Shown: positions 1-64,000 of the stretch, one piece after another
Layout: each line of letters begins with the position of its first letter
How positions within the stretch are numbered: the stretch's first letter is position 1
The notes under the pieces: model-generated
Seen by the model: only the letters and a program-made list of their open reading frames with translations
The model's database searches: none
What the model was told of the DNA's origin: nothing
Program-made: the position numbers and the translations under genes
Source: Hydrogenophaga pseudoflava NBRC 102511
GTDB lineage: Bacteria; Pseudomonadota; Gammaproteobacteria; Burkholderiales; Burkholderiaceae_C
Direction: 5' to 3'
DNA: 64,000 bases
Assembly: GCF_001592285.1 (NCBI RefSeq)
Contig: NZ_BCWQ01000009.1
Coordinates: forward strand, 124,001-188,000

Positions 1-1347
1 CGCGACGTGATGGGTGCCGCGCAGACCGGCACCGGCAAGACGGCGGCCTTCTCGCTGCCCCTGCTGCAGCGCATGCTCAAGCACGAGAACGCCTCCACCT
101 CGCCCGCACGCCACCCGGTGCGCGCCCTGGTGCTGCTGCCGACGCGCGAACTGGCCGACCAGGTGGCCGACCAGATCAAGCAGTACGCCAAGCACACCCA
201 GCTGCGCAGCACGGTGGTGTTCGGCGGCATGGACATGAAGCCGCAGACGCTGGAGCTCAAGAAGGGTGTCGAGGTGCTGGTGGCCACGCCGGGCCGTCTG
301 CTGGACCACATCGAGGCCAAGAACTGCGTGCTCAACCAAGTCGAGTACGTGGTGCTGGACGAGGCGGACCGGATGCTGGACATCGGCTTCCTGCCCGACC
401 TGCAGCGCATCCTGAGCTACCTGCCCAAGACCCGCACCACGCTGCTGTTCTCGGCCACGTTCTCGCCCGAGATCAAGCGCCTGGCCAGCAGCTACCTGCA
501 GGACCCAATCACCATCGAGGTGGCCCGCTCCAACGCCACGGCCTCCACGGTGGAGCAGCATTTCTACCGCGTGGACGACGACGACAAGCGCCAGACGCTC
601 AAGCAGATCGTCAAGGAGCGCGGTGTGACGCAGGCCTTCGTCTTTGTCAACAGCAAGCTCGGCTGCGCGCGCCTGGCCCGTTCGCTGGAGCGTGAGGGTC
701 TCAAGACCACGGCCCTGCACGGCGACAAGAGCCAGGACGAGCGCCTGAAGGCGCTGGATGCCTTCAAGAAGGGTGAAGTCGACCTGCTGGTCTGCACCGA
801 TGTGGCCGCGCGCGGTCTGGACATCAAGGACGTGCCGGCGGTGTTCAACTTCGACATCCCGTTCAACGCCGAGGACTACGTGCACCGCATCGGCCGCACG
901 GGCCGCGCCGGCGCCTCGGGCCTGGCCGTGTCCTTCGTCAGTGGCAAGGACACGCGCCTGATGGCCGACATCGAGAAGCTGATCGGCAGGAAGCTTGAGC
1001 TCGAAGCGCTGGAGTTGGAGTCCGACCGCAAGCCGGCGGGCCGTTTCAACGACGGCCAGCGCGCCTGGCGCGAGGGCGACGACGAAGGTCGCCGCGAGAT
1101 CCGCCAGGCCCGCGAAGCGCGCGAGCCCCGTGAACCGCGCGAAGAACGCCGTGCATCGCGTCCGGCGCGTGCGCCTGCTGACCCGCTGTTCGACAAGCCC
1201 TATGAGCCCGCCCTGGCGGCAGACGCCAAGCCGTCCTGGGAGGCCGCGGCAAAACCGGCGGCCACCAGCCGCCTGTCCCCCAACATCAAGTCCCGCAAGA
1301 AGGTGCCGGCGCTGTTCAAGGCTTCGGCTCCGGCGGAAAACACCTGA
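1..1347 (+). CDS. rhlE: DEAD-box RNA helicase, RhlE type, 5' end outside the window
   Basis: ATP-dependent RNA helicase that remodels structured RNA, probably in ribosome assembly or RNA decay. The frame is open to the left edge, so the N-terminus with the Q motif is missing. Visible in order are motif I AQTGTGKT, Ia PTRELA, TPGR, motif II DEAD, motif III SAT, and motif VI HRIGRTGRAG, followed by an Arg/Glu-rich low-complexity tail of roughly 100 residues typical of proteobacterial RhlE proteins. The stop codon lies inside a hairpin shared with the convergent apaH. RhlE is preferred over DbpA or SrmB because of the basic tail, but the symbol is family-level inference. Confidence 0.93.
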   Translation, partial: RDVMGAAQTGTGKTAAFSLPLLQRMLKHENASTSPARHPVRALVLLPTRELADQVADQIKQYAKHTQLRSTVVFGGMDMKPQTLELKKGVEVLVATPGRLLDHIEAKNCVLNQVEYVVLDEADRMLDIGFLPDLQRILSYLPKTRTTLLFSATFSPEIKRLASSYLQDPITIEVARSNATASTVEQHFYRVDDDDKRQTLKQIVKERGVTQAFVFVNSKLGCARLARSLEREGLKTTALHGDKSQDERLKALDAFKKGEVDLLVCTDVAARGLDIKDVPAVFNFDIPFNAEDYVHRIGRTGRAGASGLAVSFVSGKDTRLMADIEKLIGRKLELEALELESDRKPAGRFNDGQRAWREGDDEGRREIRQAREAREPREPREERRASRPARAPADPLFDKPYEPALAADAKPSWEAAAKPAATSRLSPNIKSRKKVPALFKASAPAENT

Positions 1348-1363
1348 GCCCGCGGGGCTCAGG
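1343..1363. terminator. Hairpin spanning both stop codons of rhlE and apaH
   Basis: CCTGAGCCC at 1343-1351 and GGGCTCAGG at 1355-1363 form a perfect 9-bp stem with a GCG loop. The rhlE TGA and the apaH stop (TCA on the plus strand) sit in opposite arms. There is no long T tract, so it is a probable bidirectional terminator or RNA 3'-end stabiliser rather than a classical intrinsic terminator. Confidence 0.6.
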
Positions 1364-2189
1364 CGCCCGGCTTCTGGGCCTGCGCGCAGCGCACGCTGAT
1401 GCGTTCGGCATCGCCGTCGGACCCGATCCGGGCCGCGGTCAGGCAGCCGCCCCACACGCACCCGGTGTCCAGCGCCAGCAGATCGTGGCGCGGCACCTCG
1501 CCCAGGGTGGACCAGTGCCCAAAGGCGATGCGGGTGCCCTCGGTGCGCCGCTGCGGTACATCGAACCACGGCATGAAGCCCGCAGGCGCTGATGCCGCGC
1601 TGTCCTTGGTCTCGAACTCCATCACACCGTCGGCGCTGCAGAACCGCAGCCGCGTGAGCGCGTTCACGATCACGCGCAGCCGGTCGAGCCCGTGGAGCTG
1701 CTCGCTCCACCGGTCGGGCCGGTTGCCGTACATGTTGTGCAGGAACACGCCCCAGTCCGGACCGCGCAGCTCGCCCTCGAGCTCGGCCGCCAGGGCCAGC
1801 GTCTGCGCCGCGTCCCACTGTGGCAACACACCCGCATGCACCATGAGCCAGCCCTGCCTTTGCAGCGCCAGGGGGCGTGCGCGCAACCAGTCGAGCAGGG
1901 CGGCCCGGCTGGGGGCCTGCAGGATGTCGTCCAGCGTGTCGCTGCGGTGCGGCTGGCGCACGCCGTGCGCGACCGCCAGCAGGTGCAGGTCGTGGTTGCC
2001 CAGCAGGCAGTCGGCGCAGCCCTCCAGCGACATCATGCGCCGCAGCACCGCCAGCGACTGCGGTCCGCGGTTGACCAGGTCGCCCAGCAGCACCAGCGTG
2101 TCGCGGCTGGGTGAAAACGCGATCTCGTCGAGCAGGCGGGCCAGGGCGTCGTCGCAGCCCTGCACATCGCCGATCAGGTAAAGTGCCAT
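1359..2189 (-). CDS. apaH: Symmetrical bis(5'-nucleosyl)-tetraphosphatase ApaH
   Basis: Cytoplasmic metallophosphatase that splits Ap4A into two ADP and can remove Np4 caps from RNA. The 276-residue protein begins MALYLIGDVQGC, the usual ApaH start, and carries GDVQG near residue 7, GDLVNRG near 35, GNHD near 65, and later histidines in MVHAG and FGHW, which are the metal-binding set. The open frame continues upstream of this ATG, but that extension is antisense to the neighbouring corC-like gene and shows no family similarity. The start codon is only 9 bases from the divergent start codon at 2199. Confidence 0.95.
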   Translation of the reverse strand: MALYLIGDVQGCDDALARLLDEIAFSPSRDTLVLLGDLVNRGPQSLAVLRRMMSLEGCADCLLGNHDLHLLAVAHGVRQPHRSDTLDDILQAPSRAALLDWLRARPLALQRQGWLMVHAGVLPQWDAAQTLALAAELEGELRGPDWGVFLHNMYGNRPDRWSEQLHGLDRLRVIVNALTRLRFCSADGVMEFETKDSAASAPAGFMPWFDVPQRRTEGTRIAFGHWSTLGEVPRHDLLALDTGCVWGGCLTAARIGSDGDAERISVRCAQAQKPGA

Positions 2190-2198
2190 CGCCCGATT

Positions 2199-3497
2199 AT
2201 GGATACCCTGCTGATCATCTTTCTCACGCTGCTCAACGGCGCGTTCGCAATGTCCGAGATGTCCCTGGCGGCCAGCCGCAAGGCGCGCCTGGTGGCGATG
2301 GCAGAGGTGGGCGACAAGGGCGCACAGACAGCGCTGCATCTGCTGGAACACCCCACGCAGTTCCTGTCGTCGGTGCAGGTGGGCATCACTTCCATCGGCA
2401 TGCTCAACGGCATCGTCGGCGAGGCGGCGTTCAGCGACGATCTGTCGGCCTGGATCCGCACTTTCGGCGTGGCTGATGGCACCGCCCAGGGCGTGGCCAC
2501 TGCGATCGTGGTGGCGGTCATCACTTTCGTGACCATCGTGTTCGGGGAACTGGTGCCCAAACGCATCGGTCAGCTGTACCCCGAAACCGTGGCCCGCTGG
2601 GTCTCGCGCCCGATGGCCTACGTCGCCAAGGGGGCCAAGCCCTTCGTCTGGCTGCTCACGCACACCACGCAGTGGGTGCTCAAGCTGCTGCGCATCGACA
2701 CCAGCGCGCAGCAGATCGTGACCGAAGAGGAAATCAACGCCAGCCTGGAAGAGGGGGTGGACGCCGGCATCATCGAGGCGCACGAGCACCAGATGGTGCG
2801 CAACGTGTTCCTGCTCGACGACCGGCAGCTGATCTCCATCATGGTGCCGCGCGCCGACATCCACTGGCTGGACGCCGCCGACAGCATTGAGGGCGCCGCG
2901 GCCCAGGCCTGGTCGGTCGGGCACTCGTGGTACCCGGTGTGCCGCGGCGGGCTGGACGATGTGGTGGGTGTGATCCACCTGCCCCGCCTGCTGGCCTTGC
3001 GCGAGGCGGGCACGGCCGGAACCATCGGTGAACATGCCCAGCCCGCCACCTTCGTGCCCGAGACCCTGACCGGCATGGAACTGCTGGAACAGTTCCGCGA
3101 GCGGGCCACGCGTATGGCCTTCGTGGTGGACGAGTACGGTGTGGTGCAGGGGCTGATGACGCCCATGGACCTGCTCGAGGCGATCACTGGCGAGCTGTCG
3201 CCCGAGCGGCCGGTGGACGCCTGGGCCACGCCCCAGGCCGACGGCTCCTGGCGCGTGGACGGTGCCATGCCCGTGGCCGAGCTCAAGGCCCGCCTGGACA
3301 TTGATGAGCTGCCGGACGAGGACAAGGGCCGCTACAACACCGTGGCCGGCCTGATGCAGGCCGAGGCCGGCCAGTTGCTCGCGCAGGGCGAGGGCGTCGA
3401 CTGCGCGGGTTGGCACTTCGAGGTGATCAAGCTCGAAGGCCGGCGCATCGACCAGGTGCGCATCAGCCCCTTGGCCCAGCCCCTCACCGATGGGTGA
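2199..3497 (+). CDS. CNNM/CBS/CorC-HlyC domain membrane protein
   Basis: Inner-membrane protein of the UPF0053/CorC group, linked to divalent cation (Mg/Co) homeostasis and formerly called hemolysin-like. The 432 residues show an N-terminal DUF21/CNNM region with hydrophobic helices (start MDTLLIIFLTLLNGAFAMSE), a CBS pair after about residue 200 (region with VPRADIHWLD and VVDEYGVVQGLMT), and a C-terminal CorC/HlyC domain. The start is fixed by similarity to family N-termini and leaves no room for a normal Shine-Dalgarno beyond the apaH start. Its 3' end overlaps the convergent cbbR by 14 bases. Confidence 0.9.
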   Translation: MDTLLIIFLTLLNGAFAMSEMSLAASRKARLVAMAEVGDKGAQTALHLLEHPTQFLSSVQVGITSIGMLNGIVGEAAFSDDLSAWIRTFGVADGTAQGVATAIVVAVITFVTIVFGELVPKRIGQLYPETVARWVSRPMAYVAKGAKPFVWLLTHTTQWVLKLLRIDTSAQQIVTEEEINASLEEGVDAGIIEAHEHQMVRNVFLLDDRQLISIMVPRADIHWLDAADSIEGAAAQAWSVGHSWYPVCRGGLDDVVGVIHLPRLLALREAGTAGTIGEHAQPATFVPETLTGMELLEQFRERATRMAFVVDEYGVVQGLMTPMDLLEAITGELSPERPVDAWATPQADGSWRVDGAMPVAELKARLDIDELPDEDKGRYNTVAGLMQAEAGQLLAQGEGVDCAGWHFEVIKLEGRRIDQVRISPLAQPLTDG

Positions 3498-4377
3498 ACA
3501 GCCAGTCCTTGAAAGCCTGCGCCGCTGCTGACAGGCGCTTGCCGCGCGGCACCACCACGTGCCAGCGGCGAATGAGCGGGAAGCCCCTCACGTCCAGCTG
3601 AACCAGCTCGCCCAGCGCAAGCTCCGCCGTCACCGTGTGGGCCGACAGCACGGCCAGGCCCAGGCCGCCGGCCACGGTCTGCTTGATCGCCTCGTTGCTG
3701 CCCACCTCCAGCCGGTTCTTCATCGTGATGCCGTGGTCGGCAAAGAACTTCTCCGACGTCAGGCGCGTGCCCGAACCGGGCTCGCGCAGGATAAACGGCT
3801 CGCTTCTCAGCCGTTCGGGGGCGATGCGCTTCTTGCCCACCAGGGGGTGGTCGGGCGGCGCCACCAGCACCAGCGGGTTGTCGGCAAAGGCCTCGCTGAC
3901 CACGTCCATCTGATCGGGCGGCTGGCCCATGATGTAGAGGTCGTCCTCGTTGCCCGCCAGGCGCTGCAGCAGCTTCTCGCGGTTGCCCACCACCATCGCC
4001 ACGTCGATGCCCGGGTGCGCCGCGCAGAAGCCGCCGAGCAGCTTGGGCACGGTGTACTTCACCGTGGTCAGGATGGCCAGCTTGACGCTGCCGCGCTCGA
4101 CCCCCTGAAGCGCGGCGAGGTCTTCGCCCAGCCGTTCCATGCGCGCCTCGATGTCCTCGCAGGCCGCAGCCAGCGTGCGGCCGGCAGCGGTCAGGTAGAT
4201 CTTCTTGCCCAACTGCTCGAACAGCGGCTGGCCCACCGATTCCGACAGCTGCTTGACCTGCAGCGACAGCGTGGGTGGCGAGAGGTGCAGCGCCTCGGCG
4301 GCGCGCGCGAAGCTGCCGTTCTGCGCGACGGCGTGAAAGATGCGCAACTGGTGCAGGGTGGCGTGCCGCAGACTCAC
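3484..4377 (-). CDS. cbbR: LysR-type regulator CbbR of the RubisCO operon
   Basis: Transcription regulator expected to control the divergent cbbLSQO operon in response to a Calvin-cycle metabolite. The 297 residues have an N-terminal winged helix (RHATLHQLRIFHAV, then FARAAEALHLSPPTLSLQVKQL) and a periplasmic-binding-protein-like effector domain. The start is GTG, chosen because the family begins with a similar RHATLRQL sequence. Identification as CbbR rests on family resemblance and on its divergent position next to cbbL, with operator-like repeats between the two genes. Confidence 0.93.
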   Translation of the reverse strand: MSLRHATLHQLRIFHAVAQNGSFARAAEALHLSPPTLSLQVKQLSESVGQPLFEQLGKKIYLTAAGRTLAAACEDIEARMERLGEDLAALQGVERGSVKLAILTTVKYTVPKLLGGFCAAHPGIDVAMVVGNREKLLQRLAGNEDDLYIMGQPPDQMDVVSEAFADNPLVLVAPPDHPLVGKKRIAPERLRSEPFILREPGSGTRLTSEKFFADHGITMKNRLEVGSNEAIKQTVAGGLGLAVLSAHTVTAELALGELVQLDVRGFPLIRRWHVVVPRGKRLSAAAQAFKDWLFTHR

Positions 4378-4391
4378 GGGGGTGTCCAGTA

Positions 4392-4425
4392 TGATTTGAA
4401 AATCAGAACATCATCGTCAGAACAT
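4392..4425. promoter_or_regulatory. Probable CbbR operator in the cbbR-cbbL intergenic region
   Basis: The short divergent spacer holds a dyad TGATTT-GA-AAATCA at 4392-4405 and a direct repeat TCAGAACAT at 4403-4411 and 4417-4425, spaced 14 bases apart, followed by a T-rich stretch at 4426-4444 that could contain the cbb promoter. Repeats between divergent genes are where LysR regulators bind. Assignment to CbbR is inferred from position. Confidence 0.6.
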
Positions 4426-4493
4426 TTTACTTTTATTTATTGTTCAGGAGGTCAAGAATCCGCTCCATTCCCACCCAACCAGGAGCAATGCAG

Positions 4494-5915
4494 ATGGCGA
4501 CGAAAACCTACAACGCGGGCGTCAAGGAGTACCGCAGCACGTACTGGGAGCCCCACTACACCCCCAAGGACACCGACATCCTCGCGTGTTTCAAGATCAC
4601 GCCGCAGCCCGGCGTGGACCGCGAGGAAGTGGCCGCCGCCGTCGCCGCCGAGTCGTCCACCGGCACCTGGACCACGGTCTGGACCGACCTGCTGACCGAC
4701 CTGGACTACTACAAGGGACGCGCCTACCGCATCGAGGACGTGCCCGGCGACGACACCTGCTTCTACGCCTTCGTGGCCTATCCGATCGACCTGTTCGAGG
4801 AGGGCTCGGTGGTCAACGTGCTGACCTCGCTGGTGGGCAACGTGTTCGGCTTCAAGGCCCTGCGCGCCCTGCGCCTGGAAGACGTGCGCTTCCCGATCGC
4901 CTACGTGAAGACCTGCGGCGGACCGCCCCACGGCATCCAGGTCGAGCGCGACATCATGAACAAGTACGGCCGCCCGCTGCTGGGCTGCACCATCAAGCCC
5001 AAGCTGGGTCTGTCGGGCAAGAACTATGGCCGCGCCGTGTACGAATGCCTGCGCGGTGGCCTGGACTTCACCAAGGACGACGAGAACGTCAACAGCCAGC
5101 CCTTCATGCGCTGGCGCCAGCGCTTCGACTTCGTGCAGGAGGCGATCGAGAAGGCGCAGCGCGAGACCGGCGAGCGCAAGGGCCACTACCTGAACGTGAC
5201 CGCGCCCACGCCGGAAGAGATGTACAAGCGCGCCGAATACGCCAAGGAACTGGGCGCGCCGATCATCATGCACGACTACCTGACCGGCGGCCTGTGCGCC
5301 AACACCGGTCTGGCCAACTGGTGCCGCGACAACGGCATGCTGCTGCACATCCACCGCGCCATGCATGCCGTGCTCGACCGCAACCCGCACCACGGCATCC
5401 ACTTCCGCGTGCTGACCAAGGTGCTGCGCCTCTCGGGCGGTGACCACCTGCACTCGGGCACCGTGGTGGGCAAGCTCGAAGGCGACCGCGCCTCGACCCT
5501 GGGCTGGATCGACATCATGCGCGACAGCTTCATCAAGGAAGACCGCAGCCGCGGCATCTTCTTCGACCAGGACTTCGGCTCCATGCCCGGCGTGATGCCG
5601 GTGGCCTCGGGCGGCATCCATGTCTGGCACATGCCGGCGCTGGTCAACATCTTCGGCGACGACTCGGTGCTGCAGTTCGGTGGCGGCACCCTGGGCCACC
5701 CCTGGGGCAACGCGGCCGGCGCCGCCGCCAACCGCGTGGCGCTCGAAGCCTGCGTGAAGGCGCGCAACGAAGGCGTGGCGGTAGAGAAGGAGGGCAAGGC
5801 CGTGCTGCTGGAGGCCGCCGAGCACTCGCCCGAACTGCGCATCGCCATGGAGACCTGGAAAGAAATCAAGTTCGAGTTCGACACCGTGGACAAGCTCGAC
5901 ATCGCCCACAAGTGA
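4494..5915 (+). CDS. cbbL: RubisCO large subunit, form IA
   Basis: Large subunit of ribulose-1,5-bisphosphate carboxylase/oxygenase, the CO2-fixing enzyme of the Calvin cycle. The 473-residue protein begins [14 protein letters not shown], the N-terminus typical of form IA rather than the longer form IC type of Cupriavidus. [11 protein letters not shown] at residues 188-198 holds the carbamylated Lys194 and the Mg ligands Asp196 and Glu197. An in-frame ATG at 4488 sits only 2 bases from AGGAG (4481-4485); the ATG at 4494 has 8-base spacing and matches family starts. Downstream cbbS, cbbQ and cbbO make this a cbbQ-linked form IA cluster, with no carboxysome genes in the window. Confidence 0.97.
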
Positions 5916-5947
5916 ACCCGCACCCCATCAACGCAAAGGACACCACC

Positions 5948-6301
5948 ATGAGCATGCAGGACTACCACAGCCGCCTCTCCGACCCCGCCAGCCGCAAGTT
6001 CGAGACCTTCTCTTACTTGCCCGCCATGAGCAACGACGAGATTCGCAAGCAGGTGGCGTACATCGTCGGCAAGGGCTGGAACCCGGCCATCGAACACACC
6101 GAGCCGCAGTACCTGATGGACTCGTACTGGTACATGTGGAAGCTGCCGATGTTCGGCGAGACCGACATCGACCGCATCCTGGCCGAGGCCGAGGCCTGCC
6201 ACAAGGCCAACCCGGACAACCACGTGCGCCTGATCGGCTACGACAACTTCTCGCAGTCGCAGGGCGCATCGATGGTGATCTATCGAGGCAAGACGGTCTG
6301 A
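5948..6301 (+). CDS. cbbS: RubisCO small subunit
   Basis: Small subunit that caps the L8 core to form the L8S8 holoenzyme. The 117-residue protein has the family features [32 protein letters not shown] and the C-terminal [18 protein letters not shown]. The start [19 protein letters not shown] at 5948 has AAAGGA at 5935-5940; an upstream in-frame GTG at 5912 overlaps the end of cbbL and gives a non-homologous leader, so it was not used. It lies 32 bases after cbbL and 15 before cbbQ, consistent with one transcript. Confidence 0.96.
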
Positions 6302-6316
6302 ACCGGGAGGGGGCCC

Positions 6317-7120
6317 ATGAGCGAAACATTGGATGCCTACAGAGTCTCGCAGCAACCCTACTACCGACCCGTCGCCGACGAGGTCGAGCTGTTCGAAGCC
6401 GCGTACTCGGTGCGCATGCCCATGATGCTCAAGGGTCCCACCGGCTGCGGCAAGACGCGCTTCGTCGAGCACATGGCCTGGAAGCTGAACAAGCCCCTGA
6501 TCACCGTGGCCTGCAACGAAGACATGACGGCCAGCGACCTGGTCGGCCGCTTCCTGCTCGACGCCAACGGCACCCGCTGGCAGGACGGCCCGCTGGCCAC
6601 CGCCGCGCGCCACGGCGCCATCTGCTACCTCGACGAGGTGGTCGAGGCGCGCCAGGACACCACCGTGGTCATCCACCCGCTGACCGACAACCGCCGCGTG
6701 CTGCCGCTGGAAAAGAAGGGCGAGCTGGTCAAGGCCCACCCGGATTTCCAGATCGTCATCTCCTACAACCCGGGCTACCAGAGCCTGATGAAAGACCTGA
6801 AGCAGTCCACCAAGCAGCGCTTCGGTGGTCTTGACTTCAACTACCCCGAACACGCGGTCGAGGCCGAGATCGTGGCGCACGAGACTGGCGTGAGCGCCGA
6901 CGTGGCCGGCAAGCTGGTCGGCATCGCCGAGCGCGCGCGCAACCTCAAGGGCCACGGCCTGGACGAAGGCATCTCCACCCGCATGCTGATCTACGCAGGC
7001 AGTCTGATCGCGCAGGGCGTGGCCGCGCAGGCCGCGTGCCGTGTGGCCTTGGTGCGTCCGATCACGGACGACCCGGACATGCGCGACGCGCTCGACGCGG
7101 CGGTCGCCACGTTCTTCTGA
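6317..7120 (+). CDS. cbbQ: CbbQ, MoxR-type AAA+ RubisCO activase subunit
   Basis: AAA+ ATPase that, with CbbO, remodels inhibited RubisCO. The 267 residues contain Walker A GPTGCGKT at residues 40-47, a Walker B/DEVVE segment in [13 protein letters not shown], and sensor-1-like [13 protein letters not shown], in the compact single-domain layout of CbbQ/NorQ proteins. A GGGAGGGGG run precedes the ATG. Position between cbbS and cbbO separates it from the closely related NorQ, which pairs with NorD in denitrification loci. Confidence 0.95.
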
Positions 7121-7136
7121 TCTGAGAAGGTCGGCC

Positions 7137-9494
7137 ATGAGCGCCCACCTGCACGACCACGCCGAGTGGACCGACCAGTTGGACCCGGGCTCGCTGGAGC
7201 TGCTGGAGCGTTGCTGGCCGGATGCGACCAAAGTGTTCTCGGCGCGCGGGCTCGACAACTATGTCAAGGGCGCCGCCGCGTTGCGCGGCCTCGGCCGTGG
7301 CCACGAACTGGTCAACGCCTGGATCGATGGCGCGCCGCAGGTGGCCAAAGAGATCGGCGAGGACGTGGTGGGCGAACTCGCGACCACCGCGCTGCTGCTC
7401 GCGTCCAAGACCTCGGGCGCGGTGATCGAGCTGGTGCTGGCCACCGCGCCCACCGCCGCACGCCGCCTGGCCGACGGTGCGCTGTTCCTGCAGTACTTGC
7501 AGTTCCTCAACACCCTGGTGGCGCAGGCGCCGCGCGGCCTGCGGCCCATGCTGGGGCAGCTCGACGCGCTGTTTGGCCAGCTCACGCTGGGCGGCCTGCG
7601 GCGCTGGTCCACCTGGGGCGCGCAGGCGCACCGCACCAACTACGAGGAACAGATCGCCTACTTCGGCCTGCAGTCCAAAGAGTCGCTGGCCATGCTGCAG
7701 AAGGAGCGCAAAGGCACGCTGCTGGTGGACGTGCAGCGGCGCATCAACATGTACCTGCGCGCGCTCTGGGGCCGCGACTTCTTCATGCGCCCGACGGCGG
7801 GGGATTTTGAATCCCGTGACGGTTACCGCCCTTTCATCGAGGACTATTTCATCCACCTGCCCGACGCGTATGACGCGGTGGACGGCCACAGCGGCACGGT
7901 GGATGCGACCGAGCTCTACCGCGCCGCCGCCGCGCACGCCGCGGCCCACGTGGTGTTCACGCGCCGGCCGATCTCGGCCGAATCGCTCAGTCCCTGGCAG
8001 ATGGCGCTGATCGGTGTGGTGGAGGACGCGCGCATCGAGGCGCTGACGCTGGCGCGGTTCCCGGGCCTGCGCCCGCTGTGGGCCAGCCTGCACACCGCGC
8101 AGGCCACCCAAGACAAGACCGCCGGCGACTGGCTGGGCCGCCTGGCGCGCGCGCTGCTCGATCCGGCGTATGAGGACGCCCACCCCTGGATCGCCCAGGG
8201 CCGCACATTGTTCGCCGAGGCGACGCTGCGCCTCCAGGCCGACCCGCACGACAACACCGTGTCGTGGGACATCGGCGTGCAGCTGGCGCACAGCTACCGC
8301 GAACTCACGCAGGGGCCAGCGTTCCAGCCGCGCACCGACGTGCAGACCGCGGCCTACCGCGACGACAACCGCTACTTCTGGGCCTTCGACGGATTCGACT
8401 TCGAGCGTTCCATCGCCGCCGGCTACGAGCCGCCGCAGCAATTGCGCAAGCCGGTCAACCTGATGGAGTTCGTCAACGAGCTGGAAGTGGAGGGCGCGGG
8501 CGACGACGCGCAGGAGATCTGGGTGCTCGGCACCGAGCTGTTTCCCTACGAAGACCTGGGCGTGTCCTTCAACGAAAGCGAAGGCCGCGAGCCGGTGCTG
8601 CCGCCGGTGCACTACGGCGAGTGGGACCACCTGATCCAGCTCGAACGACCGGCCTGGGCCACGGTGCAGGAGCGCCGACCCAAAGCCGGCGACGCGGCGG
8701 TGATCGACGGCATCCTGGTCGAACACCGGCGCCTGATCGGCCGCATGAAGCACATCCTGGACGCCATGCAGCCGCAGGGTGTGCAGCGCATCCGCAAGCT
8801 CGAAGACGGCGACGAGATCGACCTCAACGCCGCGCTGTCCTCGGTGATCGAGATGCGCATGGGTCGCCAGCCCGATCCGCGCATCATGATGCGCAGCGTG
8901 CGCAAGACGCGCGACATCTCGGTCCTTGTTCTTCTGGATCTCTCCCAATCGACAAACGACAAGGTGGCCGGGCAGGAACACACGGTGCTCGACCTCACCC
9001 GCTCGGCCTGCGCGCTGCTGGCAGACGCGATCCAGAAGGTGGGCGACCCGTTTGCCATCCACGGCTTCTGCTCCGACGGCCGGCACGACGTGAACTACTG
9101 GCGTTTCAAGGACTTCGACCAGCCCTACGACGACACCGCCAAGGCGCGCCTGGCCGGCATGCAAGGGCAGCTGTCCACCCGCATGGGCGCCGCCATCCGC
9201 CACGCCACGGCCGCGCTCAAGGCGCAGCGCAGCAGCAAGAAGCTGCTGCTCGTCATCACCGACGGCGAACCGGCCGACGTGGACGTGCGCGACCCGCAGT
9301 ACCTGCGGCACGACACCAAGAAGGCGGTGGAGGAGGCCAGCCGGAACGGCGTGACGACCTACTGCATGAGCCTGGACCCGCGCGCCGACCAGTACGTCAG
9401 CCGCATCTTCGGCGCGCGCCACTACCTGGTGGTGGACAAGGTGGAGCGCTTGCCCGAGAAGCTGCCGGTGCTGTACGCCGGGCTGACGCGCTGA
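7137..9494 (+). CDS. cbbO: CbbO, VWA-domain RubisCO activase adaptor
   Basis: Partner of CbbQ that carries the AAA+ ring to RubisCO. The 785-residue protein has a long helical N-terminal region and a C-terminal von Willebrand A domain whose MIDAS motif DLSQS starts at Asp601; a second conserved strand is LLLVITDGEPADVD. The chosen ATG at 7137 (MSAHLHDHAEWTDQLD) follows GAGAAGG, 16 bases after cbbQ; the longer open frame would overlap cbbQ. The homologous NorD is the main alternative, excluded by gene context. The 3' end forms a hairpin with the convergent next gene. Confidence 0.94.
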   Translation: MSAHLHDHAEWTDQLDPGSLELLERCWPDATKVFSARGLDNYVKGAAALRGLGRGHELVNAWIDGAPQVAKEIGEDVVGELATTALLLASKTSGAVIELVLATAPTAARRLADGALFLQYLQFLNTLVAQAPRGLRPMLGQLDALFGQLTLGGLRRWSTWGAQAHRTNYEEQIAYFGLQSKESLAMLQKERKGTLLVDVQRRINMYLRALWGRDFFMRPTAGDFESRDGYRPFIEDYFIHLPDAYDAVDGHSGTVDATELYRAAAAHAAAHVVFTRRPISAESLSPWQMALIGVVEDARIEALTLARFPGLRPLWASLHTAQATQDKTAGDWLGRLARALLDPAYEDAHPWIAQGRTLFAEATLRLQADPHDNTVSWDIGVQLAHSYRELTQGPAFQPRTDVQTAAYRDDNRYFWAFDGFDFERSIAAGYEPPQQLRKPVNLMEFVNELEVEGAGDDAQEIWVLGTELFPYEDLGVSFNESEGREPVLPPVHYGEWDHLIQLERPAWATVQERRPKAGDAAVIDGILVEHRRLIGRMKHILDAMQPQGVQRIRKLEDGDEIDLNAALSSVIEMRMGRQPDPRIMMRSVRKTRDISVLVLLDLSQSTNDKVAGQEHTVLDLTRSACALLADAIQKVGDPFAIHGFCSDGRHDVNYWRFKDFDQPYDDTAKARLAGMQGQLSTRMGAAIRHATAALKAQRSSKKLLLVITDGEPADVDVRDPQYLRHDTKKAVEEASRNGVTTYCMSLDPRADQYVSRIFGARHYLVVDKVERLPEKLPVLYAGLTR

Positions 9495-9508
9495 GCGGCG
9501 GAGCTCAG
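9491..9508. terminator. Hairpin over the convergent stops of cbbO and the cyclodeaminase
   Basis: CTGAGC at 9491-9496 and GCTCAG at 9503-9508 pair around a 6-base loop. As at rhlE/apaH, both stop codons lie in the arms. There is no T tract. It could end transcription from both sides. Confidence 0.45.
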
Positions 9509-10584
9509 GCCGCCACAGCGGTTGTGGCTCGCAGCGAGCCGAACAGGTTCTTGGGATCGGCCAGCGGCGGCACCAGGGCGATGCGCTCGCCCAGGCCCAG
9601 ATGCTCGGCGGTTTGCTGCATGAAGCGCAGGGCCGAGAAGTCTTCCAGCGCGAAGCCGACCGAGTCGAACACGGTGACCTGATCGGTGCTGTCGCGACCG
9701 CTGCGTTCGCCGCGCAGCACCTGCCAGAACTCGGTGACGGCGAAGTCCGCCGGCTGGTGCTGGATCTCGCCCTCGATGCGCGACTGCGGCTCGTACTCCA
9801 CGAACACCTTGGACGCATGAAGGATGTCGCCGTGCAGTTCGGTCTTGCCCGGGCAGTCGCCGCCCACGGCGTTCAGGTGCATGCCGGGTTGAATCATCTC
9901 GGGCGTGAGGATGAGCGCGTTGCGCTTGTCGGCGGTGACGGTGGTGACGATGTCTGCGCCACGCACCGCCTCGGCCGTGCTGGCGCAGACGGTGACGCGC
10001 AGGCCGCTGCCCTGCAGGTTGCCCACCAGCTTGGCGCTGGCGGCCGGGTCCACGTCGTACACGCGCAGCTCGGTGATGCCCAGCAGGTGCTGGAAGGCCA
10101 GGGCCTGGAACTCGCTCTGCGCACCGTTGCCGATCAGCGCCATCACGCGGCTGTCGGGGCGCGCCAGCACCTTCGCGGCCAGGGCCGACATGGCGGCTGT
10201 GCGCAGCGCGGTGGTCAGGGTCAGTTCGCTCAGGAACAGCGGTGCGCCGGTGGCCACGTCGGCCAGCACGCCGAACGCCATCACGGTCGACAGACCCAGG
10301 CGGGTGTTGCCGGGGTGGCCGTTGACGTACTTGAAGCTGTAGCGCTGCGCGTCGGCCACGGGCATCAACTCGATCACGCCGACGTCGGAATGCGCGGCCA
10401 CGCGGGCGGTCTTGTCGAAATCGGCCCAGCGCAGGAAGTCGGCGCGGATGTTCGCGGCGATGGCCTCGATGCAGGCGGCCACGCCGTGGCGGCGCACCAG
10501 CTCGGCGGCTTCGGGGGCGCCCAAGTAGAGCGTGCCGGCTTCCACGAAGCGGGCGAGATCGGGGTTCTGGACGGTGGTTTTCAT
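9505..10584 (-). CDS. Ornithine cyclodeaminase family protein
   Basis: Predicted NAD-dependent enzyme converting L-ornithine to L-proline and ammonia. The 359 residues match the OCD/mu-crystallin family: substrate region FKYVNGHPGNTRLGLSTVMAFG and the Rossmann segment VMALIGNGAQSEFQALAF, then ALILTPEMIQPGMHLNAVGGDCPGK. The start MKTTVQNPDL at 10584 was taken instead of an upstream extension lying in the divergent promoter region. It is divergent from an Lrp/AsnC regulator that probably controls it. The OCD family also includes ketimine reductases and alanine dehydrogenases, so the substrate is inferred. Confidence 0.88.
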   Translation of the reverse strand: MKTTVQNPDLARFVEAGTLYLGAPEAAELVRRHGVAACIEAIAANIRADFLRWADFDKTARVAAHSDVGVIELMPVADAQRYSFKYVNGHPGNTRLGLSTVMAFGVLADVATGAPLFLSELTLTTALRTAAMSALAAKVLARPDSRVMALIGNGAQSEFQALAFQHLLGITELRVYDVDPAASAKLVGNLQGSGLRVTVCASTAEAVRGADIVTTVTADKRNALILTPEMIQPGMHLNAVGGDCPGKTELHGDILHASKVFVEYEPQSRIEGEIQHQPADFAVTEFWQVLRGERSGRDSTDQVTVFDSVGFALEDFSALRFMQQTAEHLGLGERIALVPPLADPKNLFGSLRATTAVAA

Positions 10585-10668
10585 GGCTTGTCTCCGGGCA
10601 GCACAGGGGGAGCTGGCAGTGTGGCGGAGGGCAGAGGCAATGAAAACCGCCAAACTTGTACTGAAACG

Positions 10669-10700
10669 GCAGAAAATCGGTCACATCGACAGATTTTGCT
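10669..10700. promoter_or_regulatory. Candidate Lrp-type operator between ocd and the Lrp/AsnC gene
   Basis: An imperfect A/T-rich dyad has AAAATC at 10673-10678 and GATTTT at 10692-10697, flanked by CAG and GCTG, only 13 bases before the regulator's ATG. AsnC/Lrp proteins bind such imperfect palindromes. Position and symmetry are seen; the binding protein is inferred. Confidence 0.4.
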
Positions 10701-10712
10701 GACGTTTTGATC

Positions 10713-11132
10713 ATGGACGACCTCGACCAACGCCTCATCGCCCTGCTGCGCCAGGACGCGCGCCTCTCGGTGGCCGACCTGGCCCACAAGCTGCAGGTCT
10801 CGCGCGGCACGGTCACCAACCGGTTGCGCAAGCTCGAAGACACCCAGGTGATCGTGGGTTACACCGTGCGCCTCAAACCCGAGGCGCAGCCCGAGCGCAT
10901 CCGCGCCTGGATGGGTGTTCAGGTGGAAGGCAACCGCACGCGCGAGGTGATCGCCAGCCTGCTGGGCGAGCCGTCTGTGGCGGCCCTGCACGACACCAAC
11001 GGCCGCTGGGACCTGCTGGCCGAGCTGGCGGTGGGCTCGATGGCCGAGCTGTCGCAGGCGCTGGAGCGCATCCGCCTGCTCAGCGGCATCCGCGGCACGG
11101 AAACCAGCATCCTGCTGACTTCGTACCGCTGA
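10713..11132 (+). CDS. Lrp/AsnC family transcriptional regulator
   Basis: Small amino-acid-responsive regulator of 139 residues. An N-terminal winged helix (MDDLDQRLIALLRQDARLSVADLAHKLQVSRGTVTNRLRKLED) is followed by a RAM ligand-binding domain ending GIRGTETSILLTSYR. The ATG at 10713 is preferred to the TTG two codons upstream because it matches the usual MD-LD start. Its divergence from the ornithine cyclodeaminase suggests local control of ornithine/proline or arginine catabolism. Confidence 0.9.
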   Translation: MDDLDQRLIALLRQDARLSVADLAHKLQVSRGTVTNRLRKLEDTQVIVGYTVRLKPEAQPERIRAWMGVQVEGNRTREVIASLLGEPSVAALHDTNGRWDLLAELAVGSMAELSQALERIRLLSGIRGTETSILLTSYR

Positions 11133-11168
11133 CCCTGCGCCGCCACGGTCGAGGCCGCCGTCAGGGTC
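11131..11168. terminator. Inverted repeat between the convergent Lrp and helicase genes
   Basis: GACCCTG (11131-11137) and CAGGGTC (11162-11168) pair across a GC-rich loop that could fold further. Again the two stop codons sit in the arms. Weak support as a bidirectional terminator. Confidence 0.4.
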
Positions 11169-13461
11169 GGGGCGCCACCTCGACCCGCCACCAGGACGGC
11201 AGCAGGCGCCGCACCTCGGCGCGGGCGAAGCGGTCGTCCAGCAGCCAGACGCAGCCCCGGTCCTGTTCGGAGCGGATCACCCGGCCGGCCGCCTGCACCA
11301 CCCGCATCAGGCCCGGGAACAGGTAGGTGTGGTCGTAGCCGTGGCCGGTGCGCTGCTGCAAGCGCTCGCGCATGCGCTCATTCTCGGCGTTGACCTGGGG
11401 CAGGCCCAGGGTGGCGATGAAGGCGCCCACCAGCCGCTCGCCGGGCAGGTCGATGCCTTCTCCGAAGGCGCCGCCCAGCACCGCGAAGCCCACGCCCTGG
11501 CCGCCTTCGACAAAGCGGGCCACGAAGGCGTCGCGCTCGGGTTCCTCCATGCCGCGTGTCTGCGCCCAGTGCGGCAGGTCCGGGTGGCGCTGCGCCAGCC
11601 GCTGCCGGGCCAGGTCCAGGTACTCGAAGCTGCTGAAGAAAGCCAGGTAGTTGCCGGGGCGCTCGTGGAACTGCGCGCCGATGACGTCCACCAGTGCGTC
11701 CAGCGAGCGCAAGCGGTCGGCGTAGCGGGTCGAGATCCAGGGCGCGATCAGCACCCGCAGCTGCTCGGCCGCGAACGGCGAGGGCAGGTCGACATGGGCG
11801 GCGTCGGCCGGCAATCCGAGCATCTCCTCCACATGCCCCACTGGGGCCAGCGTGGCGGAGAACAGGGTCGCGCTGTGCGCCGCCGCCCAGCGCGATTCGA
11901 GCCAGGGCGCCGGCACCACGTTGCGGATGCGCAGCGTCGGCAGCCGCCGGCCACGCCCGCCCGGTGGTGCCGCCCACGGCCCCGCTTCGCACAGCGAGTG
12001 CTCACCGAAACCTTCGGCGATGCGCACGAAATGCAGCGCCTCGAACACCCAGTTCTGCAGTGCAGGGTCGGGTGCGGGGCCGGGCTGCGCGGCCAGCAGA
12101 TCGAGCAGGGTGTTGCAGGTGTTCTGCAGGGTGGTGGCCCAGTCGTCCGGCAGGCCGTCGGCCAGCGCCTGCGTGCCCTCGGCCGGCGGGAGGTCGCGGG
12201 CGAAGGCGCTCCAGCGCCGGTGCAGGGCGTCCATGGCTTTGCGGATGTCCGGGGTCGCCTCGTGCCGCTGGCGCAGGAACTCGTGCGCGTTCAGTGTGGC
12301 GCTGTACATGCTGCGCGCGCGGTCGATCAGGTTGTGCGCCTCGTCCACCAGCAGCGCGGTGCGCCAGCCCTGGTCTTCGGCCAGTGCGAACCAGTGCGCG
12401 CCCACGTCGAACCAGTGGTTGTAGTCGCCCACCAGCACGTCGCACCAGCGCTGCATCTCCTGGCCGAGGTAGTAGGGGCAGACGCCGTGTGCCAGCGCCA
12501 GTGCGCGCAGGCGGTCCCGGTCCAGCCAGGCGGCCTGCGCCGCCGCCTCGCGCGCGGCGGGCAGGCGGTCGTAGAAGCCGCGCGCCAGCGGGCAGGACTC
12601 GCCGTGGCAGGCCTTGTCCGGGTGCTCGCAGGCCTTGTCGCGCGCCAGGCGTTCGAGTACCCGCAGCGGCAGGCGCGTGGGAGCGCCCAGCCGCTCCAGC
12701 GCGTCCAGCGCCAGCTGCCGGCCGGTGGTGCGGGCGGTGAGGAAGAGCAGGCGGTCGGTGCCCTGGTCGGGCATGGCGCGCAGGCTGGCGAACACCGTGG
12801 CCATGGTCTTGCCGATGCCGGTGGGGGCCTGGGCCAGCAGGTGGCGCGCGCGGGTGTTGGCGCGGTACACATCGGCCGCCAGTTCGCGCTGCCCGGTGCG
12901 GAACGAGGGAAAGGGAAACGCAAGCGCCGTCAGGGCCTCGTCCCTTGCATGCCGGTGCAGCTGATCGGCCCAGGCCCAGGCGAAGTACCGCTCGCACAGG
13001 TCCTCGAAGAAGTCCCGCAGCGCATCGGCGGTGCAGGTCTCGGTCAGCACCGTTTCCTGCCCGCTGTCGATGTCGAAATAGACCAGGGCCACCTCGATCT
13101 GCGCCAGTGACAGCTGCTCGCACAGCATCCAGCCGTAGACGCGGGCCTGTGCCCAGTGCAGGGCCTGGTGGTTGGCCGGCACACGACCGGCGTCGCCGCG
13201 GCGGGTCTTGATCTCCTCGACGCGCCGGGCCACGGGGTCGAACCCATCGGCCCGGCCCTGCACCACCAGCGGGCCGAAGCGGGCGCTCAGCGCCAGTTCG
13301 CGCTGGTAGCCGGCGCCGCGCCGCGCGGTCACGGTCTGGTGCCCCGCGATGCCTTCGACGCCGGTCGGCGAGGGCGTGAAGCGCAGGTCGAGGTCGCCGC
13401 TGCGCGCGGTGAAGTGGCACAGCGTGCGCACCGACACGGCGATGTCGACGACCGGAAACAT
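11161..13461 (-). CDS. PD-(D/E)XK nuclease-DinG/XPD-like Fe-S helicase fusion
   Basis: Superfamily 2 DNA helicase of the Rad3/XPD/DinG type, probably in DNA repair. The 766-residue protein has an N-terminal nuclease-fold domain with GRADGF and, about 12 residues later, EEIKTRRG (the D...ExK signature), then Walker A APTGIGKT near residue 210, a cysteine cluster (CEHPDKACHGESC and later HGVCPYYL) that fits a 4Fe-4S site, the DEAH box in LLVDEAHNL, and C-terminal helicase motifs including QAAGRVIRSEQDRG. The ATG at 13461 gives the family N-terminus VDIAVSVRTLCHFTA; a GTG at 13485 is an alternative. It is divergent from an MmcB-like gene across an SOS-box-like sequence. Confidence 0.9.
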   Translation of the reverse strand: MFPVVDIAVSVRTLCHFTARSGDLDLRFTPSPTGVEGIAGHQTVTARRGAGYQRELALSARFGPLVVQGRADGFDPVARRVEEIKTRRGDAGRVPANHQALHWAQARVYGWMLCEQLSLAQIEVALVYFDIDSGQETVLTETCTADALRDFFEDLCERYFAWAWADQLHRHARDEALTALAFPFPSFRTGQRELAADVYRANTRARHLLAQAPTGIGKTMATVFASLRAMPDQGTDRLLFLTARTTGRQLALDALERLGAPTRLPLRVLERLARDKACEHPDKACHGESCPLARGFYDRLPAAREAAAQAAWLDRDRLRALALAHGVCPYYLGQEMQRWCDVLVGDYNHWFDVGAHWFALAEDQGWRTALLVDEAHNLIDRARSMYSATLNAHEFLRQRHEATPDIRKAMDALHRRWSAFARDLPPAEGTQALADGLPDDWATTLQNTCNTLLDLLAAQPGPAPDPALQNWVFEALHFVRIAEGFGEHSLCEAGPWAAPPGGRGRRLPTLRIRNVVPAPWLESRWAAAHSATLFSATLAPVGHVEEMLGLPADAAHVDLPSPFAAEQLRVLIAPWISTRYADRLRSLDALVDVIGAQFHERPGNYLAFFSSFEYLDLARQRLAQRHPDLPHWAQTRGMEEPERDAFVARFVEGGQGVGFAVLGGAFGEGIDLPGERLVGAFIATLGLPQVNAENERMRERLQQRTGHGYDHTYLFPGLMRVVQAAGRVIRSEQDRGCVWLLDDRFARAEVRRLLPSWWRVEVAPRP

Positions 13462-13506
13462 GGGCGGATGAACCAAGGGAAACACCAGAGGGAGCTGGTC
13501 ATCGTA

Positions 13507-13522
13507 CTGGATATATAGTCAG
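13507..13522. promoter_or_regulatory. SOS (LexA) box-like palindrome
   Basis: CTGGATATATAGTCAG has the CTG-N10-CAG form of a LexA box and agrees with the classical 16-base consensus CTGTATATATATACAG at 13 positions. It lies between two divergent repair-like genes, 6 bases before the ATG at 13529 and about 45 bases upstream of the helicase ATG at 13461. The symmetry is seen; LexA binding is inferred. Confidence 0.6.
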
Positions 13523-13528
13523 TTCATC

Positions 13529-14350
13529 ATGGACGCCGCACCCGATTCCCCGCCCGGTCCGGGCCCCGCGCTCACGCGCATCCACCACCGGCGCCTGCGC
13601 GAGATCCACCGCTCGGCCGGCTGGCCCTGCCAGGACATGGTCGAGGTGGAGCTGCTGGCCGCGGGGCTGCTGGAGCGGCGGCTGGACCAGGGGCGGGAGA
13701 CGCTGCGCGTCACCGAGGCGGGCATCCAGGTGCTGGCGCGGGTGTTCGCCGGCAACAAGGCGGCGCGCTCGGCCCACGAGGCCCTGGTGGAGCAGGTGGC
13801 GACGGCGATGGCGCGGTCCGGGCGCCTGGCCTGGCGGGGGCTGGCGCTGCGGGTCGCGCTGCCCATGGAACTGCTGACGGGAGAGTTGCCCGAACCGATG
13901 GCCGCCGAGCCGGCGGCGCAGGGGCTCTGGACCGAGCTGGCCGCGCCCGAGCCACCCCCGGCGCACGGCTGGTGCATGGCCTGTCCCGACGTGTTTTCGA
14001 TCCGCAACTCCTCGGTGGAGGCCTACCTGGAGCCGGTGGTGCACGAGATCAAGGTGCACCGCTCGGACCTGCTGGGCGACCTCAAGAAGCCGGCCAAGCG
14101 CGCGGCCTACCTGGGCATGGCCGGCGCCTGCTGGTACGTGCTGGGGGAAGACACCAAGGGGCGACCCATCGGTGCGCCCGACGAAGTTCCGGCCGAGTGC
14201 GGCGTGATGCTGGTCGAGCGCGGTGCGCTGCGGGTGGCGCGCGAGGCGCCCCGGCGTGCGGTGGAGCGGCTGCCGTTCCACGTGTGGATGGCGCTGGCCA
14301 AGGCCGGGCCGGCCTGGCGCGAGGACGACCCGTCGCAACAGGCGCTCTGA
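13529..14350 (+). CDS. MmcB-like protein, putative PD-(D/E)XK-fold DNA repair factor
   Basis: 273-residue protein of uncertain function. The N-terminus (residues 10-60) looks like a winged helix (RRLREIHRSAG...VEVELLAAGLLERRL). The C-terminal half has PDVFSI (Asp154), then EIKVHRSDL (Glu173, Lys175), DLKKPAKRAAYLGMAGACWYVL, and PAECGVMLVERGALRVAREAP. That order (D, E-x-K, SDL/DF, K..Y, late glycine-rich strand) is the layout of MmcB DNA repair proteins and related restriction-endonuclease-like folds. Divergence from a repair helicase and the shared SOS-like box support a repair role. Family assignment is pattern recognition, not a database match. Confidence 0.6.
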   Translation: MDAAPDSPPGPGPALTRIHHRRLREIHRSAGWPCQDMVEVELLAAGLLERRLDQGRETLRVTEAGIQVLARVFAGNKAARSAHEALVEQVATAMARSGRLAWRGLALRVALPMELLTGELPEPMAAEPAAQGLWTELAAPEPPPAHGWCMACPDVFSIRNSSVEAYLEPVVHEIKVHRSDLLGDLKKPAKRAAYLGMAGACWYVLGEDTKGRPIGAPDEVPAECGVMLVERGALRVAREAPRRAVERLPFHVWMALAKAGPAWREDDPSQQAL

Positions 14351-14369
14351 GAGCGCGCGCGGCGCCGGC

Positions 14370-14375
14370 TACAAT
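14370..14375 (+). promoter_or_regulatory. Probable -10 element for the riboswitch transcript
   Basis: TACAAT is one base off the sigma-70 consensus TATAAT and lies about 10 bases before the start of the riboswitch fold, giving transcription start near 14382-14385. No convincing -35 is visible about 17 bases upstream. Confidence 0.55.
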
Positions 14376-14384
14376 CGCCCGGTC

Positions 14385-14527
14385 ATTGGGGAGTAGCCGC
14401 TCTTCACCTTGAAGAGGCCCGCGTCAACACACTTGTCCGTTCCCGGACATGGCGCAGGCAGTCCCGCACCTGGCAAGACCTTTGACCACGATGCTCCGCA
14501 TGAGGCCGGGGTGCGTCGTGGTCAAAC
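14385..14527 (+). promoter_or_regulatory. yybP-ykoY manganese riboswitch
   Basis: The leader contains the conserved aptamer blocks of this class: GGGGAGTAGCC at the 5' end, GCGTCAACACACTTGT in the second loop, and the proteobacterial downstream segments TGGCAAGACCTTTGAC and GCATGAGGC. A strong hairpin is formed by TTTGACCACGA (14481-14491) and TCGTGGTCAAA (14515-14525), a likely switching helix upstream of the ATG. The class binds Mn2+ and turns on Mn exporters; here it precedes a GDT1/UPF0016 exporter, which fits. Confidence 0.93.
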
Positions 14528-14560
14528 GCGTTCTGTGCCGGCCCGTGAAAGTTTCCCCAC

Positions 14561-15139
14561 ATGGAATCCCTGCTCGTCTCCACCGGAGTTGTCGCGCTCG
14601 CCGAAATCGGCGACAAGACGCAACTGCTGGCCTTCATCCTCGCCGCGCGCTTCAAGAAACCGCTGCCCATCATCGCCGGCATCCTGCTGGCGACCATCGT
14701 CAACCACGGCCTGGCCGGTGCGCTGGGCGCCTGGATCACGGCGCAGGTGAGTCCAGAAGTCCTGCGCTGGGTGCTGGGAGCCTCGTTCATCGGCATGGCG
14801 GTCTGGACACTGATCCCCGACAAGATCGAGGAAGAGGAAACCCAGGTGGCACAGAAGCTGGGCGTGTTCGGCGCCACGCTGATCACCTTCTTCCTGGCCG
14901 AGATGGGCGACAAGACACAGATCGCCACGGTGGCCATGGCCGCGCACTACGCGACACCGCTGCTGGTGGTGATCGGCACCACCCTGGGCATGCTGATCGC
15001 CGACGTGCCGGCGGTGTTTGTCGGCGACCGCCTGGCCAACAGGATCCCGATGAAGCTGGTGCACTCGATCGCCGCCGGCATCTTCGCCATGCTGGGGGTG
15101 GCGACCCTGCTGGGCGCAGGCTCCAGTCTCGGTTTCTGA
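14561..15139 (+). CDS. GDT1/TMEM165 (UPF0016) family manganese exporter
   Basis: Integral inner-membrane protein of 192 residues, expected to export Mn2+ (MneA-type). The two hallmark repeats are present: EIGDKTQLLAFILAARF near residue 11 and EMGDKTQIATVAMAAHY near residue 111, each starting a three-helix half. The ATG at 14561 follows the riboswitch directly, with no strong Shine-Dalgarno (GTGAAAG only), which suits control of ribosome access or readthrough by the upstream RNA. Mn specificity is inferred from the riboswitch and family. Confidence 0.92.
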   Translation: MESLLVSTGVVALAEIGDKTQLLAFILAARFKKPLPIIAGILLATIVNHGLAGALGAWITAQVSPEVLRWVLGASFIGMAVWTLIPDKIEEEETQVAQKLGVFGATLITFFLAEMGDKTQIATVAMAAHYATPLLVVIGTTLGMLIADVPAVFVGDRLANRIPMKLVHSIAAGIFAMLGVATLLGAGSSLGF

Positions 15140-15232
15140 TGAGCGCCAGCCGGGTTGTGGGGCGCCCATGGTAGCCTCGCGCCCGGCATTTCAAGGCAGA
15201 GCGTGGGTATACCGCGCAGGAATCAGGACACC

Positions 15233-16036
15233 ATGGGTTCAGTCGGGGACTGGCGCCAGGCGCCAGCGGTGCGGGACATTGCCGCGGGGCTTAAGAGCTG
15301 GCCCATCGTCAGCTTCATGGCGCTGAGCGACGTGCGCGCGCGCTACAAGCGCAGCGTGCTCGGGCCGCTCTGGCTGACGCTGGGAACCGCCATCGGCTCC
15401 ATGGGGCTGGGCCTGCTCTGGAGCGAGCTGATGAAGGTGCCGGCGGCGCAGTTCGTGCCGACGCTCACCGCGGGCCTCATCCTGTGGCAGTTCATCGCCG
15501 GCGTGCTGAGCGAATCGAGCACGGTCTACGCGCGCCAGGCCTCGGTGATCCGCAACCTCAGCCTGCCGCTGTCGATCTACCCACCCCAGCTGGTGCTGCG
15601 CCACATGGTGAACCTGGTGCACAACCTGCCCATCTTCCTGATCGTGGCGCTGGTGTACGGCGTGCCCGTGAGCTGGCACACGCTGCTGGTCGTGCCGGCC
15701 ATGCTGCTGCTGACCCTCAACCTCTACTGGGTGTGTGTGGTGGTCAGCATCCTGGGCGCCCGCTTCCGCGACCTGGAATACATCATCGGTGCGGTCCTGC
15801 CCCTGCTGATGTTCATCAGCCCGGTGTTCTACCGGCCCAATTACCTGCCGTTCAGCGAGGCGATCCTCTGGTTCAACCCGCTGTCGCACGCCATCGAGCT
15901 GGTGCGCTCGCCGCTGCTGGGGCACGCGCCGCCGGACTTCGTGATCTGGTCCAACCTGGGCGGCCTGGCCGTCGGACTGTGCCTGGCGTTCTGGCTGTTC
16001 AACAACAAGCGCGACCGCATCGCGTTCTGGATCTGA
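15233..16036 (+). CDS. ABC-2 type polysaccharide exporter permease (Wzm/KpsM-like)
   Basis: Membrane half of an ABC exporter for lipid-linked polysaccharide. The 267 residues have about six hydrophobic segments and the family pattern DVRARYKRSVLGPLWLTLG near the N-terminus, with FRDLEYIIGAVLPLLMFISPVFYRP later. The ATG at 15233 (MGSVGDWRQAP) follows AGGA at 15225-15228; upstream in-frame codons overlap the spacer after the exporter gene. It is followed after 3 bases by its ATPase. No glycosyltransferases adjoin, so the substrate is unknown. Confidence 0.9.
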   Translation: MGSVGDWRQAPAVRDIAAGLKSWPIVSFMALSDVRARYKRSVLGPLWLTLGTAIGSMGLGLLWSELMKVPAAQFVPTLTAGLILWQFIAGVLSESSTVYARQASVIRNLSLPLSIYPPQLVLRHMVNLVHNLPIFLIVALVYGVPVSWHTLLVVPAMLLLTLNLYWVCVVVSILGARFRDLEYIIGAVLPLLMFISPVFYRPNYLPFSEAILWFNPLSHAIELVRSPLLGHAPPDFVIWSNLGGLAVGLCLAFWLFNNKRDRIAFWI

Positions 16037-16039
16037 ACC

Positions 16040-16789
16040 ATGGCACGGCTGACCCTGAAGAACGTGACGGTCCAGTACCCGATCTACAACAGCCGCAGCT
16101 TCTCGCTGCGCAACCAGATCATGCGTGTGAGCACTGGCGGACGCATCGAGAGCGAGGCCGGGCAGGTGAGCGTGGTGACCGCGCTCAAGGACGTGTCTTT
16201 CGACCTGCGCGACGGCGATGCGGTGGCGCTGATGGGCCACAACGGTGCCGGCAAGAGCACCATGCTGCGCACCCTGGCGGGGGTCTACACCCCGATCTCT
16301 GGCCAGATCGTGCGCGAAGGCCGGGTCTCGACCATGCTGGAACTGGGCGCCGGCATCGACGGCGAACTCTCGGGCTACGAGAACATCACGCGCATGGGCG
16401 TGCTGCTGGGCATGAGCCTCAAGGAGATTGAGGCCCATGTGCCGGACATCGAGCAGTTCTGCCAGCTCGGCGACTTCCTGCGCCTGCCGGTGCGCACCTA
16501 CTCGTCGGGCATGTCGACCCGCCTGATGTTCGCGGTAGCCACCACCGTGCAGCCCGACATCCTGCTGGTCGACGAGATTTTCGGCATGGGCGATGCCGAG
16601 TTCCAGGTCAACGCCAAGCGGCGCATGGAGAGCCTGATCGAGAAGGTCGGCATCTTCGTCTTCGCCACCCACAACGACGAGCTGATCGAGCGCTACTGCA
16701 ACCGCTTCTTCCGTCTGGAGCACGGCAACGTGCGCGAGATGACACGCGACGAGGCACTGGCCGCCCACTTCGCGGCCACCGGACGCTGA
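16040..16789 (+). CDS. ABC polysaccharide exporter ATPase (Wzt/KpsT-like)
   Basis: Nucleotide-binding subunit paired with the preceding permease. The 249 residues contain Walker [10 protein letters not shown] near residue 72, the signature variant YSSGMSTRL, and Walker [16 protein letters not shown]. The N-terminus ([23 protein letters not shown]) is typical of polysaccharide ATPases. The protein stops soon after the nucleotide-binding fold, so it lacks the C-terminal carbohydrate-binding domain of O9a-type Wzt and should act like short Wzt/KpsT/TagH proteins. Confidence 0.92.
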
Positions 16790-16802
16790 GCGCTCAGACG
16801 AT

Positions 16803-16859
16803 CCGGCGCCGGGCCGCCCCAAGCCGGATCCGCCCCCGCGCGGCGGCGGAGCGTGGGGG
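16803..16859. repeat. Dispersed intergenic repeat, copy 1
   Basis: GC-rich sequence between convergent wzt-like and slyX genes with the blocks CGCCGGGCCGCCCC, AAGCCGGATCCGCCCCC and GTGGGGG. Read on the minus strand it resembles the copies at 23309 and 38433 (C-run/G-run stem, then CGGCCCGGCG). It probably folds into a hairpin and may terminate both genes. Confidence 0.55.
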
Positions 16860-16861
16860 CC

Positions 16862-17074
16862 TCAGTAATGCGGTGGCAGCTCGTCGCGCAGGCTGCGGAA
16901 CCCCGCAGGCTGCGACTCGTCGTTGCGCTGCCGCAGCTGGGCGACCTCGTGGATCAGCATCGCGATCTGGTCGTGCTGCCGGGCCACCATGGTGTTGAGC
17001 GTCTCGACCAGATCGTCCAGGTAGCTGATCTTGATTTCCAGCTGCGTCAGCCGCTCGCTGTCGGCCGTGTTCAT
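16862..17074 (-). CDS. slyX: SlyX family protein
   Basis: Short 70-residue cytoplasmic protein of the SlyX family, function unknown. It is mostly one heptad-patterned helix ([40 protein letters not shown]) that should form a coiled coil, and it ends in the family hallmark PPHY. Its ATG overlaps the stop codon of cysK (ATGA at 17074-17071), so the two are translationally coupled in an msrB-cysK-slyX operon. Confidence 0.9.
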
Positions 17075-17991
17075 GCCGGCAGGAAGCCGTCGACCGAGAG
17101 GTAGCGCTCGCCGGTGTCGTAGTTGAAGCCGAGCACCTTCGCACCGGCCGCCAACTCGGGCAACTTCTGCGCGATCGCCTGGAGCGTGGCGCCCGAGGAG
17201 ATGCCGACCAGCATGCCTTCCTCGCGCGCGCAGCGGCGCGCCATCTCGCGCGCCGGTTCCGCGTCGACCTGGATCACGCCGTCGAGCAGCTCGGTCTTGA
17301 GGTTGGTCGGGATGAAACCGGCGCCGATGCCCTGGATCGGGTGGGGCGCCGGGCTGCCGCCGGAGATCACCGGCGAGGCCACGGGCTCCACCGCGAACAC
17401 CTTGAGCTGGGGCCAAGCCGCCTTGAGCACCTGGGCGCAGCCGCTGAGGTGGCCGCCGGTGCCGACGCCGGTGATCAGCACGTCCAGCCCGTCGGGGAAG
17501 TCGGCCAGGATTTCCTGCGCCGTGGTTCGGGCATGCACCTCGATGTTGGCCGGATTGTCGAACTGCATCGGCATCCAGGCGCCGGGCGTGCTGGCCACGA
17601 TTTCCTGCGCGCGGGCGATCGACCCCTTCATGCCCTTTTCGCGCGGCGTCAGGTCGAAGCTGGCACCGTAGGCCAGCATCAGGCGGCGGCGCTCGATGCT
17701 CATGCTGTCGGGCATGACGAGGATGAGCTTGTAGCCCTTGACCGCGGCCACCATGGCCAGGCCGATGCCGGTGTTGCCCGACGTGGGCTCGACGATGGTG
17801 CCGCCCGGTTTGAGCGCACCCGAGGCCTCGGCGTCTTCGACCATGGACAGGGCAATGCGGTCCTTGATCGAACCACCCGGGTTGCTGCGCTCGGACTTGA
17901 TCCACACGCTCTGGCTGGCACCGGCGAACAGGCGGTTGATGCGGATGTGCGGCGTGCCGCCGATGGTCTGGAGGATGTTCTGGGCTTTCAT
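17071..17991 (-). CDS. cysK: Cysteine synthase (O-acetylserine sulfhydrylase)
   Basis: PLP enzyme making cysteine from O-acetylserine and sulfide. The 306 residues include [11 protein letters not shown] with the PLP lysine, [11 protein letters not shown] for the substrate carboxylate, [10 protein letters not shown] for the phosphate of PLP, and [10 protein letters not shown] near the C-terminus. CysK is preferred over CysM because of the PTSGNTG and GTGGHLSG forms, but the two are close. Its start overlaps the msrB stop and its stop overlaps the slyX start, indicating tight coupling. Confidence 0.92.
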
Positions 17992-18407
17992 GTCGGGTCC
18001 TTGGGTTGCAGGTCGATGGAGGCGGAGTTCATGCAGTAGCGCAGGCCGGTGGGCGCGGGGCCGTCCTCGAACACGTGGCCCAGGTGGGCGCCGCACTGGC
18101 TGCAGACGGTTTCGGTGCGCACCATGCCGTGGCTGCGGTCGGTGATCTCGGTGATGGCGCCGGGAATGGCCTTCCAGAAGCTGGGCCAGCCGCAGCCGGC
18201 GTCGAACTTGGTGCCCGAGTCGAACAGGTGGTTGCCGCAACAGACGCAGTGGTAGCTGCCGTCGGCCCAGACCTGCTCGTACTTGCCCGTGAACGGGCGC
18301 TCGGTGTAGGCGTGCCGCGTGACCTGGAAGGCCGCGGGTTCGGCGCCTTTCTCGGCAAGCAGCTCGCGCCACTCGGCCTCGGTTTTCTGGATCGGGAAGT
18401 TGCTCAT
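17988..18407 (-). CDS. msrB: Peptide methionine-R-sulfoxide reductase MsrB
   Basis: Repairs the R epimer of methionine sulfoxide in proteins using thioredoxin. The 139-residue protein shows [31 protein letters not shown], zinc-site cysteines in CVCCGN and [16 protein letters not shown], and the catalytic cysteine in RYCMNSASI (Cys125). No signal peptide, so cytoplasmic. It is first in a minus-strand run with cysK and slyX; grouping with cysteine synthesis suggests a shared redox or sulfur theme, which is inference. Confidence 0.95.
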
Positions 18408-18477
18408 GGCGGTGCTCCGGAACCACTGGATGGGGTGGAGCGGGCATTGTGCCTGCAGGGCCGCGAGCGTGCAGGCT

Positions 18478-20076
18478 TCAGCCCTGATCCACCGTTGTTT
18501 CCATCAGGCTGCGGCGCACCAGCGGCGGCGCCTCGCCGATGTGGAAGGCCAGCTTGCGCAGCCGCAGCGCCTCGTCCGCGGCGGTGACGCGTTCGAAACG
18601 CCGCAGGTGGTCGGTCCAGGATTCGTCCACGATCATTTCGACAAAGCGCCCCGGGTCGTTGAGGTCGTGCAGCAGTTCCCAGGACAGGGCGCCATGGCGC
18701 AGCCGGCCGCTGCGGCCTTCGGTGAGCATGAGCTCCCGGAATTCGGCGATCCTGGCCGGATCGATCTGGTACTCGATGGTGATCAGCACCCGCCCGTCCG
18801 AGGGCGGCGCGTCGTTGGTCGGCAGCGAAAAAACCCTTCTGGGTGTGAGGTCCGCGGGCTGGCTGGTGTCCGGCCGGAAGCGGTTGACCCCCCACATGAC
18901 CAGCAGGCCCGACACCGCGGCGATGGCCAGGCAGGTGCGCACGTCCGTGGCGGTGGCGATCTGGCCCCACAGCGCGGCGCCCGCGGCGCTGGCGCCCATG
19001 ATGGCCATCTGGTAGATGGACATGCCCCGCGCGCGGACCCAGTCCGGCAGGTTCATCTGCATGGTCACGCTCAGGGTGTTGGCGGTGGTGATCCAGGCCG
19101 CGCCGCCCAGGAACATGGCCGGCACCGCGAGCCAGGGCGAGGTGACCACCGCCATCACCGCCATCGAGGCGGCCTGCAGCGCGGCGCCGCGGAAGACCAG
19201 GCCGTCGCGGCTGTAGCGCTTGCGCAGCCGCGGCAGAAACGCGGTGGAGGCGATGGCGCCGGCGCCCATGGAGGCCAGCAGCAGGGTGAACATGCCCGCG
19301 CCACCGCCGTCCATGCCCCTGGCCAGCAGGGGCAGAAGGGCCATCAGCGCGGTGGAATGGAAGAAGAAGATGGCAATGCGCAGCAGCGCGCCCTTGAGCG
19401 TCTCGGACTGCAGCACATGCTGCAGGCCCACCCGCATGGCGGACAACAGGCGCTCACGGCCGAGCGGGTTGGGCACGTGCTCGCGCTGCCAGCGGCTGAT
19501 GATCACCGCGGCCCCGAGGGACAGCACGGCGTTCAGCAGGAAAACCCAGGCGCTGCCGGCACTGGCGATCAGGGCGCCGGCCAGCAGCGGTCCGAGGATG
19601 CGGGACGCGTTCATCGACACCCCGTTCAGGGCCAGGGCCGCCGGCAGCTGCTGGCGCGGTACAAGTTCGGGAACGATGGCGGCGAACACCGGCCAGCGCA
19701 TGGCCAGACCGACGCCGTTGGCGAAGGTCAGGGCCAGCAGCACCACGGGCGTGACCATGTCCAGGAACACGAGCACGCTCAGCACCGAAGCGACGGTCGC
19801 GACCCAGAGCTGTGTGACGAGGAAGTAACGCTTGCGGTCCAGTCCGTCGGCCAGTGCGCCGCTGGGCAGACCCAGCAGGAAGACCGGCAGGGTCGACGCG
19901 GTCTGGACCAGGGCCACCCAGATGGGCTTTTCGGTCAGGGACGTCATCATCCAGGCCGCCGCCACATCGTTCATCCACATGCAGACGTTGGCAAACAGCC
20001 AGGCGAACCACAGCATGCGGAAGTCCAGATGCTTCAGCGGTGCCACCGGCGAGGTGTCGGGAGGGGAGTCGGGCAT
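18478..20076 (-). CDS. MFS_3 family transporter with C-terminal soluble domain
   Basis: Predicted inner-membrane efflux protein of the EntS-like MFS_3 family. The 532 residues have about twelve hydrophobic segments in residues 15-415, the cytoplasmic-loop motif [12 protein letters not shown] between helices 2 and 3, and a soluble C-terminal domain of about 100 residues ([22 protein letters not shown]...) with the ferredoxin-like ABM look. The start [23 protein letters not shown] at 20076 was chosen because the frame upstream shows no family similarity. Substrate unknown. Confidence 0.85.
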
Positions 20077-20238
20077 GCGCAGGAGGAAAGAGTGGCAGGC
20101 TTCGACTCTGTCACAGGACGCGGCGCCAGGCCTACGTGGAAGTACGCAGAAGCGCCCTCGCGGAGTCCCGCGGAAGACGCACAGACCGCCCGTCCATGCT
20201 GGGAAGCCCGCCCGGTTTCGGGCATGATGTGGGGTTTC

Positions 20239-20256
20239 AAAACGAACGACCGTTCT
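20239..20256. promoter_or_regulatory. Palindromic operator upstream of the acyl-CoA ligase
   Basis: GAACG-AC-CGTTC is an inverted repeat within an A/T-flanked block; its core ACGACCGTTC (20246-20255) followed by T's is repeated in the fadB-like promoter at 27430-27439. Form and size suit a TetR-family repressor of fatty-acid genes. No TetR gene is in the window. Confidence 0.55.
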
Positions 20257-20286
20257 TTTTTGGGCGGCACACACAGGAGATACCCC

Positions 20287-21930
<1,644 letters not shown>

Positions 21931-22068
21931 AAACGTCGCGCAGGCGACCTGCTGCGCTACGGAAGTGCAAGCAGAGTCGCCTGTGCGATAGCGCATAGGG
22001 CATTCCCTGAGCGGCGTGCAGAGGTACGGCGCTACGCTGCGGTTTTCACCATCTCAAGGAGACCTCAC

Positions 22069-23301
22069 GTGAAGTTCGCACAGCAGACCGTCGCCGCCGC
22101 CGTCCTCCTTCTGGCACTCGGAGCCGCCCACGCCCAGAAGGGCGAGACGGTCAAGATCGCGCTGATCGATCCTCAGACGGGCCTGATGGGCCCGCTGGGC
22201 CTGAACCAGATGCGCAGCTGGCAGTTCTTTGCCGAGAAGTTCAGCGCCAACAACCCGGCCGGCGTGAAGTACGAGATCGTGGCCTTCGACAACAAGCTCA
22301 GCCCGGCCGAGAGCCTGAATGCTCTCAAGGCCGCGCTGGACCAGGGCGTGCGCTACATCACCCAGGGCAACGGCTCCTCGGTGGCCGGCGCGCTGATCGA
22401 TGCGATCAACAAGCACAACGAGCGCAACCCCGGCAAAGAGGTGATCCTCCTCAACTACGCCGCGGTCGATCCGGACTTCACCAACAGCAAGTGCAGCTAC
22501 TGGCATTTCCGTTTCGACGCCGACACCTCCATGAAGATGGAGGCCATGACGACCTTCATGAAGGACCAGAAGGACGTCAAGAATGTCTACCTGCTCAACC
22601 AGAACTACTCGCACGGCCAGCAGGTCGCCAAGTTCGCCAAGGAAAACCTGGCACGCAAGCGCCCGGATGTGAAGGTCGTCGGCGAGGACCTTCACCCGCT
22701 GGCCCAGGTGCGCGATTTCGCGCCCTACATCGCCAAGATCAAGGCCTCGGGCGCGGACACGGTGATCACGGGCAACTGGGGTTCCGATCTCGCACTGCTG
22801 GTCAAGGCGGCCAACGAAGGCGGCTACACCGGCAAGTTCTACACCTACTACACCGGTGTGACCGGCACGCCCACGGCGCTCGGCCAGGGTGGCGAGGGCC
22901 GGGTGTTCCAGGTGGCCTACTCGCACTACAACATGGGCGGGCAGATGGGCCAGTGGATGGCCGACTTCAAGGCCAAGTACAACGACGACATGTTCACTGG
23001 CGCGATCCCGAGCGCGCTGAACGTGCTGAGTCAGGCGATCGCCAAGGCCAAGTCCACCGATCCGGTGAAGGTCGCGCCTGTGATGGAAGGCCTGAAGGTC
23101 GCTAACTACAACGGTGAAGTCGAGATGCGCAAGGTTGACCACCAGCTGCAGCAGCCGCTGTACCTGACGGTCTGGCAGAAGGCCGACAAAAAGTACCCCT
23201 ACAGCCCGGAAAACACGGGCATGACGCTGGCCCCGGTCAAGGAGTTCCCGTCCTACGTGTCCAGCACGCCGACCAGCTGCCAGATGAAGCGGCCGGGTTG
23301 A
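22069..23301 (+). CDS. Liv-type ABC transporter periplasmic binding protein
   Basis: Secreted substrate-binding subunit of a branched-chain-amino-acid-type (HAAT) ABC transporter. The 410 residues begin with a signal peptide (MKFAQQTVAAAVLLLALGAAHA, cleavage near residue 22) and the type I fold start VKIALIDPQTGLMGPLGLNQ. The start is GTG with AAGGAGAC upstream. It heads binding protein, permease, permease, ATPase, ATPase. Because the operon lies next to an acyl-CoA ligase and beta-oxidation genes, the ligand may be an organic or aromatic acid rather than an amino acid; that is inference. Confidence 0.9.
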   Translation: MKFAQQTVAAAVLLLALGAAHAQKGETVKIALIDPQTGLMGPLGLNQMRSWQFFAEKFSANNPAGVKYEIVAFDNKLSPAESLNALKAALDQGVRYITQGNGSSVAGALIDAINKHNERNPGKEVILLNYAAVDPDFTNSKCSYWHFRFDADTSMKMEAMTTFMKDQKDVKNVYLLNQNYSHGQQVAKFAKENLARKRPDVKVVGEDLHPLAQVRDFAPYIAKIKASGADTVITGNWGSDLALLVKAANEGGYTGKFYTYYTGVTGTPTALGQGGEGRVFQVAYSHYNMGGQMGQWMADFKAKYNDDMFTGAIPSALNVLSQAIAKAKSTDPVKVAPVMEGLKVANYNGEVEMRKVDHQLQQPLYLTVWQKADKKYPYSPENTGMTLAPVKEFPSYVSSTPTSCQMKRPG

Positions 23302-23308
23302 GCTGACA

Positions 23309-23375
23309 CCCCCGCGCCGCTTCGCGTCACCCCCTCCAGGGGGCAACGCGAGCGGCCCGGCGGAGCCGGTTCCGC
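23309..23375. repeat. Dispersed intergenic repeat, copy 2
   Basis: Between the binding protein and the first permease. Blocks CCCCCGCGCCGC, GCGTCACCCCC, AGGGGGC, GCGGCCCGGC and AGCCGGTTCCGC recur in the same order at 38433-38500. The C-run and G-run form a stem, so it may attenuate transcription after the highly expressed binding-protein gene. Confidence 0.7.
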
Positions 23376-23511
23376 CGCGTTCTGGAAGCAGGCACCTCGC
23401 TCCGCCGTCGAGTGTCGTGTGGACGGCGTGAAACCGGTGGCCTGAGCGGCCATACTCGGTCCGCTTCCGTTTCCCCTCTCCCAACCGCTTCGCCCTCGAA
23501 AGGCCTGTTTC

Positions 23512-24534
23512 ATGGAGTTCTTCATCATCTCCATGCTCAACGGCGTGAGCTACGGCTTGCTGCTGTTCATGTTGAGCTCGGGGCTGACGCTCATCTTCAG
23601 CATGATGGGCGTGCTCAACTTTGCGCACGCCAGCTTCTACATGGTCGGCGCCTACATCGGCTACACGCTCTCGGGGCTGATCGGCTTCTGGCCGGCGCTG
23701 GTGGTCGCGCCGCTGGCGGTGGGCCTGCTGGGGGCGCTGTTCGAGCGCTTGTCGCTGCGCAAGGTGCACAAGTTCGGTCATGTGCCCGAACTGCTGGTCA
23801 CCTTCGGCCTGTCCTACATCGTCCTGGAGCTGGTGCAGCTGGTCTGGGGCCGCACGGCGGTCGAGTTCGTGCCGCCCGATGTGCTGCGTGGGCCGGCGTT
23901 CACGCTGGTGCACCACGCCGATGACAGCCTGGGCATGATGCTTGGCGCCGCGGGTCAGGCGGTCTGCAGCGCCGAGGGCGTGATCTGCACGCCGTTCCCG
24001 GCCACACGGGCTCTCATGATGGGCATCGCGGTGCTGATGCTGGTGTCGCTGTGGCTGCTGCTCACGCGCACACGCATCGGCCTGGTGATCCAGGCGGCGC
24101 TGACGCACCCCGAAATGGTCGAATCCCTGGGCCACAACGTGCCGCGGGTGTTCATGCTGGTGTTCGGCGCCGGAACGGGGCTGGCCGGTCTTGCGGGCGT
24201 GATCGGTGGCAGCACCTTCGTGACCGAGCCGGCCATGGCCGCCTCGGTGGGCTCGGTGATCTTCGTGGTGGTGGTGGTGGGCGGCATGGGCTCGCTGTCG
24301 GGCGCGTTCCTGGCTTCGCTGCTGATCGGCGTCATCCAGACCTTCGCGGTGGGCATGGACCATTCCTTCGTGAGCGTGGCGCAGCAGCTGGGCATGCAGC
24401 TGTCCGACGCAGCGTTGAACAACGCGGTGCTCAAGCTCACGCTGTCGCAGGTGGCGCCGATCCTGCCCTACCTGTTCCTGGTGCTGATCCTGATCTTCCG
24501 GCCCAAGGGTCTTCTGGGCACCCGGGAGGGTTGA
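23512..24534 (+). CDS. livH: Liv-type ABC transporter permease (LivH-like)
   Basis: First membrane subunit of the HAAT transporter, 340 residues with about eight hydrophobic helices. N-terminus FFIISMLNGVSYGLLLFMLSSGLTLIFSMMGVLNFAHASFYMVGAYIGY is the standard LivH pattern, and VVVVGGMGSLSGAFLASLLIG is the conserved C-terminal loop that contacts the ATPase. A loop around residues 125-165 is longer than in E. coli LivH. It is preceded by a 210-base spacer holding repeat copy 2 and is followed after 6 bases by livM. Confidence 0.92.
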   Translation: MEFFIISMLNGVSYGLLLFMLSSGLTLIFSMMGVLNFAHASFYMVGAYIGYTLSGLIGFWPALVVAPLAVGLLGALFERLSLRKVHKFGHVPELLVTFGLSYIVLELVQLVWGRTAVEFVPPDVLRGPAFTLVHHADDSLGMMLGAAGQAVCSAEGVICTPFPATRALMMGIAVLMLVSLWLLLTRTRIGLVIQAALTHPEMVESLGHNVPRVFMLVFGAGTGLAGLAGVIGGSTFVTEPAMAASVGSVIFVVVVVGGMGSLSGAFLASLLIGVIQTFAVGMDHSFVSVAQQLGMQLSDAALNNAVLKLTLSQVAPILPYLFLVLILIFRPKGLLGTREG

Positions 24535-24540
24535 ACGACC

Positions 24541-25833
24541 ATGAGCAAGACGCACTACGAATTCAAACCCTGGAACGTCGGCCGCTGGATCGTCTGGTCG
24601 CTGTTCGCCATCGTGCTGGCTGTGGCACCGCTGCTGTTCACCAGCAACCTGTCGGTCACCATGCTCACGCAGATGGGCATCGCCATCATCGCCTGCCTGT
24701 CCTACAACATCCTGCTCGGGCAGGGCGGCATGCTCAGCTTCGGCCATGCGGTCTACACCGGCCTGGGCAGCTATGTCGCGATCCATGCGCTCAACGCGGT
24801 GTCGGACGGGCAGTGGCCGATCCCGGTCAGCCTGATACCGGTGGTGGGCGGTTTCGCCGGCCTGTTCTTTGCCGTCCTGTTCGGCTACGTGACGACCAAG
24901 AAGGCGGGCACGCCGTTCGCCATGATCACGCTGGGCATGGCCGAACTGGTGTTCGCGATGTCGCTGATGTTTTCCGACTTCTTCGGCGGCGAGGCCGGCG
25001 TCTCGGGCAACCGTGTGGTGGGTGAACCCTTCATGGGCATCACGTTCGGCCCGCCGGTGCAGGTGTACTACCTGATCGCGGTCTACACCTTCGTCTGTGT
25101 GGCGCTCATGTTCGCCTTCACGCGCACGCCGCTGGGCCGCATCCTGAACGCCGTGCGCGACAACCCGGAGCGGGTCGAGTTCATCGGCTACAACACGCAG
25201 AAGGTGCGCTACCTGGCTTTCATGATCGCGGGCTTCTTCGCCGGCATCGCCGGCGGCCTGGGCGCCATCAACTTCGAGATCGTGACGGCCGAGGTGGTGG
25301 GTGCGGCGCGCTCCGGCGGCTACCTGCTGTTCACCTTCCTGGGCGGCGCCACCTTCTTCTTCGGCCCCATCATCGGAGGCGTGCTGATGGTGCTGGCCGC
25401 GGTGCTGCTGTCGGAGCTGACCAAGGCCTGGCTGCTCTACCTGGGCCTGATCTTCCTGTTCATGGTGATGTACGCGCCGGGCGGCATCGCCAGCCTGATC
25501 ATGATGAACCTGCGCGTGGCGTCCTTTGGCCGGCTGCGTGAGATCTGGGTGTCCTATGTAGTGCTGGGCGTGGCAGCGGTGCTGGTGCTGCTGGGGGCCG
25601 GCTCGATGGTCGAGATGATCTACCACCTGCAGCTGAACGCGGCCCTGGGCGACACGGTGAAGTACCTTGGCGTGGAGCTGGACACGCGCGCCGGCACGAC
25701 CTGGTTCGGCGCGGTGTTCGTCACGCTGACCTGCCTGGGCGTGTTCGAGATTGCCCGGCGCCAGTTTGCCGCCCAGTGGTCGGCCATCCAGACCGACATC
25801 GAAAAAGAGATCAAGCGCCGGGAGACGGAATGA
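24541..25833 (+). CDS. livM: Liv-type ABC transporter permease (LivM-like) with long C-terminal extension
   Basis: Second permease. The conserved LivM core covers residues 30-325 (SYNILLGQGGMLSFGHAVYTGLGSY, TPLGRILNAVRDNPERVEFIGYN, GGAGGATFFFGPIIGG-like loop). At 430 residues it is about 100 longer than usual; the added part contains two hydrophobic segments (YVVLGVAAVLVLLGAGSMVEM and WFGAVFVTLTCLGVFEIA) separated by a likely periplasmic loop, and a charged tail. Its stop overlaps the livG start (ATGA). Confidence 0.9.
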   Translation: MSKTHYEFKPWNVGRWIVWSLFAIVLAVAPLLFTSNLSVTMLTQMGIAIIACLSYNILLGQGGMLSFGHAVYTGLGSYVAIHALNAVSDGQWPIPVSLIPVVGGFAGLFFAVLFGYVTTKKAGTPFAMITLGMAELVFAMSLMFSDFFGGEAGVSGNRVVGEPFMGITFGPPVQVYYLIAVYTFVCVALMFAFTRTPLGRILNAVRDNPERVEFIGYNTQKVRYLAFMIAGFFAGIAGGLGAINFEIVTAEVVGAARSGGYLLFTFLGGATFFFGPIIGGVLMVLAAVLLSELTKAWLLYLGLIFLFMVMYAPGGIASLIMMNLRVASFGRLREIWVSYVVLGVAAVLVLLGAGSMVEMIYHLQLNAALGDTVKYLGVELDTRAGTTWFGAVFVTLTCLGVFEIARRQFAAQWSAIQTDIEKEIKRRETE

Positions 25834-26669
25834 GCACCGCGACCAACACCCCCGTGCGGCCGCACGAGCAGGCCATGAGCCATGTGCATTCGGGTGGCTA
25901 TGCGCTGGAACTGCGCGATCTGCGCAAGAGTTTCGGCAAGACCGAGATCATTCGCGGCGCCAACCTGGCCGTGCGCGCCGGCGAGCGCGTGGCCATCATC
26001 GGCCCCAACGGCGCGGGCAAGTCCACGCTGTTCAACCTGATCTCGGGCCGCTTCGCACCCAGCAGCGGCGAGGTGGTCCTCAACGGCACCCGCATCGACG
26101 GCAAGAAGCCCTTCGAGATCAACCGCCTGGGCCTCTCGCGCAGCTTCCAGATCACCAACATCTTCCCCAAGCTCAGCGTGTTCGAGAACCTGCGCTGCAG
26201 CGTGCTCTGGAGCCTGGGCTACCGCTACACGCTGTTCCGCTTCCTGGCCGACCTGACCGACGCCAACGACCGGGCCGAAGAGCTGATGAAGATGATCCGG
26301 CTGGACAGGAAGCGCGACACCCTGGCGATGAACCTGACCTACGCCGAGCAGCGCGCGCTGGAAATCGGCATCACCATCGCCGGTGGCGCCAACGTGATCC
26401 TGCTGGACGAACCCACGGCCGGCATGAGCAAGAGCGAGACCAGCCGCTTCATCGAGCTGATCCGCGAGGTGACGGTGGGCAAGACCCTGCTGACGGTGGA
26501 GCACGACATGGGCGTGGTGTTCGGCCTGGCCGACAAGATCGCGGTGGTGGTCTATGGCGAGGTGATTGCCTTCGACACGCCCGAGGCGGTGCGCGCCAAC
26601 CCCAGGGTGCAGGAGGCCTACCTTGGCTCGGTGCTGGCCGACGAGCAGGCCGCCTCGGCCGGTCACTGA
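25830..26669 (+). CDS. livG: Liv-type ABC transporter ATPase (LivG-like)
   Basis: Cytoplasmic ATPase of the transporter, 279 residues. Walker A GPNGAGKST lies near residue 68 and Walker B VILLDEPTAGMSKSE near residue 190; the signature segment is the degenerate NLTYAEQRALEIG, as often in LivG. LSRSFQITNIFPKLSVFENLRCSV is the usual LivG Q-loop region. ATG at 25830 overlaps the livM stop; a leader of about 25 residues precedes the fold. With the altered LivF next to it, this subunit may supply most of the ATP hydrolysis. Confidence 0.92.
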   Translation: MSTATNTPVRPHEQAMSHVHSGGYALELRDLRKSFGKTEIIRGANLAVRAGERVAIIGPNGAGKSTLFNLISGRFAPSSGEVVLNGTRIDGKKPFEINRLGLSRSFQITNIFPKLSVFENLRCSVLWSLGYRYTLFRFLADLTDANDRAEELMKMIRLDRKRDTLAMNLTYAEQRALEIGITIAGGANVILLDEPTAGMSKSETSRFIELIREVTVGKTLLTVEHDMGVVFGLADKIAVVVYGEVIAFDTPEAVRANPRVQEAYLGSVLADEQAASAGH

Positions 26670-26681
26670 AGGAGGGATGCC

Positions 26682-27377
26682 ATGCTGAAGATCCAGAACC
26701 TCCACGCCTACTACGGCAAGAGCCATGTGCTGCACGGCGTGGGCTTTGAAGTGGGGCAGGGCGAGATCGTCGCGCTGCTGGGCCGCAACGGCTCGGGCCG
26801 TTCCACCACCGCCAAGGCCATCATGGGCCTGGTCGACTGCGAAGGCACGATCGACTGGAAAGGCCAGGCCATCCGCGGCCACAAGCCCTTCGAGATCGCG
26901 CACCGCGGCATCGGCTACGTGCCCGAGAACCGAGACATCTTCCCCAAGCTCACGGTGCACCAGAACCTGCTGCTGGGCCAGAAGGGCAGCGGCAAGGGCT
27001 CGCGCTGGAGCTTCGACGACATGTACGCCATGTTCCCGCGCCTGAAGGAGCGGCAGCACACCGAGGCCGGCGTGCTCTCTGGCGGCGAGCAGCAGATGCT
27101 GACCCTGTGCCGCACGCTGATGGGCGACCCCGACCTGATCATCATCGACGAGCCCACCGAGGGCCTGGCGCCCAAGATCGTGGAACTGGTGGGCGAGTAC
27201 CTGCAGAAGCTCAAGGCGCGCGGCATCTCGGTGCTGCTGATCGAACAGAAGCTGACCATCGCGATGGCGATCTCGGACCGGGCGCTGGTGATGGGCCACG
27301 GGAGCATCGTGTTCGAGGGCACGCCGGATTCGCTCCGTGCCGATCCCTACACCCGCAAGGAATGGCTTGAGGTCTGA
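26682..27377 (+). CDS. livF: Liv-type ABC transporter ATPase (LivF-like), Walker A Lys replaced by Arg
   Basis: Second ATPase, 231 residues, with signature LSGGEQQML, Walker B LIIIDEPTEGLAPKI and H-loop region intact. The Walker A motif reads GRNGSGRSTT from Gly34, so the phosphate-binding lysine is Arg40 (codon CGT). The rest of the fold is complete, so this is not a decaying gene. A hairpin terminator follows. The substitution usually lowers or abolishes hydrolysis, suggesting an asymmetric transporter that relies on LivG. Confidence 0.92.
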   Translation: MLKIQNLHAYYGKSHVLHGVGFEVGQGEIVALLGRNGSGRSTTAKAIMGLVDCEGTIDWKGQAIRGHKPFEIAHRGIGYVPENRDIFPKLTVHQNLLLGQKGSGKGSRWSFDDMYAMFPRLKERQHTEAGVLSGGEQQMLTLCRTLMGDPDLIIIDEPTEGLAPKIVELVGEYLQKLKARGISVLLIEQKLTIAMAISDRALVMGHGSIVFEGTPDSLRADPYTRKEWLEV

Positions 27378-27384
27378 CCCGCAA

Positions 27385-27405
27385 GCGACAAGTGGCGCTT
27401 GTCGC
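27385..27405 (+). terminator. Hairpin after the liv operon
   Basis: GCGACAAG and CTTGTCGC form a perfect 8-bp stem with a TGGCG loop, 8 bases after the livF stop, followed by a short T run (ATTTT at 27413-27417). The right arm also supplies the TTGTCG that could act as -35 for the next promoter. Confidence 0.55.
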
Positions 27406-27420
27406 GCTGCACAATTTTCC

Positions 27421-27446
27421 TAAAATCGCACGACCGTTCGTTTTTG
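27421..27446 (+). promoter_or_regulatory. Promoter and operator of the fadB-like gene
   Basis: TAAAAT at 27421-27426 fits a -10, with TTGTCG at 27399-27404 as -35 (16-base spacing). Immediately downstream lies ACGACCGTTC (27430-27439) followed by GTTTTTG, the same core as upstream of the acyl-CoA ligase. An operator overlapping the transcription start implies repression. Confidence 0.55.
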
Positions 27447-27480
27447 AACTGTTTTCCCGTTTCACCCCAGAGGAGACCCC

Positions 27481-29589
27481 ATGACCGCTGAGTACCAGGT
27501 CCACGGCGACGTCGCCGTCATCACGCTGAACAACCCGCCGGTCAACGGCCTGGGCCTGTCCACCCGCCAGGCCATCGTCGAAGGGCTGGAGAAGGCCGAG
27601 AACGACGCAGCGGTCAAGGCCATCGTGCTGACCGGTGCCGGCAAGGCTTTCTCGGGCGGTGCCGACATCCGCGAGTTTGGCTCGCCCAAGGCGATCCAGG
27701 AACCCAACCTGCTCTCCGTCATCCTGCGCGTGGAGAACACCACCAAGCCAGTGGTTGCGGCGGTGCACAGCGTGTGCATGGGCGGCGGCCTGGAACTCGC
27801 GCTCGGCGCGCACTACCGCATCGCCGCCCCCGGCTGCAACGTGGCCCTGCCCGAAGTGAAGCTGGGCCTGATCCCCGGCGCGGGTGGCACGCAGCGCCTG
27901 CCGCGCGTGCTGGGCGTGGAAGCCGCGCTGAACATGATCGTCAGCGGCGAGCCCGTCAAGAGCGAGATGCTGGCCCAGCTGCCCGGCCAGAAGCTGTTCG
28001 ACAAGCTGGCCGCTTCGCCCGAGTCGCTGGCCGAGGAAGCACTGGCCTTCGCCCGCGAGATGGCCGCCAAACACTCCGACGGCTCCGCCTTCCCGCTGGT
28101 GCGCAACCTGCCCTGCAAGCACAAGGACGGCGACGCCTACTTCCAGTTCGCGCGCAACATGGTCAAGGGCATGGCCAAGAACTTCCCCGCGCCTGCCAAG
28201 TGCGTGGACGCCGTCGAAGCCGCGACCAAGAAGAAGTTCAACGACGGCATGGTGTTCGAGCGCGAGATCTTCATCAACCTGATGTGGACGCCCGAGTGCA
28301 AGTCGCTGCGCCACCTGTTCACCGCCGAGCGCGCCGCCAGCAAAATCCCCGACGTGCCGGAAGACACGCCCAAGCGCGACATCCAGTCGGTGGCCGTCAT
28401 TGGCGCCGGCACCATGGGCGGCGGCATTTCCATGAACTTCCTCAACGCCGGCATCCCGGTGAAGATCCTGGAGATGAAGCAGGAAGCGCTGGACCGAGGC
28501 ATCGCGACCATCCGCAAGAACTACGAAGCCCAGGTCAAGAAGGGCAAGCTCAAGCAGGACAAGTACGAGCAGCGCATGAGCCTGCTGAGCACCACGCTGA
28601 GCTACGACGAGATCGGTTCGGCCGACCTGGTGATCGAGGCCGTGTTCGAGGAGATCGGTGTCAAGGAAGCCGTGTTCAAGGAACTCGACCGTGTGATGAA
28701 GCCCGGTGCCATCCTGGCCTCCAACACCTCGACGCTGGACGTCAACAAGATCGCCAACTTCACCAAGCGCCCGCAGGACGTGGTGGGCATGCACTTCTTC
28801 AGCCCGGCCAACGTGATGAAGCTGCTGGAAGTGGTGCGCGGTGACGCGACCGCCAAGGACGTGCTGGCCACCGTGATGGCCATCTCCAAGAAGATCAAGA
28901 AGACCGCCGTGGTGTCCGGCGTCTGCGACGGCTTCATCGGCAACCGCATGATCGAGCAGTACGGGCGCCAGGGTGGCTTCCTGCTGGACGAAGGCTGCAC
29001 CCCCGAGCAGGTGGACAAGGCGATCGAGAAGTTCGGCTTCGCCATGGGGCCGTTCCGCATGGGCGATCTGGCCGGCAACGACATCGGCTGGGCGATCCGC
29101 AAGCGCCGCTACCTGGAAAAGCCGGACATGAAGTACAGCAAGACCGCCGACCTGCTGTGCGAGAAAGGCCGCTTCGGCCAGAAGGTGGGCAAGGGCTGGT
29201 ACGACTACGTCGAAGGCAAGCGCGACGCCATCCCGAACGCCGAGGTGGTGCAGATGATCGAGGAGCACCGCAAGGCACTGGGCATCACGCCGCGCAAGAT
29301 CTCCGACGAAGAGATCGTGCAGCGCCTGGTGTTTTCGCTGGTGAACGAGGCTGCGCATATCCTGGAAGAAGGCATTGCCAACAAGGCCAGCGACATCGAC
29401 GTGGTCTACATCTTCGGCTACGGCTTCCCGGTGCACCGCGGCGGCCCGCTGAACTACGCCAACGAGGTCGGCCTGTTCAACGTGGTGCAGGCCATGAAGC
29501 GCTTTGCGAAGAACCCGCTGGACGACGCGAAGTTCTGGACGCCCGCACCCCTGCTCGCCAAGCTGGCTGCAGAGGGCAAGACCTTCTGA
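27481..29589 (+). CDS. fadB: Bifunctional enoyl-CoA hydratase / 3-hydroxyacyl-CoA dehydrogenase
   Basis: Carries out the hydration and NAD-dependent oxidation steps of beta-oxidation. The 702 residues have an N-terminal crotonase domain (AGKAFSGGADIREFG and VCMGGGLELALGAHYRIA, oxyanion-hole segments), then the NAD site GAGTMGGGISMNF from residue 308, and the dehydrogenase helical domain with GMHFFSPANVMKLLEVVRG and GFIGNRM. Domain order is that of FadB/FadJ/peroxisomal multifunctional enzyme. A thiolase follows after 33 bases. Chain-length specificity cannot be read from sequence. Confidence 0.94.
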   Translation: MTAEYQVHGDVAVITLNNPPVNGLGLSTRQAIVEGLEKAENDAAVKAIVLTGAGKAFSGGADIREFGSPKAIQEPNLLSVILRVENTTKPVVAAVHSVCMGGGLELALGAHYRIAAPGCNVALPEVKLGLIPGAGGTQRLPRVLGVEAALNMIVSGEPVKSEMLAQLPGQKLFDKLAASPESLAEEALAFAREMAAKHSDGSAFPLVRNLPCKHKDGDAYFQFARNMVKGMAKNFPAPAKCVDAVEAATKKKFNDGMVFEREIFINLMWTPECKSLRHLFTAERAASKIPDVPEDTPKRDIQSVAVIGAGTMGGGISMNFLNAGIPVKILEMKQEALDRGIATIRKNYEAQVKKGKLKQDKYEQRMSLLSTTLSYDEIGSADLVIEAVFEEIGVKEAVFKELDRVMKPGAILASNTSTLDVNKIANFTKRPQDVVGMHFFSPANVMKLLEVVRGDATAKDVLATVMAISKKIKKTAVVSGVCDGFIGNRMIEQYGRQGGFLLDEGCTPEQVDKAIEKFGFAMGPFRMGDLAGNDIGWAIRKRRYLEKPDMKYSKTADLLCEKGRFGQKVGKGWYDYVEGKRDAIPNAEVVQMIEEHRKALGITPRKISDEEIVQRLVFSLVNEAAHILEEGIANKASDIDVVYIFGYGFPVHRGGPLNYANEVGLFNVVQAMKRFAKNPLDDAKFWTPAPLLAKLAAEGKTF

Positions 29590-29622
29590 TGACCGCACGA
29601 ATCAAGATTTGAGGAACCCATC

Positions 29623-30798
29623 ATGACCAACGCCGTCATCGTTTCCACCGCCCGCACGCCCCTGACCAAGAGCTGGAAGGGCGCCTTCAACATGACCCAC
29701 GGTGCCACGCTCGGTGGCCACGCGGTGCAGCACGCCGTGCAGCGCGCCGGCATCGACGCCGCCGAAGTCGAAGACGTGATCATGGGCTGCGCCAACCCCG
29801 AAGGCGCGACCGGCGCCAACATCGCGCGCCAGATCGCCCTCAAGGCCGGCCTGCCCATCACCGTCTCGGGCATGACCGTCAACCGTTTCTGCTCGTCCGG
29901 CCTGCAGACCATCGCCCTGGCCGCCCAGCGCATCATCGCGGGCGAAGGCTCGGTCTATGTGGCCGGTGGCGTGGAAAGCATCTCCTGCGTGCAGCAGGAG
30001 ATGAACCAGCACATGCTCAAGGACCTGGCGCTGGAAAAACAGAAGCCCGAGATCTACTGGAACATGCTGCAGACCGCCGAACAGGTGGCCAAGCGCTACA
30101 ACATCGGTCGCGACGCCATGGACGAGTACGGCGCCGCCAGCCAGCAGAAGGCCGCGGCCGCGCTGGAAGCCGGGCTGTTCAAGGCCGAGATCGCCCCCAT
30201 CACCGTCACCGCCGGCGTCGCCGACAAGGTCATGGGCCTGATGACCAAGCAGGTCACGGTCGAGAACGACGAGGGCATCCGCCCCGGCACCACCTTCGAC
30301 AGCATCCACGGCCTGCGCTCGGCGCTGCCGGGTGGTCTGGTCTCGGCCGGCAACGCCAGCCAGTTCAGCGACGGCGCGGGCGCCTGCGTGCTGATGGACG
30401 AAACCCTGGCCGAGAAGAAAGGGCTGAAGCCGCTGGGCCGCTTCCTGGGCTTTGCCGTCGCCGGTTGCGAGCCCGATGAAATGGGCATCGGCCCGGTGTT
30501 CGCCATTCCCAAGGTGCTCTCGCGCCTGGGCCTGAAGATGAGCGACATCGACCTCTGGGAACTCAACGAAGCCTTCGCGGTGCAGGTGATTTACTGCCGC
30601 GACAAGCTGGGCATCCCGGCCGACCGCCTGAACGTCAACGGCGGCGCCATCGCCGTGGGCCACCCCTATGGCGTGTCGGGCCAGCGCCTGACCGGCCACG
30701 CGCTGATCGAAGGCAAGCGCCGCGGCGCCAAGCGCGTCTGCGTGACCATGTGCATCGGCGGCGGCATGGGCGCGGCCGGCATCTTCGAAGTCCTGTAA
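29623..30798 (+). CDS. fadA: Acetyl-CoA C-acyltransferase (thiolase)
   Basis: Thiolytic cleavage of 3-ketoacyl-CoA, the last beta-oxidation step. The 391 residues contain the nucleophile Cys90 in [10 protein letters not shown], His347 in [11 protein letters not shown], and Cys377 in [11 protein letters not shown], so all catalytic residues are present. Close coupling with the preceding gene indicates a FadBA-like complex. Degradative rather than biosynthetic thiolase is inferred from context. Confidence 0.94.
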
Positions 30799-30833
30799 AC
30801 CCGCGCCGCCGGTCCGAGCAGGAGACTCAGCAC

Positions 30834-32189
30834 ATGAGGCCCTACCGGATCGGCGCAGGCGCAGGCTACGCCGGGGACCGCATCGACCCGGCTGTCGATC
30901 TGGCCCGGCGAGGGCAGCTGGACGCCCTGGTGTTCGAATGCCTGGCCGAGCGCACGATTGCGCTGGCGCAGCTGCGCCGCCGCGCCGACCCGGCGCAGGG
31001 CTTCGACCCGCTGCTAGCGGCGCGCCTGCGGGCGGTGCTGCCCGCCTGCCTGCAGCAGGGCACCACCATCATCACCAACATGGGCGCGGCGAACCCGCTG
31101 GCTGCGGGGCATGCTGCGCTGGCGGTGGCGCGCGAACTGCAGCTGCCGCGCCTGCGCGTGGCGGTGGTTCTGGGCGACGACGTGCTGGACTGGGTCCAGA
31201 AAAACGACGCGCCGCTGCTCGACAATGCGGACACGGTGCGCTCGCTGGACGGACGGCTGATCTCGGCCAATGCCTACCTGGGCGCCGACGCGCTGCTGCC
31301 GGCGCTGGCAGCGAAGGCTGACTTGGTCGTCACCGGCCGTGTGGCCGACCCCTCGCTGTTTCTCGCGCCGCTGATGCAGCACTTCGGCTGGGCGGCCGAC
31401 GACTGGCCGCTGCTCGGCAAAGGCCTGGCCGTTGGCCACCTGCTCGAATGCGCGGCCCAGGTCAGCGGCGGATACCTGGCCGACCCAGGCCGGGTGGATG
31501 TGACCGAGCTGCACCGCGTGGGCTTTCCGCTCGCCGAGGTGGAGGCCGACGGCGGCGTGGTGATCACCAAGCTGCCGGGCACCGGTGGCCGGGTGGACCG
31601 GCTCAGCTGCACGGCGCAGCTGCTGTACGAGGTGGAAGACCCGGCGGCCTACCTGCAGGCGGATGTGACCGGCGACTTTTCGGGCGTGCGCTTCACCGAA
31701 CTGGGCGACGACCGCGTGCGCGTGGACGGCGCCAGCGGTCGAGCGAGGCCCGACCAGCTGAAGGTCAGCCTGGGCTACAGCGACGGCTTCATCGGCGAAG
31801 GCCAGATCTCCTATGCCGGGCCGGGCGCCCGCGCGCGCGGCGAGCTGGCGCTGGACATCCTGCGCCACCGCCTGGCCGACACGGGGCTGCTGCCTTCGCT
31901 CGCCGGGTGCGAACACCGCGCCGAACTGATCGGCGTCAACGCCATGCACGGCGCTGGGCTGGGTGCCGACCGCGAGCCGTATGAAGTGCGGGTGCGGCTG
32001 GCGGTGCGCTGCGACACCCGCGCCCAAGCCGAGCGCGTGGGCCAGGAGGTGGAGGCGCTCTACCTCAACGGCCCGGCGGCCGGTGGCGGCGTCACACAGT
32101 CGGTGCGCGAGGTGGTGGCGGTGGCTTCCACGCTGATCCCGCGCGAGGCGGTGCAGACCCGGGTGGAGGTGCTGGAGTGGGCCGCATGA
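30834..32189 (+). CDS. AtuA-family protein (DUF1446)
   Basis: 451-residue cytoplasmic protein of the acyclic-terpene-utilisation AtuA family (PF07287 by recognition), whose biochemical role is unsettled. Family features include RIGAGAGYAGDRIDPAVDLARRG at the N-terminus, TNMGAANPLAAG, ADLVVTGRVADPSLFLAPL, HLLECAAQVSGGY and KVSLGYSDGFIGEGQISYAG. AGGAGA precedes the ATG at 30834; an upstream in-frame start overlaps the thiolase. The stop overlaps the start of a small protein that matches the C-terminal AtuA-associated domain. It points to degradation of a branched or terpenoid-like acid, but related genes occur in other acyl-CoA clusters. Confidence 0.88.
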   Translation: MRPYRIGAGAGYAGDRIDPAVDLARRGQLDALVFECLAERTIALAQLRRRADPAQGFDPLLAARLRAVLPACLQQGTTIITNMGAANPLAAGHAALAVARELQLPRLRVAVVLGDDVLDWVQKNDAPLLDNADTVRSLDGRLISANAYLGADALLPALAAKADLVVTGRVADPSLFLAPLMQHFGWAADDWPLLGKGLAVGHLLECAAQVSGGYLADPGRVDVTELHRVGFPLAEVEADGGVVITKLPGTGGRVDRLSCTAQLLYEVEDPAAYLQADVTGDFSGVRFTELGDDRVRVDGASGRARPDQLKVSLGYSDGFIGEGQISYAGPGARARGELALDILRHRLADTGLLPSLAGCEHRAELIGVNAMHGAGLGADREPYEVRVRLAVRCDTRAQAERVGQEVEALYLNGPAAGGGVTQSVREVVAVASTLIPREAVQTRVEVLEWAA

Positions 32190-32509
32190 GCAACGCACCT
32201 CGCCGCATCCTGAGGGACATCGCCCTGGCCCGCTCCGGCGACAAGGGCAACCGCGCCACGCTCAGCGTGATCGCGCTGGACCCGGCAGACTTTCCGTTGC
32301 TCGAACGCCTGCTGACGGCGGAACGCGTGCAGGCGTTTTTCGCGGGCGTGGTGGGCGGCGAGGTGCAGCGCTTCGTGCTGCCACAGCTGCACGCCGTGCA
32401 CTTCGTGATGCATGATGCCCTCGCCGGGGGCGTCACACGGTCGCTGGCGCTGGACGCCCACGGCAAGACCCTGAGCGCGGCGGTCCTGGACCTGCCGCTG
32501 GACGACTGA
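32186..32509 (+). CDS. Small AtuA-associated protein
   Basis: 107-residue protein that starts at an ATG overlapping the stop of the preceding gene (ATGA). Sequence such as LRDIALARSGDKGNRATLSVIAL and LPQLHAVHFVMHDALAGGVTRSLALDAHGKTLSAAVLDLPL corresponds to the domain that in some organisms is fused to the C-terminus of AtuA-like proteins. A two-subunit complex with the 451-residue protein is likely. Function unknown. Confidence 0.8.
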   Translation: MSNAPRRILRDIALARSGDKGNRATLSVIALDPADFPLLERLLTAERVQAFFAGVVGGEVQRFVLPQLHAVHFVMHDALAGGVTRSLALDAHGKTLSAAVLDLPLDD

Positions 32510-32540
32510 GTTCCGATTCACACCACAAGGAGACAAGACG

Positions 32541-33506
32541 ATGCGAACCCTGACCCGAGTCATCGCCGCCGCCGCGGCCACGCTGGCCTGCACCGCGGCC
32601 CTCGCGCAGACCTACCCGGACAAACCCATCAAGGCCGTGGTGCCGTTTGCCGCCGGCAGCGCCACCGACCAGATCGGCCGCGCCTTCGCGCAGAAGATGC
32701 AGGAGGCCCTGGGCCAGCCCATCGTGATCGATAACAAGCCCGGCGTGAACGGCATGCTCGGCGCCGACGCGGTGGCCAAGGCCGCGCCCGACGGCTACAC
32801 CATCCTCATCGGCACCAACAGCACCAACGCGGCGCTCAAGAGCCTGATGAAGCAGTTGCCCTACGACCAGGACAAGGCCTTCGCGCCCGTGGCCTACATG
32901 GGCTCGGTGCCGCTGATCATCGCGGTGAACCCGGACGTGCCGGCGAAGACGCTCAAGGAACTGGTCGACCTGGCCAAGGCCAAGCCCAAGAGCATCAACT
33001 TCGCCAGCGCCAGCACCTCGCAGCTGGTCTCCACCGAGATGCTCGCCGGCATGGCGGGCATCGAGCTGACCAACGTGCCCTACAAGAGCGGCCCTGCCGC
33101 GATGACCGACCTGATCGGCGGCGTGGTGCAGATGTTCAGCGCCGACTTCGCGGTGATGCTGCCGCAGGTCAAGGCCGGCAAGGTGCGTGGCCTGGCCGTC
33201 ACCTCCACCAGGCGCTCGCCGGCCGTGCCCGAGCTGCCCACGGTCAACGAAGCCCTGGGCCTCAAGGACTACGAGCTGATCGCCTACTTCGCCATGTATG
33301 TGCCCGCCGGCACGCCCGCCGACGTGATCGCCAAGCTCAACAAGGCGGCCAACGCCGCGGCCAACAGCAAGGAGGTGCAGGAGAAATTCGCCGGCATCGG
33401 TTTTGCGGTGGAGCCGGGCACGCCCGAGGACCTGGCCAAGCGCGGTGTGAACGAAACCGCCAAGTGGGCCAAGGCCATCAAGGACGCCAAGATCGAACCG
33501 CAATAA
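32541..33506 (+). CDS. Bug family (TctC-like) periplasmic binding protein
   Basis: 321-residue secreted solute-binding protein of the tripartite tricarboxylate transporter class. It begins with a signal peptide (MRTLTRVIAAAAATLACTAALA) and shows the Bug pattern YPDKPIKAVVPFAAGSATDQIGR, PDGYTILIGTNSTNAA and VPYKSGPAAMTDLIGG. AAGGAGA precedes the ATG. No TctA/TctB membrane partners are nearby, which is common for the many orphan Bug proteins of Burkholderiales. The ligand is probably a carboxylate processed by the neighbouring enzymes. Confidence 0.93.
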   Translation: MRTLTRVIAAAAATLACTAALAQTYPDKPIKAVVPFAAGSATDQIGRAFAQKMQEALGQPIVIDNKPGVNGMLGADAVAKAAPDGYTILIGTNSTNAALKSLMKQLPYDQDKAFAPVAYMGSVPLIIAVNPDVPAKTLKELVDLAKAKPKSINFASASTSQLVSTEMLAGMAGIELTNVPYKSGPAAMTDLIGGVVQMFSADFAVMLPQVKAGKVRGLAVTSTRRSPAVPELPTVNEALGLKDYELIAYFAMYVPAGTPADVIAKLNKAANAAANSKEVQEKFAGIGFAVEPGTPEDLAKRGVNETAKWAKAIKDAKIEPQ

Positions 33507-33531
33507 GCCAACCCTACCGTTCTCGCCGACC

Positions 33532-35355
33532 ATGAGCCTGCGCCCCACCATCGACTTTCTGCTCAACGACTGGCTGTCGGTCGAGCGCCTGAACCAGCGC
33601 GAGCGCTTTGCCGACCACAGCCGCGAGACCTTCGACGCCGTGCTCGACACCTGCGAGCGCATCGCGCGCGAGAAGTACGCGCCCTTCAACCGCCTGGTCG
33701 ACACGCAGGAGCCGCACTTCGACGGCGAAAAGGTGATCCTGCCGCAGGCCACGCACGATGCGCAGAAGGCCTACGCCGAGAGCGGCATGCTCAGCGCGGC
33801 GCAGGACTACGACATCGGCGGCATGCAGCTGCCCTACACGGTGGAAGCCGCGGCCAACGCCTTCTTCGCGATGGCCTCGGTCTCGATCGGCAGTGGCCTG
33901 CTCACCGTGGGCAATGCCAACCTGCTGATGGCGCACGGCAGCGAAGCGCAGAAGCGGGTGTTTGCGCTCAACGAGTTCTCGGGCCGCTGGTCGGGCACCA
34001 TGTGCCTGTCCGAACCGCAGGCCGGTTCGTCGCTGAGCGATGTGGCGACGCGCGCGGTGCCCGATGGGGCCGGTTTTGAGAGCGATCCGCTCGGCCCGCG
34101 CTACCGTCTCAAGGGCAACAAGATGTGGATCTCGGCCGGTGAACACGAGCTGACCGAGAACATCATCCACCTGGTGCTGGCCAAGATCCCCGACGAGCAC
34201 GGCAAGCTGGTGCCTGGCACCCGCGGCATCTCGCTGTTCATCGTGCCCAAGAAGCTGGTGGACGCCGACGGCAACCTGACCGGCGAGCGCAACGACGTGG
34301 CGCTGGCCGGGCTCAACCACAAGTGCGGTTGGCGCGGCACCACCAACACGCTGCTGAACTTCGGCGAAGGCAGGTACCTGGTGCGGGGTGAATCCGGCGC
34401 TGTGGGCTACCTCGTCGGCCAGCCCGGCAAGGGCCTGCAGTGCATGTTCCACATGATGAACGAGGCCCGCATCGGTGTGGGCATGGCGGCCACCATGCTG
34501 GGCATGGCGGGCTACCACGCGAGCCTGGACTATGCGAAGAACCGGCCGCAAGGGCGGCCCATGGGCGCGGGCGGAAAGGATGCGGCTGCGCCCCAGGTCC
34601 GTATCATCGAACACGCCGACGTCAAGCGCATGCTGCTGGCGCAGAAGAGCTACGCCGAAGGCGCGCTCGCGCTGGAACTCTATTGCGCCCGTCTGGTGGA
34701 CGAACAGCACACCGGCGCGCCCGAGGCGGCCGATGATGCGCGACTGCTGCTGGAGGTGCTGACGCCGATCGCCAAGAGCTGGCCCAGCGAGTGGTGCCTG
34801 GAGGCGAACTCGCTGGCCATCCAGGTGCACGGCGGCTACGGCTACACGCGCGACTTTCCGGTGGAACAGTACTGGCGCGACAACCGGCTGAACATGATCC
34901 ATGAGGGCACGCACGGCATCCAGGGCATGGACCTGCTGGGCCGCAAGGTGCTGATGGAAAACGGCAAGGGGCTGGCGCTGCTGGCCGGGCGGATCAACGC
35001 CACCATCGAACGCGCGATCCAGGTGCCCGAACTGGCTGCGCACGCCAACGCGCTGGGCCAGGCCCTGCAGGATGTTGGCGCCACCACCAAGGCCGCCTGG
35101 GCCACCGCCAACCCGACCGAGGCCCTGGCCAACGCCGTGCCCTATCTGCAAGCCTTCGGCCACACGGTGCTGGCCTGGATCTGGCTCGACGTGGCCCTGG
35201 CCGCGCACGCCGCCGACGACAGCTCGGCGCGCACCGGCCGCCTGGCCGCCGCACGCTTTTTCTTCCACTACGAACTGCCCAAGATCGGCGCCTGGCTGCA
35301 GGTGGTGCGCACGCGCGACCTGATCTGCGCCGAGCTGGCCGAAGACGCTTTCTGA
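33532..35355 (+). CDS. Acyl-CoA dehydrogenase, long form
   Basis: FAD enzyme introducing the alpha-beta double bond in an acyl-CoA. At 607 residues it is longer than the usual 380, with the core motifs MCLSEPQAGSSLSDVATRAV (FAD/substrate), GNKMWISAGEHEL, and QVHGGYGYTRDFPVEQYWRDNRLNMIHEGTHGIQ, plus an extra helical C-terminal domain (from about residue 470). This architecture is shared with the DmdC-like group. The GTHGIQ segment holds the region of the catalytic glutamate (HEGTHG). Substrate not determined. Confidence 0.92.
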   Translation: MSLRPTIDFLLNDWLSVERLNQRERFADHSRETFDAVLDTCERIAREKYAPFNRLVDTQEPHFDGEKVILPQATHDAQKAYAESGMLSAAQDYDIGGMQLPYTVEAAANAFFAMASVSIGSGLLTVGNANLLMAHGSEAQKRVFALNEFSGRWSGTMCLSEPQAGSSLSDVATRAVPDGAGFESDPLGPRYRLKGNKMWISAGEHELTENIIHLVLAKIPDEHGKLVPGTRGISLFIVPKKLVDADGNLTGERNDVALAGLNHKCGWRGTTNTLLNFGEGRYLVRGESGAVGYLVGQPGKGLQCMFHMMNEARIGVGMAATMLGMAGYHASLDYAKNRPQGRPMGAGGKDAAAPQVRIIEHADVKRMLLAQKSYAEGALALELYCARLVDEQHTGAPEAADDARLLLEVLTPIAKSWPSEWCLEANSLAIQVHGGYGYTRDFPVEQYWRDNRLNMIHEGTHGIQGMDLLGRKVLMENGKGLALLAGRINATIERAIQVPELAAHANALGQALQDVGATTKAAWATANPTEALANAVPYLQAFGHTVLAWIWLDVALAAHAADDSSARTGRLAAARFFFHYELPKIGAWLQVVRTRDLICAELAEDAF

Positions 35356-35380
35356 ACCTTCCCATTCCAAGGAGACTTTG

Positions 35381-36172
35381 ATGACCCGCAACATCCAGCA
35401 ACTGTTCGACCTCAAGGGCCAGACGGCGCTCATCACCGGCGGCTCGCGCGGCCTGGGCCTGCAGATGGCCCACGCCCTGGGCGAGGCCGGCGCGCGCGTG
35501 GTGATCAGCTCGCGCAAGGCGACCGACCTCGAAGAGGCCACGGCCGAACTGCAGGCCGCCGGCATCGACGCGCGCTGGATCGCCGCCGACTGCCAGCACG
35601 AGGAAGACATCCGCCGCCTGACCAGCGAAACCCTGCAGCGCGTGGGCGACGTGGACATCCTGGTCAACAACGCCGGCGCGGCCTGGGGCGCACCGGCCGA
35701 AGACCACCCGCTGGAAGCCTGGGACAAGGTGATGAACCTCAACGTGCGCAGCTACTTCCTGCTGAGCCAGCTGATCGCCAAGGGCAGCATGATCCCGCGC
35801 AAGAAGGGCAGCATCATCAACACCGCGTCCATCGCCGGCCTGGGTGGCAACCCGCGCGGCATGAACACCATCGCCTACAACACCTCCAAGGGCGCGGTCA
35901 TCAACTTCACCCGCGCGCTGGCCGCCGAGTGGGGTCCGCACGGCATCCGCGTCAACGCCATCTGCCCGGGCTTCTTCCCCAGCAAGATGACGCAGGGCAC
36001 GCTCAAGGCCATGGGCGAGGAGCAGCTGGCCGCGCACGCGCCGCTGGGCCGCCTGGGCGACGACGAAGACCTCAAGGGCCTGACCGTGCTGTATGCCTCC
36101 GACGCTGGCAAGCACATCACCGGCCAGTGGCTCGCCGTCGACGGCGGCGTCTCGGTCATCACGGGAGGCTGA
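35381..36172 (+). CDS. SDR family oxidoreductase 1
   Basis: Short-chain dehydrogenase of 263 residues with the cofactor motif TGGSRGLGLQ, NNAGAAWG, the active-site Ser in NTASIAGLGG and YxxxK in YNTSKGAVINF, and a C-terminal PGFFPSKMTQ. The Tyr-x3-Lys tetrad is complete. Likely oxidises or reduces a beta-hydroxy or keto acyl intermediate. The ATG at 35381 was used (a TTG precedes it), with AAGGAGAC at 35368-35375. The thioesterase starts one base after its stop. Confidence 0.9.
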   Translation: MTRNIQQLFDLKGQTALITGGSRGLGLQMAHALGEAGARVVISSRKATDLEEATAELQAAGIDARWIAADCQHEEDIRRLTSETLQRVGDVDILVNNAGAAWGAPAEDHPLEAWDKVMNLNVRSYFLLSQLIAKGSMIPRKKGSIINTASIAGLGGNPRGMNTIAYNTSKGAVINFTRALAAEWGPHGIRVNAICPGFFPSKMTQGTLKAMGEEQLAAHAPLGRLGDDEDLKGLTVLYASDAGKHITGQWLAVDGGVSVITGG

Positions 36173-36598
36173 GTGAAGTTCTCGGTCCACATCCCCTTCG
36201 TCGAACTGCTCGGCTTCGAACTGCAGAAGTTCGAGGGCGGCGAGGCCACGATCTGCTTCGACCCCAGGCCCGAACACCAGAACTCGTTCAACGTGGTGCA
36301 CGGCGGCGCCAGCATGACGCTGCTGGACGTGGTGATGGCGCACGCGGCGCGTTCGGTGGAGCCGGCCATGGGCTGCGTGACGGTGGAGATGAAGACCAGC
36401 TTCATGCGCCCCGCCAAGGGCGCGCTCACGGCGCACGGCACGCTGCTGCACCGCACCCCGACCATGGCCTTCACCGAGGGGCGCATCGTGGACGCAGCGG
36501 GCAAGCTCTGCGCCCACGCCACCGGCACCTTCAAGTTCGTGCCGCGCCTGCCGGTGGGCAAGTCCACCCACGAACTGAACCCCCTCAAGACCGACTGA
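36173..36598 (+). CDS. PaaI-type hotdog thioesterase
   Basis: 141-residue hotdog-fold acyl-CoA thioesterase. Recognisable family segments are NSFNVVHGGASMTLLDVVMAHAA (the helix with the conserved HGG and the catalytic aspartate in LLDVVM) and VEMKTSFMRPAKGALTAHGTL. The start is GTG directly after the previous stop codon (TGAGTG) with GGGAGG upstream, and its own stop overlaps the next ATG (TGATG), so it is translated from within an SDR-thioesterase-SDR unit. Possible role: releasing CoA from dead-end intermediates. Confidence 0.88.
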   Translation: MKFSVHIPFVELLGFELQKFEGGEATICFDPRPEHQNSFNVVHGGASMTLLDVVMAHAARSVEPAMGCVTVEMKTSFMRPAKGALTAHGTLLHRTPTMAFTEGRIVDAAGKLCAHATGTFKFVPRLPVGKSTHELNPLKTD

Positions 36599-37395
36599 TG
36601 AGCAATTCCGCCACACCCGTCGCCTTCGTCACCGGTGCCGCCCGCGGCATCGGCCTGGCCATCGCGCGCTGGTTCTTCCACCAGGGTTACCGCGTCGCGG
36701 TGATCGACAACGACGCGCCGACGCTGACGGCAACGGAAGCCACCCTGCGTACCGAACTCGGCGCCCGCGCCAGCGACCTGCTGGTGATCCACGGCGACGT
36801 GTCCGACCCGGCGCAGGTGGCGGCCGCGGTGCAGCGCATCGAACAGACCTTCGGCCGGCTCGACGCCCTGGTGAACAACGCGGGCGTCGCCACCTTCAAG
36901 CCGATTGGCGAGACCAGCTTCGACGAATGGCGCTGGGTGATGGCGACCAACCTCGACGGCCCCTTCCTCTGCGTGCAGGCCTGTGCGCCGCTGATGCTGA
37001 AGAACGGTGGTGGCGCGGTGGTCAACATCGCGTCCATCTCGGGCCTGCGCGCCAGCACGCTGCGCGTGGCCTACGGCACCTCCAAGGCCGCGCTGATCCA
37101 CCTCACGCGCCAGCAGGCGGTGGAGTACGGCAACGCCGGCATCCGCGTCAACGCCATCGCGCCCGGCCCGGTGGAAACCGAGATGGCGAAGAAGGTGCAC
37201 ACGCCCGCCATCCGCGCGGACTACCACGACACCATCCCCCTGGCCCGTTACGGCTCGCTCGAAGAGATCGCCAACGCGGTCGGCTTCCTGTGCAGCCCGC
37301 AGGCCAGCTACGTCAACGGCCAGGTGCTGGCGGTCGACGGCGGCTTCGACGCCGCCGGCGTCGGCCTGCCCACACTGCGCCGCCCCGCCCCCTGA
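36598..37395 (+). CDS. SDR family oxidoreductase 2
   Basis: 265-residue short-chain dehydrogenase with TGAARGIGLA (cofactor), NNAGVA, Ser in NIASISGLR, Tyr/Lys in YGTSKAALIHL and IAPGPVETEMAKK. All catalytic residues are present. Start ATG overlaps the thioesterase stop. A hydroxyacyl-CoA or alcohol substrate is likely from context. Confidence 0.9.
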   Translation: MSNSATPVAFVTGAARGIGLAIARWFFHQGYRVAVIDNDAPTLTATEATLRTELGARASDLLVIHGDVSDPAQVAAAVQRIEQTFGRLDALVNNAGVATFKPIGETSFDEWRWVMATNLDGPFLCVQACAPLMLKNGGGAVVNIASISGLRASTLRVAYGTSKAALIHLTRQQAVEYGNAGIRVNAIAPGPVETEMAKKVHTPAIRADYHDTIPLARYGSLEEIANAVGFLCSPQASYVNGQVLAVDGGFDAAGVGLPTLRRPAP

Positions 37396-37415
37396 ACATT
37401 CCAAGGAGACTTCCC

Positions 37416-38432
37416 ATGGCCACCAACCGCCAGATCCTGCTCGACAACCGCCCCGAGGGCGAAGCCACCGTGAACAACTTCAAGCTGGTCACCACCGAAA
37501 CCCCGCCGCTCAAGGACGGGCAGGTGCTGGTGCGCCACCATTTCCTGAGCCTGGACCCCTACATGCGCGGGCGCATGAACGACAGCAAGAGCTACGCCGC
37601 CTCGCAGCCGCTGGGCGAAGTGATGATCGGCGGCACGGTCGGCGAGGTGGTCGAGTCGCGCCATCCGAAGTTCCTCACCGGCGACCGCGTGGTCGGCATG
37701 GGCGGCTGGCAGGAGTACAGCGTGGTCGACGCGCTGCAGCCCGGCGCGCTGCGCAAGGTCGACACCACGCATGTGCCGCTGTCCTACTACCTCGGCGCGG
37801 TCGGCATGCCGGGCGTGACGGCCTGGTACGGCCTGGTGAAGATCATCAACCCCAAGGCCGGCGAGACCATGGTCATCAGCGCCGCCACCGGCGCGGTGGG
37901 CAGCGCCTTCGGTGCGCTGGCCAAGGCGCGCGGCTGCCGCGTGGTCGGCATCGCGGGCGGGCCCGACAAGTGCGCCTACGCCGTGAACGAACTGGGCTTC
38001 GACGCCTGCATCGACTACAAGCTGCACAAGGACATGTACAGCCTGGCCAAAGCGCTCAAGCAGGAGTGCCCGAATGGCATCGACGGCTACTTCGAGAACG
38101 TGGGCGGCATGGTGCTGGACGCGGTGCTGCTGCGCATGAACGCCTTCGGCCGCATCGCCGTCTGCGGAATGATCGCTGGCTACGACGGCCAGCCGCTGCC
38201 CCTGGCCAACCCGGCGCTGATCCTGATCAACCGCCTGAAGGTCGAAGGCTTCATCGTCAGCGAGCACATGGAGGTCTGGCCCGAGGCGCTGACCGAACTG
38301 GGCACGCTGGTGGCGCAGGGCAAGCTGCGCCCGCGCGAGACGATCGCCCAAGGCCTGGAGAACGCGCCCGAGGCGTTCATGGGCCTGCTCAAGGGCAAGA
38401 ACTTCGGCAAGCAACTCGTGAAACTTGTGTAA
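37416..38432 (+). CDS. NADPH-dependent MDR reductase (leukotriene B4 dehydrogenase/CurA-like)
   Basis: Zinc-free medium-chain reductase of 338 residues that typically reduces the double bond of enones or enals. It shows QILLDNRPEGEAT and LSLDPYMRGRM at the N-terminus, GMPGVTAWYGL, and the nucleotide motif AATGAVGSAFGALAKARG followed by GIAGGPDKC; FENVGGMVLDAVL is also conserved. No structural zinc cysteines. AAGGAGA precedes the ATG at 37416. Repeat copy 3 follows the stop. Confidence 0.9.
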   Translation: MATNRQILLDNRPEGEATVNNFKLVTTETPPLKDGQVLVRHHFLSLDPYMRGRMNDSKSYAASQPLGEVMIGGTVGEVVESRHPKFLTGDRVVGMGGWQEYSVVDALQPGALRKVDTTHVPLSYYLGAVGMPGVTAWYGLVKIINPKAGETMVISAATGAVGSAFGALAKARGCRVVGIAGGPDKCAYAVNELGFDACIDYKLHKDMYSLAKALKQECPNGIDGYFENVGGMVLDAVLLRMNAFGRIAVCGMIAGYDGQPLPLANPALILINRLKVEGFIVSEHMEVWPEALTELGTLVAQGKLRPRETIAQGLENAPEAFMGLLKGKNFGKQLVKLV

Positions 38433-38500
38433 CCCCCCGCGCCGCCTGCGGCGTCACCCCCCAGGGGGCGCCACTGGCGGCCCGGCAAAGCCGGTTCCGC
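38433..38500. repeat. Dispersed intergenic repeat, copy 3
   Basis: Starts immediately after the MDR stop. Same block order as the copy at 23309: CCCCCCGCGCCGC, GCGTCACCCCCC, AGGGGGC, GGCGGCCCGGC, AAGCCGGTTCCGC. The match between copies is strongest in the last 30 bases. Probably a hairpin-forming element at the operon's internal junction. Confidence 0.7.
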
Positions 38501-38543
38501 GGTGGCCTCGACCGAAGTCATCGCTCTTGTTGGAGGTGTCTTC

Positions 38544-40196
38544 ATGAACACGACCCACGAAGTCTTCAACCAGCCCGAGCCGCTGGTCGACGTCAACCTG
38601 TTCGACGGCAACCGGCCGATGCAGGACGCGCTGAAGTTCAACGCGCCTGCGCTGGTCACCACCCACCTGAGCGCCCTGGGCCAGCAGGTGGGCAGCGCCG
38701 AGATGCAGCAGCACGCGCGGCTGGCCAATGTGTTCACGCCGCAGCTCAAGAGCCACAGCCGCTTCGGCCACCGCATCGACCAGGTGGAGTTCCACCCAAG
38801 CTACCACGCGCTGATGACGGCGGCCACGGCCTCGGGCCTGCACGGTACGCCGTTCTCCGACGCCGAACAGGCCTCGGGCACCGCGCATGTGAACCGGGCG
38901 GCAGCCTTCATGCTCTTCACCGAGCTGGAGCCGTCCATCCTCTGCCCGATCTCCATGACCTACGCGGTCACGCCCGCGCTCAAGGACAACCCGGCCATCT
39001 ACGCCGACTGGGCGCCGCAGCTCACCAGCCGCGCCTACGACCCGGCGCTCAGGCTGTGGAAGGACAAGCCCGGCGTGACCATGGGCATGGGCATGACCGA
39101 GAAGCAGGGCGGCTCGGACGTGCGCGCCAACACCACGCAGGCGGTGCCCGACGGGTCGGATGCCTGGGGCCCGCGCTTCACCGTGACCGGCCACAAGTGG
39201 TTCTTCTCGGCGCCCATGTGCGACGCCTTCCTGATCCTCGCGCAGACGCCCAGCGGCCTGAGTTGCCTGTTCCTGCCGCGCGTGCTGCCGGACGGCTCGC
39301 TCAACCAGCTGTTCATCCAGCGCCTGAAGGACAAGCTGGGCAACAAGGCCAACGCGAGTGCCGAGGTGGAGTTCGCGGGCGCCACCGCCTGGCTGGTGGG
39401 TGAGGAGGGCAGGGGTGTGCCGCAGATCCTGGCCATGGGCACGATGACGCGTCTCGATTGCGCCCTGGGCACCAGCGCGCTCATGCGCCATGCGCTGTCG
39501 CTCGCACTCAACCACACGAGCCAGCGCAGCGCCTTCGGCAAGAAGTTGATCGAGCAGCCGCTGATGCAGAACGTGCTGGCCGACCTGGCGCTCGAATCCG
39601 AAGCCGCGACCGCGCTGGCCCTGCGCCTGGCGCGCAGCTTCGACCGCGCTGCGACGGACGAACACGAGCGCGTGATGCAGCGCCTGCTGACCCCGGTCGC
39701 CAAGTTCTGGATCTGCAAGCGCGGCAGCCACTTCGCGCAGGAAGCCATGGAATGCCTGGGCGGCAACGGCTATGTGGAAGAGGGCGGCGAGGGCATCATG
39801 GCCCGCATCTACCGCGAGATGCCGGTGAACTCGATCTGGGAAGGCGCCGGCAACATCATGGCGCTGGATCTGCTGCGCGCCCTGCGCAAGGCCGACGCAG
39901 CTGCCGCACTGGCGCACGAACTCGCCCCCGCCAAAGGCATGCACCCCGCACTCGACCAGCTCGCCGCCAGCCTGCCCACGCGCGTGGAGCTGATGGCCAC
40001 CGAGATCGAAGCCCGCCGGCTCGCACAGGACGTGGCCCTGGCCGTGCAGGCCGCGCTGCTCGCACAGACCGCGCCGCCCGCGGTGTTCGCCGCCTTCTGC
40101 GACTCGCGCCTGGACGGGCACTGGGGCCACAGCTTCGGCTCGCTGGGCGCCGGCACGGACTTCGCCACCATCATCGCCCGCGCGCAGCCGCGCTGA
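38544..40196 (+). CDS. AidB-like acyl-CoA dehydrogenase
   Basis: 550-residue flavoprotein of the AidB branch of acyl-CoA dehydrogenases. Features are HPSYHALM, GMTEKQGGSDVRANTTQA (FAD region with the GGSD form typical of AidB), FTVTGHKWFFSAPMCDAF, and EAMECLGGNGYVEEGGEGIMARIYREMPVNSIWEGAGNIMALDLLR. TGGAGG at 38531-38536 precedes the ATG. AidB is linked to alkylation stress in E. coli, but homologues in catabolic clusters act as dehydrogenases; an ogt gene lies about 2.4 kb downstream. Confidence 0.9.
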   Translation: MNTTHEVFNQPEPLVDVNLFDGNRPMQDALKFNAPALVTTHLSALGQQVGSAEMQQHARLANVFTPQLKSHSRFGHRIDQVEFHPSYHALMTAATASGLHGTPFSDAEQASGTAHVNRAAAFMLFTELEPSILCPISMTYAVTPALKDNPAIYADWAPQLTSRAYDPALRLWKDKPGVTMGMGMTEKQGGSDVRANTTQAVPDGSDAWGPRFTVTGHKWFFSAPMCDAFLILAQTPSGLSCLFLPRVLPDGSLNQLFIQRLKDKLGNKANASAEVEFAGATAWLVGEEGRGVPQILAMGTMTRLDCALGTSALMRHALSLALNHTSQRSAFGKKLIEQPLMQNVLADLALESEAATALALRLARSFDRAATDEHERVMQRLLTPVAKFWICKRGSHFAQEAMECLGGNGYVEEGGEGIMARIYREMPVNSIWEGAGNIMALDLLRALRKADAAAALAHELAPAKGMHPALDQLAASLPTRVELMATEIEARRLAQDVALAVQAALLAQTAPPAVFAAFCDSRLDGHWGHSFGSLGAGTDFATIIARAQPR

Positions 40197-40221
40197 AACC
40201 CCATCACCGACGGAGCCCCGC

Positions 40222-41157
40222 ATGACCACGCCCATCCTCCACCACTACCCGATGTCGCCCTTCGCCGAGAAGGCGCGGCTCATGCTCGGCTTCAAGGGCC
40301 TGGCCTGGCAGAGCGTGTACATCCCCAGCGTCATGCCCAAGCCCGACGTGGTGGCGCTGACCGGCGGCTACCGCCGCACGCCGCTGCTGCAGATCGGCGC
40401 CGACATCTGGTGCGACACGTCGCTGATCGCCACGGTGCTGGAGCATCTGAAGCCCGAGCCCGCGCTGTTTCCCGAACACCTCAAGGGCATTGCCCGCATC
40501 GTGGCTCAGTGGGCCGACACGGACCTGTTCTGGCCAGCCATGGGCTACACGCTCAGTCCCAAGGGCGCGGCCGCCATGTTCGCCAAGCAGCCGCCCGAAG
40601 CGGCCCAGGCCTTTGCGGCCGACCGCGGTGCGATGAGCGCGGGCATGACCCGCCTGCGCCCGGGCGACGCCACCAGCGCCTACCGCAGCCACCTGCGGCG
40701 CCTGGCGAACATGCTGCACGAGCAACCCTACCTGCTGGGTGAGAAGCCGTGCATCGCCGACTTTGCGGCCTACCACCCGCTGTGGTTCACGCGCGTGGTC
40801 AACCCAGCCATGGCCGGCATCCTGGACGCCACGCCCGGCGTGCTGGCCTGGATGGACCGCATGGCCGCCATCGGCCACGGCCAGCCGGCCAAGCTCACGT
40901 CCACCGAGGCGATTGCCATCGCCGCCGCGGCCGAGCCCGCGCCGCTGCCCCAGGAGGCCTTCCAGGACGACCACGGCATCGCCCTGGGCAGCCGCGTGAC
41001 GGTGGCGGCGCAGAGCTTCGGCACCGAGACCACCGAAGGCACGCTGGTCGCCGCCACGCGCACCCACTACACGCTCGCGCGCACCGACGACCGGGCCGGC
41101 CGCCTGCACGTACATTTCCCACGCATCGGATATGTACTGAAGGAAGTGAAAGCTTGA
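40222..41157 (+). CDS. Glutathione S-transferase family protein with C-terminal extension
   Basis: 311-residue protein. The N-terminal thioredoxin fold (ILHHYPMSPFAEKARLMLGFKGLAWQSVYIP, then GGYRRTPLLQIGADIWCDTSLIATVLE) and helical GST C-domain (about residues 90-215) are clear. From about residue 230 there is an additional beta-rich segment (GIALGSRVTVAAQSFGTETTEGTLVAATRTHYTLART) not found in ordinary GSTs of about 210 residues. It could detoxify an electrophilic pathway intermediate. The stop overlaps the TTG start of the next gene. Confidence 0.86.
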   Translation: MTTPILHHYPMSPFAEKARLMLGFKGLAWQSVYIPSVMPKPDVVALTGGYRRTPLLQIGADIWCDTSLIATVLEHLKPEPALFPEHLKGIARIVAQWADTDLFWPAMGYTLSPKGAAAMFAKQPPEAAQAFAADRGAMSAGMTRLRPGDATSAYRSHLRRLANMLHEQPYLLGEKPCIADFAAYHPLWFTRVVNPAMAGILDATPGVLAWMDRMAAIGHGQPAKLTSTEAIAIAAAAEPAPLPQEAFQDDHGIALGSRVTVAAQSFGTETTEGTLVAATRTHYTLARTDDRAGRLHVHFPRIGYVLKEVKA

Positions 41158-41645
41158 CCGGAACCACCCTTTATCCCCGCACCCCGGACCTCCAGTGGCG
41201 CTGCCTGCCGTTCCACGCGTTGAGCGCCGACACCCTCTACCGCCTGCTGCGCCTGCGCAGCGAGGTGTTTGTGGTGGAACAGGCCTGCGTGTTCCTGGAC
41301 ATGGACGGGCTGGACGCGCAGTGCCTGCACGTTCTAGGCGAGGTGGTGGATGCAGACGGCACAGCCCGCCTGCACGCCAGCACCCGCCTGGTTCCCCCGG
41401 GTGTGGCCTTTGCGGAGGCCAGCATCGGCCGCGTGGTCACCGCGCCGGCCGCGCGCGGTGGCGGCATCGGCCACGCGCTGATGGCCGAATCGGTGCGCCT
41501 GCTGGAACAGCTCTGGGGCCCGCAGCCCATCCGCATCGGCGCGCAGGCGCACCTGGAAGCTTTCTACAACCGCCACGGTTTCGTGTCGGACGACAAGCCC
41601 TACATCGAGGACGGCATCCCGCACATCGAGATGGTCCGTCGCTGA
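41154..41645 (+). CDS. elaA: ElaA-type GNAT acetyltransferase
   Basis: GNAT-fold N-acetyltransferase of the ElaA family, 163 residues. Family marks are YRLLRLRSEVFVVEQACVFLDMDGLDAQCLHVLGE and the acetyl-CoA loop RVVTAPAARGGGIGHALM, then AQAHLEAFYNRHGFVSDDKPYIEDGIPHIEM. No ATG or GTG gives a sensible N-terminus; the TTG at 41154 has AAGGAAG upstream at 8-base spacing and overlaps the previous stop (TTGA). Physiological substrate unknown. Confidence 0.85.
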   Translation: MTGTTLYPRTPDLQWRCLPFHALSADTLYRLLRLRSEVFVVEQACVFLDMDGLDAQCLHVLGEVVDADGTARLHASTRLVPPGVAFAEASIGRVVTAPAARGGGIGHALMAESVRLLEQLWGPQPIRIGAQAHLEAFYNRHGFVSDDKPYIEDGIPHIEMVRR

Positions 41646-41670
41646 ACCACACCACACAGGAGACCAACAC

Positions 41671-42576
41671 GTGATTTCAGACTTCCAAGGCAAGACCGCC
41701 GTGCTCACCGGCGCCGGCTCCGGCTTCGGCCTCGAATGCGCCCGCATCGGCGCCAAGCTGGGCATGAACCTGGTATTGGTGGACGTGCAGCCCGACGCGC
41801 TCGACAAGGCCCAGGCCGAACTCGAAGCCGCCGGGGCACAGGTGCTGGCGCGCAAGGTCGACGTGTCCAGCGCCGAGCAGATGGAGGCCCTGGCCCAGGC
41901 CGTGCAGCAACGCTTTGGCGCGCCGCACTTCGTCTTCAACAACGCGGGCGTGGGTTCGGGCGGCCTGGTCTGGGAGAACTCCGTCAAGGACTGGGAATGG
42001 GTGTTGGGCGTCAACGTCTGGGGCGTGATCCACGGCGTGCGCCTGTTCACCCCCATGATGCTGGCCGCCGCCAAGGCCGACCCGGCGTACCGCGGCCACA
42101 TCGTCAACACCGCCAGCATGGCCGGCCTGCTGACGCCGCCCAACATGGGCATCTACAACGTCAGCAAACACGCGGTGGTCAGCCTGAGCGAAACGCTGTA
42201 CCAGGACCTGAAGCTGGTGACGGACCAGGTGGGCGCCAGCGTGCTCTGCCCGTACTTCGTGCCCACCGGCATCAGCCAGAGCCACCGCAACAAGCCCGCC
42301 GGCCTGGCCGACGAGAAGCCCACGCAGAGCCAGCTGATCGGCCAGGCCATGAGCGACAAGGCGGTCAGCTCCGGCAAGATCACCGCCGCCCAGGTGGCCG
42401 AGATGGTGTTCCACGCCATGCGGCACGACCAGTTCTACATCTACAGCCACCCCAAGGCGCTGGGCAACGCGCAGAGCCGCTTCGACGCCATAGTGGCAGG
42501 CACCAACCCGCCCGACCCGTTTGCCGAACGGCCCGAAATCGGCGAAGGGCTGCGCCAGGCGCTGCGCGCCGGCTGA
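41671..42576 (+). CDS. SDR family oxidoreductase 3
   Basis: 301-residue classical-type SDR. TGAGSGFGLEC is the cofactor motif, NNAGVGSGG follows, the catalytic Ser is in NTASMAGLL and Tyr/Lys in YNVSKHAVVSL. The longer C-terminus (from about residue 215) fits the subgroup acting on bulky substrates. Start GTG at 41671 after AGGAGA. It ends the run of catabolic enzymes; ogt starts 8 bases later. Confidence 0.9.
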   Translation: MISDFQGKTAVLTGAGSGFGLECARIGAKLGMNLVLVDVQPDALDKAQAELEAAGAQVLARKVDVSSAEQMEALAQAVQQRFGAPHFVFNNAGVGSGGLVWENSVKDWEWVLGVNVWGVIHGVRLFTPMMLAAAKADPAYRGHIVNTASMAGLLTPPNMGIYNVSKHAVVSLSETLYQDLKLVTDQVGASVLCPYFVPTGISQSHRNKPAGLADEKPTQSQLIGQAMSDKAVSSGKITAAQVAEMVFHAMRHDQFYIYSHPKALGNAQSRFDAIVAGTNPPDPFAERPEIGEGLRQALRAG

Positions 42577-42584
42577 CACAGGCC

Positions 42585-43136
42585 ATGGACAGCGCCACCG
42601 GCCACACGCTGTTCGACACCGCCATTGGCGTGTGCGGCATGGCCTGGGGACCGGCGGGCATCACGGCAGTGCAGCTGCCCGAGCCCACGCCCGAGGGCAC
42701 GCGCCGACGCCTGCTGCGCAGCCTGCCGGAAGCGGTGCCCGAGGCCGAGCCGCCGCCCCCGGTCCAGTCGGCCATCACCGAACTCAAGGCCGCGCTGCGC
42801 GGCGAGCGACCGGCCGACCTGCGCCACCTGCCGCTGGACATGTCGCGCCTCACGCCCTTTCTGCAGCGCGTGTACGAACGCACCCGCGCCATCCCGCCTG
42901 GCCAGGTGATCACCTATGGCGAATTCGCCGCCGAGATGGGCGACAAAAACCTCGCCCGCGCCATCGGCCAGGCCATGGGCGCCAACCCGTTTGCGCCCGT
43001 CGTCCCCTGCCACCGCGTGCTGGCGGCGGGCGGCCAGCCTGGGGGCTTCTCGGCCAGCGGTGGCGCCATCACCAAATGGCGCCTGCTGGAGATTGAGGGC
43101 TACCAGCCCGGCGGTCAGCCCTCGCTGTTCGACTGA
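42585..43136 (+). CDS. ogt: Methylated-DNA-protein-cysteine methyltransferase
   Basis: Suicide enzyme that removes O6-alkyl groups from guanine in DNA. The 183 residues have the C-terminal DNA-binding helix-turn-helix (RAIPPGQVITYGEFAAEMG), the arginine-finger region RAIGQAMGANPFAPVVPCHRV with the acceptor Cys142 in PCHRV, and GFSASGGAITKWRLLEIEG. Short stand-alone form (Ogt), without an AdaA domain. Its position directly after the SDR suggests co-transcription. Confidence 0.94.
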   Translation: MDSATGHTLFDTAIGVCGMAWGPAGITAVQLPEPTPEGTRRRLLRSLPEAVPEAEPPPPVQSAITELKAALRGERPADLRHLPLDMSRLTPFLQRVYERTRAIPPGQVITYGEFAAEMGDKNLARAIGQAMGANPFAPVVPCHRVLAAGGQPGGFSASGGAITKWRLLEIEGYQPGGQPSLFD

Positions 43137-43210
43137 CGCCCGGCGGCCGGGGCACAAGGTTGTTCCGGTGGCGCCAGGCGGCACTTTTGTTGCACTGCGA
43201 CAATTCGCCG

Positions 43211-44422
43211 ATGCTTTCGCGTTATCTCAAGATGGCCCTGGTGCTGGGCCTGCTCTCTGCCATCGGCCCCTTCGCCATCGACATGTACCTGCCCGCGCTG
43301 CCCGACATCGGGCGCAGCCTGGGCGCCGAGGTGGGGGCGGTGCAGCTCACCCTCACTGCGTTCTTCCTCTCCATCGGCCTGGGCCAGCTGCTCTACGGCC
43401 CGGTGTCCGACATGGTGGGCCGCAAGCCGCCGCTCTACGCCGGTCTGGCCCTGTTCACGCTGGCCAGCATCGGTTGTGCGCTGGCCACCGACATCCACAC
43501 CCTGGTGGCACTGCGCTTCCTGCAGGGCCTGGGCGCTGCCGCCGGCATGGCCATTCCGCGCGCCATCGTGCGCGACCTGCACACCGGCGCCGAGGCCGCG
43601 CGCCTGATGTCGCTGCTCATGCTGGTGTTCAGCGTCTCGCCCATCCTGGCCCCGCTGGCGGGCAGCGGCGTCATCGCACTGACCGGCTGGCGCGGCGTGT
43701 TCTGGGTGGTGGCGCTGGCGGCGGTGGCCGGCATGCTGCTGGTGCGCGGCGCGCTGGCGGAAACGCGCAGCGAGGCCGACCGCGTGGACAGCAGCCTGGG
43801 CAGCGCGCTGCGCGGCTACGGCGTGCTGCTGCGCGACCGGCACTTCCTGGGCCTGGTGTTCATCGGCGCCTTCGCCATGGCGGGCTTCTTCGTCTACCTG
43901 GCCGGCTCGCCCTTTGTGCTCATCAACCACTACGGCCTGAGCCCCACGCAGTACAGCCTGGCGTTCGGCCTCAACGCCGCGGCCTTCATCGGCTCCGCGC
44001 AATTCACCGGCCCCCTGGGGCGGCGCTTCGGGCTGGTGCCGCTGGCCAAGTGGGCCGTCACCGCCTGCGGGCTGGTGATGGCGTCGCTGCTGGCGTACTA
44101 CCTCGTCGGCGGCGACCAGCTGCTGGTGCTGGTGTCGCTTTACTTCGTGGCCAGCGCCTTCATGGGCATGGTGATTCCCACGGTGTCGGTGCTGGCGCTG
44201 GACGCGCACGGCGCGATTGCGGGCACCGCGTCCGCCCTCATGGGCACGCTGCAGATGCTCTGTGGCGCGGCGGCCATGGGCGTCGTGGGCCTGTTCGCCA
44301 ACGGCCGGCCGCTGCCCATGGTGGCGGGCATGGCCTGCGGCGCGCTGACCGCGCTGGCGCTGACCTGGATCACCCTGCGCCACCGCCCACACGCCACCCC
44401 TGTGCAGCGCGTGAGGGGGTGA
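43211..44422 (+). CDS. Bcr/CflA family multidrug efflux MFS transporter
   Basis: Twelve-helix drug/H+ antiporter of 403 residues. The N-terminus LGLLSAIGPFAIDMYLPALPDIGRSLGAE with the buried aspartate, and PVSDMVGRKPPLYAG after helix 2, are hallmarks of Bcr/CflA proteins. ATG at 43211 begins MLSRYLKMALVLG; the upstream frame is non-homologous. It lies 74 bases after ogt and is convergent with the LysR gene. Confidence 0.92.
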   Translation: MLSRYLKMALVLGLLSAIGPFAIDMYLPALPDIGRSLGAEVGAVQLTLTAFFLSIGLGQLLYGPVSDMVGRKPPLYAGLALFTLASIGCALATDIHTLVALRFLQGLGAAAGMAIPRAIVRDLHTGAEAARLMSLLMLVFSVSPILAPLAGSGVIALTGWRGVFWVVALAAVAGMLLVRGALAETRSEADRVDSSLGSALRGYGVLLRDRHFLGLVFIGAFAMAGFFVYLAGSPFVLINHYGLSPTQYSLAFGLNAAAFIGSAQFTGPLGRRFGLVPLAKWAVTACGLVMASLLAYYLVGGDQLLVLVSLYFVASAFMGMVIPTVSVLALDAHGAIAGTASALMGTLQMLCGAAAMGVVGLFANGRPLPMVAGMACGALTALALTWITLRHRPHATPVQRVRG

Positions 44423-44432
44423 GAGGCATGCT

Positions 44433-45386
44433 TCAGGCGCGGTGTGCGCCTGGCCGCGCCTGCGCCTGAAGAAATGCCAGGAGCACCTCCAGCGCGGGCC
44501 CGCGCCCGTTGGCCGCGGCCAGCACGCCGATGTCGTCGAAAGGCATGCGCTGGGACCGGTTGATCTGGACCAACTGCCCGTGCTGCAGAAATCGCTGCAT
44601 CACGCTCAGGGGCACCAGACTCAGCAGCGGCTCCTGGCTCAGCAGGGTCCACAGCATGGTGGGTGAGGCGCAGACGATGTTGTAGTGCTTCACGGGCGCA
44701 GACGCAGCGAAGAAGTTGTCGAACACCTCGCGTGCGGCGATGGATGTCGGCGGCACCAGCCACGTGCAGTCCAGCAGGGCGGCCATGCCGACGCGGCGTT
44801 TGCGCGCCAGCGGGTGGGACGCCCCGGCAACGATGCCGAACTGGTCGGGCCACAGCGGTGTGAAGGCCGTGCCCGCCGGCAGCACCGCCGGACGGCGGCA
44901 GATGGTGCAGTCCACCTCGCGGTTGGCCAGCAGGCCGGCGTGCCGCTGGGCATCGGTTTCCAGCAGCTCGATCTGCATCTTCGGGTGCAGGCGCGCGAAC
45001 GCCGGCAGGGCCTCGCCCAGATGGCTGCCGATGGCCGCGGAAATGGCTGCGATGCGCACCACACCGACCGCGCCCTGGGCGATCTCGGCCGCCCGGGTGG
45101 CGGTTTCGTCCACCAGGCCCAGCATGCGCCGCGCCAGCGGCAGCAACAGCTCGCCCGCAGTGGTGAGCGCCATGCCTTGCGAATGGCGCAGGAACAGGCT
45201 GCACCCCAGCAGCTGTTCCAGGTCGGCCAGGCATTGCGTGGCCGAAGGCTGCGTCACGCCCACGGCATCCGCCGCCCGTTTGACGGACTGCAGTTCCGCC
45301 ACCTTCACAAACACATGCAGGTGGCGTAGCCGGGCCCGGCCGAGCAGGCGGTTGCGCAGGGATGAGGCCGAGACGGGTGGGCTCAT
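44433..45386 (-). CDS. LysR-type transcriptional regulator
   Basis: 317-residue regulator with N-terminal winged helix (RLRHLHVFVKVAELQSVKRAADAVGVTQPSATQCLADLEQLLG) and effector-binding C-terminal domain. It is divergent from a Bug protein and hydrolase pair, with a T-N11-A dyad 9 bases before its start codon, so it most likely regulates them and itself. Effector unknown. Confidence 0.92.
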   Translation of the reverse strand: MSPPVSASSLRNRLLGRARLRHLHVFVKVAELQSVKRAADAVGVTQPSATQCLADLEQLLGCSLFLRHSQGMALTTAGELLLPLARRMLGLVDETATRAAEIAQGAVGVVRIAAISAAIGSHLGEALPAFARLHPKMQIELLETDAQRHAGLLANREVDCTICRRPAVLPAGTAFTPLWPDQFGIVAGASHPLARKRRVGMAALLDCTWLVPPTSIAAREVFDNFFAASAPVKHYNIVCASPTMLWTLLSQEPLLSLVPLSVMQRFLQHGQLVQINRSQRMPFDDIGVLAAANGRGPALEVLLAFLQAQARPGAHRA

Positions 45387-45394
45387 GGTTGGCG

Positions 45395-45420
45395 CATCAT
45401 ATAAGCCATGCCTATTGATG
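45395..45420. promoter_or_regulatory. LysR-type operator (T-N11-A dyad)
   Basis: ATA at 45401-45403 and TAT at 45413-45415 flank nine bases (T45402-N11-A45414), extended by CATCA (45395-45399) and TGATG (45416-45420). This is the standard LysR recognition form, located between the LysR gene and the divergent Bug gene. Confidence 0.6.
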
Positions 45421-45493
45421 GGTGAAAGATTCGATTGGACGGCTATGGCGCCTGTGCGGACACTGAGCGCACAGATTCACAACGGAGACAGCC

Positions 45494-46459
45494 ATGACCC
45501 TTCGCCGCAGAACCGCCGCCGTTGCGCTCGCCGCGCTCGCTTTTGCTTCGCTGTCCAGCGCCCAGACCTACCCCGACAGACCGATCACGCTGGTGGTGCC
45601 CTACCCGGCCGGAGCGGCCGTTGACCGGGTGGGCCGCGCCCTGGGCGCCGAGCTCCAGCGGCGGCTGGGGCAGCCAGTGGTGATCGACAACGTCGCCGGC
45701 GCCTCCGGCACCATCGGTGCCAAGAAGGTGCAGCGGGCCGCGCCGGACGGCTACACGCTGCTGGTGGGCACTGTCAACGACATGCTGGTGGCGCCCGCGG
45801 TGCTCAAGGCGGGCTACACCACCATGGATTTCACGCCCGTGACGCGGCTGTCGCAGAACACCACGGTATTGGTGGCCCACCCCGGTTTTGGCGCCAACAC
45901 CGCCGACGAACTGGTGGCGCTGGCCAGGCGCCGCACCGAGCCCCTGCTGGCGGGCGCCACCGGCGTGGCGATGATGCAGACCATCGGCGGCACCCTGCTG
46001 GCGCAGGCTGGCGGCTTTCGCATCGACCATGTGCCCTACAAGGGCGGGGCGCCGCTGCTCACCGATCTCATCAGCGGACAGGTGCCGCTGGGCACGATAG
46101 CGCTGACCTCTGCGCTGCCCATGATCCGAGAGGGCCGCATCAAGGCCATCGGCATCATTTCCAGCCACCGCGACCCCACCGCACCCAACATCCCCACGGT
46201 CAACGAGGGCCGCAGCGTCAAAGGGGTCGAGGCCGACCTCTGGACCGGCCTGTTGGGCCCGGCGGGCATGCCCGAACCCGTGGTGGCGCGGCTCAACGCG
46301 GTGCTCAGGGACATCATGTCCGACGCCGCTTACCGCGACACCGAGTTCAAGGCGGGCAGCGTTGTGGTGGAGCCCAACGACGGCAAGGCGTTCGGGCAGT
46401 TCCTGCAGCGCGAGGAAACGCGCCTGAAGCCCTCGCTGGCCGAGGTGAAGGCCAACTGA
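45494..46459 (+). CDS. Bug family periplasmic binding protein, second copy
   Basis: 321-residue secreted solute-binding protein. Signal peptide MTLRRRTAAVALAALAFASLSSA is followed by QTYPDRPITLVVPYPAGAAVDRVGRALG, PDGYTLLVGTVNDMLVAP and VPYKGGAPLLTDLISG. Divergent from a LysR gene and overlapping (TGATG) a hydrolase gene, an arrangement typical of small LysR-Bug-enzyme units for catabolism of one acid or ester. It is not a recent duplicate of the Bug protein at 32541; the sequences differ throughout. Confidence 0.92.
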   Translation: MTLRRRTAAVALAALAFASLSSAQTYPDRPITLVVPYPAGAAVDRVGRALGAELQRRLGQPVVIDNVAGASGTIGAKKVQRAAPDGYTLLVGTVNDMLVAPAVLKAGYTTMDFTPVTRLSQNTTVLVAHPGFGANTADELVALARRRTEPLLAGATGVAMMQTIGGTLLAQAGGFRIDHVPYKGGAPLLTDLISGQVPLGTIALTSALPMIREGRIKAIGIISSHRDPTAPNIPTVNEGRSVKGVEADLWTGLLGPAGMPEPVVARLNAVLRDIMSDAAYRDTEFKAGSVVVEPNDGKAFGQFLQREETRLKPSLAEVKAN

Positions 46460-47310
46460 TGCAGAGCACGCTTCTGGGTCAGCCGCTGCAACGGACCACG
46501 GTGTCGGGAAACACCGAGATTCACTTTACGCGTGGCGGGCAGGGCGCACCGCTGGTGTTCGTTCACGGGGGCATGGGTGACTGGTCCTCGTGGGCACCCC
46601 AGTGGGATGCCTTCACACCGCACTTCCGCTGCACCACCTACAGCCGCCGCTACAGCAGCCCTAACCGCAACCCGCTAGTGGGCGCGGACCATTCGGTGCT
46701 GGCCGAAGCGCAGGACCTGGTGCAACTGCTTGGCCAATGGTGCGACCGGCCTGCGGTGCTGGTAGGCACGTCCTATGGTGCCTACACCGCGCTCCAGGCC
46801 GCGCTGGTGGCTCCCCAGCGGGTGCGGGCGCTGGCCATCACCGAGCCCCCGGTGCTGCCGTTTGCCGACGAGGTGCCCGGTGGTCAGGCGGCGCGGTTGC
46901 AGTTCCAGCGCGAGGTGCTGGACCCGGCCACCGAAGCGTTCCGACGGGGCGACCCGGACCAAGCCGTGAGCATGCTCACCGACGGCATCAACGGGCTCGG
47001 CCAGGGCGAGGCCGGCACGCCCGAAGGCCGCGCACGCCGACTGCGCAACGCGCTGGCCATGCAGGCGCTGTGTCTGTCGGCCGATCCCTATCCGGCGCTG
47101 GACCGCGACGCCCTCCAGGCGCTGCGCTTGCCCATCCTGCTGACGCACGGCGACCGCACCCAGGCCATCCACCAGGCGACCACCCGGGCCTTGTCGCGCC
47201 ATCTGCCGCTGGCGCGCGTGGTGAGGGTGACCGACAGCGGCCACGGGGTGCATCGCGACAACCCCCAGGCGTTCAACACGCTGGTGCTCGATTTCCTGCG
47301 AACCGTCTAG
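46459..47310 (+). CDS. Alpha/beta hydrolase
   Basis: 283-residue alpha/beta-hydrolase fold enzyme. The oxyanion region VFVHGGMGDWSSW, nucleophile elbow GTSYGAYTAL (Ser), acid in LTHGDRTQAI (Asp) and His in DSGHGVHRDN make a full triad. No signal peptide. Translation is coupled to the Bug gene. Esterase, lactonase or C-C hydrolase roles are all possible. Its TAG stop shares the palindrome CTAG with the convergent DUF72 gene's stop. Confidence 0.9.
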   Translation: MQSTLLGQPLQRTTVSGNTEIHFTRGGQGAPLVFVHGGMGDWSSWAPQWDAFTPHFRCTTYSRRYSSPNRNPLVGADHSVLAEAQDLVQLLGQWCDRPAVLVGTSYGAYTALQAALVAPQRVRALAITEPPVLPFADEVPGGQAARLQFQREVLDPATEAFRRGDPDQAVSMLTDGINGLGQGEAGTPEGRARRLRNALAMQALCLSADPYPALDRDALQALRLPILLTHGDRTQAIHQATTRALSRHLPLARVVRVTDSGHGVHRDNPQAFNTLVLDFLRTV

Positions 47311-48389
47311 CCGGCCACAGGGGCCGTTGCCAATCCCTCCGCCAGCGCCCGCGCCGACAGCGGCGCACAACCCTCGGCCTTGTTGCTGATCGTCACATAG
47401 GCGTTCTGCCCCGCGCCCGTCACGCCGCGCACCGTGCGCACGATCAGCGCGCGCGTCTCGGCGTCCACGTCGTGGATGCGGTCGTAAGGCTCGTAGGAGC
47501 GCTGCGCGTCCTCGTAGCCGTAGGCGCCGTGCAGCGGGTTCAGGTTCCAGCGGCAGACCATCGGCCCCGGCCAGAGCGCACGCAGCAGGGGCAACTGCTC
47601 GGCCAGACGCGGCATCTTGGCGTGCAGGCCCAGGCAGTAGGTGGCGCCGGTCTCCTTGAGCACGGCCGCCAGCTGCGGCGCGATGGCCGGCGAGAGCCAC
47701 TCCGGGTCGCGCACCTCCACCGCCACCACGCCGTCGGGCGTGGCGCCGCGCACATCCGGCAGCGCCCGCAGCAGGGCGCGCAGCCGCTCCAGCAACAGTG
47801 GCAGGCGCTGCAACTGCGAAAACGGCAGCGGGCTGAGCTGGAACACCAGCGCGCCAACCTTGTCGCCCAGCCCCGCCAGAGCGGGGGTGATGAACTCCTG
47901 CGTCGCCAGCACCGGGTCCAGAAACGCCGTGTTGGGCTGGCGCCCCTGGCCCTGTTCGCCGCGCACCAGCGCGTCCGTCACCAGCGCCGGCGCCTTCACC
48001 ACGAAGCGGAAATCGTCCGGCACCTGGCCCGCGTAGCGCGCGTACTGCCCCTCGGTCAGCGGGCGGTAGAACGACCGGTCAATGCCCACGCAGCGCAGCA
48101 GCGGGTGCTGCGCGTAGGCGGTCAGGCCGTTCTTCGCCAGCAGCGCCTCGCTGGTCGGCCCTTCGTCCCACACGATGCCGGCCCAGCCCGGGTAGCTCCA
48201 GGTCGAGGCGCCCAGGCGGATGCGCGGGTTCAGGCGGGCGGCGAGGGTGCGGGTGGACTCGTCCATCGCCACCGGTTGCACGTCGCTGCTGCGCCGCCGG
48301 ACCGTGGCAGGCAGGAGTGCTTCATCCCGCGGGATGGTGGTCTGAGGGAGTGGGGGCGCCGGTGGGGTGCCGAAGAGGTCGTCCTGCAT
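47307..48389 (-). CDS. DUF72 (YecE-like) protein
   Basis: 360-residue protein of the DUF72 family, TIM-barrel fold, function unknown. Conserved parts are RIRLGASTWSYPGWAGIVW, GIDRSFYRPLTEGQYARYAGQVPDDFRFVVKAP, LVFQLSPLPF, VVAVEVRDPEWL and YVTISNKAEGCAPLSARALA. The N-terminal 50 residues are a low-complexity Pro/Arg-rich extension, so translation might start later than the ATG at 48389. It ends with a stop that overlaps the hydrolase stop. Confidence 0.88.
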   Translation of the reverse strand: MQDDLFGTPPAPPLPQTTIPRDEALLPATVRRRSSDVQPVAMDESTRTLAARLNPRIRLGASTWSYPGWAGIVWDEGPTSEALLAKNGLTAYAQHPLLRCVGIDRSFYRPLTEGQYARYAGQVPDDFRFVVKAPALVTDALVRGEQGQGRQPNTAFLDPVLATQEFITPALAGLGDKVGALVFQLSPLPFSQLQRLPLLLERLRALLRALPDVRGATPDGVVAVEVRDPEWLSPAIAPQLAAVLKETGATYCLGLHAKMPRLAEQLPLLRALWPGPMVCRWNLNPLHGAYGYEDAQRSYEPYDRIHDVDAETRALIVRTVRGVTGAGQNAYVTISNKAEGCAPLSARALAEGLATAPVAG

Positions 48390-48883
48390 GCCGCAAGAGA
48401 GGTGTCCAAGGAGTGGGCGGGTGCGGATGTTAGCCCGCCCAGGCCCATGTCTGACCGTGTCCGGGTGGGTTTGGCGGGTGTTACGTTTTCGGCGCCGAAT
48501 TCAGGATTTTGTTGTTTTTCAGAAACATTACTGAACGGTGTTCAAAAAATCCGCCCGCCATTCGACAGCTCATTGCGAGCGAATATCGTTACATATTTGA
48601 ACGATGAACGGTTAATTATGGATGACAAGCGGTCGTTTCGTGAAAAAAATCACCCAAAGTAGTTAGTTATTGATGGGTGGATCGCTAATTTGTAACAACT
48701 GATACCCGTAGGGGTTGCCAAAGCCTGGCGCCGGGCGTTGAATGTATCCATGAGTTACAGAAAGTGTGTTTTGTGACTTCTTAGGTTGCACAAGAGGCAC
48801 GTTTCCGGAGCTCATGCAGTCATCGGTCGCTCACTTGGGAGTGGCTGGTGGTTTCAACCCTTGACCTTTGCTTGGAGCTGGAA
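48390..48883. other. A/T-rich regulatory region upstream of the Tad locus
   Basis: About 490 bases without a credible gene, between the divergent DUF72 and flp genes. From about 48480 to 48700 base composition shifts strongly to A/T (runs of T and A around 48505-48520, 48543 and 48640). Several short dyads occur (for example GAAC-GGT-GTTC near 48534), but no single promoter or operator stands out. It probably carries the regulated tad promoter and a leader. Confidence 0.5.
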
Positions 48884-49090
48884 ATGAAGAAATTCTTGAA
48901 CGCGACCCGCCGCTTCCTGCGCGACGAAGAAGGCGTGACCGCCATCGAATACGGCCTGATCGCGGCGCTGATCGCCGTGGTGATCATCGTCGGGGCGGGC
49001 CTGGTGGGGACCAACCTCAACACCCTCTTCACCGACATCTCCGGCTGTCTGCAGTCGCCGCCGGCCGGCGCCATCTGCGGTGGCGGTTGA
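48884..49090 (+). CDS. flp: Flp-type major prepilin
   Basis: 68-residue precursor of the Tad pilus subunit. The leader MKKFLNATRRFLRDEEG ends in Gly before VTAIEYGLIAALIAVVIIVG, with the Glu5-Tyr6 pair of Flp pilins and a hydrophobic helix. Cleavage by the TadV-like peptidase should give a mature pilin of about 51 residues, with a disulfide possible between the two C-terminal cysteines. GGAG at 48874-48877 sets the ATG at 48884. Confidence 0.94.
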   Translation: MKKFLNATRRFLRDEEGVTAIEYGLIAALIAVVIIVGAGLVGTNLNTLFTDISGCLQSPPAGAICGGG

Positions 49091-49203
49091 CCGGTGAGGC
49101 GTGCGGCTGGCCGAGAGCTCCACAAGGCGATCGGTCGGCCCACGCGCCGCAGGCCACAACAGAGTTCCACCGATCCGATCCAGCAAACGCACAGGGCCAC
49201 GCC

Positions 49204-49386
49204 ATGACCAGCCGAAGCTGCGGTCTTCGCCACCGCCAGAGGGGTGTCAGTTCCATCGAGTACGGCCTGCTGGCCGTGCTGATTGCCCTGATCGCCATCG
49301 TCGGCATCGGCGCTCTGGGCAGTGCCAACGGAGCGGGGTGGGACGCCTGGGTGGCCGAGGTCATTGAGGTGATTGCAGGTCCCTGA
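49204..49386 (+). CDS. Second, shorter Flp-like prepilin
   Basis: 60-residue protein MTSRSCGLRHRQRG, then VSSIEYGLLAVLIALIAIVGIGALG: same cleavage context and Glu5-Tyr6 as the flp product, with a short acidic C-terminus (WVAEVIEVIAGP). No strong Shine-Dalgarno. Could be a minor pilin or a priming subunit. It lies between flp and the peptidase gene. Confidence 0.75.
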   Translation: MTSRSCGLRHRQRGVSSIEYGLLAVLIALIAIVGIGALGSANGAGWDAWVAEVIEVIAGP

Positions 49387-49430
49387 GCGGCGGTTTGCAG
49401 CGGTCCATCAACCGGAACCAGGAGTCGAAA

Positions 49431-50039
49431 ATGAACTTCGACACGGCAGCAGGGCAATGGCAGGCGGCGGCGCTGGGTCTGCTGGGCTTGTGTCTGGCGC
49501 TGGCTGCGCTCTCCGATGCACGGCAGCGCCGAATCCCGAACGCGCTGGTGCTGATGACCCTGACGGCCGGTCTGCTGCTGAACGCATTCGGTCCACAACC
49601 CTTCCTGCGCAACCCAGGCCTGTTCTCTCCCTACCCCGGCGCCCTCGGGATCGGCGCCAGTCTGCTGGGGGCGCTGGTGGCCCTGCTGCTGTTCCTTCCC
49701 TTTTATGCGCTGCGCGTCCTGGGTGCCGGTGACGTGAAGCTGCTGGCGGCGGTGGGCGCCTTCGCCGGCCCGGCCGAGAGCCTGAACCTGGCCCTGTGCG
49801 TGCTGCTGGCCGGCGGTGTGCTGGCCCTGGGGCGCATGGCCGCGGCGCGCAACGCCCGCCTGGTGATGCAGAACACGCTGGCCTCGCTGGGGCAGATGCT
49901 GCCGGGTTCGGCCGGCTCCTTCGACGCCAGCACCCAGACCGCCTGGCGCATGCCCTACGCCGTGGCCATCGCGGCCGGCGTGGCGGGCTACGCCGCCTGG
50001 ACCCTGTCGGGCCGGGCACCCTTCATTGCGTTCGGATGA
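49431..50039 (+). CDS. cpaA: Tad prepilin peptidase (TadV/CpaA)
   Basis: Inner-membrane aspartic peptidase that removes prepilin leaders. The 202 residues keep both catalytic aspartates, in LSDARQRRIPN (about residue 29) and GAGDVKL (GxGD motif, about residue 98), with several membrane helices and no methylase domain. AGGAG at 49420-49424 precedes the ATG at 49431. Confidence 0.93.
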   Translation: MNFDTAAGQWQAAALGLLGLCLALAALSDARQRRIPNALVLMTLTAGLLLNAFGPQPFLRNPGLFSPYPGALGIGASLLGALVALLLFLPFYALRVLGAGDVKLLAAVGAFAGPAESLNLALCVLLAGGVLALGRMAAARNARLVMQNTLASLGQMLPGSAGSFDASTQTAWRMPYAVAIAAGVAGYAAWTLSGRAPFIAFG

Positions 50040-50051
50040 GGAGGTCCTGCC

Positions 50052-51413
50052 ATGACCGAACTCAATCTGCCCACGCCCTCGATGCTGCTGCGGCCGCTGC
50101 CCGCCGATCCCTATGGCGACGGCCCCGATGTGGCCGGCCTGCCGGCCAGCTTCCAGATTGATCTGGCGCTGCGCCACCTCTCGCGCAAGGGCGAGCTCAA
50201 GCTGTATGCCCTGGCACAGGCCATGGGCCTGGGCGTGCCGGTGCTCGACCCGCTGCTGGCGCAGATGCGCGCGCTGGCCCTGGTGGAGGTGCCGCGGCGC
50301 GGCACGCTGGAGGGCGACATCAGCTACGCGCTGACCGACCTGGGCCAGCGCCGCGCGCGGATGGCCTTCGACCGCTGCCAGTACGTCGGACCAGCGCCGG
50401 TGCCTCTGGCCGAATATGTGGCCCAGGTGCGCGAGCAGAACAGCCAGCTCATGCCCGTGCGCGAGCTGCGGCTGCGCGCGGTGCTGGCCGGCATGGTGCT
50501 GCCGCCCGCGCTGCTGCCCAGTCTGGGCAGCGCGATGAATTCGGGCAAGGCCATCTACCTGTACGGCGCCAGCGGCACCGGCAAGACCTTCCTGGCCGAG
50601 CACCTGGTGCGCACGCTGGAAGGCCAGATCTGGGTGCCGCACGCGCTCTATGTGGATGGCGAAGTGGTGCAGGTGTTCGACCCGATCGTGCACCGCGAAG
50701 CCCGGGGCCAGGCCTCCATCAGCCCTTGCCATGGCCCCAACCTGCAGCGCGATCTCTCCAGCGACGGCCGCTGGGTGCGCTGCGAGCGGCCCGTGGTGAT
50801 CGCCGGCGGCGAACTCAGCCTGGACATGCTGGACCTGGCCCACGACCCGCACACCCGGGTGCACACGGCGCCGCCCCAGCTCAAGGCCAACAACGGCATC
50901 TTCGTGGTGGACGACCTGGGCCGGCAGCGCGTGAGCCCGGCCGAGCTGATGAACCGCTGGATCGTGCCGCTGGACCGCCACACGGACCACCTCACCCTGA
51001 ACACCGGCACCAAGTTCTCGGTGCCCTTCGATGTGCGGGTGATCTTCTCCAGCAACCTGTCGCCCGACCACCTGGTGGACCCCGCGTTCTCGCGCCGCCT
51101 GGGCTACAAGATCCAGATCGAGCCGCTGGACGCCCGCGGCTACCGCGAGGTGGTGGCCCAGGCCTGTGCCCGCACCGGCGTGCCCGAGGACGCCGAGGGC
51201 GTGGCCCATCTGGTCGACAGCCTGCACCCCCGCCACGGGCAGCCCTACCTGCCGTGCATCCCCTTCGACGTGGTCAGCAAGATCGCCGACCTGGCCCGCT
51301 ACCGCCAGCACCCGCCGCGCCTGACGCCCGACGCCCTGGACTGGGCCTGGCACAACTACTTCGGTCTGCCGGCGCTGGACGCCCCGCATGACCGGCCGCT
51401 TTCAGGAGAGTGA
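50052..51413 (+). CDS. AAA-type ATPase of the Tad locus, non-canonical component
   Basis: 453-residue cytoplasmic protein. Residues 35-110 look like a winged-helix segment (LALRHLSRKGELKLYALAQAMG...DISYALTDLGQRRARM). The ATPase core has Walker A GASGTGKT at 172-179, Walker B GIFVVDDLGRQ, and sensor-like DVRVIFSSNLSPDHL with RRLGYKI. It is not a PilT/GspE-type ATPase and differs from TadA and TadZ, so it is an extra component embedded between cpaA and cpaB. Similar proteins occur in some betaproteobacterial tad loci as I recall; the role is unknown. Confidence 0.85.
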   Translation: MTELNLPTPSMLLRPLPADPYGDGPDVAGLPASFQIDLALRHLSRKGELKLYALAQAMGLGVPVLDPLLAQMRALALVEVPRRGTLEGDISYALTDLGQRRARMAFDRCQYVGPAPVPLAEYVAQVREQNSQLMPVRELRLRAVLAGMVLPPALLPSLGSAMNSGKAIYLYGASGTGKTFLAEHLVRTLEGQIWVPHALYVDGEVVQVFDPIVHREARGQASISPCHGPNLQRDLSSDGRWVRCERPVVIAGGELSLDMLDLAHDPHTRVHTAPPQLKANNGIFVVDDLGRQRVSPAELMNRWIVPLDRHTDHLTLNTGTKFSVPFDVRVIFSSNLSPDHLVDPAFSRRLGYKIQIEPLDARGYREVVAQACARTGVPEDAEGVAHLVDSLHPRHGQPYLPCIPFDVVSKIADLARYRQHPPRLTPDALDWAWHNYFGLPALDAPHDRPLSGE

Positions 51414-51415
51414 AC

Positions 51416-52267
51416 ATGCAAAGCAAACGGGCCATTTTCATGCTGGTGTTGTCCCTGCTGGCGGGCGCTGCGGCGGTCGTGCTGGCTGCCCGCTGGCTCG
51501 GCCAGCAGGCCAGTGGCGAGCGAACGCAGGTGCTGGTGGCCACGCGCGACCTGGACCTCGGGCAGGCGATCTCGCCCGAGATGCTGCAGCCCGTGGCCTG
51601 GCCGTCGGGCAACGTGCCGGCCGGGTCGTTCACCGACCCCCAGCTGCTCGACGGGCGTGTGGTGCGCAACTCCATCTTCAAAGGCGAGCCGGTGCTCGAA
51701 CCCAAGCTGGCGCCCGAGGGCACCAAGGCGGGGCTGGACTCGATCATCAAACCCGGCCACCGCGCGATCTCGGTCAAGGTCAACGAGGTGGTCGGTGTGG
51801 CCGGCTTCCTGGCCCCGGGCAGCTACGTCGACCTGCTGGTCAACATCCGCGACGACCGCGACACCGCGATCTCCCGCGTGGTGCTCGAACGCATCATGGT
51901 GCTGGCGGTGGCGCAGGAAGCGCGCCGCCCCGACGAAACCAAGGCGCGGGTGGTCAACGCGGTGACGCTGGAGGTCACGCCCGAGCAGGCCGAGAAGATC
52001 GACCTGGCGCGCAACGTCGGCACGCTCTCGCTGATGCTGCGCAACCAGGTGGACACCAAGGACGACGTGAACACCGCCGGCGTGCGGCGCGAGGACCTGT
52101 TCGGTGATGCCAAACCGGCCCCCGCACCGGTGGTCGCCGCCGCGCCGGTGCGCCGCGCCGCGCCGCGGCCGGCCCCCCGCCCGGTCGCCGCGGTCGCACC
52201 CGCTGCGCCGCCTGCGCCCACCGTCGAGGTGATCCGCGGCACCCAGAAGTCTTCCGCCAGTTTCTAA
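51416..52267 (+). CDS. cpaB: Flp pilus assembly protein CpaB/RcpC
   Basis: Periplasmic protein with an N-terminal membrane anchor (AIFMLVLSLLAGAAAVVLAARWL) and an SAF domain (QVLVATRDLDLGQAISPEMLQPVAWP), then the RcpC domain (HRAISVKVNEVVGVAGFLAPGSYVDLLV). The tail from about residue 225 is Ala/Pro-rich low complexity. It is thought to work with the secretin. 283 residues from the ATG at 51416, with AGGAG at 51404-51408. Confidence 0.93.
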   Translation: MQSKRAIFMLVLSLLAGAAAVVLAARWLGQQASGERTQVLVATRDLDLGQAISPEMLQPVAWPSGNVPAGSFTDPQLLDGRVVRNSIFKGEPVLEPKLAPEGTKAGLDSIIKPGHRAISVKVNEVVGVAGFLAPGSYVDLLVNIRDDRDTAISRVVLERIMVLAVAQEARRPDETKARVVNAVTLEVTPEQAEKIDLARNVGTLSLMLRNQVDTKDDVNTAGVRREDLFGDAKPAPAPVVAAAPVRRAAPRPAPRPVAAVAPAAPPAPTVEVIRGTQKSSASF

Positions 52268-52280
52268 GGAGCCCGCCACC

Positions 52281-53846
52281 ATGAACACCCCACTGCTGCG
52301 CGTTCTCGGCCTGGCCATGGCCTCGGCCGGCCTGCTGGCCACCGGGCCGGTCCCTGCACAGACTGCGGTCACCCGCGGCGTCACCACCAGCCGGGTACCC
52401 GCGCCTGCACCTGCACCTGCGCCGGCGGCCGACATCAGCACCGACCTGGCCACCGTCGGGCCGTCGATGGACCTGACCGTCGGCAAGTCCACCCTGTTGC
52501 GCATGCCCTCGGAGGTCACGCGCATCTCGCTGGGCAACCCCACCGTTGCCGACGTCACCCTGATCAGCCCGGCCGAGCTGTACCTGCTGGGCAAGGCCTA
52601 CGGATCGACCAACCTGATCGTCTGGCGCAAGGGCGGTGGCGCGACCGCCATCGATGTCAACGTCAACATCGACTACAAGCGCATGGAGGGCAAGCTGCGC
52701 GAACTGCTGCCCGACGAGAAAGGCATCCAGGTGCGGCCGGCGGCCGACTCGGTGATCCTCACCGGCAGCGTCTCCAGCGCGGCCCGGTCGGCCGCCGCCG
52801 AAGAGATTGCCAACGCCTTCGTGCGCGATGTCAACAAGAGCCTGGTGATGCCCGTGGTGGCCGGCGACAACCGCGCCGAGTCAGGCACCAAGCTGAGCGT
52901 CTCCACCAGCAGCGGCGGATCGGGCGTCGCCGCGGCGGCGCGCACGGCGGGCGCCCGGGTGGTCAACCTGCTGGCGGTGGCCGAGGCGCAGCAGGTGATG
53001 CTGGAGGTGACGGTGGCCGAGGTGTCCAAGAAGCTGATGGACAAGATGGGTGTGAACCTGCTGTCCTCGCGCACCAACAACAACTGGACCTACACCATCG
53101 GCAGCGCGTTCGGCGGCGATGGCCGCGGCCTGCTCAGCGCGATCAAGGACCTGGGCCACACCACCATCAACATCGACGCCGAGAAGAGCGACGGCCTGGT
53201 CAAGATCCTGGCCGAACCGAACCTGGTGGCCATCAGCGGCCAGGAGGCCAGCTTCCTGGCCGGCGGCAAGATCTTCATCCCGGTGGCGCGCACCGACAAC
53301 ACCACCGGCGGCTCCACGATCACGCTGGAGGAAAAAGAGTTCGGTGTCGGCGTCAAGTTCACGCCCACCGTGCTCGACGGCGGGCGCATCCACCTCAAGG
53401 TGGCGCCCGAGGTCTCCGAGCTGTCGCAGACCGGCACGCCCTTCACCACGGTGGCCGGCGTCACCGCGATCCTGCCGAGCTTCACCACCCGCCGCGCCGC
53501 CACCACGGTGCAGCTGATGGACGGGCAGAGCCTGGCGATTGCCGGCCTGATCAAGAACAACGCCCGCCAGGCGCTGGACGCCGTGCCCGGCCTGGGCGAG
53601 GTGCCGGTGCTGGGCTCGCTGTTCCGCAGCAACGAGTTCCAGGGCGATCGCAGCGAGCTGATGTTCGTGATCACGCCGCGCCTGGTGAAACAGCTGGACC
53701 CCGGTTACTCGCTGCCCACCGACGGCTACAAGCCGCCCAGCCGGGGTGAGTTCTTCTTCGGCAACCAGATGGAAGGTCAGGGCCGGGCCGACATGCCACC
53801 GGACCGACCCGCCCCCAAGGGCCCTGCCAACCTGGAAGTGAAATAA
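52281..53846 (+). CDS. cpaC: Tad outer-membrane secretin CpaC/RcpA
   Basis: Outer-membrane channel of the Tad machine. The 521 residues have a signal peptide (MNTPLLRVLGLAMASAGLLATGPVPAQ), an Ala/Pro-rich linker, the pilus-specific N-domain (DLTVGKSTLLRMPSEVTRISLGNPTVADV), a BON-like part, and the secretin domain with ISGQEASFLAGGKIFIPV and FGVGVKFTPTVLDGGRIHLKVAPEVSEL. It ends in a short charged tail. Confidence 0.94.
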   Translation: MNTPLLRVLGLAMASAGLLATGPVPAQTAVTRGVTTSRVPAPAPAPAPAADISTDLATVGPSMDLTVGKSTLLRMPSEVTRISLGNPTVADVTLISPAELYLLGKAYGSTNLIVWRKGGGATAIDVNVNIDYKRMEGKLRELLPDEKGIQVRPAADSVILTGSVSSAARSAAAEEIANAFVRDVNKSLVMPVVAGDNRAESGTKLSVSTSSGGSGVAAAARTAGARVVNLLAVAEAQQVMLEVTVAEVSKKLMDKMGVNLLSSRTNNNWTYTIGSAFGGDGRGLLSAIKDLGHTTINIDAEKSDGLVKILAEPNLVAISGQEASFLAGGKIFIPVARTDNTTGGSTITLEEKEFGVGVKFTPTVLDGGRIHLKVAPEVSELSQTGTPFTTVAGVTAILPSFTTRRAATTVQLMDGQSLAIAGLIKNNARQALDAVPGLGEVPVLGSLFRSNEFQGDRSELMFVITPRLVKQLDPGYSLPTDGYKPPSRGEFFFGNQMEGQGRADMPPDRPAPKGPANLEVK

Positions 53847-53858
53847 GGAGCGCCGACC

Positions 53859-54158
53859 ATGAACCGCAACATGCTTTCCCTCCGGACCACCCTGGGCCTG
53901 GGCGCGGTGGTGGCGCTGGCACTGGCCGGCTGCGCCAGTTCCACGCCGGTGCTCGACGCCGGCTTCGGCCAGGCGGTGCGCGACGCCCGCACCGCCCAGA
54001 CGCTCAACCCCAAGGCCAGCGCCGAGAACACGCAGCCGGCTCTGGGCATCGACGGCAAGGCTGCCAGCGAGGCGCAGAAGCGCTACGTCGACTCGTTCAA
54101 GCAGCCGCCCCGCACCTTCGAGATCATCAACATCGGTGGCTCGATCACCGGCGACTGA
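53859..54158 (+). CDS. Small Tad-locus lipoprotein
   Basis: 99-residue predicted lipoprotein: signal peptide with lipobox LAGC (Cys25), then STPVLDAGFGQAVRDARTAQTLNPKAS, GIDGKAASEAQKRYVDSFKQPP and GGSITGD. It occupies the place of cpaD/rcpB, the lipoprotein partner of the secretin in other tad loci, but is far shorter than CpaD. Likely an outer-membrane pilotin or assembly factor for CpaC; function inferred from position only. Confidence 0.8.
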   Translation: MNRNMLSLRTTLGLGAVVALALAGCASSTPVLDAGFGQAVRDARTAQTLNPKASAENTQPALGIDGKAASEAQKRYVDSFKQPPRTFEIINIGGSITGD

Positions 54159-54188
54159 GCGGCACAGGGCCTGGTCCGGGAGAACCTC

Positions 54189-55499
54189 ATGCACGCAAGA
54201 CGACTCCGCCGCCGCAGCGCCGTCCGCCAGCGCGGCGCGGTCGCGATCATGCTGGGCATCACGCTGGCGGTGCTGATCGGCTTCGCCGGCCTGGCCCTCG
54301 ACCTCGGGCGCTTCTTCATCATCAAGAGCGAGCTGCAGAACGCGATGGACGCCTGTGCGCTGGCGGCGTCCTCGCAGCTGCGGCCCGGGCAGAACAACCC
54401 CAACGCCCTGACGCGGGCCATCGCCTACGGCCGGGTGTTCACCACCGGCGGCGTGAGCGAGAACCCGCTGGAAGGCAACATCGCCGCCATCCAGAACCGG
54501 GTGTCGTTCCAGGGCCAGGTGGTCAATGTCCAGCCCGAGAACATCACCTTTGCCGAGGACCTGGACGGCCCCTACGTGCCCCTGGCGTCGGCCGATCCGA
54601 ACACCGCGGCCTTCGTGCAGTGCAGCCTGCCGCTGACCGACATCCCGGTGTTTTTCATGCGGGTGCTCAACCCGCTGCTCGACACCCAGACGGTCTCGGC
54701 CATGGCCGCGGCCACGCTGGCGCCGTCGGGCTCGTCGTGCGCGATTCCGGTGGCGGTGTGCAAGGTCGGTGCAGGTTCTACTGCGGCGACGAACTTCGGC
54801 CGCATCGTGGGAGAGTGGCTGCGTCCACCGGCCGGTCCCGGGTCGCCGTATGGCACCGGCAACTTTGGCTGGCTCGACTTCACCCCGCCGGGTGGGGGGG
54901 CCAGCGAACTGGCCAGCCTGCTCACGGGACCCGGGCAATGCGATGCAAGCATCGGCACAACGGTTGACGAGCCGGGGGCCATCTCATCGCTCGAAACGGC
55001 CTGGAATTCGCGTTTCGGCGTCTACCGGAATGGCGCGGGCAACCCGCAGGTGGGCACGGCGCCGCCGGATGTCACGGGCTATGGCTACACCGCGTCCAAC
55101 TGGGCCGTGAGCGTGATGGGTGGGCGGACCATCGGCAATGCCTATGCCGGTTCCTCGGCGGGGGCCAGCAACTACATCACCAATGCGGCGAGCTACGCGC
55201 CCTACCAGGTCGCGCCGCCCAACCCGTACAACCGCATCTCATCCGCACAGCACCAGTCGCTGGGGCGCAACCGCCGGGTGGTGGTGGCGCCGGTGGTCGA
55301 CTGCGAGGTGTGGAATGCCGGCACCGGGCGGCCGGTGATCGAAGGCTTTGCCTGCGTGCTGATGCTCAACCCCATGCTGGGCAGCTCTCCGGTGCCGACC
55401 CTGGAGTTCTTGGGCCTGAGCACGGCGGCGGGCAGCCCCTGCGCCACCAACGGCGAACCCGGCACCTTCGGCCCGCTGGTGCCCCAACTGGTGCAGTGA
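54189..55499 (+). CDS. TadG-like protein with prepilin-type N-terminus
   Basis: 436-residue protein. The N-terminus RQRGAVAIMLGITLAVLIGFAGLALDLGRFFIIKSELQNAMDACALAAS is the TadE/TadG-like segment with a single hydrophobic helix; the rest is predicted periplasmic, rich in Gly, Pro, Asn and containing several cysteines. No VWA domain is evident, unlike the larger TadG proteins. Presumed minor pseudopilin or assembly factor. Confidence 0.85.
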   Translation: MHARRLRRRSAVRQRGAVAIMLGITLAVLIGFAGLALDLGRFFIIKSELQNAMDACALAASSQLRPGQNNPNALTRAIAYGRVFTTGGVSENPLEGNIAAIQNRVSFQGQVVNVQPENITFAEDLDGPYVPLASADPNTAAFVQCSLPLTDIPVFFMRVLNPLLDTQTVSAMAAATLAPSGSSCAIPVAVCKVGAGSTAATNFGRIVGEWLRPPAGPGSPYGTGNFGWLDFTPPGGGASELASLLTGPGQCDASIGTTVDEPGAISSLETAWNSRFGVYRNGAGNPQVGTAPPDVTGYGYTASNWAVSVMGGRTIGNAYAGSSAGASNYITNAASYAPYQVAPPNPYNRISSAQHQSLGRNRRVVVAPVVDCEVWNAGTGRPVIEGFACVLMLNPMLGSSPVPTLEFLGLSTAAGSPCATNGEPGTFGPLVPQLVQ

Positions 55500-55500
55500 C

Positions 55501-55995
55501 ATGGCCCGCACACGCACACCCCAACACGGCGCCATCGCGGTGGAGTTCGCCCTCGTGCTGCTGCCCATGCTGATCCTCTGCTTCGGCATCACCGAGCTCG
55601 GGCGCTCGCTCTATCTCTACAACGGTCTGGTCAAGGCCACCCGGGGCGCGGCGCGCCACCTCTCTCAGCAGAACCTGGCCAGCCCGCCCGCGGGCCAGAC
55701 GGCCGAGGGCATCCGGCTCGACGCCCGTTCGCTGGCGCTGTGCGGCGCCTTCGACTGCTCGGGCCAAGAACCGCTGGTACCCGGCCTCACGCTGGACATG
55801 ATCAGCGTCTGCGACCCGGTGTTGTGCCCGGCGACCCACTCCAACGTCTCGACCGGCGAGGGCACGACCAGCCTGGTGTCGGTGATGGTGGGTGCGGGTG
55901 ACACCGCCTACGCCTTCACCTCGGTCGTGCCCTGGGTGGTGCCGAGCATCAACTACTCGCCGATTGCCATCACCATGGCCGCGAGCACCAACTGA
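55501..55995 (+). CDS. TadE-like pseudopilin 1
   Basis: 164-residue protein with prepilin-type leader TRTPQHG before AIAVEFALVLLPMLILCFGITELGRSLYLYNG. The Glu at position 5 of the predicted mature chain (AIAVEF) and the helix match TadE/TadF pseudopilins, which are cut by the Tad peptidase. Starts one base after the TadG-like gene's stop. Two cysteine pairs in the periplasmic part. Confidence 0.9.
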   Translation: MARTRTPQHGAIAVEFALVLLPMLILCFGITELGRSLYLYNGLVKATRGAARHLSQQNLASPPAGQTAEGIRLDARSLALCGAFDCSGQEPLVPGLTLDMISVCDPVLCPATHSNVSTGEGTTSLVSVMVGAGDTAYAFTSVVPWVVPSINYSPIAITMAASTN

Positions 55996-56003
55996 GAGCG
56001 GCC

Positions 56004-56477
56004 ATGGTGCAGATCCTTCACCCTTGTGCCCGCCGCCGCAGCGCACAGCGTGGTGTGGCGGCGGTCGAATTTGCCATCGTCGCGCTGCTGTTCTTCACCC
56101 TGCTGCTGGGCATCATGGAGTTCGGCCGCTGGCTGTTCGTGCTCAACGGCGCCAACGAGGCCACGCGCCTGGGTGCACGGCTGGCGGTGGTCTGCAGCAT
56201 CGAGGACGCGGACGACCTGACCGGCATCCGCGCCCGCATGAGCGACATGACCGGTGGCGGCGTGCCGGCCGACCGCATGGTGCTGGACTACGCGCCGGCC
56301 GGTTGCACCGTGGACAACTGCCGCACCGTGACCGCGCGCATCGTGGGCGCGCAGCTCACGCCCCACATCCCGTTCTTCGGCATCCCGTTCCCGATTCCCG
56401 AGTTTCCGACCAGCCTGCCGCGCGAATACATGAACAGCGCCGGCAACCCGGTGTGTCCTGTGGCGCCCGGTCCCTGA
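56004..56477 (+). CDS. TadE-like pseudopilin 2
   Basis: 157-residue paralogue-type pseudopilin: RSAQRG, then VAAVEFAIVALLFFTLLLGIMEFGRWLFVLNGANEATRLGARLAVVC, giving Glu5-Phe6 after cleavage. Cysteines in VVCSIED, AGCTVDNCR and NPVCPV suggest disulfides. Eight bases separate it from the previous gene. Together with that one it probably fills the TadE/TadF roles. Confidence 0.9.
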   Translation: MVQILHPCARRRSAQRGVAAVEFAIVALLFFTLLLGIMEFGRWLFVLNGANEATRLGARLAVVCSIEDADDLTGIRARMSDMTGGGVPADRMVLDYAPAGCTVDNCRTVTARIVGAQLTPHIPFFGIPFPIPEFPTSLPREYMNSAGNPVCPVAPGP

Positions 56478-56514
56478 TGGTTTCTCTCTGTTTGCACTTT
56501 CCGGACTGTTTCGA

Positions 56515-57687
56515 ATGACCGCCAAGTTCTCCGTCATCTGTGCCACCGCCGACCAACGCGAGCGGGTGTTGCGCGAGTGTTCCAGCCCGCCAGGGGTGGC
56601 CATCACCGTGCATGTGGGCGGCGCCCGCAACGTGCTGTCCGTGATGCAGAAGGAGCAGCCCGACGTGCTGCTGCTGGACCTGGACCAGCCCGATGAATCG
56701 GCCTTCGAGCTGATCGACGCGGCCACCCAGCGCATCCCCGGCGTGCTGGTGCTGCTGGTGAGCGCCGATGCCTCGATGGCCGCGCTCAAGCGGGCCATGC
56801 GCGCGGGCGTGCGCGACGTGTTGCAGGCACCGCTGTCCAGCGACACGCTGAAGCTGGCGCAGGACTACCTGCGCGACGCGCGGGCCAACACCTCGCGCTT
56901 CTCCGACGCGACCGGCGAGGTGCACGCCTTCATGTCCGCCAAGGGCGGCTGCGGCGCGACCTTCCTGGCCACCAATCTGGCGTACCTGCTGGCCAAGAGC
57001 GGCCGCCGTGTGCTGCTGATCGACCTCAACCTGTACTTCGGCGACGCCGCCACCTACCTGACCGACCGCAAGCCGCCGGCCAGCGTGGTGGACCTGGCGC
57101 GGCAGGCGCGGCGGCTGGACTTCGCGCTGCTGGACGCCAGTGTGCTCAAGGTGCGCGACAACCTGGACCTGCTGGCCGCGCCTGAGCTGCCCTACCAGCT
57201 GGAGGACATGACCGCCGACAACGTGGCCGCCATGATCGGCCTGGCGCGCGCCGAATACGACTTCATCCTGCTGGACCTGGGCCGCACCATGGACCCGGCC
57301 ACCGTCAAGGCGCTGGACATGGCCGAGCGGGTGGTGCTGGTGGTCGAGCAGACCCTGCCGGCACTCAAGGACGCGCGCCGTCTGGTCACCGTGTTCGAAG
57401 GGCTGGACTACCGCAAGGACAAGCTGCGCCTGGTGATCAACGGCTACGCCAGGGGCGCGCTGATCCGCCCCGAGGACGTCGAGAAGAGCGTCGGCCTGAA
57501 GGTGGACCGGCTGGTGCCGGCCAGCGAGGAGGCGGTGCTCAACGCCATCAACCGGGGCGACCCGCTGCCGCGCATCACGCCCCGCGATCCGGCGGCGCGC
57601 GCCCTGCAGCAGTGGTCACAGGACCTGTCCCCGGTCGCCGTCCAAACCGGCAAGAGCTGGTTTTCCACCCTGACCCGCGGCATGTGA
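56515..57687 (+). CDS. cpaE: TadZ/CpaE, receiver-MinD-like localisation ATPase
   Basis: 390-residue cytoplasmic protein that places the Tad machine in the cell. Residues 1-125 form an atypical receiver domain ([14 protein letters not shown]). The ParA/MinD-like domain starts with the deviant Walker [15 protein letters not shown] at Lys143, where the second lysine of KGGxGK(T/S) is Ala148. Later conserved parts are [29 protein letters not shown] and [23 protein letters not shown]. Confidence 0.93.
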
Positions 57688-57736
57688 ACCTCCCCATCGG
57701 CCAGCACCCCGCATTTCCACCGAACGAAAGCCTGTC

Positions 57737-59098
<1,362 letters not shown>

Positions 59099-59102
59099 TG
59101 CC

Positions 59103-60080
59103 ATGAACCTCAGCCTGGCCCTGTTCGTCCTGCTGGGTTTTCTGGCGGTGGTGCTGCTGCTGGAGGGCCTGTACGTCTACTGGAACGACACCAAGAGCCC
59201 CGAGGTGCGGCGCGTGGAAGAGCGCCTGCGCGCGATCTCCGCCGGTGGCCAGGTGGGCGGCGGCGAGTTCAAGCTGCTGCGGCAGCGCCTGCTCAGCGAG
59301 AGCCCGGCGGTGCAGCGCCTGCTGCTGAGCATCCCGCGCGCCCACCAGCTGGACCGTCTGATGCAGCAGGCGGGCGACCACAAGACGGTCTCGCACCTGC
59401 TGGGCATCTGCGCCATGCTGTTCTTCGGTGGCCTGCTCGTGGGGCTGCTGCTGCGCTGGCCCTGGTTCCTGCTGCTGGGCGTGTCGGGGCTGCTGGCCCT
59501 GGTGCCGCTGCTGCTGCTCGTGCGCCGCCGCAACAAGCGGCTGCAGAAGATCGAGGCGCAACTGCCCGACGCCATGGACCTGATGTCGCGCGCGCTGCGC
59601 GCGGGCCATGCCTTTCCGGTGGCGCTGGCGATGGTGGGCACCGAATCGCCGCAACCGATTGCCAGCGAGTTCCGCATCACCGCCGACGAGGTGGGCTTCG
59701 GGGTGTCGGTGGACAACGCGCTGAACAACCTGGCCGCGCGCGTGCCCAGCGCCGACGTGCGCTACTTCGTGATGGCGGTGATCATCCAGCGCGAAACCGG
59801 CGGCAACCTGGCCGAGCTGCTGGGCAAGCTGGCCGAACTGGTGCGCGAGCGCTTCAAGCTGTTCGCCAAGGTGCGGGTGCTGGCCGCCGAGGGCAAGCTC
59901 TCGGCCTGGATCCTCACGCTGCTGCCGTTCTGCGTGGCCGCGGTGATCGCCATCCTCAACCCCGGCTATCTGAAGGTGCTGTTCACCGACGAGATGGGTC
60001 TGCTGCTGGTCTATGGCGCGCTGGCCATGATGGCGGTGGGCATCCTGGCCATGTGGCGCATCATCGACATCAAGGTCTGA
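59103..60080 (+). CDS. tadB: TadB inner-membrane platform protein
   Basis: 325-residue membrane protein of the GspF/TadB type. One N-terminal helix (ALFVLLGFLAVVLLLEGLYVYW), a cytoplasmic domain with LPDAMDLMSRALRAGHAFPVALAMVG and ADVRYFVMAVIIQRETGGNLAELLGKLAELVRERF, and further helices. With TadC forms the platform driven by TadA. Starts 4 bases after cpaF. Confidence 0.94.
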   Translation: MNLSLALFVLLGFLAVVLLLEGLYVYWNDTKSPEVRRVEERLRAISAGGQVGGGEFKLLRQRLLSESPAVQRLLLSIPRAHQLDRLMQQAGDHKTVSHLLGICAMLFFGGLLVGLLLRWPWFLLLGVSGLLALVPLLLLVRRRNKRLQKIEAQLPDAMDLMSRALRAGHAFPVALAMVGTESPQPIASEFRITADEVGFGVSVDNALNNLAARVPSADVRYFVMAVIIQRETGGNLAELLGKLAELVRERFKLFAKVRVLAAEGKLSAWILTLLPFCVAAVIAILNPGYLKVLFTDEMGLLLVYGALAMMAVGILAMWRIIDIKV

Positions 60081-60083
60081 ACC

Positions 60084-61043
60084 ATGACCGAACTCACAGG
60101 CTTTCAAGGGTTGCTGCTGGGGCTGGTGTTCCTGGCGGTGGTGGGGCTGGTGCTGGGGCTGGGCCTGTGGTTCAGCCGCCGATCCGGCGTGCAGGCGCGG
60201 CTGAGCCAGCTGGGGGGTGAGGCGGAGAAAGCCCCCAGCCTGGAGGGCAACGCCGAATGGCACGCCAAGGTGGTCAAGGCGGTGGGGCCGATGGCCAAGC
60301 TGTCGGCGCCCAAGGAAGGCTGGGAACACTCGAGCCTGCGGCTGCGGTTCATGCACGCGGGCCTGCGCGAGAAAAGCTGGCCGGCGCTGTTCTTCGCGGC
60401 CAAAACCGTGCTCGCGCTGGGGCTGCCGGGGCTGTTCATGGTGGGCGCCGGCATGGCGGGGCTCAAGCTGGACACGCCGGTGCAGGTCTTCCTGCTGCTG
60501 CTGTTCGCCGCGTTGGGCTACTACCTGCCCAACGGCGTGCTCGCCCGGCTGGCCGACTGGCGCATGACCGAGGTGCAGGACGGTCTGCCCGATGCCCTGG
60601 ACCTGATGACCGTGTGCGTGGAGGCCGGGCTGGGCCTGGACGCCGCCATGAACCGCGCGGCCAGCGAGATCGGCCTGCGCAGCGAGGCCCTGCAGGAAGA
60701 ACTCAACCTGGTGGCCCTGGAGCTGCGCGTGGGCGTCAAGCGCGAGCTGGCGCTGCGCAACCTCGCGCTGCGCACCGGTGTGGACGACGTGGCCTCCTTC
60801 GTCGCCATGATCGTGCAGGCCGACCGCTTCGGCACCAACGTGGCCGAGGCGCTGCGCATCCAGGGCGAGACCATGCGCACGCACCGGCGCCTGCGCGCGG
60901 AAGAGCGCGCCGCCAAGATCCCGCTGAAGCTGCTGTTCCCGCTGATCTTCTTCATCTTCCCGTCGCTGATGCTGGTGCTCATGGGGCCGGCCATGATCAG
61001 CATCTACCGTGTCCTGCTGCCCACCATGGGTGGCAATGGCTGA
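60084..61043 (+). CDS. tadC: TadC inner-membrane platform protein
   Basis: 319-residue second platform protein. It shows LPDALDLMTVCVEAGLGLDAAMNRAASEIG, ALRTGVDDVASFVAMIVQADRFGTNVAEALRIQGETMRTHRRLRAEERAAKIPLKLLFPLIFFIFPSLMLVLMGPAMI, all typical of TadC. Three bases separate it from tadB, so the pair is coupled. Confidence 0.94.
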   Translation: MTELTGFQGLLLGLVFLAVVGLVLGLGLWFSRRSGVQARLSQLGGEAEKAPSLEGNAEWHAKVVKAVGPMAKLSAPKEGWEHSSLRLRFMHAGLREKSWPALFFAAKTVLALGLPGLFMVGAGMAGLKLDTPVQVFLLLLFAALGYYLPNGVLARLADWRMTEVQDGLPDALDLMTVCVEAGLGLDAAMNRAASEIGLRSEALQEELNLVALELRVGVKRELALRNLALRTGVDDVASFVAMIVQADRFGTNVAEALRIQGETMRTHRRLRAEERAAKIPLKLLFPLIFFIFPSLMLVLMGPAMISIYRVLLPTMGGNG

Positions 61044-61065
61044 AGCCCACGCAAGGAGAAACACC

Positions 61066-62190
61066 ATGCACCTCAAGACCACGGCATCCCTGCTGCCCCT
61101 GTTCGGGCTGTTGGGCTGTTCCACCCTGGTGCCCGCCACGCGCGAGCAGCCCAAAGTGCACTTCGTGCCCGAGTCGGTGGTCACGCAACAGATGTCGGCC
61201 GCGCAGAGCAGCTACGCGCAGGCGCGCCAGGCGCACGAGATGGGCCAGCTCAACACCGCCGCCCGGCACTACCGCCGCGTGCTCGCGCTAGACGCCGCGC
61301 ATGTCGGGGCGCTCAACGGGCTGGGCGTGATCCTGGCGCAGGACGGCCGCACCGCCGAAGCCATCGAGCTGCTGGTGAAGGCGCGCGACCTCGACCCGAC
61401 AGCGGGGCACGTGCAGAACAACCTGGGCTACACGCTGCTGCGCGAACAGCGGCTGGACGAGGCCGAAGTGGCGCTGCGCATGGCGCGCGAGCTGCAACCC
61501 ATGAGCCAGCAGACCCTGCGCAACCTGGCCCTGCTGGACCAGGCGCGCAGCGAGCAGGCCCGGGCCGCCAGCGCGCCGTTCCAGTCTGTCGAGGCGCCGG
61601 AAGAGGCGCGTGTTGCCGAAGCCGGCCCGCAGATCGTGACCGTGGCGCCGCAGGTGTACGAACTGCGCCTCTCGGGCGCGCTGCCCATGGCGCAGGCCGG
61701 TGGGCCGGCGGCACCTGCCGAAGGCCGGGAGATCGCCGAAATCACGCCGATGCCGGCGCCCGAGCCGGGGCACCGGCTGGTGTTCAGCCGGGAAATGGCC
61801 TCGTTCACCCGTTCGGTGACCGGGCCGGCCGACGGCGCCTCGCGGCTGGAGGTGTCGAACGGCGCGGGCGTGTCGCGGCTGGCCCGGCGCACCGCCGACC
61901 GGCTGGAACGGGAAGGCGTGGTCTCCGCCCGCCTGACCAACGCCAGCCACTTCCGCTACCCGCAAACCCGCATCGAGTACCTGCCGGGGCAGGACGCCGC
62001 GGTGCAGGCGGTAGTCGAACGACTGCCTGTGGCCGTGAAGCTGGTGCCCGTGGCCCGGCTGGACCGCAACATGAGCCTGAAACTGGTGCTGGGGCAGGAC
62101 GCGGCGGGCAAGTCGATCGCCGCCTGGCTGGATGCTGGCGAGGCGCCGCGGGTGGTGCAGACGGGCGCTGGGGAGCAGCCGGTCAGCTGA
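61066..62190 (+). CDS. tadD: TadD-like lipoprotein with TPR and LytR_C domains
   Basis: 374-residue predicted lipoprotein: lipobox LLGC in MHLKTTASLLPLFGLLGCSTL, then TPR repeats (about residues 45-160, for example YAQARQAHEMGQLNTAARHYRRVLALD) as in TadD pilotins. A Pro/Ala/Glu-rich linker leads to a LytR_C-type domain (about 258-345; SRLEVSNGAGVSRLARRTADRLEREGVVSARLTNAS...QTRIEYLPG). AAGGAGA at 61053-61059 selects the ATG at 61066. Last gene of the tad operon. Confidence 0.9.
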   Translation: MHLKTTASLLPLFGLLGCSTLVPATREQPKVHFVPESVVTQQMSAAQSSYAQARQAHEMGQLNTAARHYRRVLALDAAHVGALNGLGVILAQDGRTAEAIELLVKARDLDPTAGHVQNNLGYTLLREQRLDEAEVALRMARELQPMSQQTLRNLALLDQARSEQARAASAPFQSVEAPEEARVAEAGPQIVTVAPQVYELRLSGALPMAQAGGPAAPAEGREIAEITPMPAPEPGHRLVFSREMASFTRSVTGPADGASRLEVSNGAGVSRLARRTADRLEREGVVSARLTNASHFRYPQTRIEYLPGQDAAVQAVVERLPVAVKLVPVARLDRNMSLKLVLGQDAAGKSIAAWLDAGEAPRVVQTGAGEQPVS

Positions 62191-62357
62191 GGATTGAGTA
62201 GAGAGTGCGCTATTTGGATAGAAAACTGATTGATTTCTTCTAAAACGCTAGAACAGGGATCGCTGGGCCAGCATATGGATTCCACATCTATCCAGAAAGG
62301 CTGTGTTTATCCATTCTTGGATAGATTTGACCATTTGGCTTGCCGGATACATTAAAG
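62191..62357. other. Low-GC spacer after tadD with repeated GGATAG motifs
   Basis: No gene. TTTGGATAGA occurs near 62213 and 62317 and as its complement near 62286. TATCCA-TTCT-TGGATA at 62308-62323 is a perfect 6-bp hairpin that could act as a weak terminator for the tad operon. Base composition is much more A/T-rich than the operon and continues into the cassette. Confidence 0.45.
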
Positions 62358-62942
62358 TTCGGCGTCGCAATTCGAAGTTGCCAACTTGTATATCATAAAG
62401 CCATGACAAAGAAAGCCGACGCTATCGATCGAATGCTCAGTGGGGACACATCTGGAAGGCTCAGATTGCTCCACGATAAGCTAGTCTCTATCGGCTTAAA
62501 GACAAGAATGCCGTCGAATACATCAACGCTTCTATTTCAAGCCACCGACCGAAACGGGAAGCGCGTGGATCTTGCCGCACTGCGAGATGTAGGGGGGGGC
62601 ATCTTTTCTTTCCCCAGTTCATACTGGGTAAGTCGAAGGACATCGTTAGAGGGTGCTCTCAAAAGTATAGACAGCTCGCACTTCGTTGCTACAACTGGCG
62701 CAGTTTCCACAAGCCAGTATTCAGCCTGCCAAGTCAGCATTTCGGCAGCAACGATCGTGCAACTTGAACAGATTGCATCGGGACTGATCGCAAATCACGC
62801 TCGCGAAATAGCGGGCAACGCCTAACCATTCGCTCGAAAGCGGACTGTCCACGGCAGGCCGTCTTGCCCGCGCCATGCGCCGCGGACAAGATGCACGGCG
62901 CGGGCACGCCGTCCTGCCGCGGCCATCCGCTCAACTCGAACG
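62358..62942 (+). mobile_element. Probable single integron gene cassette
   Basis: A 585-base segment with the anatomy of an integron cassette: one ORF close to its 5' end, its TAA stop inside the R'' box of an attC-like palindrome, and compatible boundaries. The left border G|TTCGGC (G62357) and right border G|TTAATT (G62942) each cut a GTT. Joining the end of the cassette to its start would restore R' as GTTCGGC, which pairs with R'' GCCTAAC at six of seven positions. Removing the segment leaves AAAG|TTAATTAATTC. No integrase is in the window, so it would be an orphan insertion at a non-attI site. Confidence 0.7.
62403..62825 (+). CDS. Hypothetical cassette-encoded protein
   Basis: 140-residue protein starting MTKKADAIDRMLSGDTSGRLRLLHDKL. 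I do not recognise a family. It is soluble, with no signal peptide or membrane segment. The pattern suggests an N-terminal helical part (residues 1-30) and a mixed region with VDLAALRDVGGGIFSFPSSYWVSRR. Codon usage is plainly more A/T-rich than in the flanking genes, in line with transfer. No good Shine-Dalgarno precedes the ATG (only AAAG), a common situation in cassettes. Its TAA lies in the attC R'' box. Confidence 0.7.
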   Translation: MTKKADAIDRMLSGDTSGRLRLLHDKLVSIGLKTRMPSNTSTLLFQATDRNGKRVDLAALRDVGGGIFSFPSSYWVSRRTSLEGALKSIDSSHFVATTGAVSTSQYSACQVSISAATIVQLEQIASGLIANHAREIAGNA

Positions 62943-62948
62943 TTAATT
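62820..62948 (+). repeat. attC (59-base-element) recombination site
   Basis: R'' GCCTAAC (62820-62826, matching RYYYAAC) and R' GTTAATT (62942-62948) bracket an imperfect palindrome: left arm 62820-62874, right arm 62897-62948, sharing GCGGA, CGGCAGG and TTGCCCGCGCC-like blocks. The ends CATTCGCTCGA and CAACTCGAACGTTA resemble the boxes of classical aadA-type attC sites. The right arm lacks bases needed to match the left near R'', the asymmetry expected of extrahelical bases. Confidence 0.75.
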
Positions 62949-62961
62949 AATTCACCACGAA

Positions 62962-63189
62962 ATGGCCCTGCACGATCCGAAGAAAATCGGAGAGACAGTG
63001 CTTGCGTTGTTGGGCGCATTCGAATTCGAAAGCGGTCGGGCATGGAAGCGGTTTGACTTCGAGGTGATGCAGTCGCTGGCGGACCAAGGCTGAATTTCCG
63101 ACCCGAGGGGGCGTGCGGAGTCGGTCCGGCTGACACCTGAAGGTCTGGCACGAGCCAAGGCGCTTGCAGACCGCTTGTTTGGTTCCTGA
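62962..63189 (+). pseudogene. DUF6429-like small gene interrupted by an in-frame TGA
   Basis: Starting at ATG 62962 the frame reads MALHDPKKIGETVLALLGAFEF...AWKRFDFEVMQSLADQG, then TGA at 63091, then ISDPRGRAESVRLTPEGLARAKALADRLFGS and a stop at 63187. Both halves together match the short DUF6429 family end to end, where a Leu-Ile pair usually follows the glycine. One base change (TTA to TGA) would explain it. The attC end lies just 13 bases upstream, so the cassette insertion also separated the gene from its own leader. Function of the family unknown. Confidence 0.7.
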
Positions 63190-63278
63190 CGGTGCTTCTG
63201 GGGGAGCAAGACCCCTCTCACCCCTGTGGCAAACTCCCCCGCTTCGTTTGAAACCGGGCCGCTGGAGCCCCTTGGGAC

Positions 63279-64000
63279 ATGCAGAAAATCATCGCGCAGA
63301 TCGCGCAGGAGATCCGGGTTGAGCCGCGGCAGGTGCTGGCCGCGGTGGAGTTGCTGGACGGGGGGGCGACGGTGCCCTTCATCGCCCGCTACCGCAAGGA
63401 AGTGACGGGCGGGCTGGACGACACGCAGTTGCGCGAGCTGGAGTACCGCCTGGGTTACCTGCGCGAGCTGGAAGACCGCCGCGCGACTGTGCTCAAAGCC
63501 ATCGACGAGCAGGGCAAGCTGACCGACGCGCTGCGTGTGGCGATTGCCAACGCGCCCACCAAGCAGGAGCTGGAAGACATCTACCTGCCGTTCAAGCTCA
63601 AGCGCCGCACCAAGGGGCAGATCGCCCGCGAATTCGGCATCGAGCCGCTGGCCGACAAGCTGTTTGCCGACCCGACGCTGGACCCGCTGGCCGAAGCGGC
63701 CGCTTTCACCAAGCCGCCCGAGGTGCTGGACGACGGCAAGCCGGGCGCGGACTTCTCGACGCCGCAGGCGGTGCTGGACGGGGTGCGCGACATCCTCTCC
63801 GAGCGCTGGGCGGAAGACCCGGCGCTGGTGCAAAGCCTGCGCGAGTGGCTGTGGACCGAGGGCTTGCTCAAGAGCACGCGCGTGGCGACCAAGGACGAGA
63901 ACAACCCGGACGTCGCCAAGTTCCGCGACTATTTTGAATACGACGAGCCGATCGGCCGCGTGCCCTCGCACCGCGCGCTGGCGGTGTTCCGCGGCCGGGC
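63279..64000 (+). CDS. tex: Tex family transcription accessory protein, 3' end outside the window
   Basis: N-terminal 240 residues of the large RNA-binding protein Tex (about 770-800 residues in full). Start MQKIIAQIAQEIRVEPRQVLAAVELLDGGATVPFIARYRKEVTGGLDDTQLRELEYRLGYLRELE is highly typical, followed by KQELEDIYLPFKLKRRTKGQIAREFGIEPLAD. The C-terminal helix-hairpin-helix and S1 domains lie beyond the edge. The ATG at 63279 follows GGGAC; no strong Shine-Dalgarno. Tex helps with stalled or damaged-template transcription. Confidence 0.94.
   Translation, partial: MQKIIAQIAQEIRVEPRQVLAAVELLDGGATVPFIARYRKEVTGGLDDTQLRELEYRLGYLRELEDRRATVLKAIDEQGKLTDALRVAIANAPTKQELEDIYLPFKLKRRTKGQIAREFGIEPLADKLFADPTLDPLAEAAAFTKPPEVLDDGKPGADFSTPQAVLDGVRDILSERWAEDPALVQSLREWLWTEGLLKSTRVATKDENNPDVAKFRDYFEYDEPIGRVPSHRALAVFRGR

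Follow-up and report, generated by a model that had tools for sequence, protein, structure and literature searches.

Gene X lies in the window, the 64,000-nucleotide stretch of the Hydrogenophaga pseudoflava NBRC 102511 genome analysed here. It is encoded, distributed and inherited together with the Tad machinery, and it keeps the AAA+ catalytic motifs that were tested. X is the name given here to a winged-helix and AAA+ ATPase gene of 453 codons. It is probably a working part of the Tad machine, with a predicted function, and not a quirk of one lineage, since it travels with one Tad branch across many Proteobacteria. The preferred reading makes X part of the Tad (type IVc) pilus machines of one phylogenetic branch, in which it would act as a cytoplasmic AAA+ remodeller. 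A probability of about 0.5 was assigned to this reading.

Gene X and the tad locus of the window

X starts with ATG and was placed within a complete tad cluster. The features of the locus were as follows.

49395..50039, plus strand: CpaA/TadV prepilin peptidase, directly 5' of X (PF01478, E 4e-16)
50040..50044, plus strand: Shine-Dalgarno-like GGAGG of X, 7 nt 5' of the ATG (sequence read)
50052..51413, plus strand: X, winged-helix and AAA+ ATPase, 453 amino acids (ORF, Pfam, conserved motifs, dN/dS, family profile)
51416..52267, plus strand: CpaB/RcpC, directly 3' of X (PF16976, E 2e-30; likely ATG start, ORF listed from GTG 51410)
52281..53846, plus strand: CpaC/RcpA secretin (PF00263, PF13629)
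54189..56477, plus strand: TadG, TadE and TadF-type minor pilin genes, three ORFs (PF13400, PF07811)
56515..57687, plus strand: TadZ/CpaE (PF13614 and receiver-like PF00072)
57737..59098, plus strand: TadA/CpaF motor ATPase (PF00437, E 4e-64)
59103..61043, plus strand: TadB and TadC platform proteins (ORFs named by position; seeds of the TadB and TadC profiles, which find the same pair in relatives)

The gene order is Flp pilins, CpaA, X, CpaB, CpaC, a small lipoprotein-like ORF, three TadE/TadG-type ORFs, TadZ, TadA, TadB, TadC and TadD. Pilin, peptidase, CpaB, secretin, TadZ, TadA, TadB and TadC are all co-encoded with X. The initial annotation had placed X between the peptidase and cpaB genes and this holds at nucleotide level, with the cpaA stop codon (50037-50039) 12 nt before X and the likeliest cpaB ATG (51416) 2 nt past it. 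The dN/dS values of X against three congeners were 0.31, 0.35 and 0.41, indicating purifying selection in the X frame. Against two distant relatives they were 0.53 and 0.82, where silent sites are near saturation. On the basis of dN/dS and of full-length relatives in 65 of 397 genomes X was taken as truly coding and not a chance frame.

An antisense open frame of 786 amino acids (49029-51389, minus strand) covers X and the start of the tad operon. It is GC-rich and is best read as a shadow ORF. The small lipoprotein-like ORF between the secretin and TadG genes (53859-54158) had a weak match to DUF3613 (16.4, cut-off 25).

The Walker A lysine was missing from TadZ in all 116 readable proteins, a set that includes the window protein (56515-57687), and ten more were unreadable. 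X as a stand-in for a catalytically dead TadZ was considered and rejected. The lysine is missing with X (68/68 readable, 1 unreadable) and without it (48/48 readable, 9 unreadable), so the substitute idea does not discriminate.

Motifs, predicted fold and family of the X protein

The initial annotation had described a 453-residue ATPase with a winged-helix N-terminus and Walker motifs. This description was confirmed, as the ORF is intact, the motifs are invariant and the predicted N-terminal fold is MarR-like. The features of the protein are given below. Motif counts refer to 86 X family sequences, many of them closely related to each other.

50142..50381, plus strand: N-terminal MarR-like winged helix, residues 31-110 (AlphaFold2; VIA-align Z 12.7, rmsd 1.7, 77 residues to 3voe_A)
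50565..50588, plus strand: Walker A GASGTGKT, residues 172-179 (GxxGxGK[TS] in 86/86 family members)
50898..50927, plus strand: Walker B and following motif IFVVDDLGRQ, residues 283-292 (DDxGRQ in 86/86)
51054..51056, plus strand: probable sensor-1 asparagine N335 (N in 86/86; role from position)
51093..51098, plus strand: putative arginine fingers R348 and R349 (RR in 86/86; role from position)

The winged helix was modelled by AlphaFold2 at block pLDDT 65-95. Two AlphaFold2 models of the AAA core had pLDDT values of 51.6 and 54.8, which is low confidence. The alignments supplied to AlphaFold2 contained 16 closely related X sequences. A Foldseek search with the AAA core model returned nothing at E<=1e-3, and its top rows were RuvB and other AAA+ rings. 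At position 405, the best sensor-2 candidate, 35 of the 86 sequences have R and the window protein has F, in a lid where the alignment is uncertain. No canonical sensor-2 arginine is claimed for X from this 86-sequence alignment.

AAA_16 was the sole Pfam match of X over its cut-off (35.3 vs 32.6 bits), and no NCBIfam profile exceeded its cut-off for the window protein. Searched against the PDB as a single sequence X gave non-significant matches only (best E 0.17). A 25-sequence X profile matched 387 PDB sequences at E<=0.1. These matches covered the P-loop stretch, and the rings of Midasin, Sec18 and p97 ranked best. The nearest family profiles were of the IteA, AAA_16, Mg-chelatase, sigma-54 and MoxR types, nearly all below their cut-offs. 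By its sequence X is an AAA+ ring-type ATPase, previously uncharacterised, for which a hexamer and ATP hydrolysis are predicted. It had been described as neither TadA, TadZ nor a PilT-type motor, and the profile searches agree. X had no match at E<=0.1 to PF00437 T2SSE, the family of the TadA, PilT and VirB11 motors, or to PF13614 and PF01656, those of TadZ and ParA/MinD. The TadA and TadZ proteins of the locus do match their families.

The most hydrophobic part of X is a 19-residue stretch from residue 144 with a Kyte-Doolittle mean of 1.55. A cytoplasmic location is likely because this value falls just below the usual limit of 1.6. A MoxR-vWA pairing of X with TadG was dropped, as TadG is outside the cytoplasm.

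Distribution of X and its association with tad loci

X was found full-length as 67 copies in 65 of 397 Pseudomonadota genomes, representing 40 of 231 genera. A 13-sequence X profile was used at a threshold of 1e-10 and all matches had E <= 1e-110. A diverse 25-sequence profile at a threshold of 0.001 returned the identical 67 copies at E <= 1e-146. The next-best match fell to 1.4e-7 and, like the others listed, covered the P-loop stretch. The X family is sharply bounded. These genome scans covered Pseudomonadota and an independent scan of genome contigs covered close relatives. X had been proposed as specific to the lineage of the window. This did not survive the comparison, as X occurs in 40 of 231 Pseudomonadota genera, yet in 4 of 36 genomes of its own genus. 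Those four are among the 12 genomes of the genus with cpaB, and the other eight have cpaB without X.

X lies within a tad locus in 59 of the 65 X-bearing genomes of the phylum sample. These neighbourhoods were read with tad-gene profiles built from the window and its relatives. Three gene orders were present among the 59 genomes: CpaA-X-CpaB in 25, X after CpaA as the last recognised tad gene in 32, and X after TadC in two. The independent contig scan found X between CpaA and CpaB in 16 of 16 loci. The question raised at the outset, whether homologues lie mostly outside tad loci, was thus answered in the opposite sense by both scans, and the proposal that X belongs to the pilus machine was strengthened. 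cpaB (PF16976) was present in 64 of the 65 genomes with X compared to 199 of 397 overall (Fisher p 1e-20, the genomes being non-independent). The converse fails, as 135 of the 199 cpaB genomes are without X. Tad pili generally therefore do not need X. The eight copies in the other six genomes are away from tad loci, and one genome (G076) has X and neither cpaB nor tadA.

X was also detected by tblastn in 75 plasmid records, of which 57 were Rhizobium. A tad locus was present in all four of the plasmid loci examined. X is placed after TadC in rhizobial loci.

A number of further observations were made on these loci. In rhizobial plasmid tad loci with X an L,D-transpeptidase gene lies between a response-regulator/pilus-assembly gene and the CpaF gene (L091:4983-5546, L093:4969-5532). 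Six tad loci of family f70 (L128-L133) read CpaA-CpaB-CpaC-TadZ-TadB-TadC, with no TadA match within the stretch fetched.

TadA phylogeny and co-inheritance

A TadA tree was constructed from 111 rows, 62 of loci with X and 49 of loci without. The X label needs 4 changes on this tree compared to a mean of 36.6 after shuffling. One branch (SH-aLRT 91-92) holds all 62 X-bearing loci and six X-less loci, and the other 43 X-less loci fall outside it. Of the six, one is from G068, which has orphan copies of X, and one from G424, which has X in its other tad locus. The remaining four are from genomes in which the 13-sequence profile found no X (G250, G245, G263 and G214). In G068, G102 and G251 X lies apart from tad, yet the TadA of these genomes is inside the X-bearing branch. 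The tad locus of G251 stops at CpaA, where its relatives continue to X. Counterexamples were the placed TadA proteins of G354 (three copies) and G327 (one), which fall in the X-less branch. A fourth TadA match of G354, partial and 40% identical, was left unplaced.

Both TadA trees were quick searches without bootstrap. Excluded from the 111-row tree were ten Duganella loci that are nearly identical, the duplicate L183 and all loci lacking a 400-bit TadA match. These last comprised ten X-less loci, X-bearing L016, L054 and L055, and the orphan loci. In the second tree 36 more rows were thinned out and five TadA rows from orphan genomes were added. X-less loci were picked for family spread among the cpaB genomes listed and not randomly.

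Distances were compared for the 45 loci having all seven genes, orphans excluded. The correlations were 0.980 for X-TadA, 0.981 for X-TadB, 0.963 for X-TadZ, 0.986 for TadA-TadB and 0.888 for X-CpaA. The genes of a locus have a common history, so these correlations show co-inheritance and not contact, and cannot pick out a partner. The mean p-distances over the same loci were 0.348 for TadA, 0.521 for CpaC, 0.528 for X, 0.595 for TadB, 0.614 for TadC, 0.643 for TadZ and 0.688 for CpaA. By this measure the conservation of X is close to that of the secretin CpaC and exceeds that of TadB, TadZ, TadC and CpaA.

Proposed role of X

Under the preferred reading X would act as a ring ATPase in the cytoplasm. 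Its winged-helix N-domain would dock onto a protein of the Tad machine, and its ATP cycle would remodel or load a cytoplasmic Tad component. The leading candidate targets are TadA/TadB or TadZ, because X changes in step with them in this branch. The activity of X may be tuned by c-di-GMP, as suggested by the orphan copies only. Remodelling is, we infer, the best-supported mechanism and local regulation its main rival.

In that rival X would be a local transcription regulator, whose MarR-like winged helix binds the flp/tad promoter while the AAA+ domain serves as a nucleotide switch. Residues 31-110 have a MarR-type fold, X is located inside the operon it would control, and the window protein itself carries RR in its wing. 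The DNA-binding-type front end of the initial annotation is weakly supported, by the fold and by the wing of the window protein, which may bind DNA. The wing is not conserved in the family, as a dibasic wing was present in 8 of the 86 X proteins and missing in 78, compared to 11 of 11 parsable MarR-type wings from the same genome. This comparison drew on 16 of 21 MarR matches, 11 of them parsable, with a one-residue offset between the starts of the two cuts. The recognition helix of X had a mean charge of -0.7, with MarR helices parsable for comparison in 1 of 16 only. The winged helix is also among the least conserved parts of X, with a mean of 0.46, the insert and lid at 0.47 and the stretch from Walker B to the arginine fingers at 0.69. 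The sigma-54 AAA+ profile was weakly matched by 3 of the 25 members of the diverse set. A sigma-54 activator was rejected, as GAFTGA occurred in 0 of 86 sequences and PF00158 scored 15.5 bits, below the cut-off of 20.2. A regulatory role is possible and on this evidence unlikely.

X might instead serve the prepilin peptidase step (CpaA/TadV), either as an unfoldase or as a chaperone of prepilins. In favour, the first tad gene recognised upstream of X is CpaA in 57 of 59 tad-borne cases of the phylum sample and in two operon layouts. This support is weakened by eight loci of family f80 (L054, L055, L061, L062, L065, L088, L113 and L114), in which about 1.4-1.8 kb extra lies between CpaA and X. 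The position after TadC in rhizobial loci also argues against it, as does the X-CpaA correlation, lower than the 0.98 for TadA/TadB, although CpaA tracks all genes less well. X is also missing from 135 of 199 cpaB genomes. A part in prepilin processing appears improbable.

The orphan copies bear on another reading, in which X would relay c-di-GMP status to the Tad machine as its signal-responsive brake or activator. In three genomes of genus g128 X lies outside tad loci, in tandem in two of them (L101:8316-11358, L104:8671-11663, L105:8622-10115). Four of these five copies carry N-terminally the MshE-related cyclic di-GMP-binding motif NF053729 of NCBIfam, at 49.4-55.9 bits (cut-off 38). In two of the three loci (L101 and L104) X adjoins a gene with GAF and HD_5 domains, which suggests an HD-GYP-like phosphodiesterase. 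Against the relay, neither the window protein nor 23 of the 24 other members of the diverse set had NF053729, and the Pfam profile PF05157 MshEN matched none of the g128 copies. None of these copies is in a tad locus, moreover, and cpaB and tadA are both missing from one of the three genomes. The relay is quite improbable as an account of X.

That X is a passenger gene or defence ATPase that merely happens to occupy tad loci is very improbable: IteA/IetA, an anti-phage ATPase, is the profile that most members match (16/25 at E<=0.001; PADLOC IetA E 0.0005) and G076 retains X without cpaB or tadA, but the IteA scores were 19.8-41.4 bits against a cut-off of 510, the sequences aligning best around the P-loop or the sensor region, and neither tracking of the TadA branch nor retention of every motif would be expected of a passenger. 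A defence ATPase was rejected separately, the PADLOC and NCBIfam matches being weak and the window protein scoring 19.8 bits on the IteA profile. A phage origin was also rejected. None of 50,697 phage records matched, none of 30 viral-contig pattern matches was confirmed as a relative, and the seven PHROG matches, six of which lay at the P-loop, were weak (best 1.1e-5).

If X is a remodeller of the Tad machine, a more specific and decidedly speculative model can be put forward. One Tad branch would run on three nucleotide-binding proteins in place of two. These would be the TadA motor, TadZ as the polar hub and a dedicated AAA+ remodeller by which the motor-platform complex is reset, for example as a TadA extension/retraction switch. 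c-di-GMP would be an input in copies with the MshE-type motif.

Comparison with known systems

The usual description of Tad pili has a single motor with two functions, TadA/CpaF, and TadZ as the hub. TadZ and TadA are P-loop proteins of the same operon as X and differ from it in Pfam family. MarR-type regulators share the winged-helix fold with residues 31-110 of X. They differ in that the wing arginines are not conserved in X and its domain is fused to AAA+. IetA/IteA (NCBIfam NF042959) is related to X at the level of the profile matches above, and no sign of a defence role of X was found.

The full-text literature search, as far as the sources were available, found no named family for X, no mutant and no piliation phenotype or tested function. 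The available text of PMC7494200, PMC10934763, PMC12075869, PMC11322086 and PMC8461304 held nothing on X. An X-like component is not named in the Tad model of PMC6668835 in the portion available. X is thus a testable gene for how Tad extension, retraction and localisation are switched, because it follows one Tad branch, is conserved about as well as the secretin and is unnamed in that part of the model.

Genes like X are already in print as annotation. In Vibrio parahaemolyticus VP2426, a "Predicted ATPase with chaperone activity", comes after two TadV/CpaA entries and before RcpC/CpaB in the parts of PMC7859628 available. It was lowered along with the tad genes in a qseC mutant (PMC7859628). 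From its position VP2426 would be the counterpart of X, for which that paper gives annotation and expression. In the Aliivibrio salmonicida tad operon rcpC directly follows tadV in the table available from PMC6420764, and this operon appears to be a natural X-less case.

In Pseudomonas PSF113_4189 is listed as an ATPase of the Flp/Tad type B locus and is distinct from tadA, as described in silico only in the available sections of PMC7716237. That paper counts it among the proteins in which Tad types A and B differ. X separates CpaA from CpaB in Pseudomonas loci L017 and L095-L097, an arrangement that the F113 locus tags would fit. PSF113_4189 is linked to X by annotation and locus tag. As far as these sources go, the branch-wide link to Tad is what is added here to the annotations of PSF113_4189 and VP2426. 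PMC7716237 treats PSF113_4189 as part of one Pseudomonas Tad type, whereas here X is the mark of a Tad branch that spans three gene orders in Pseudomonadota. X could thus serve as a marker to sort Tad loci into types across Pseudomonadota, beyond the Pseudomonas type A/type B split (PMC7716237).
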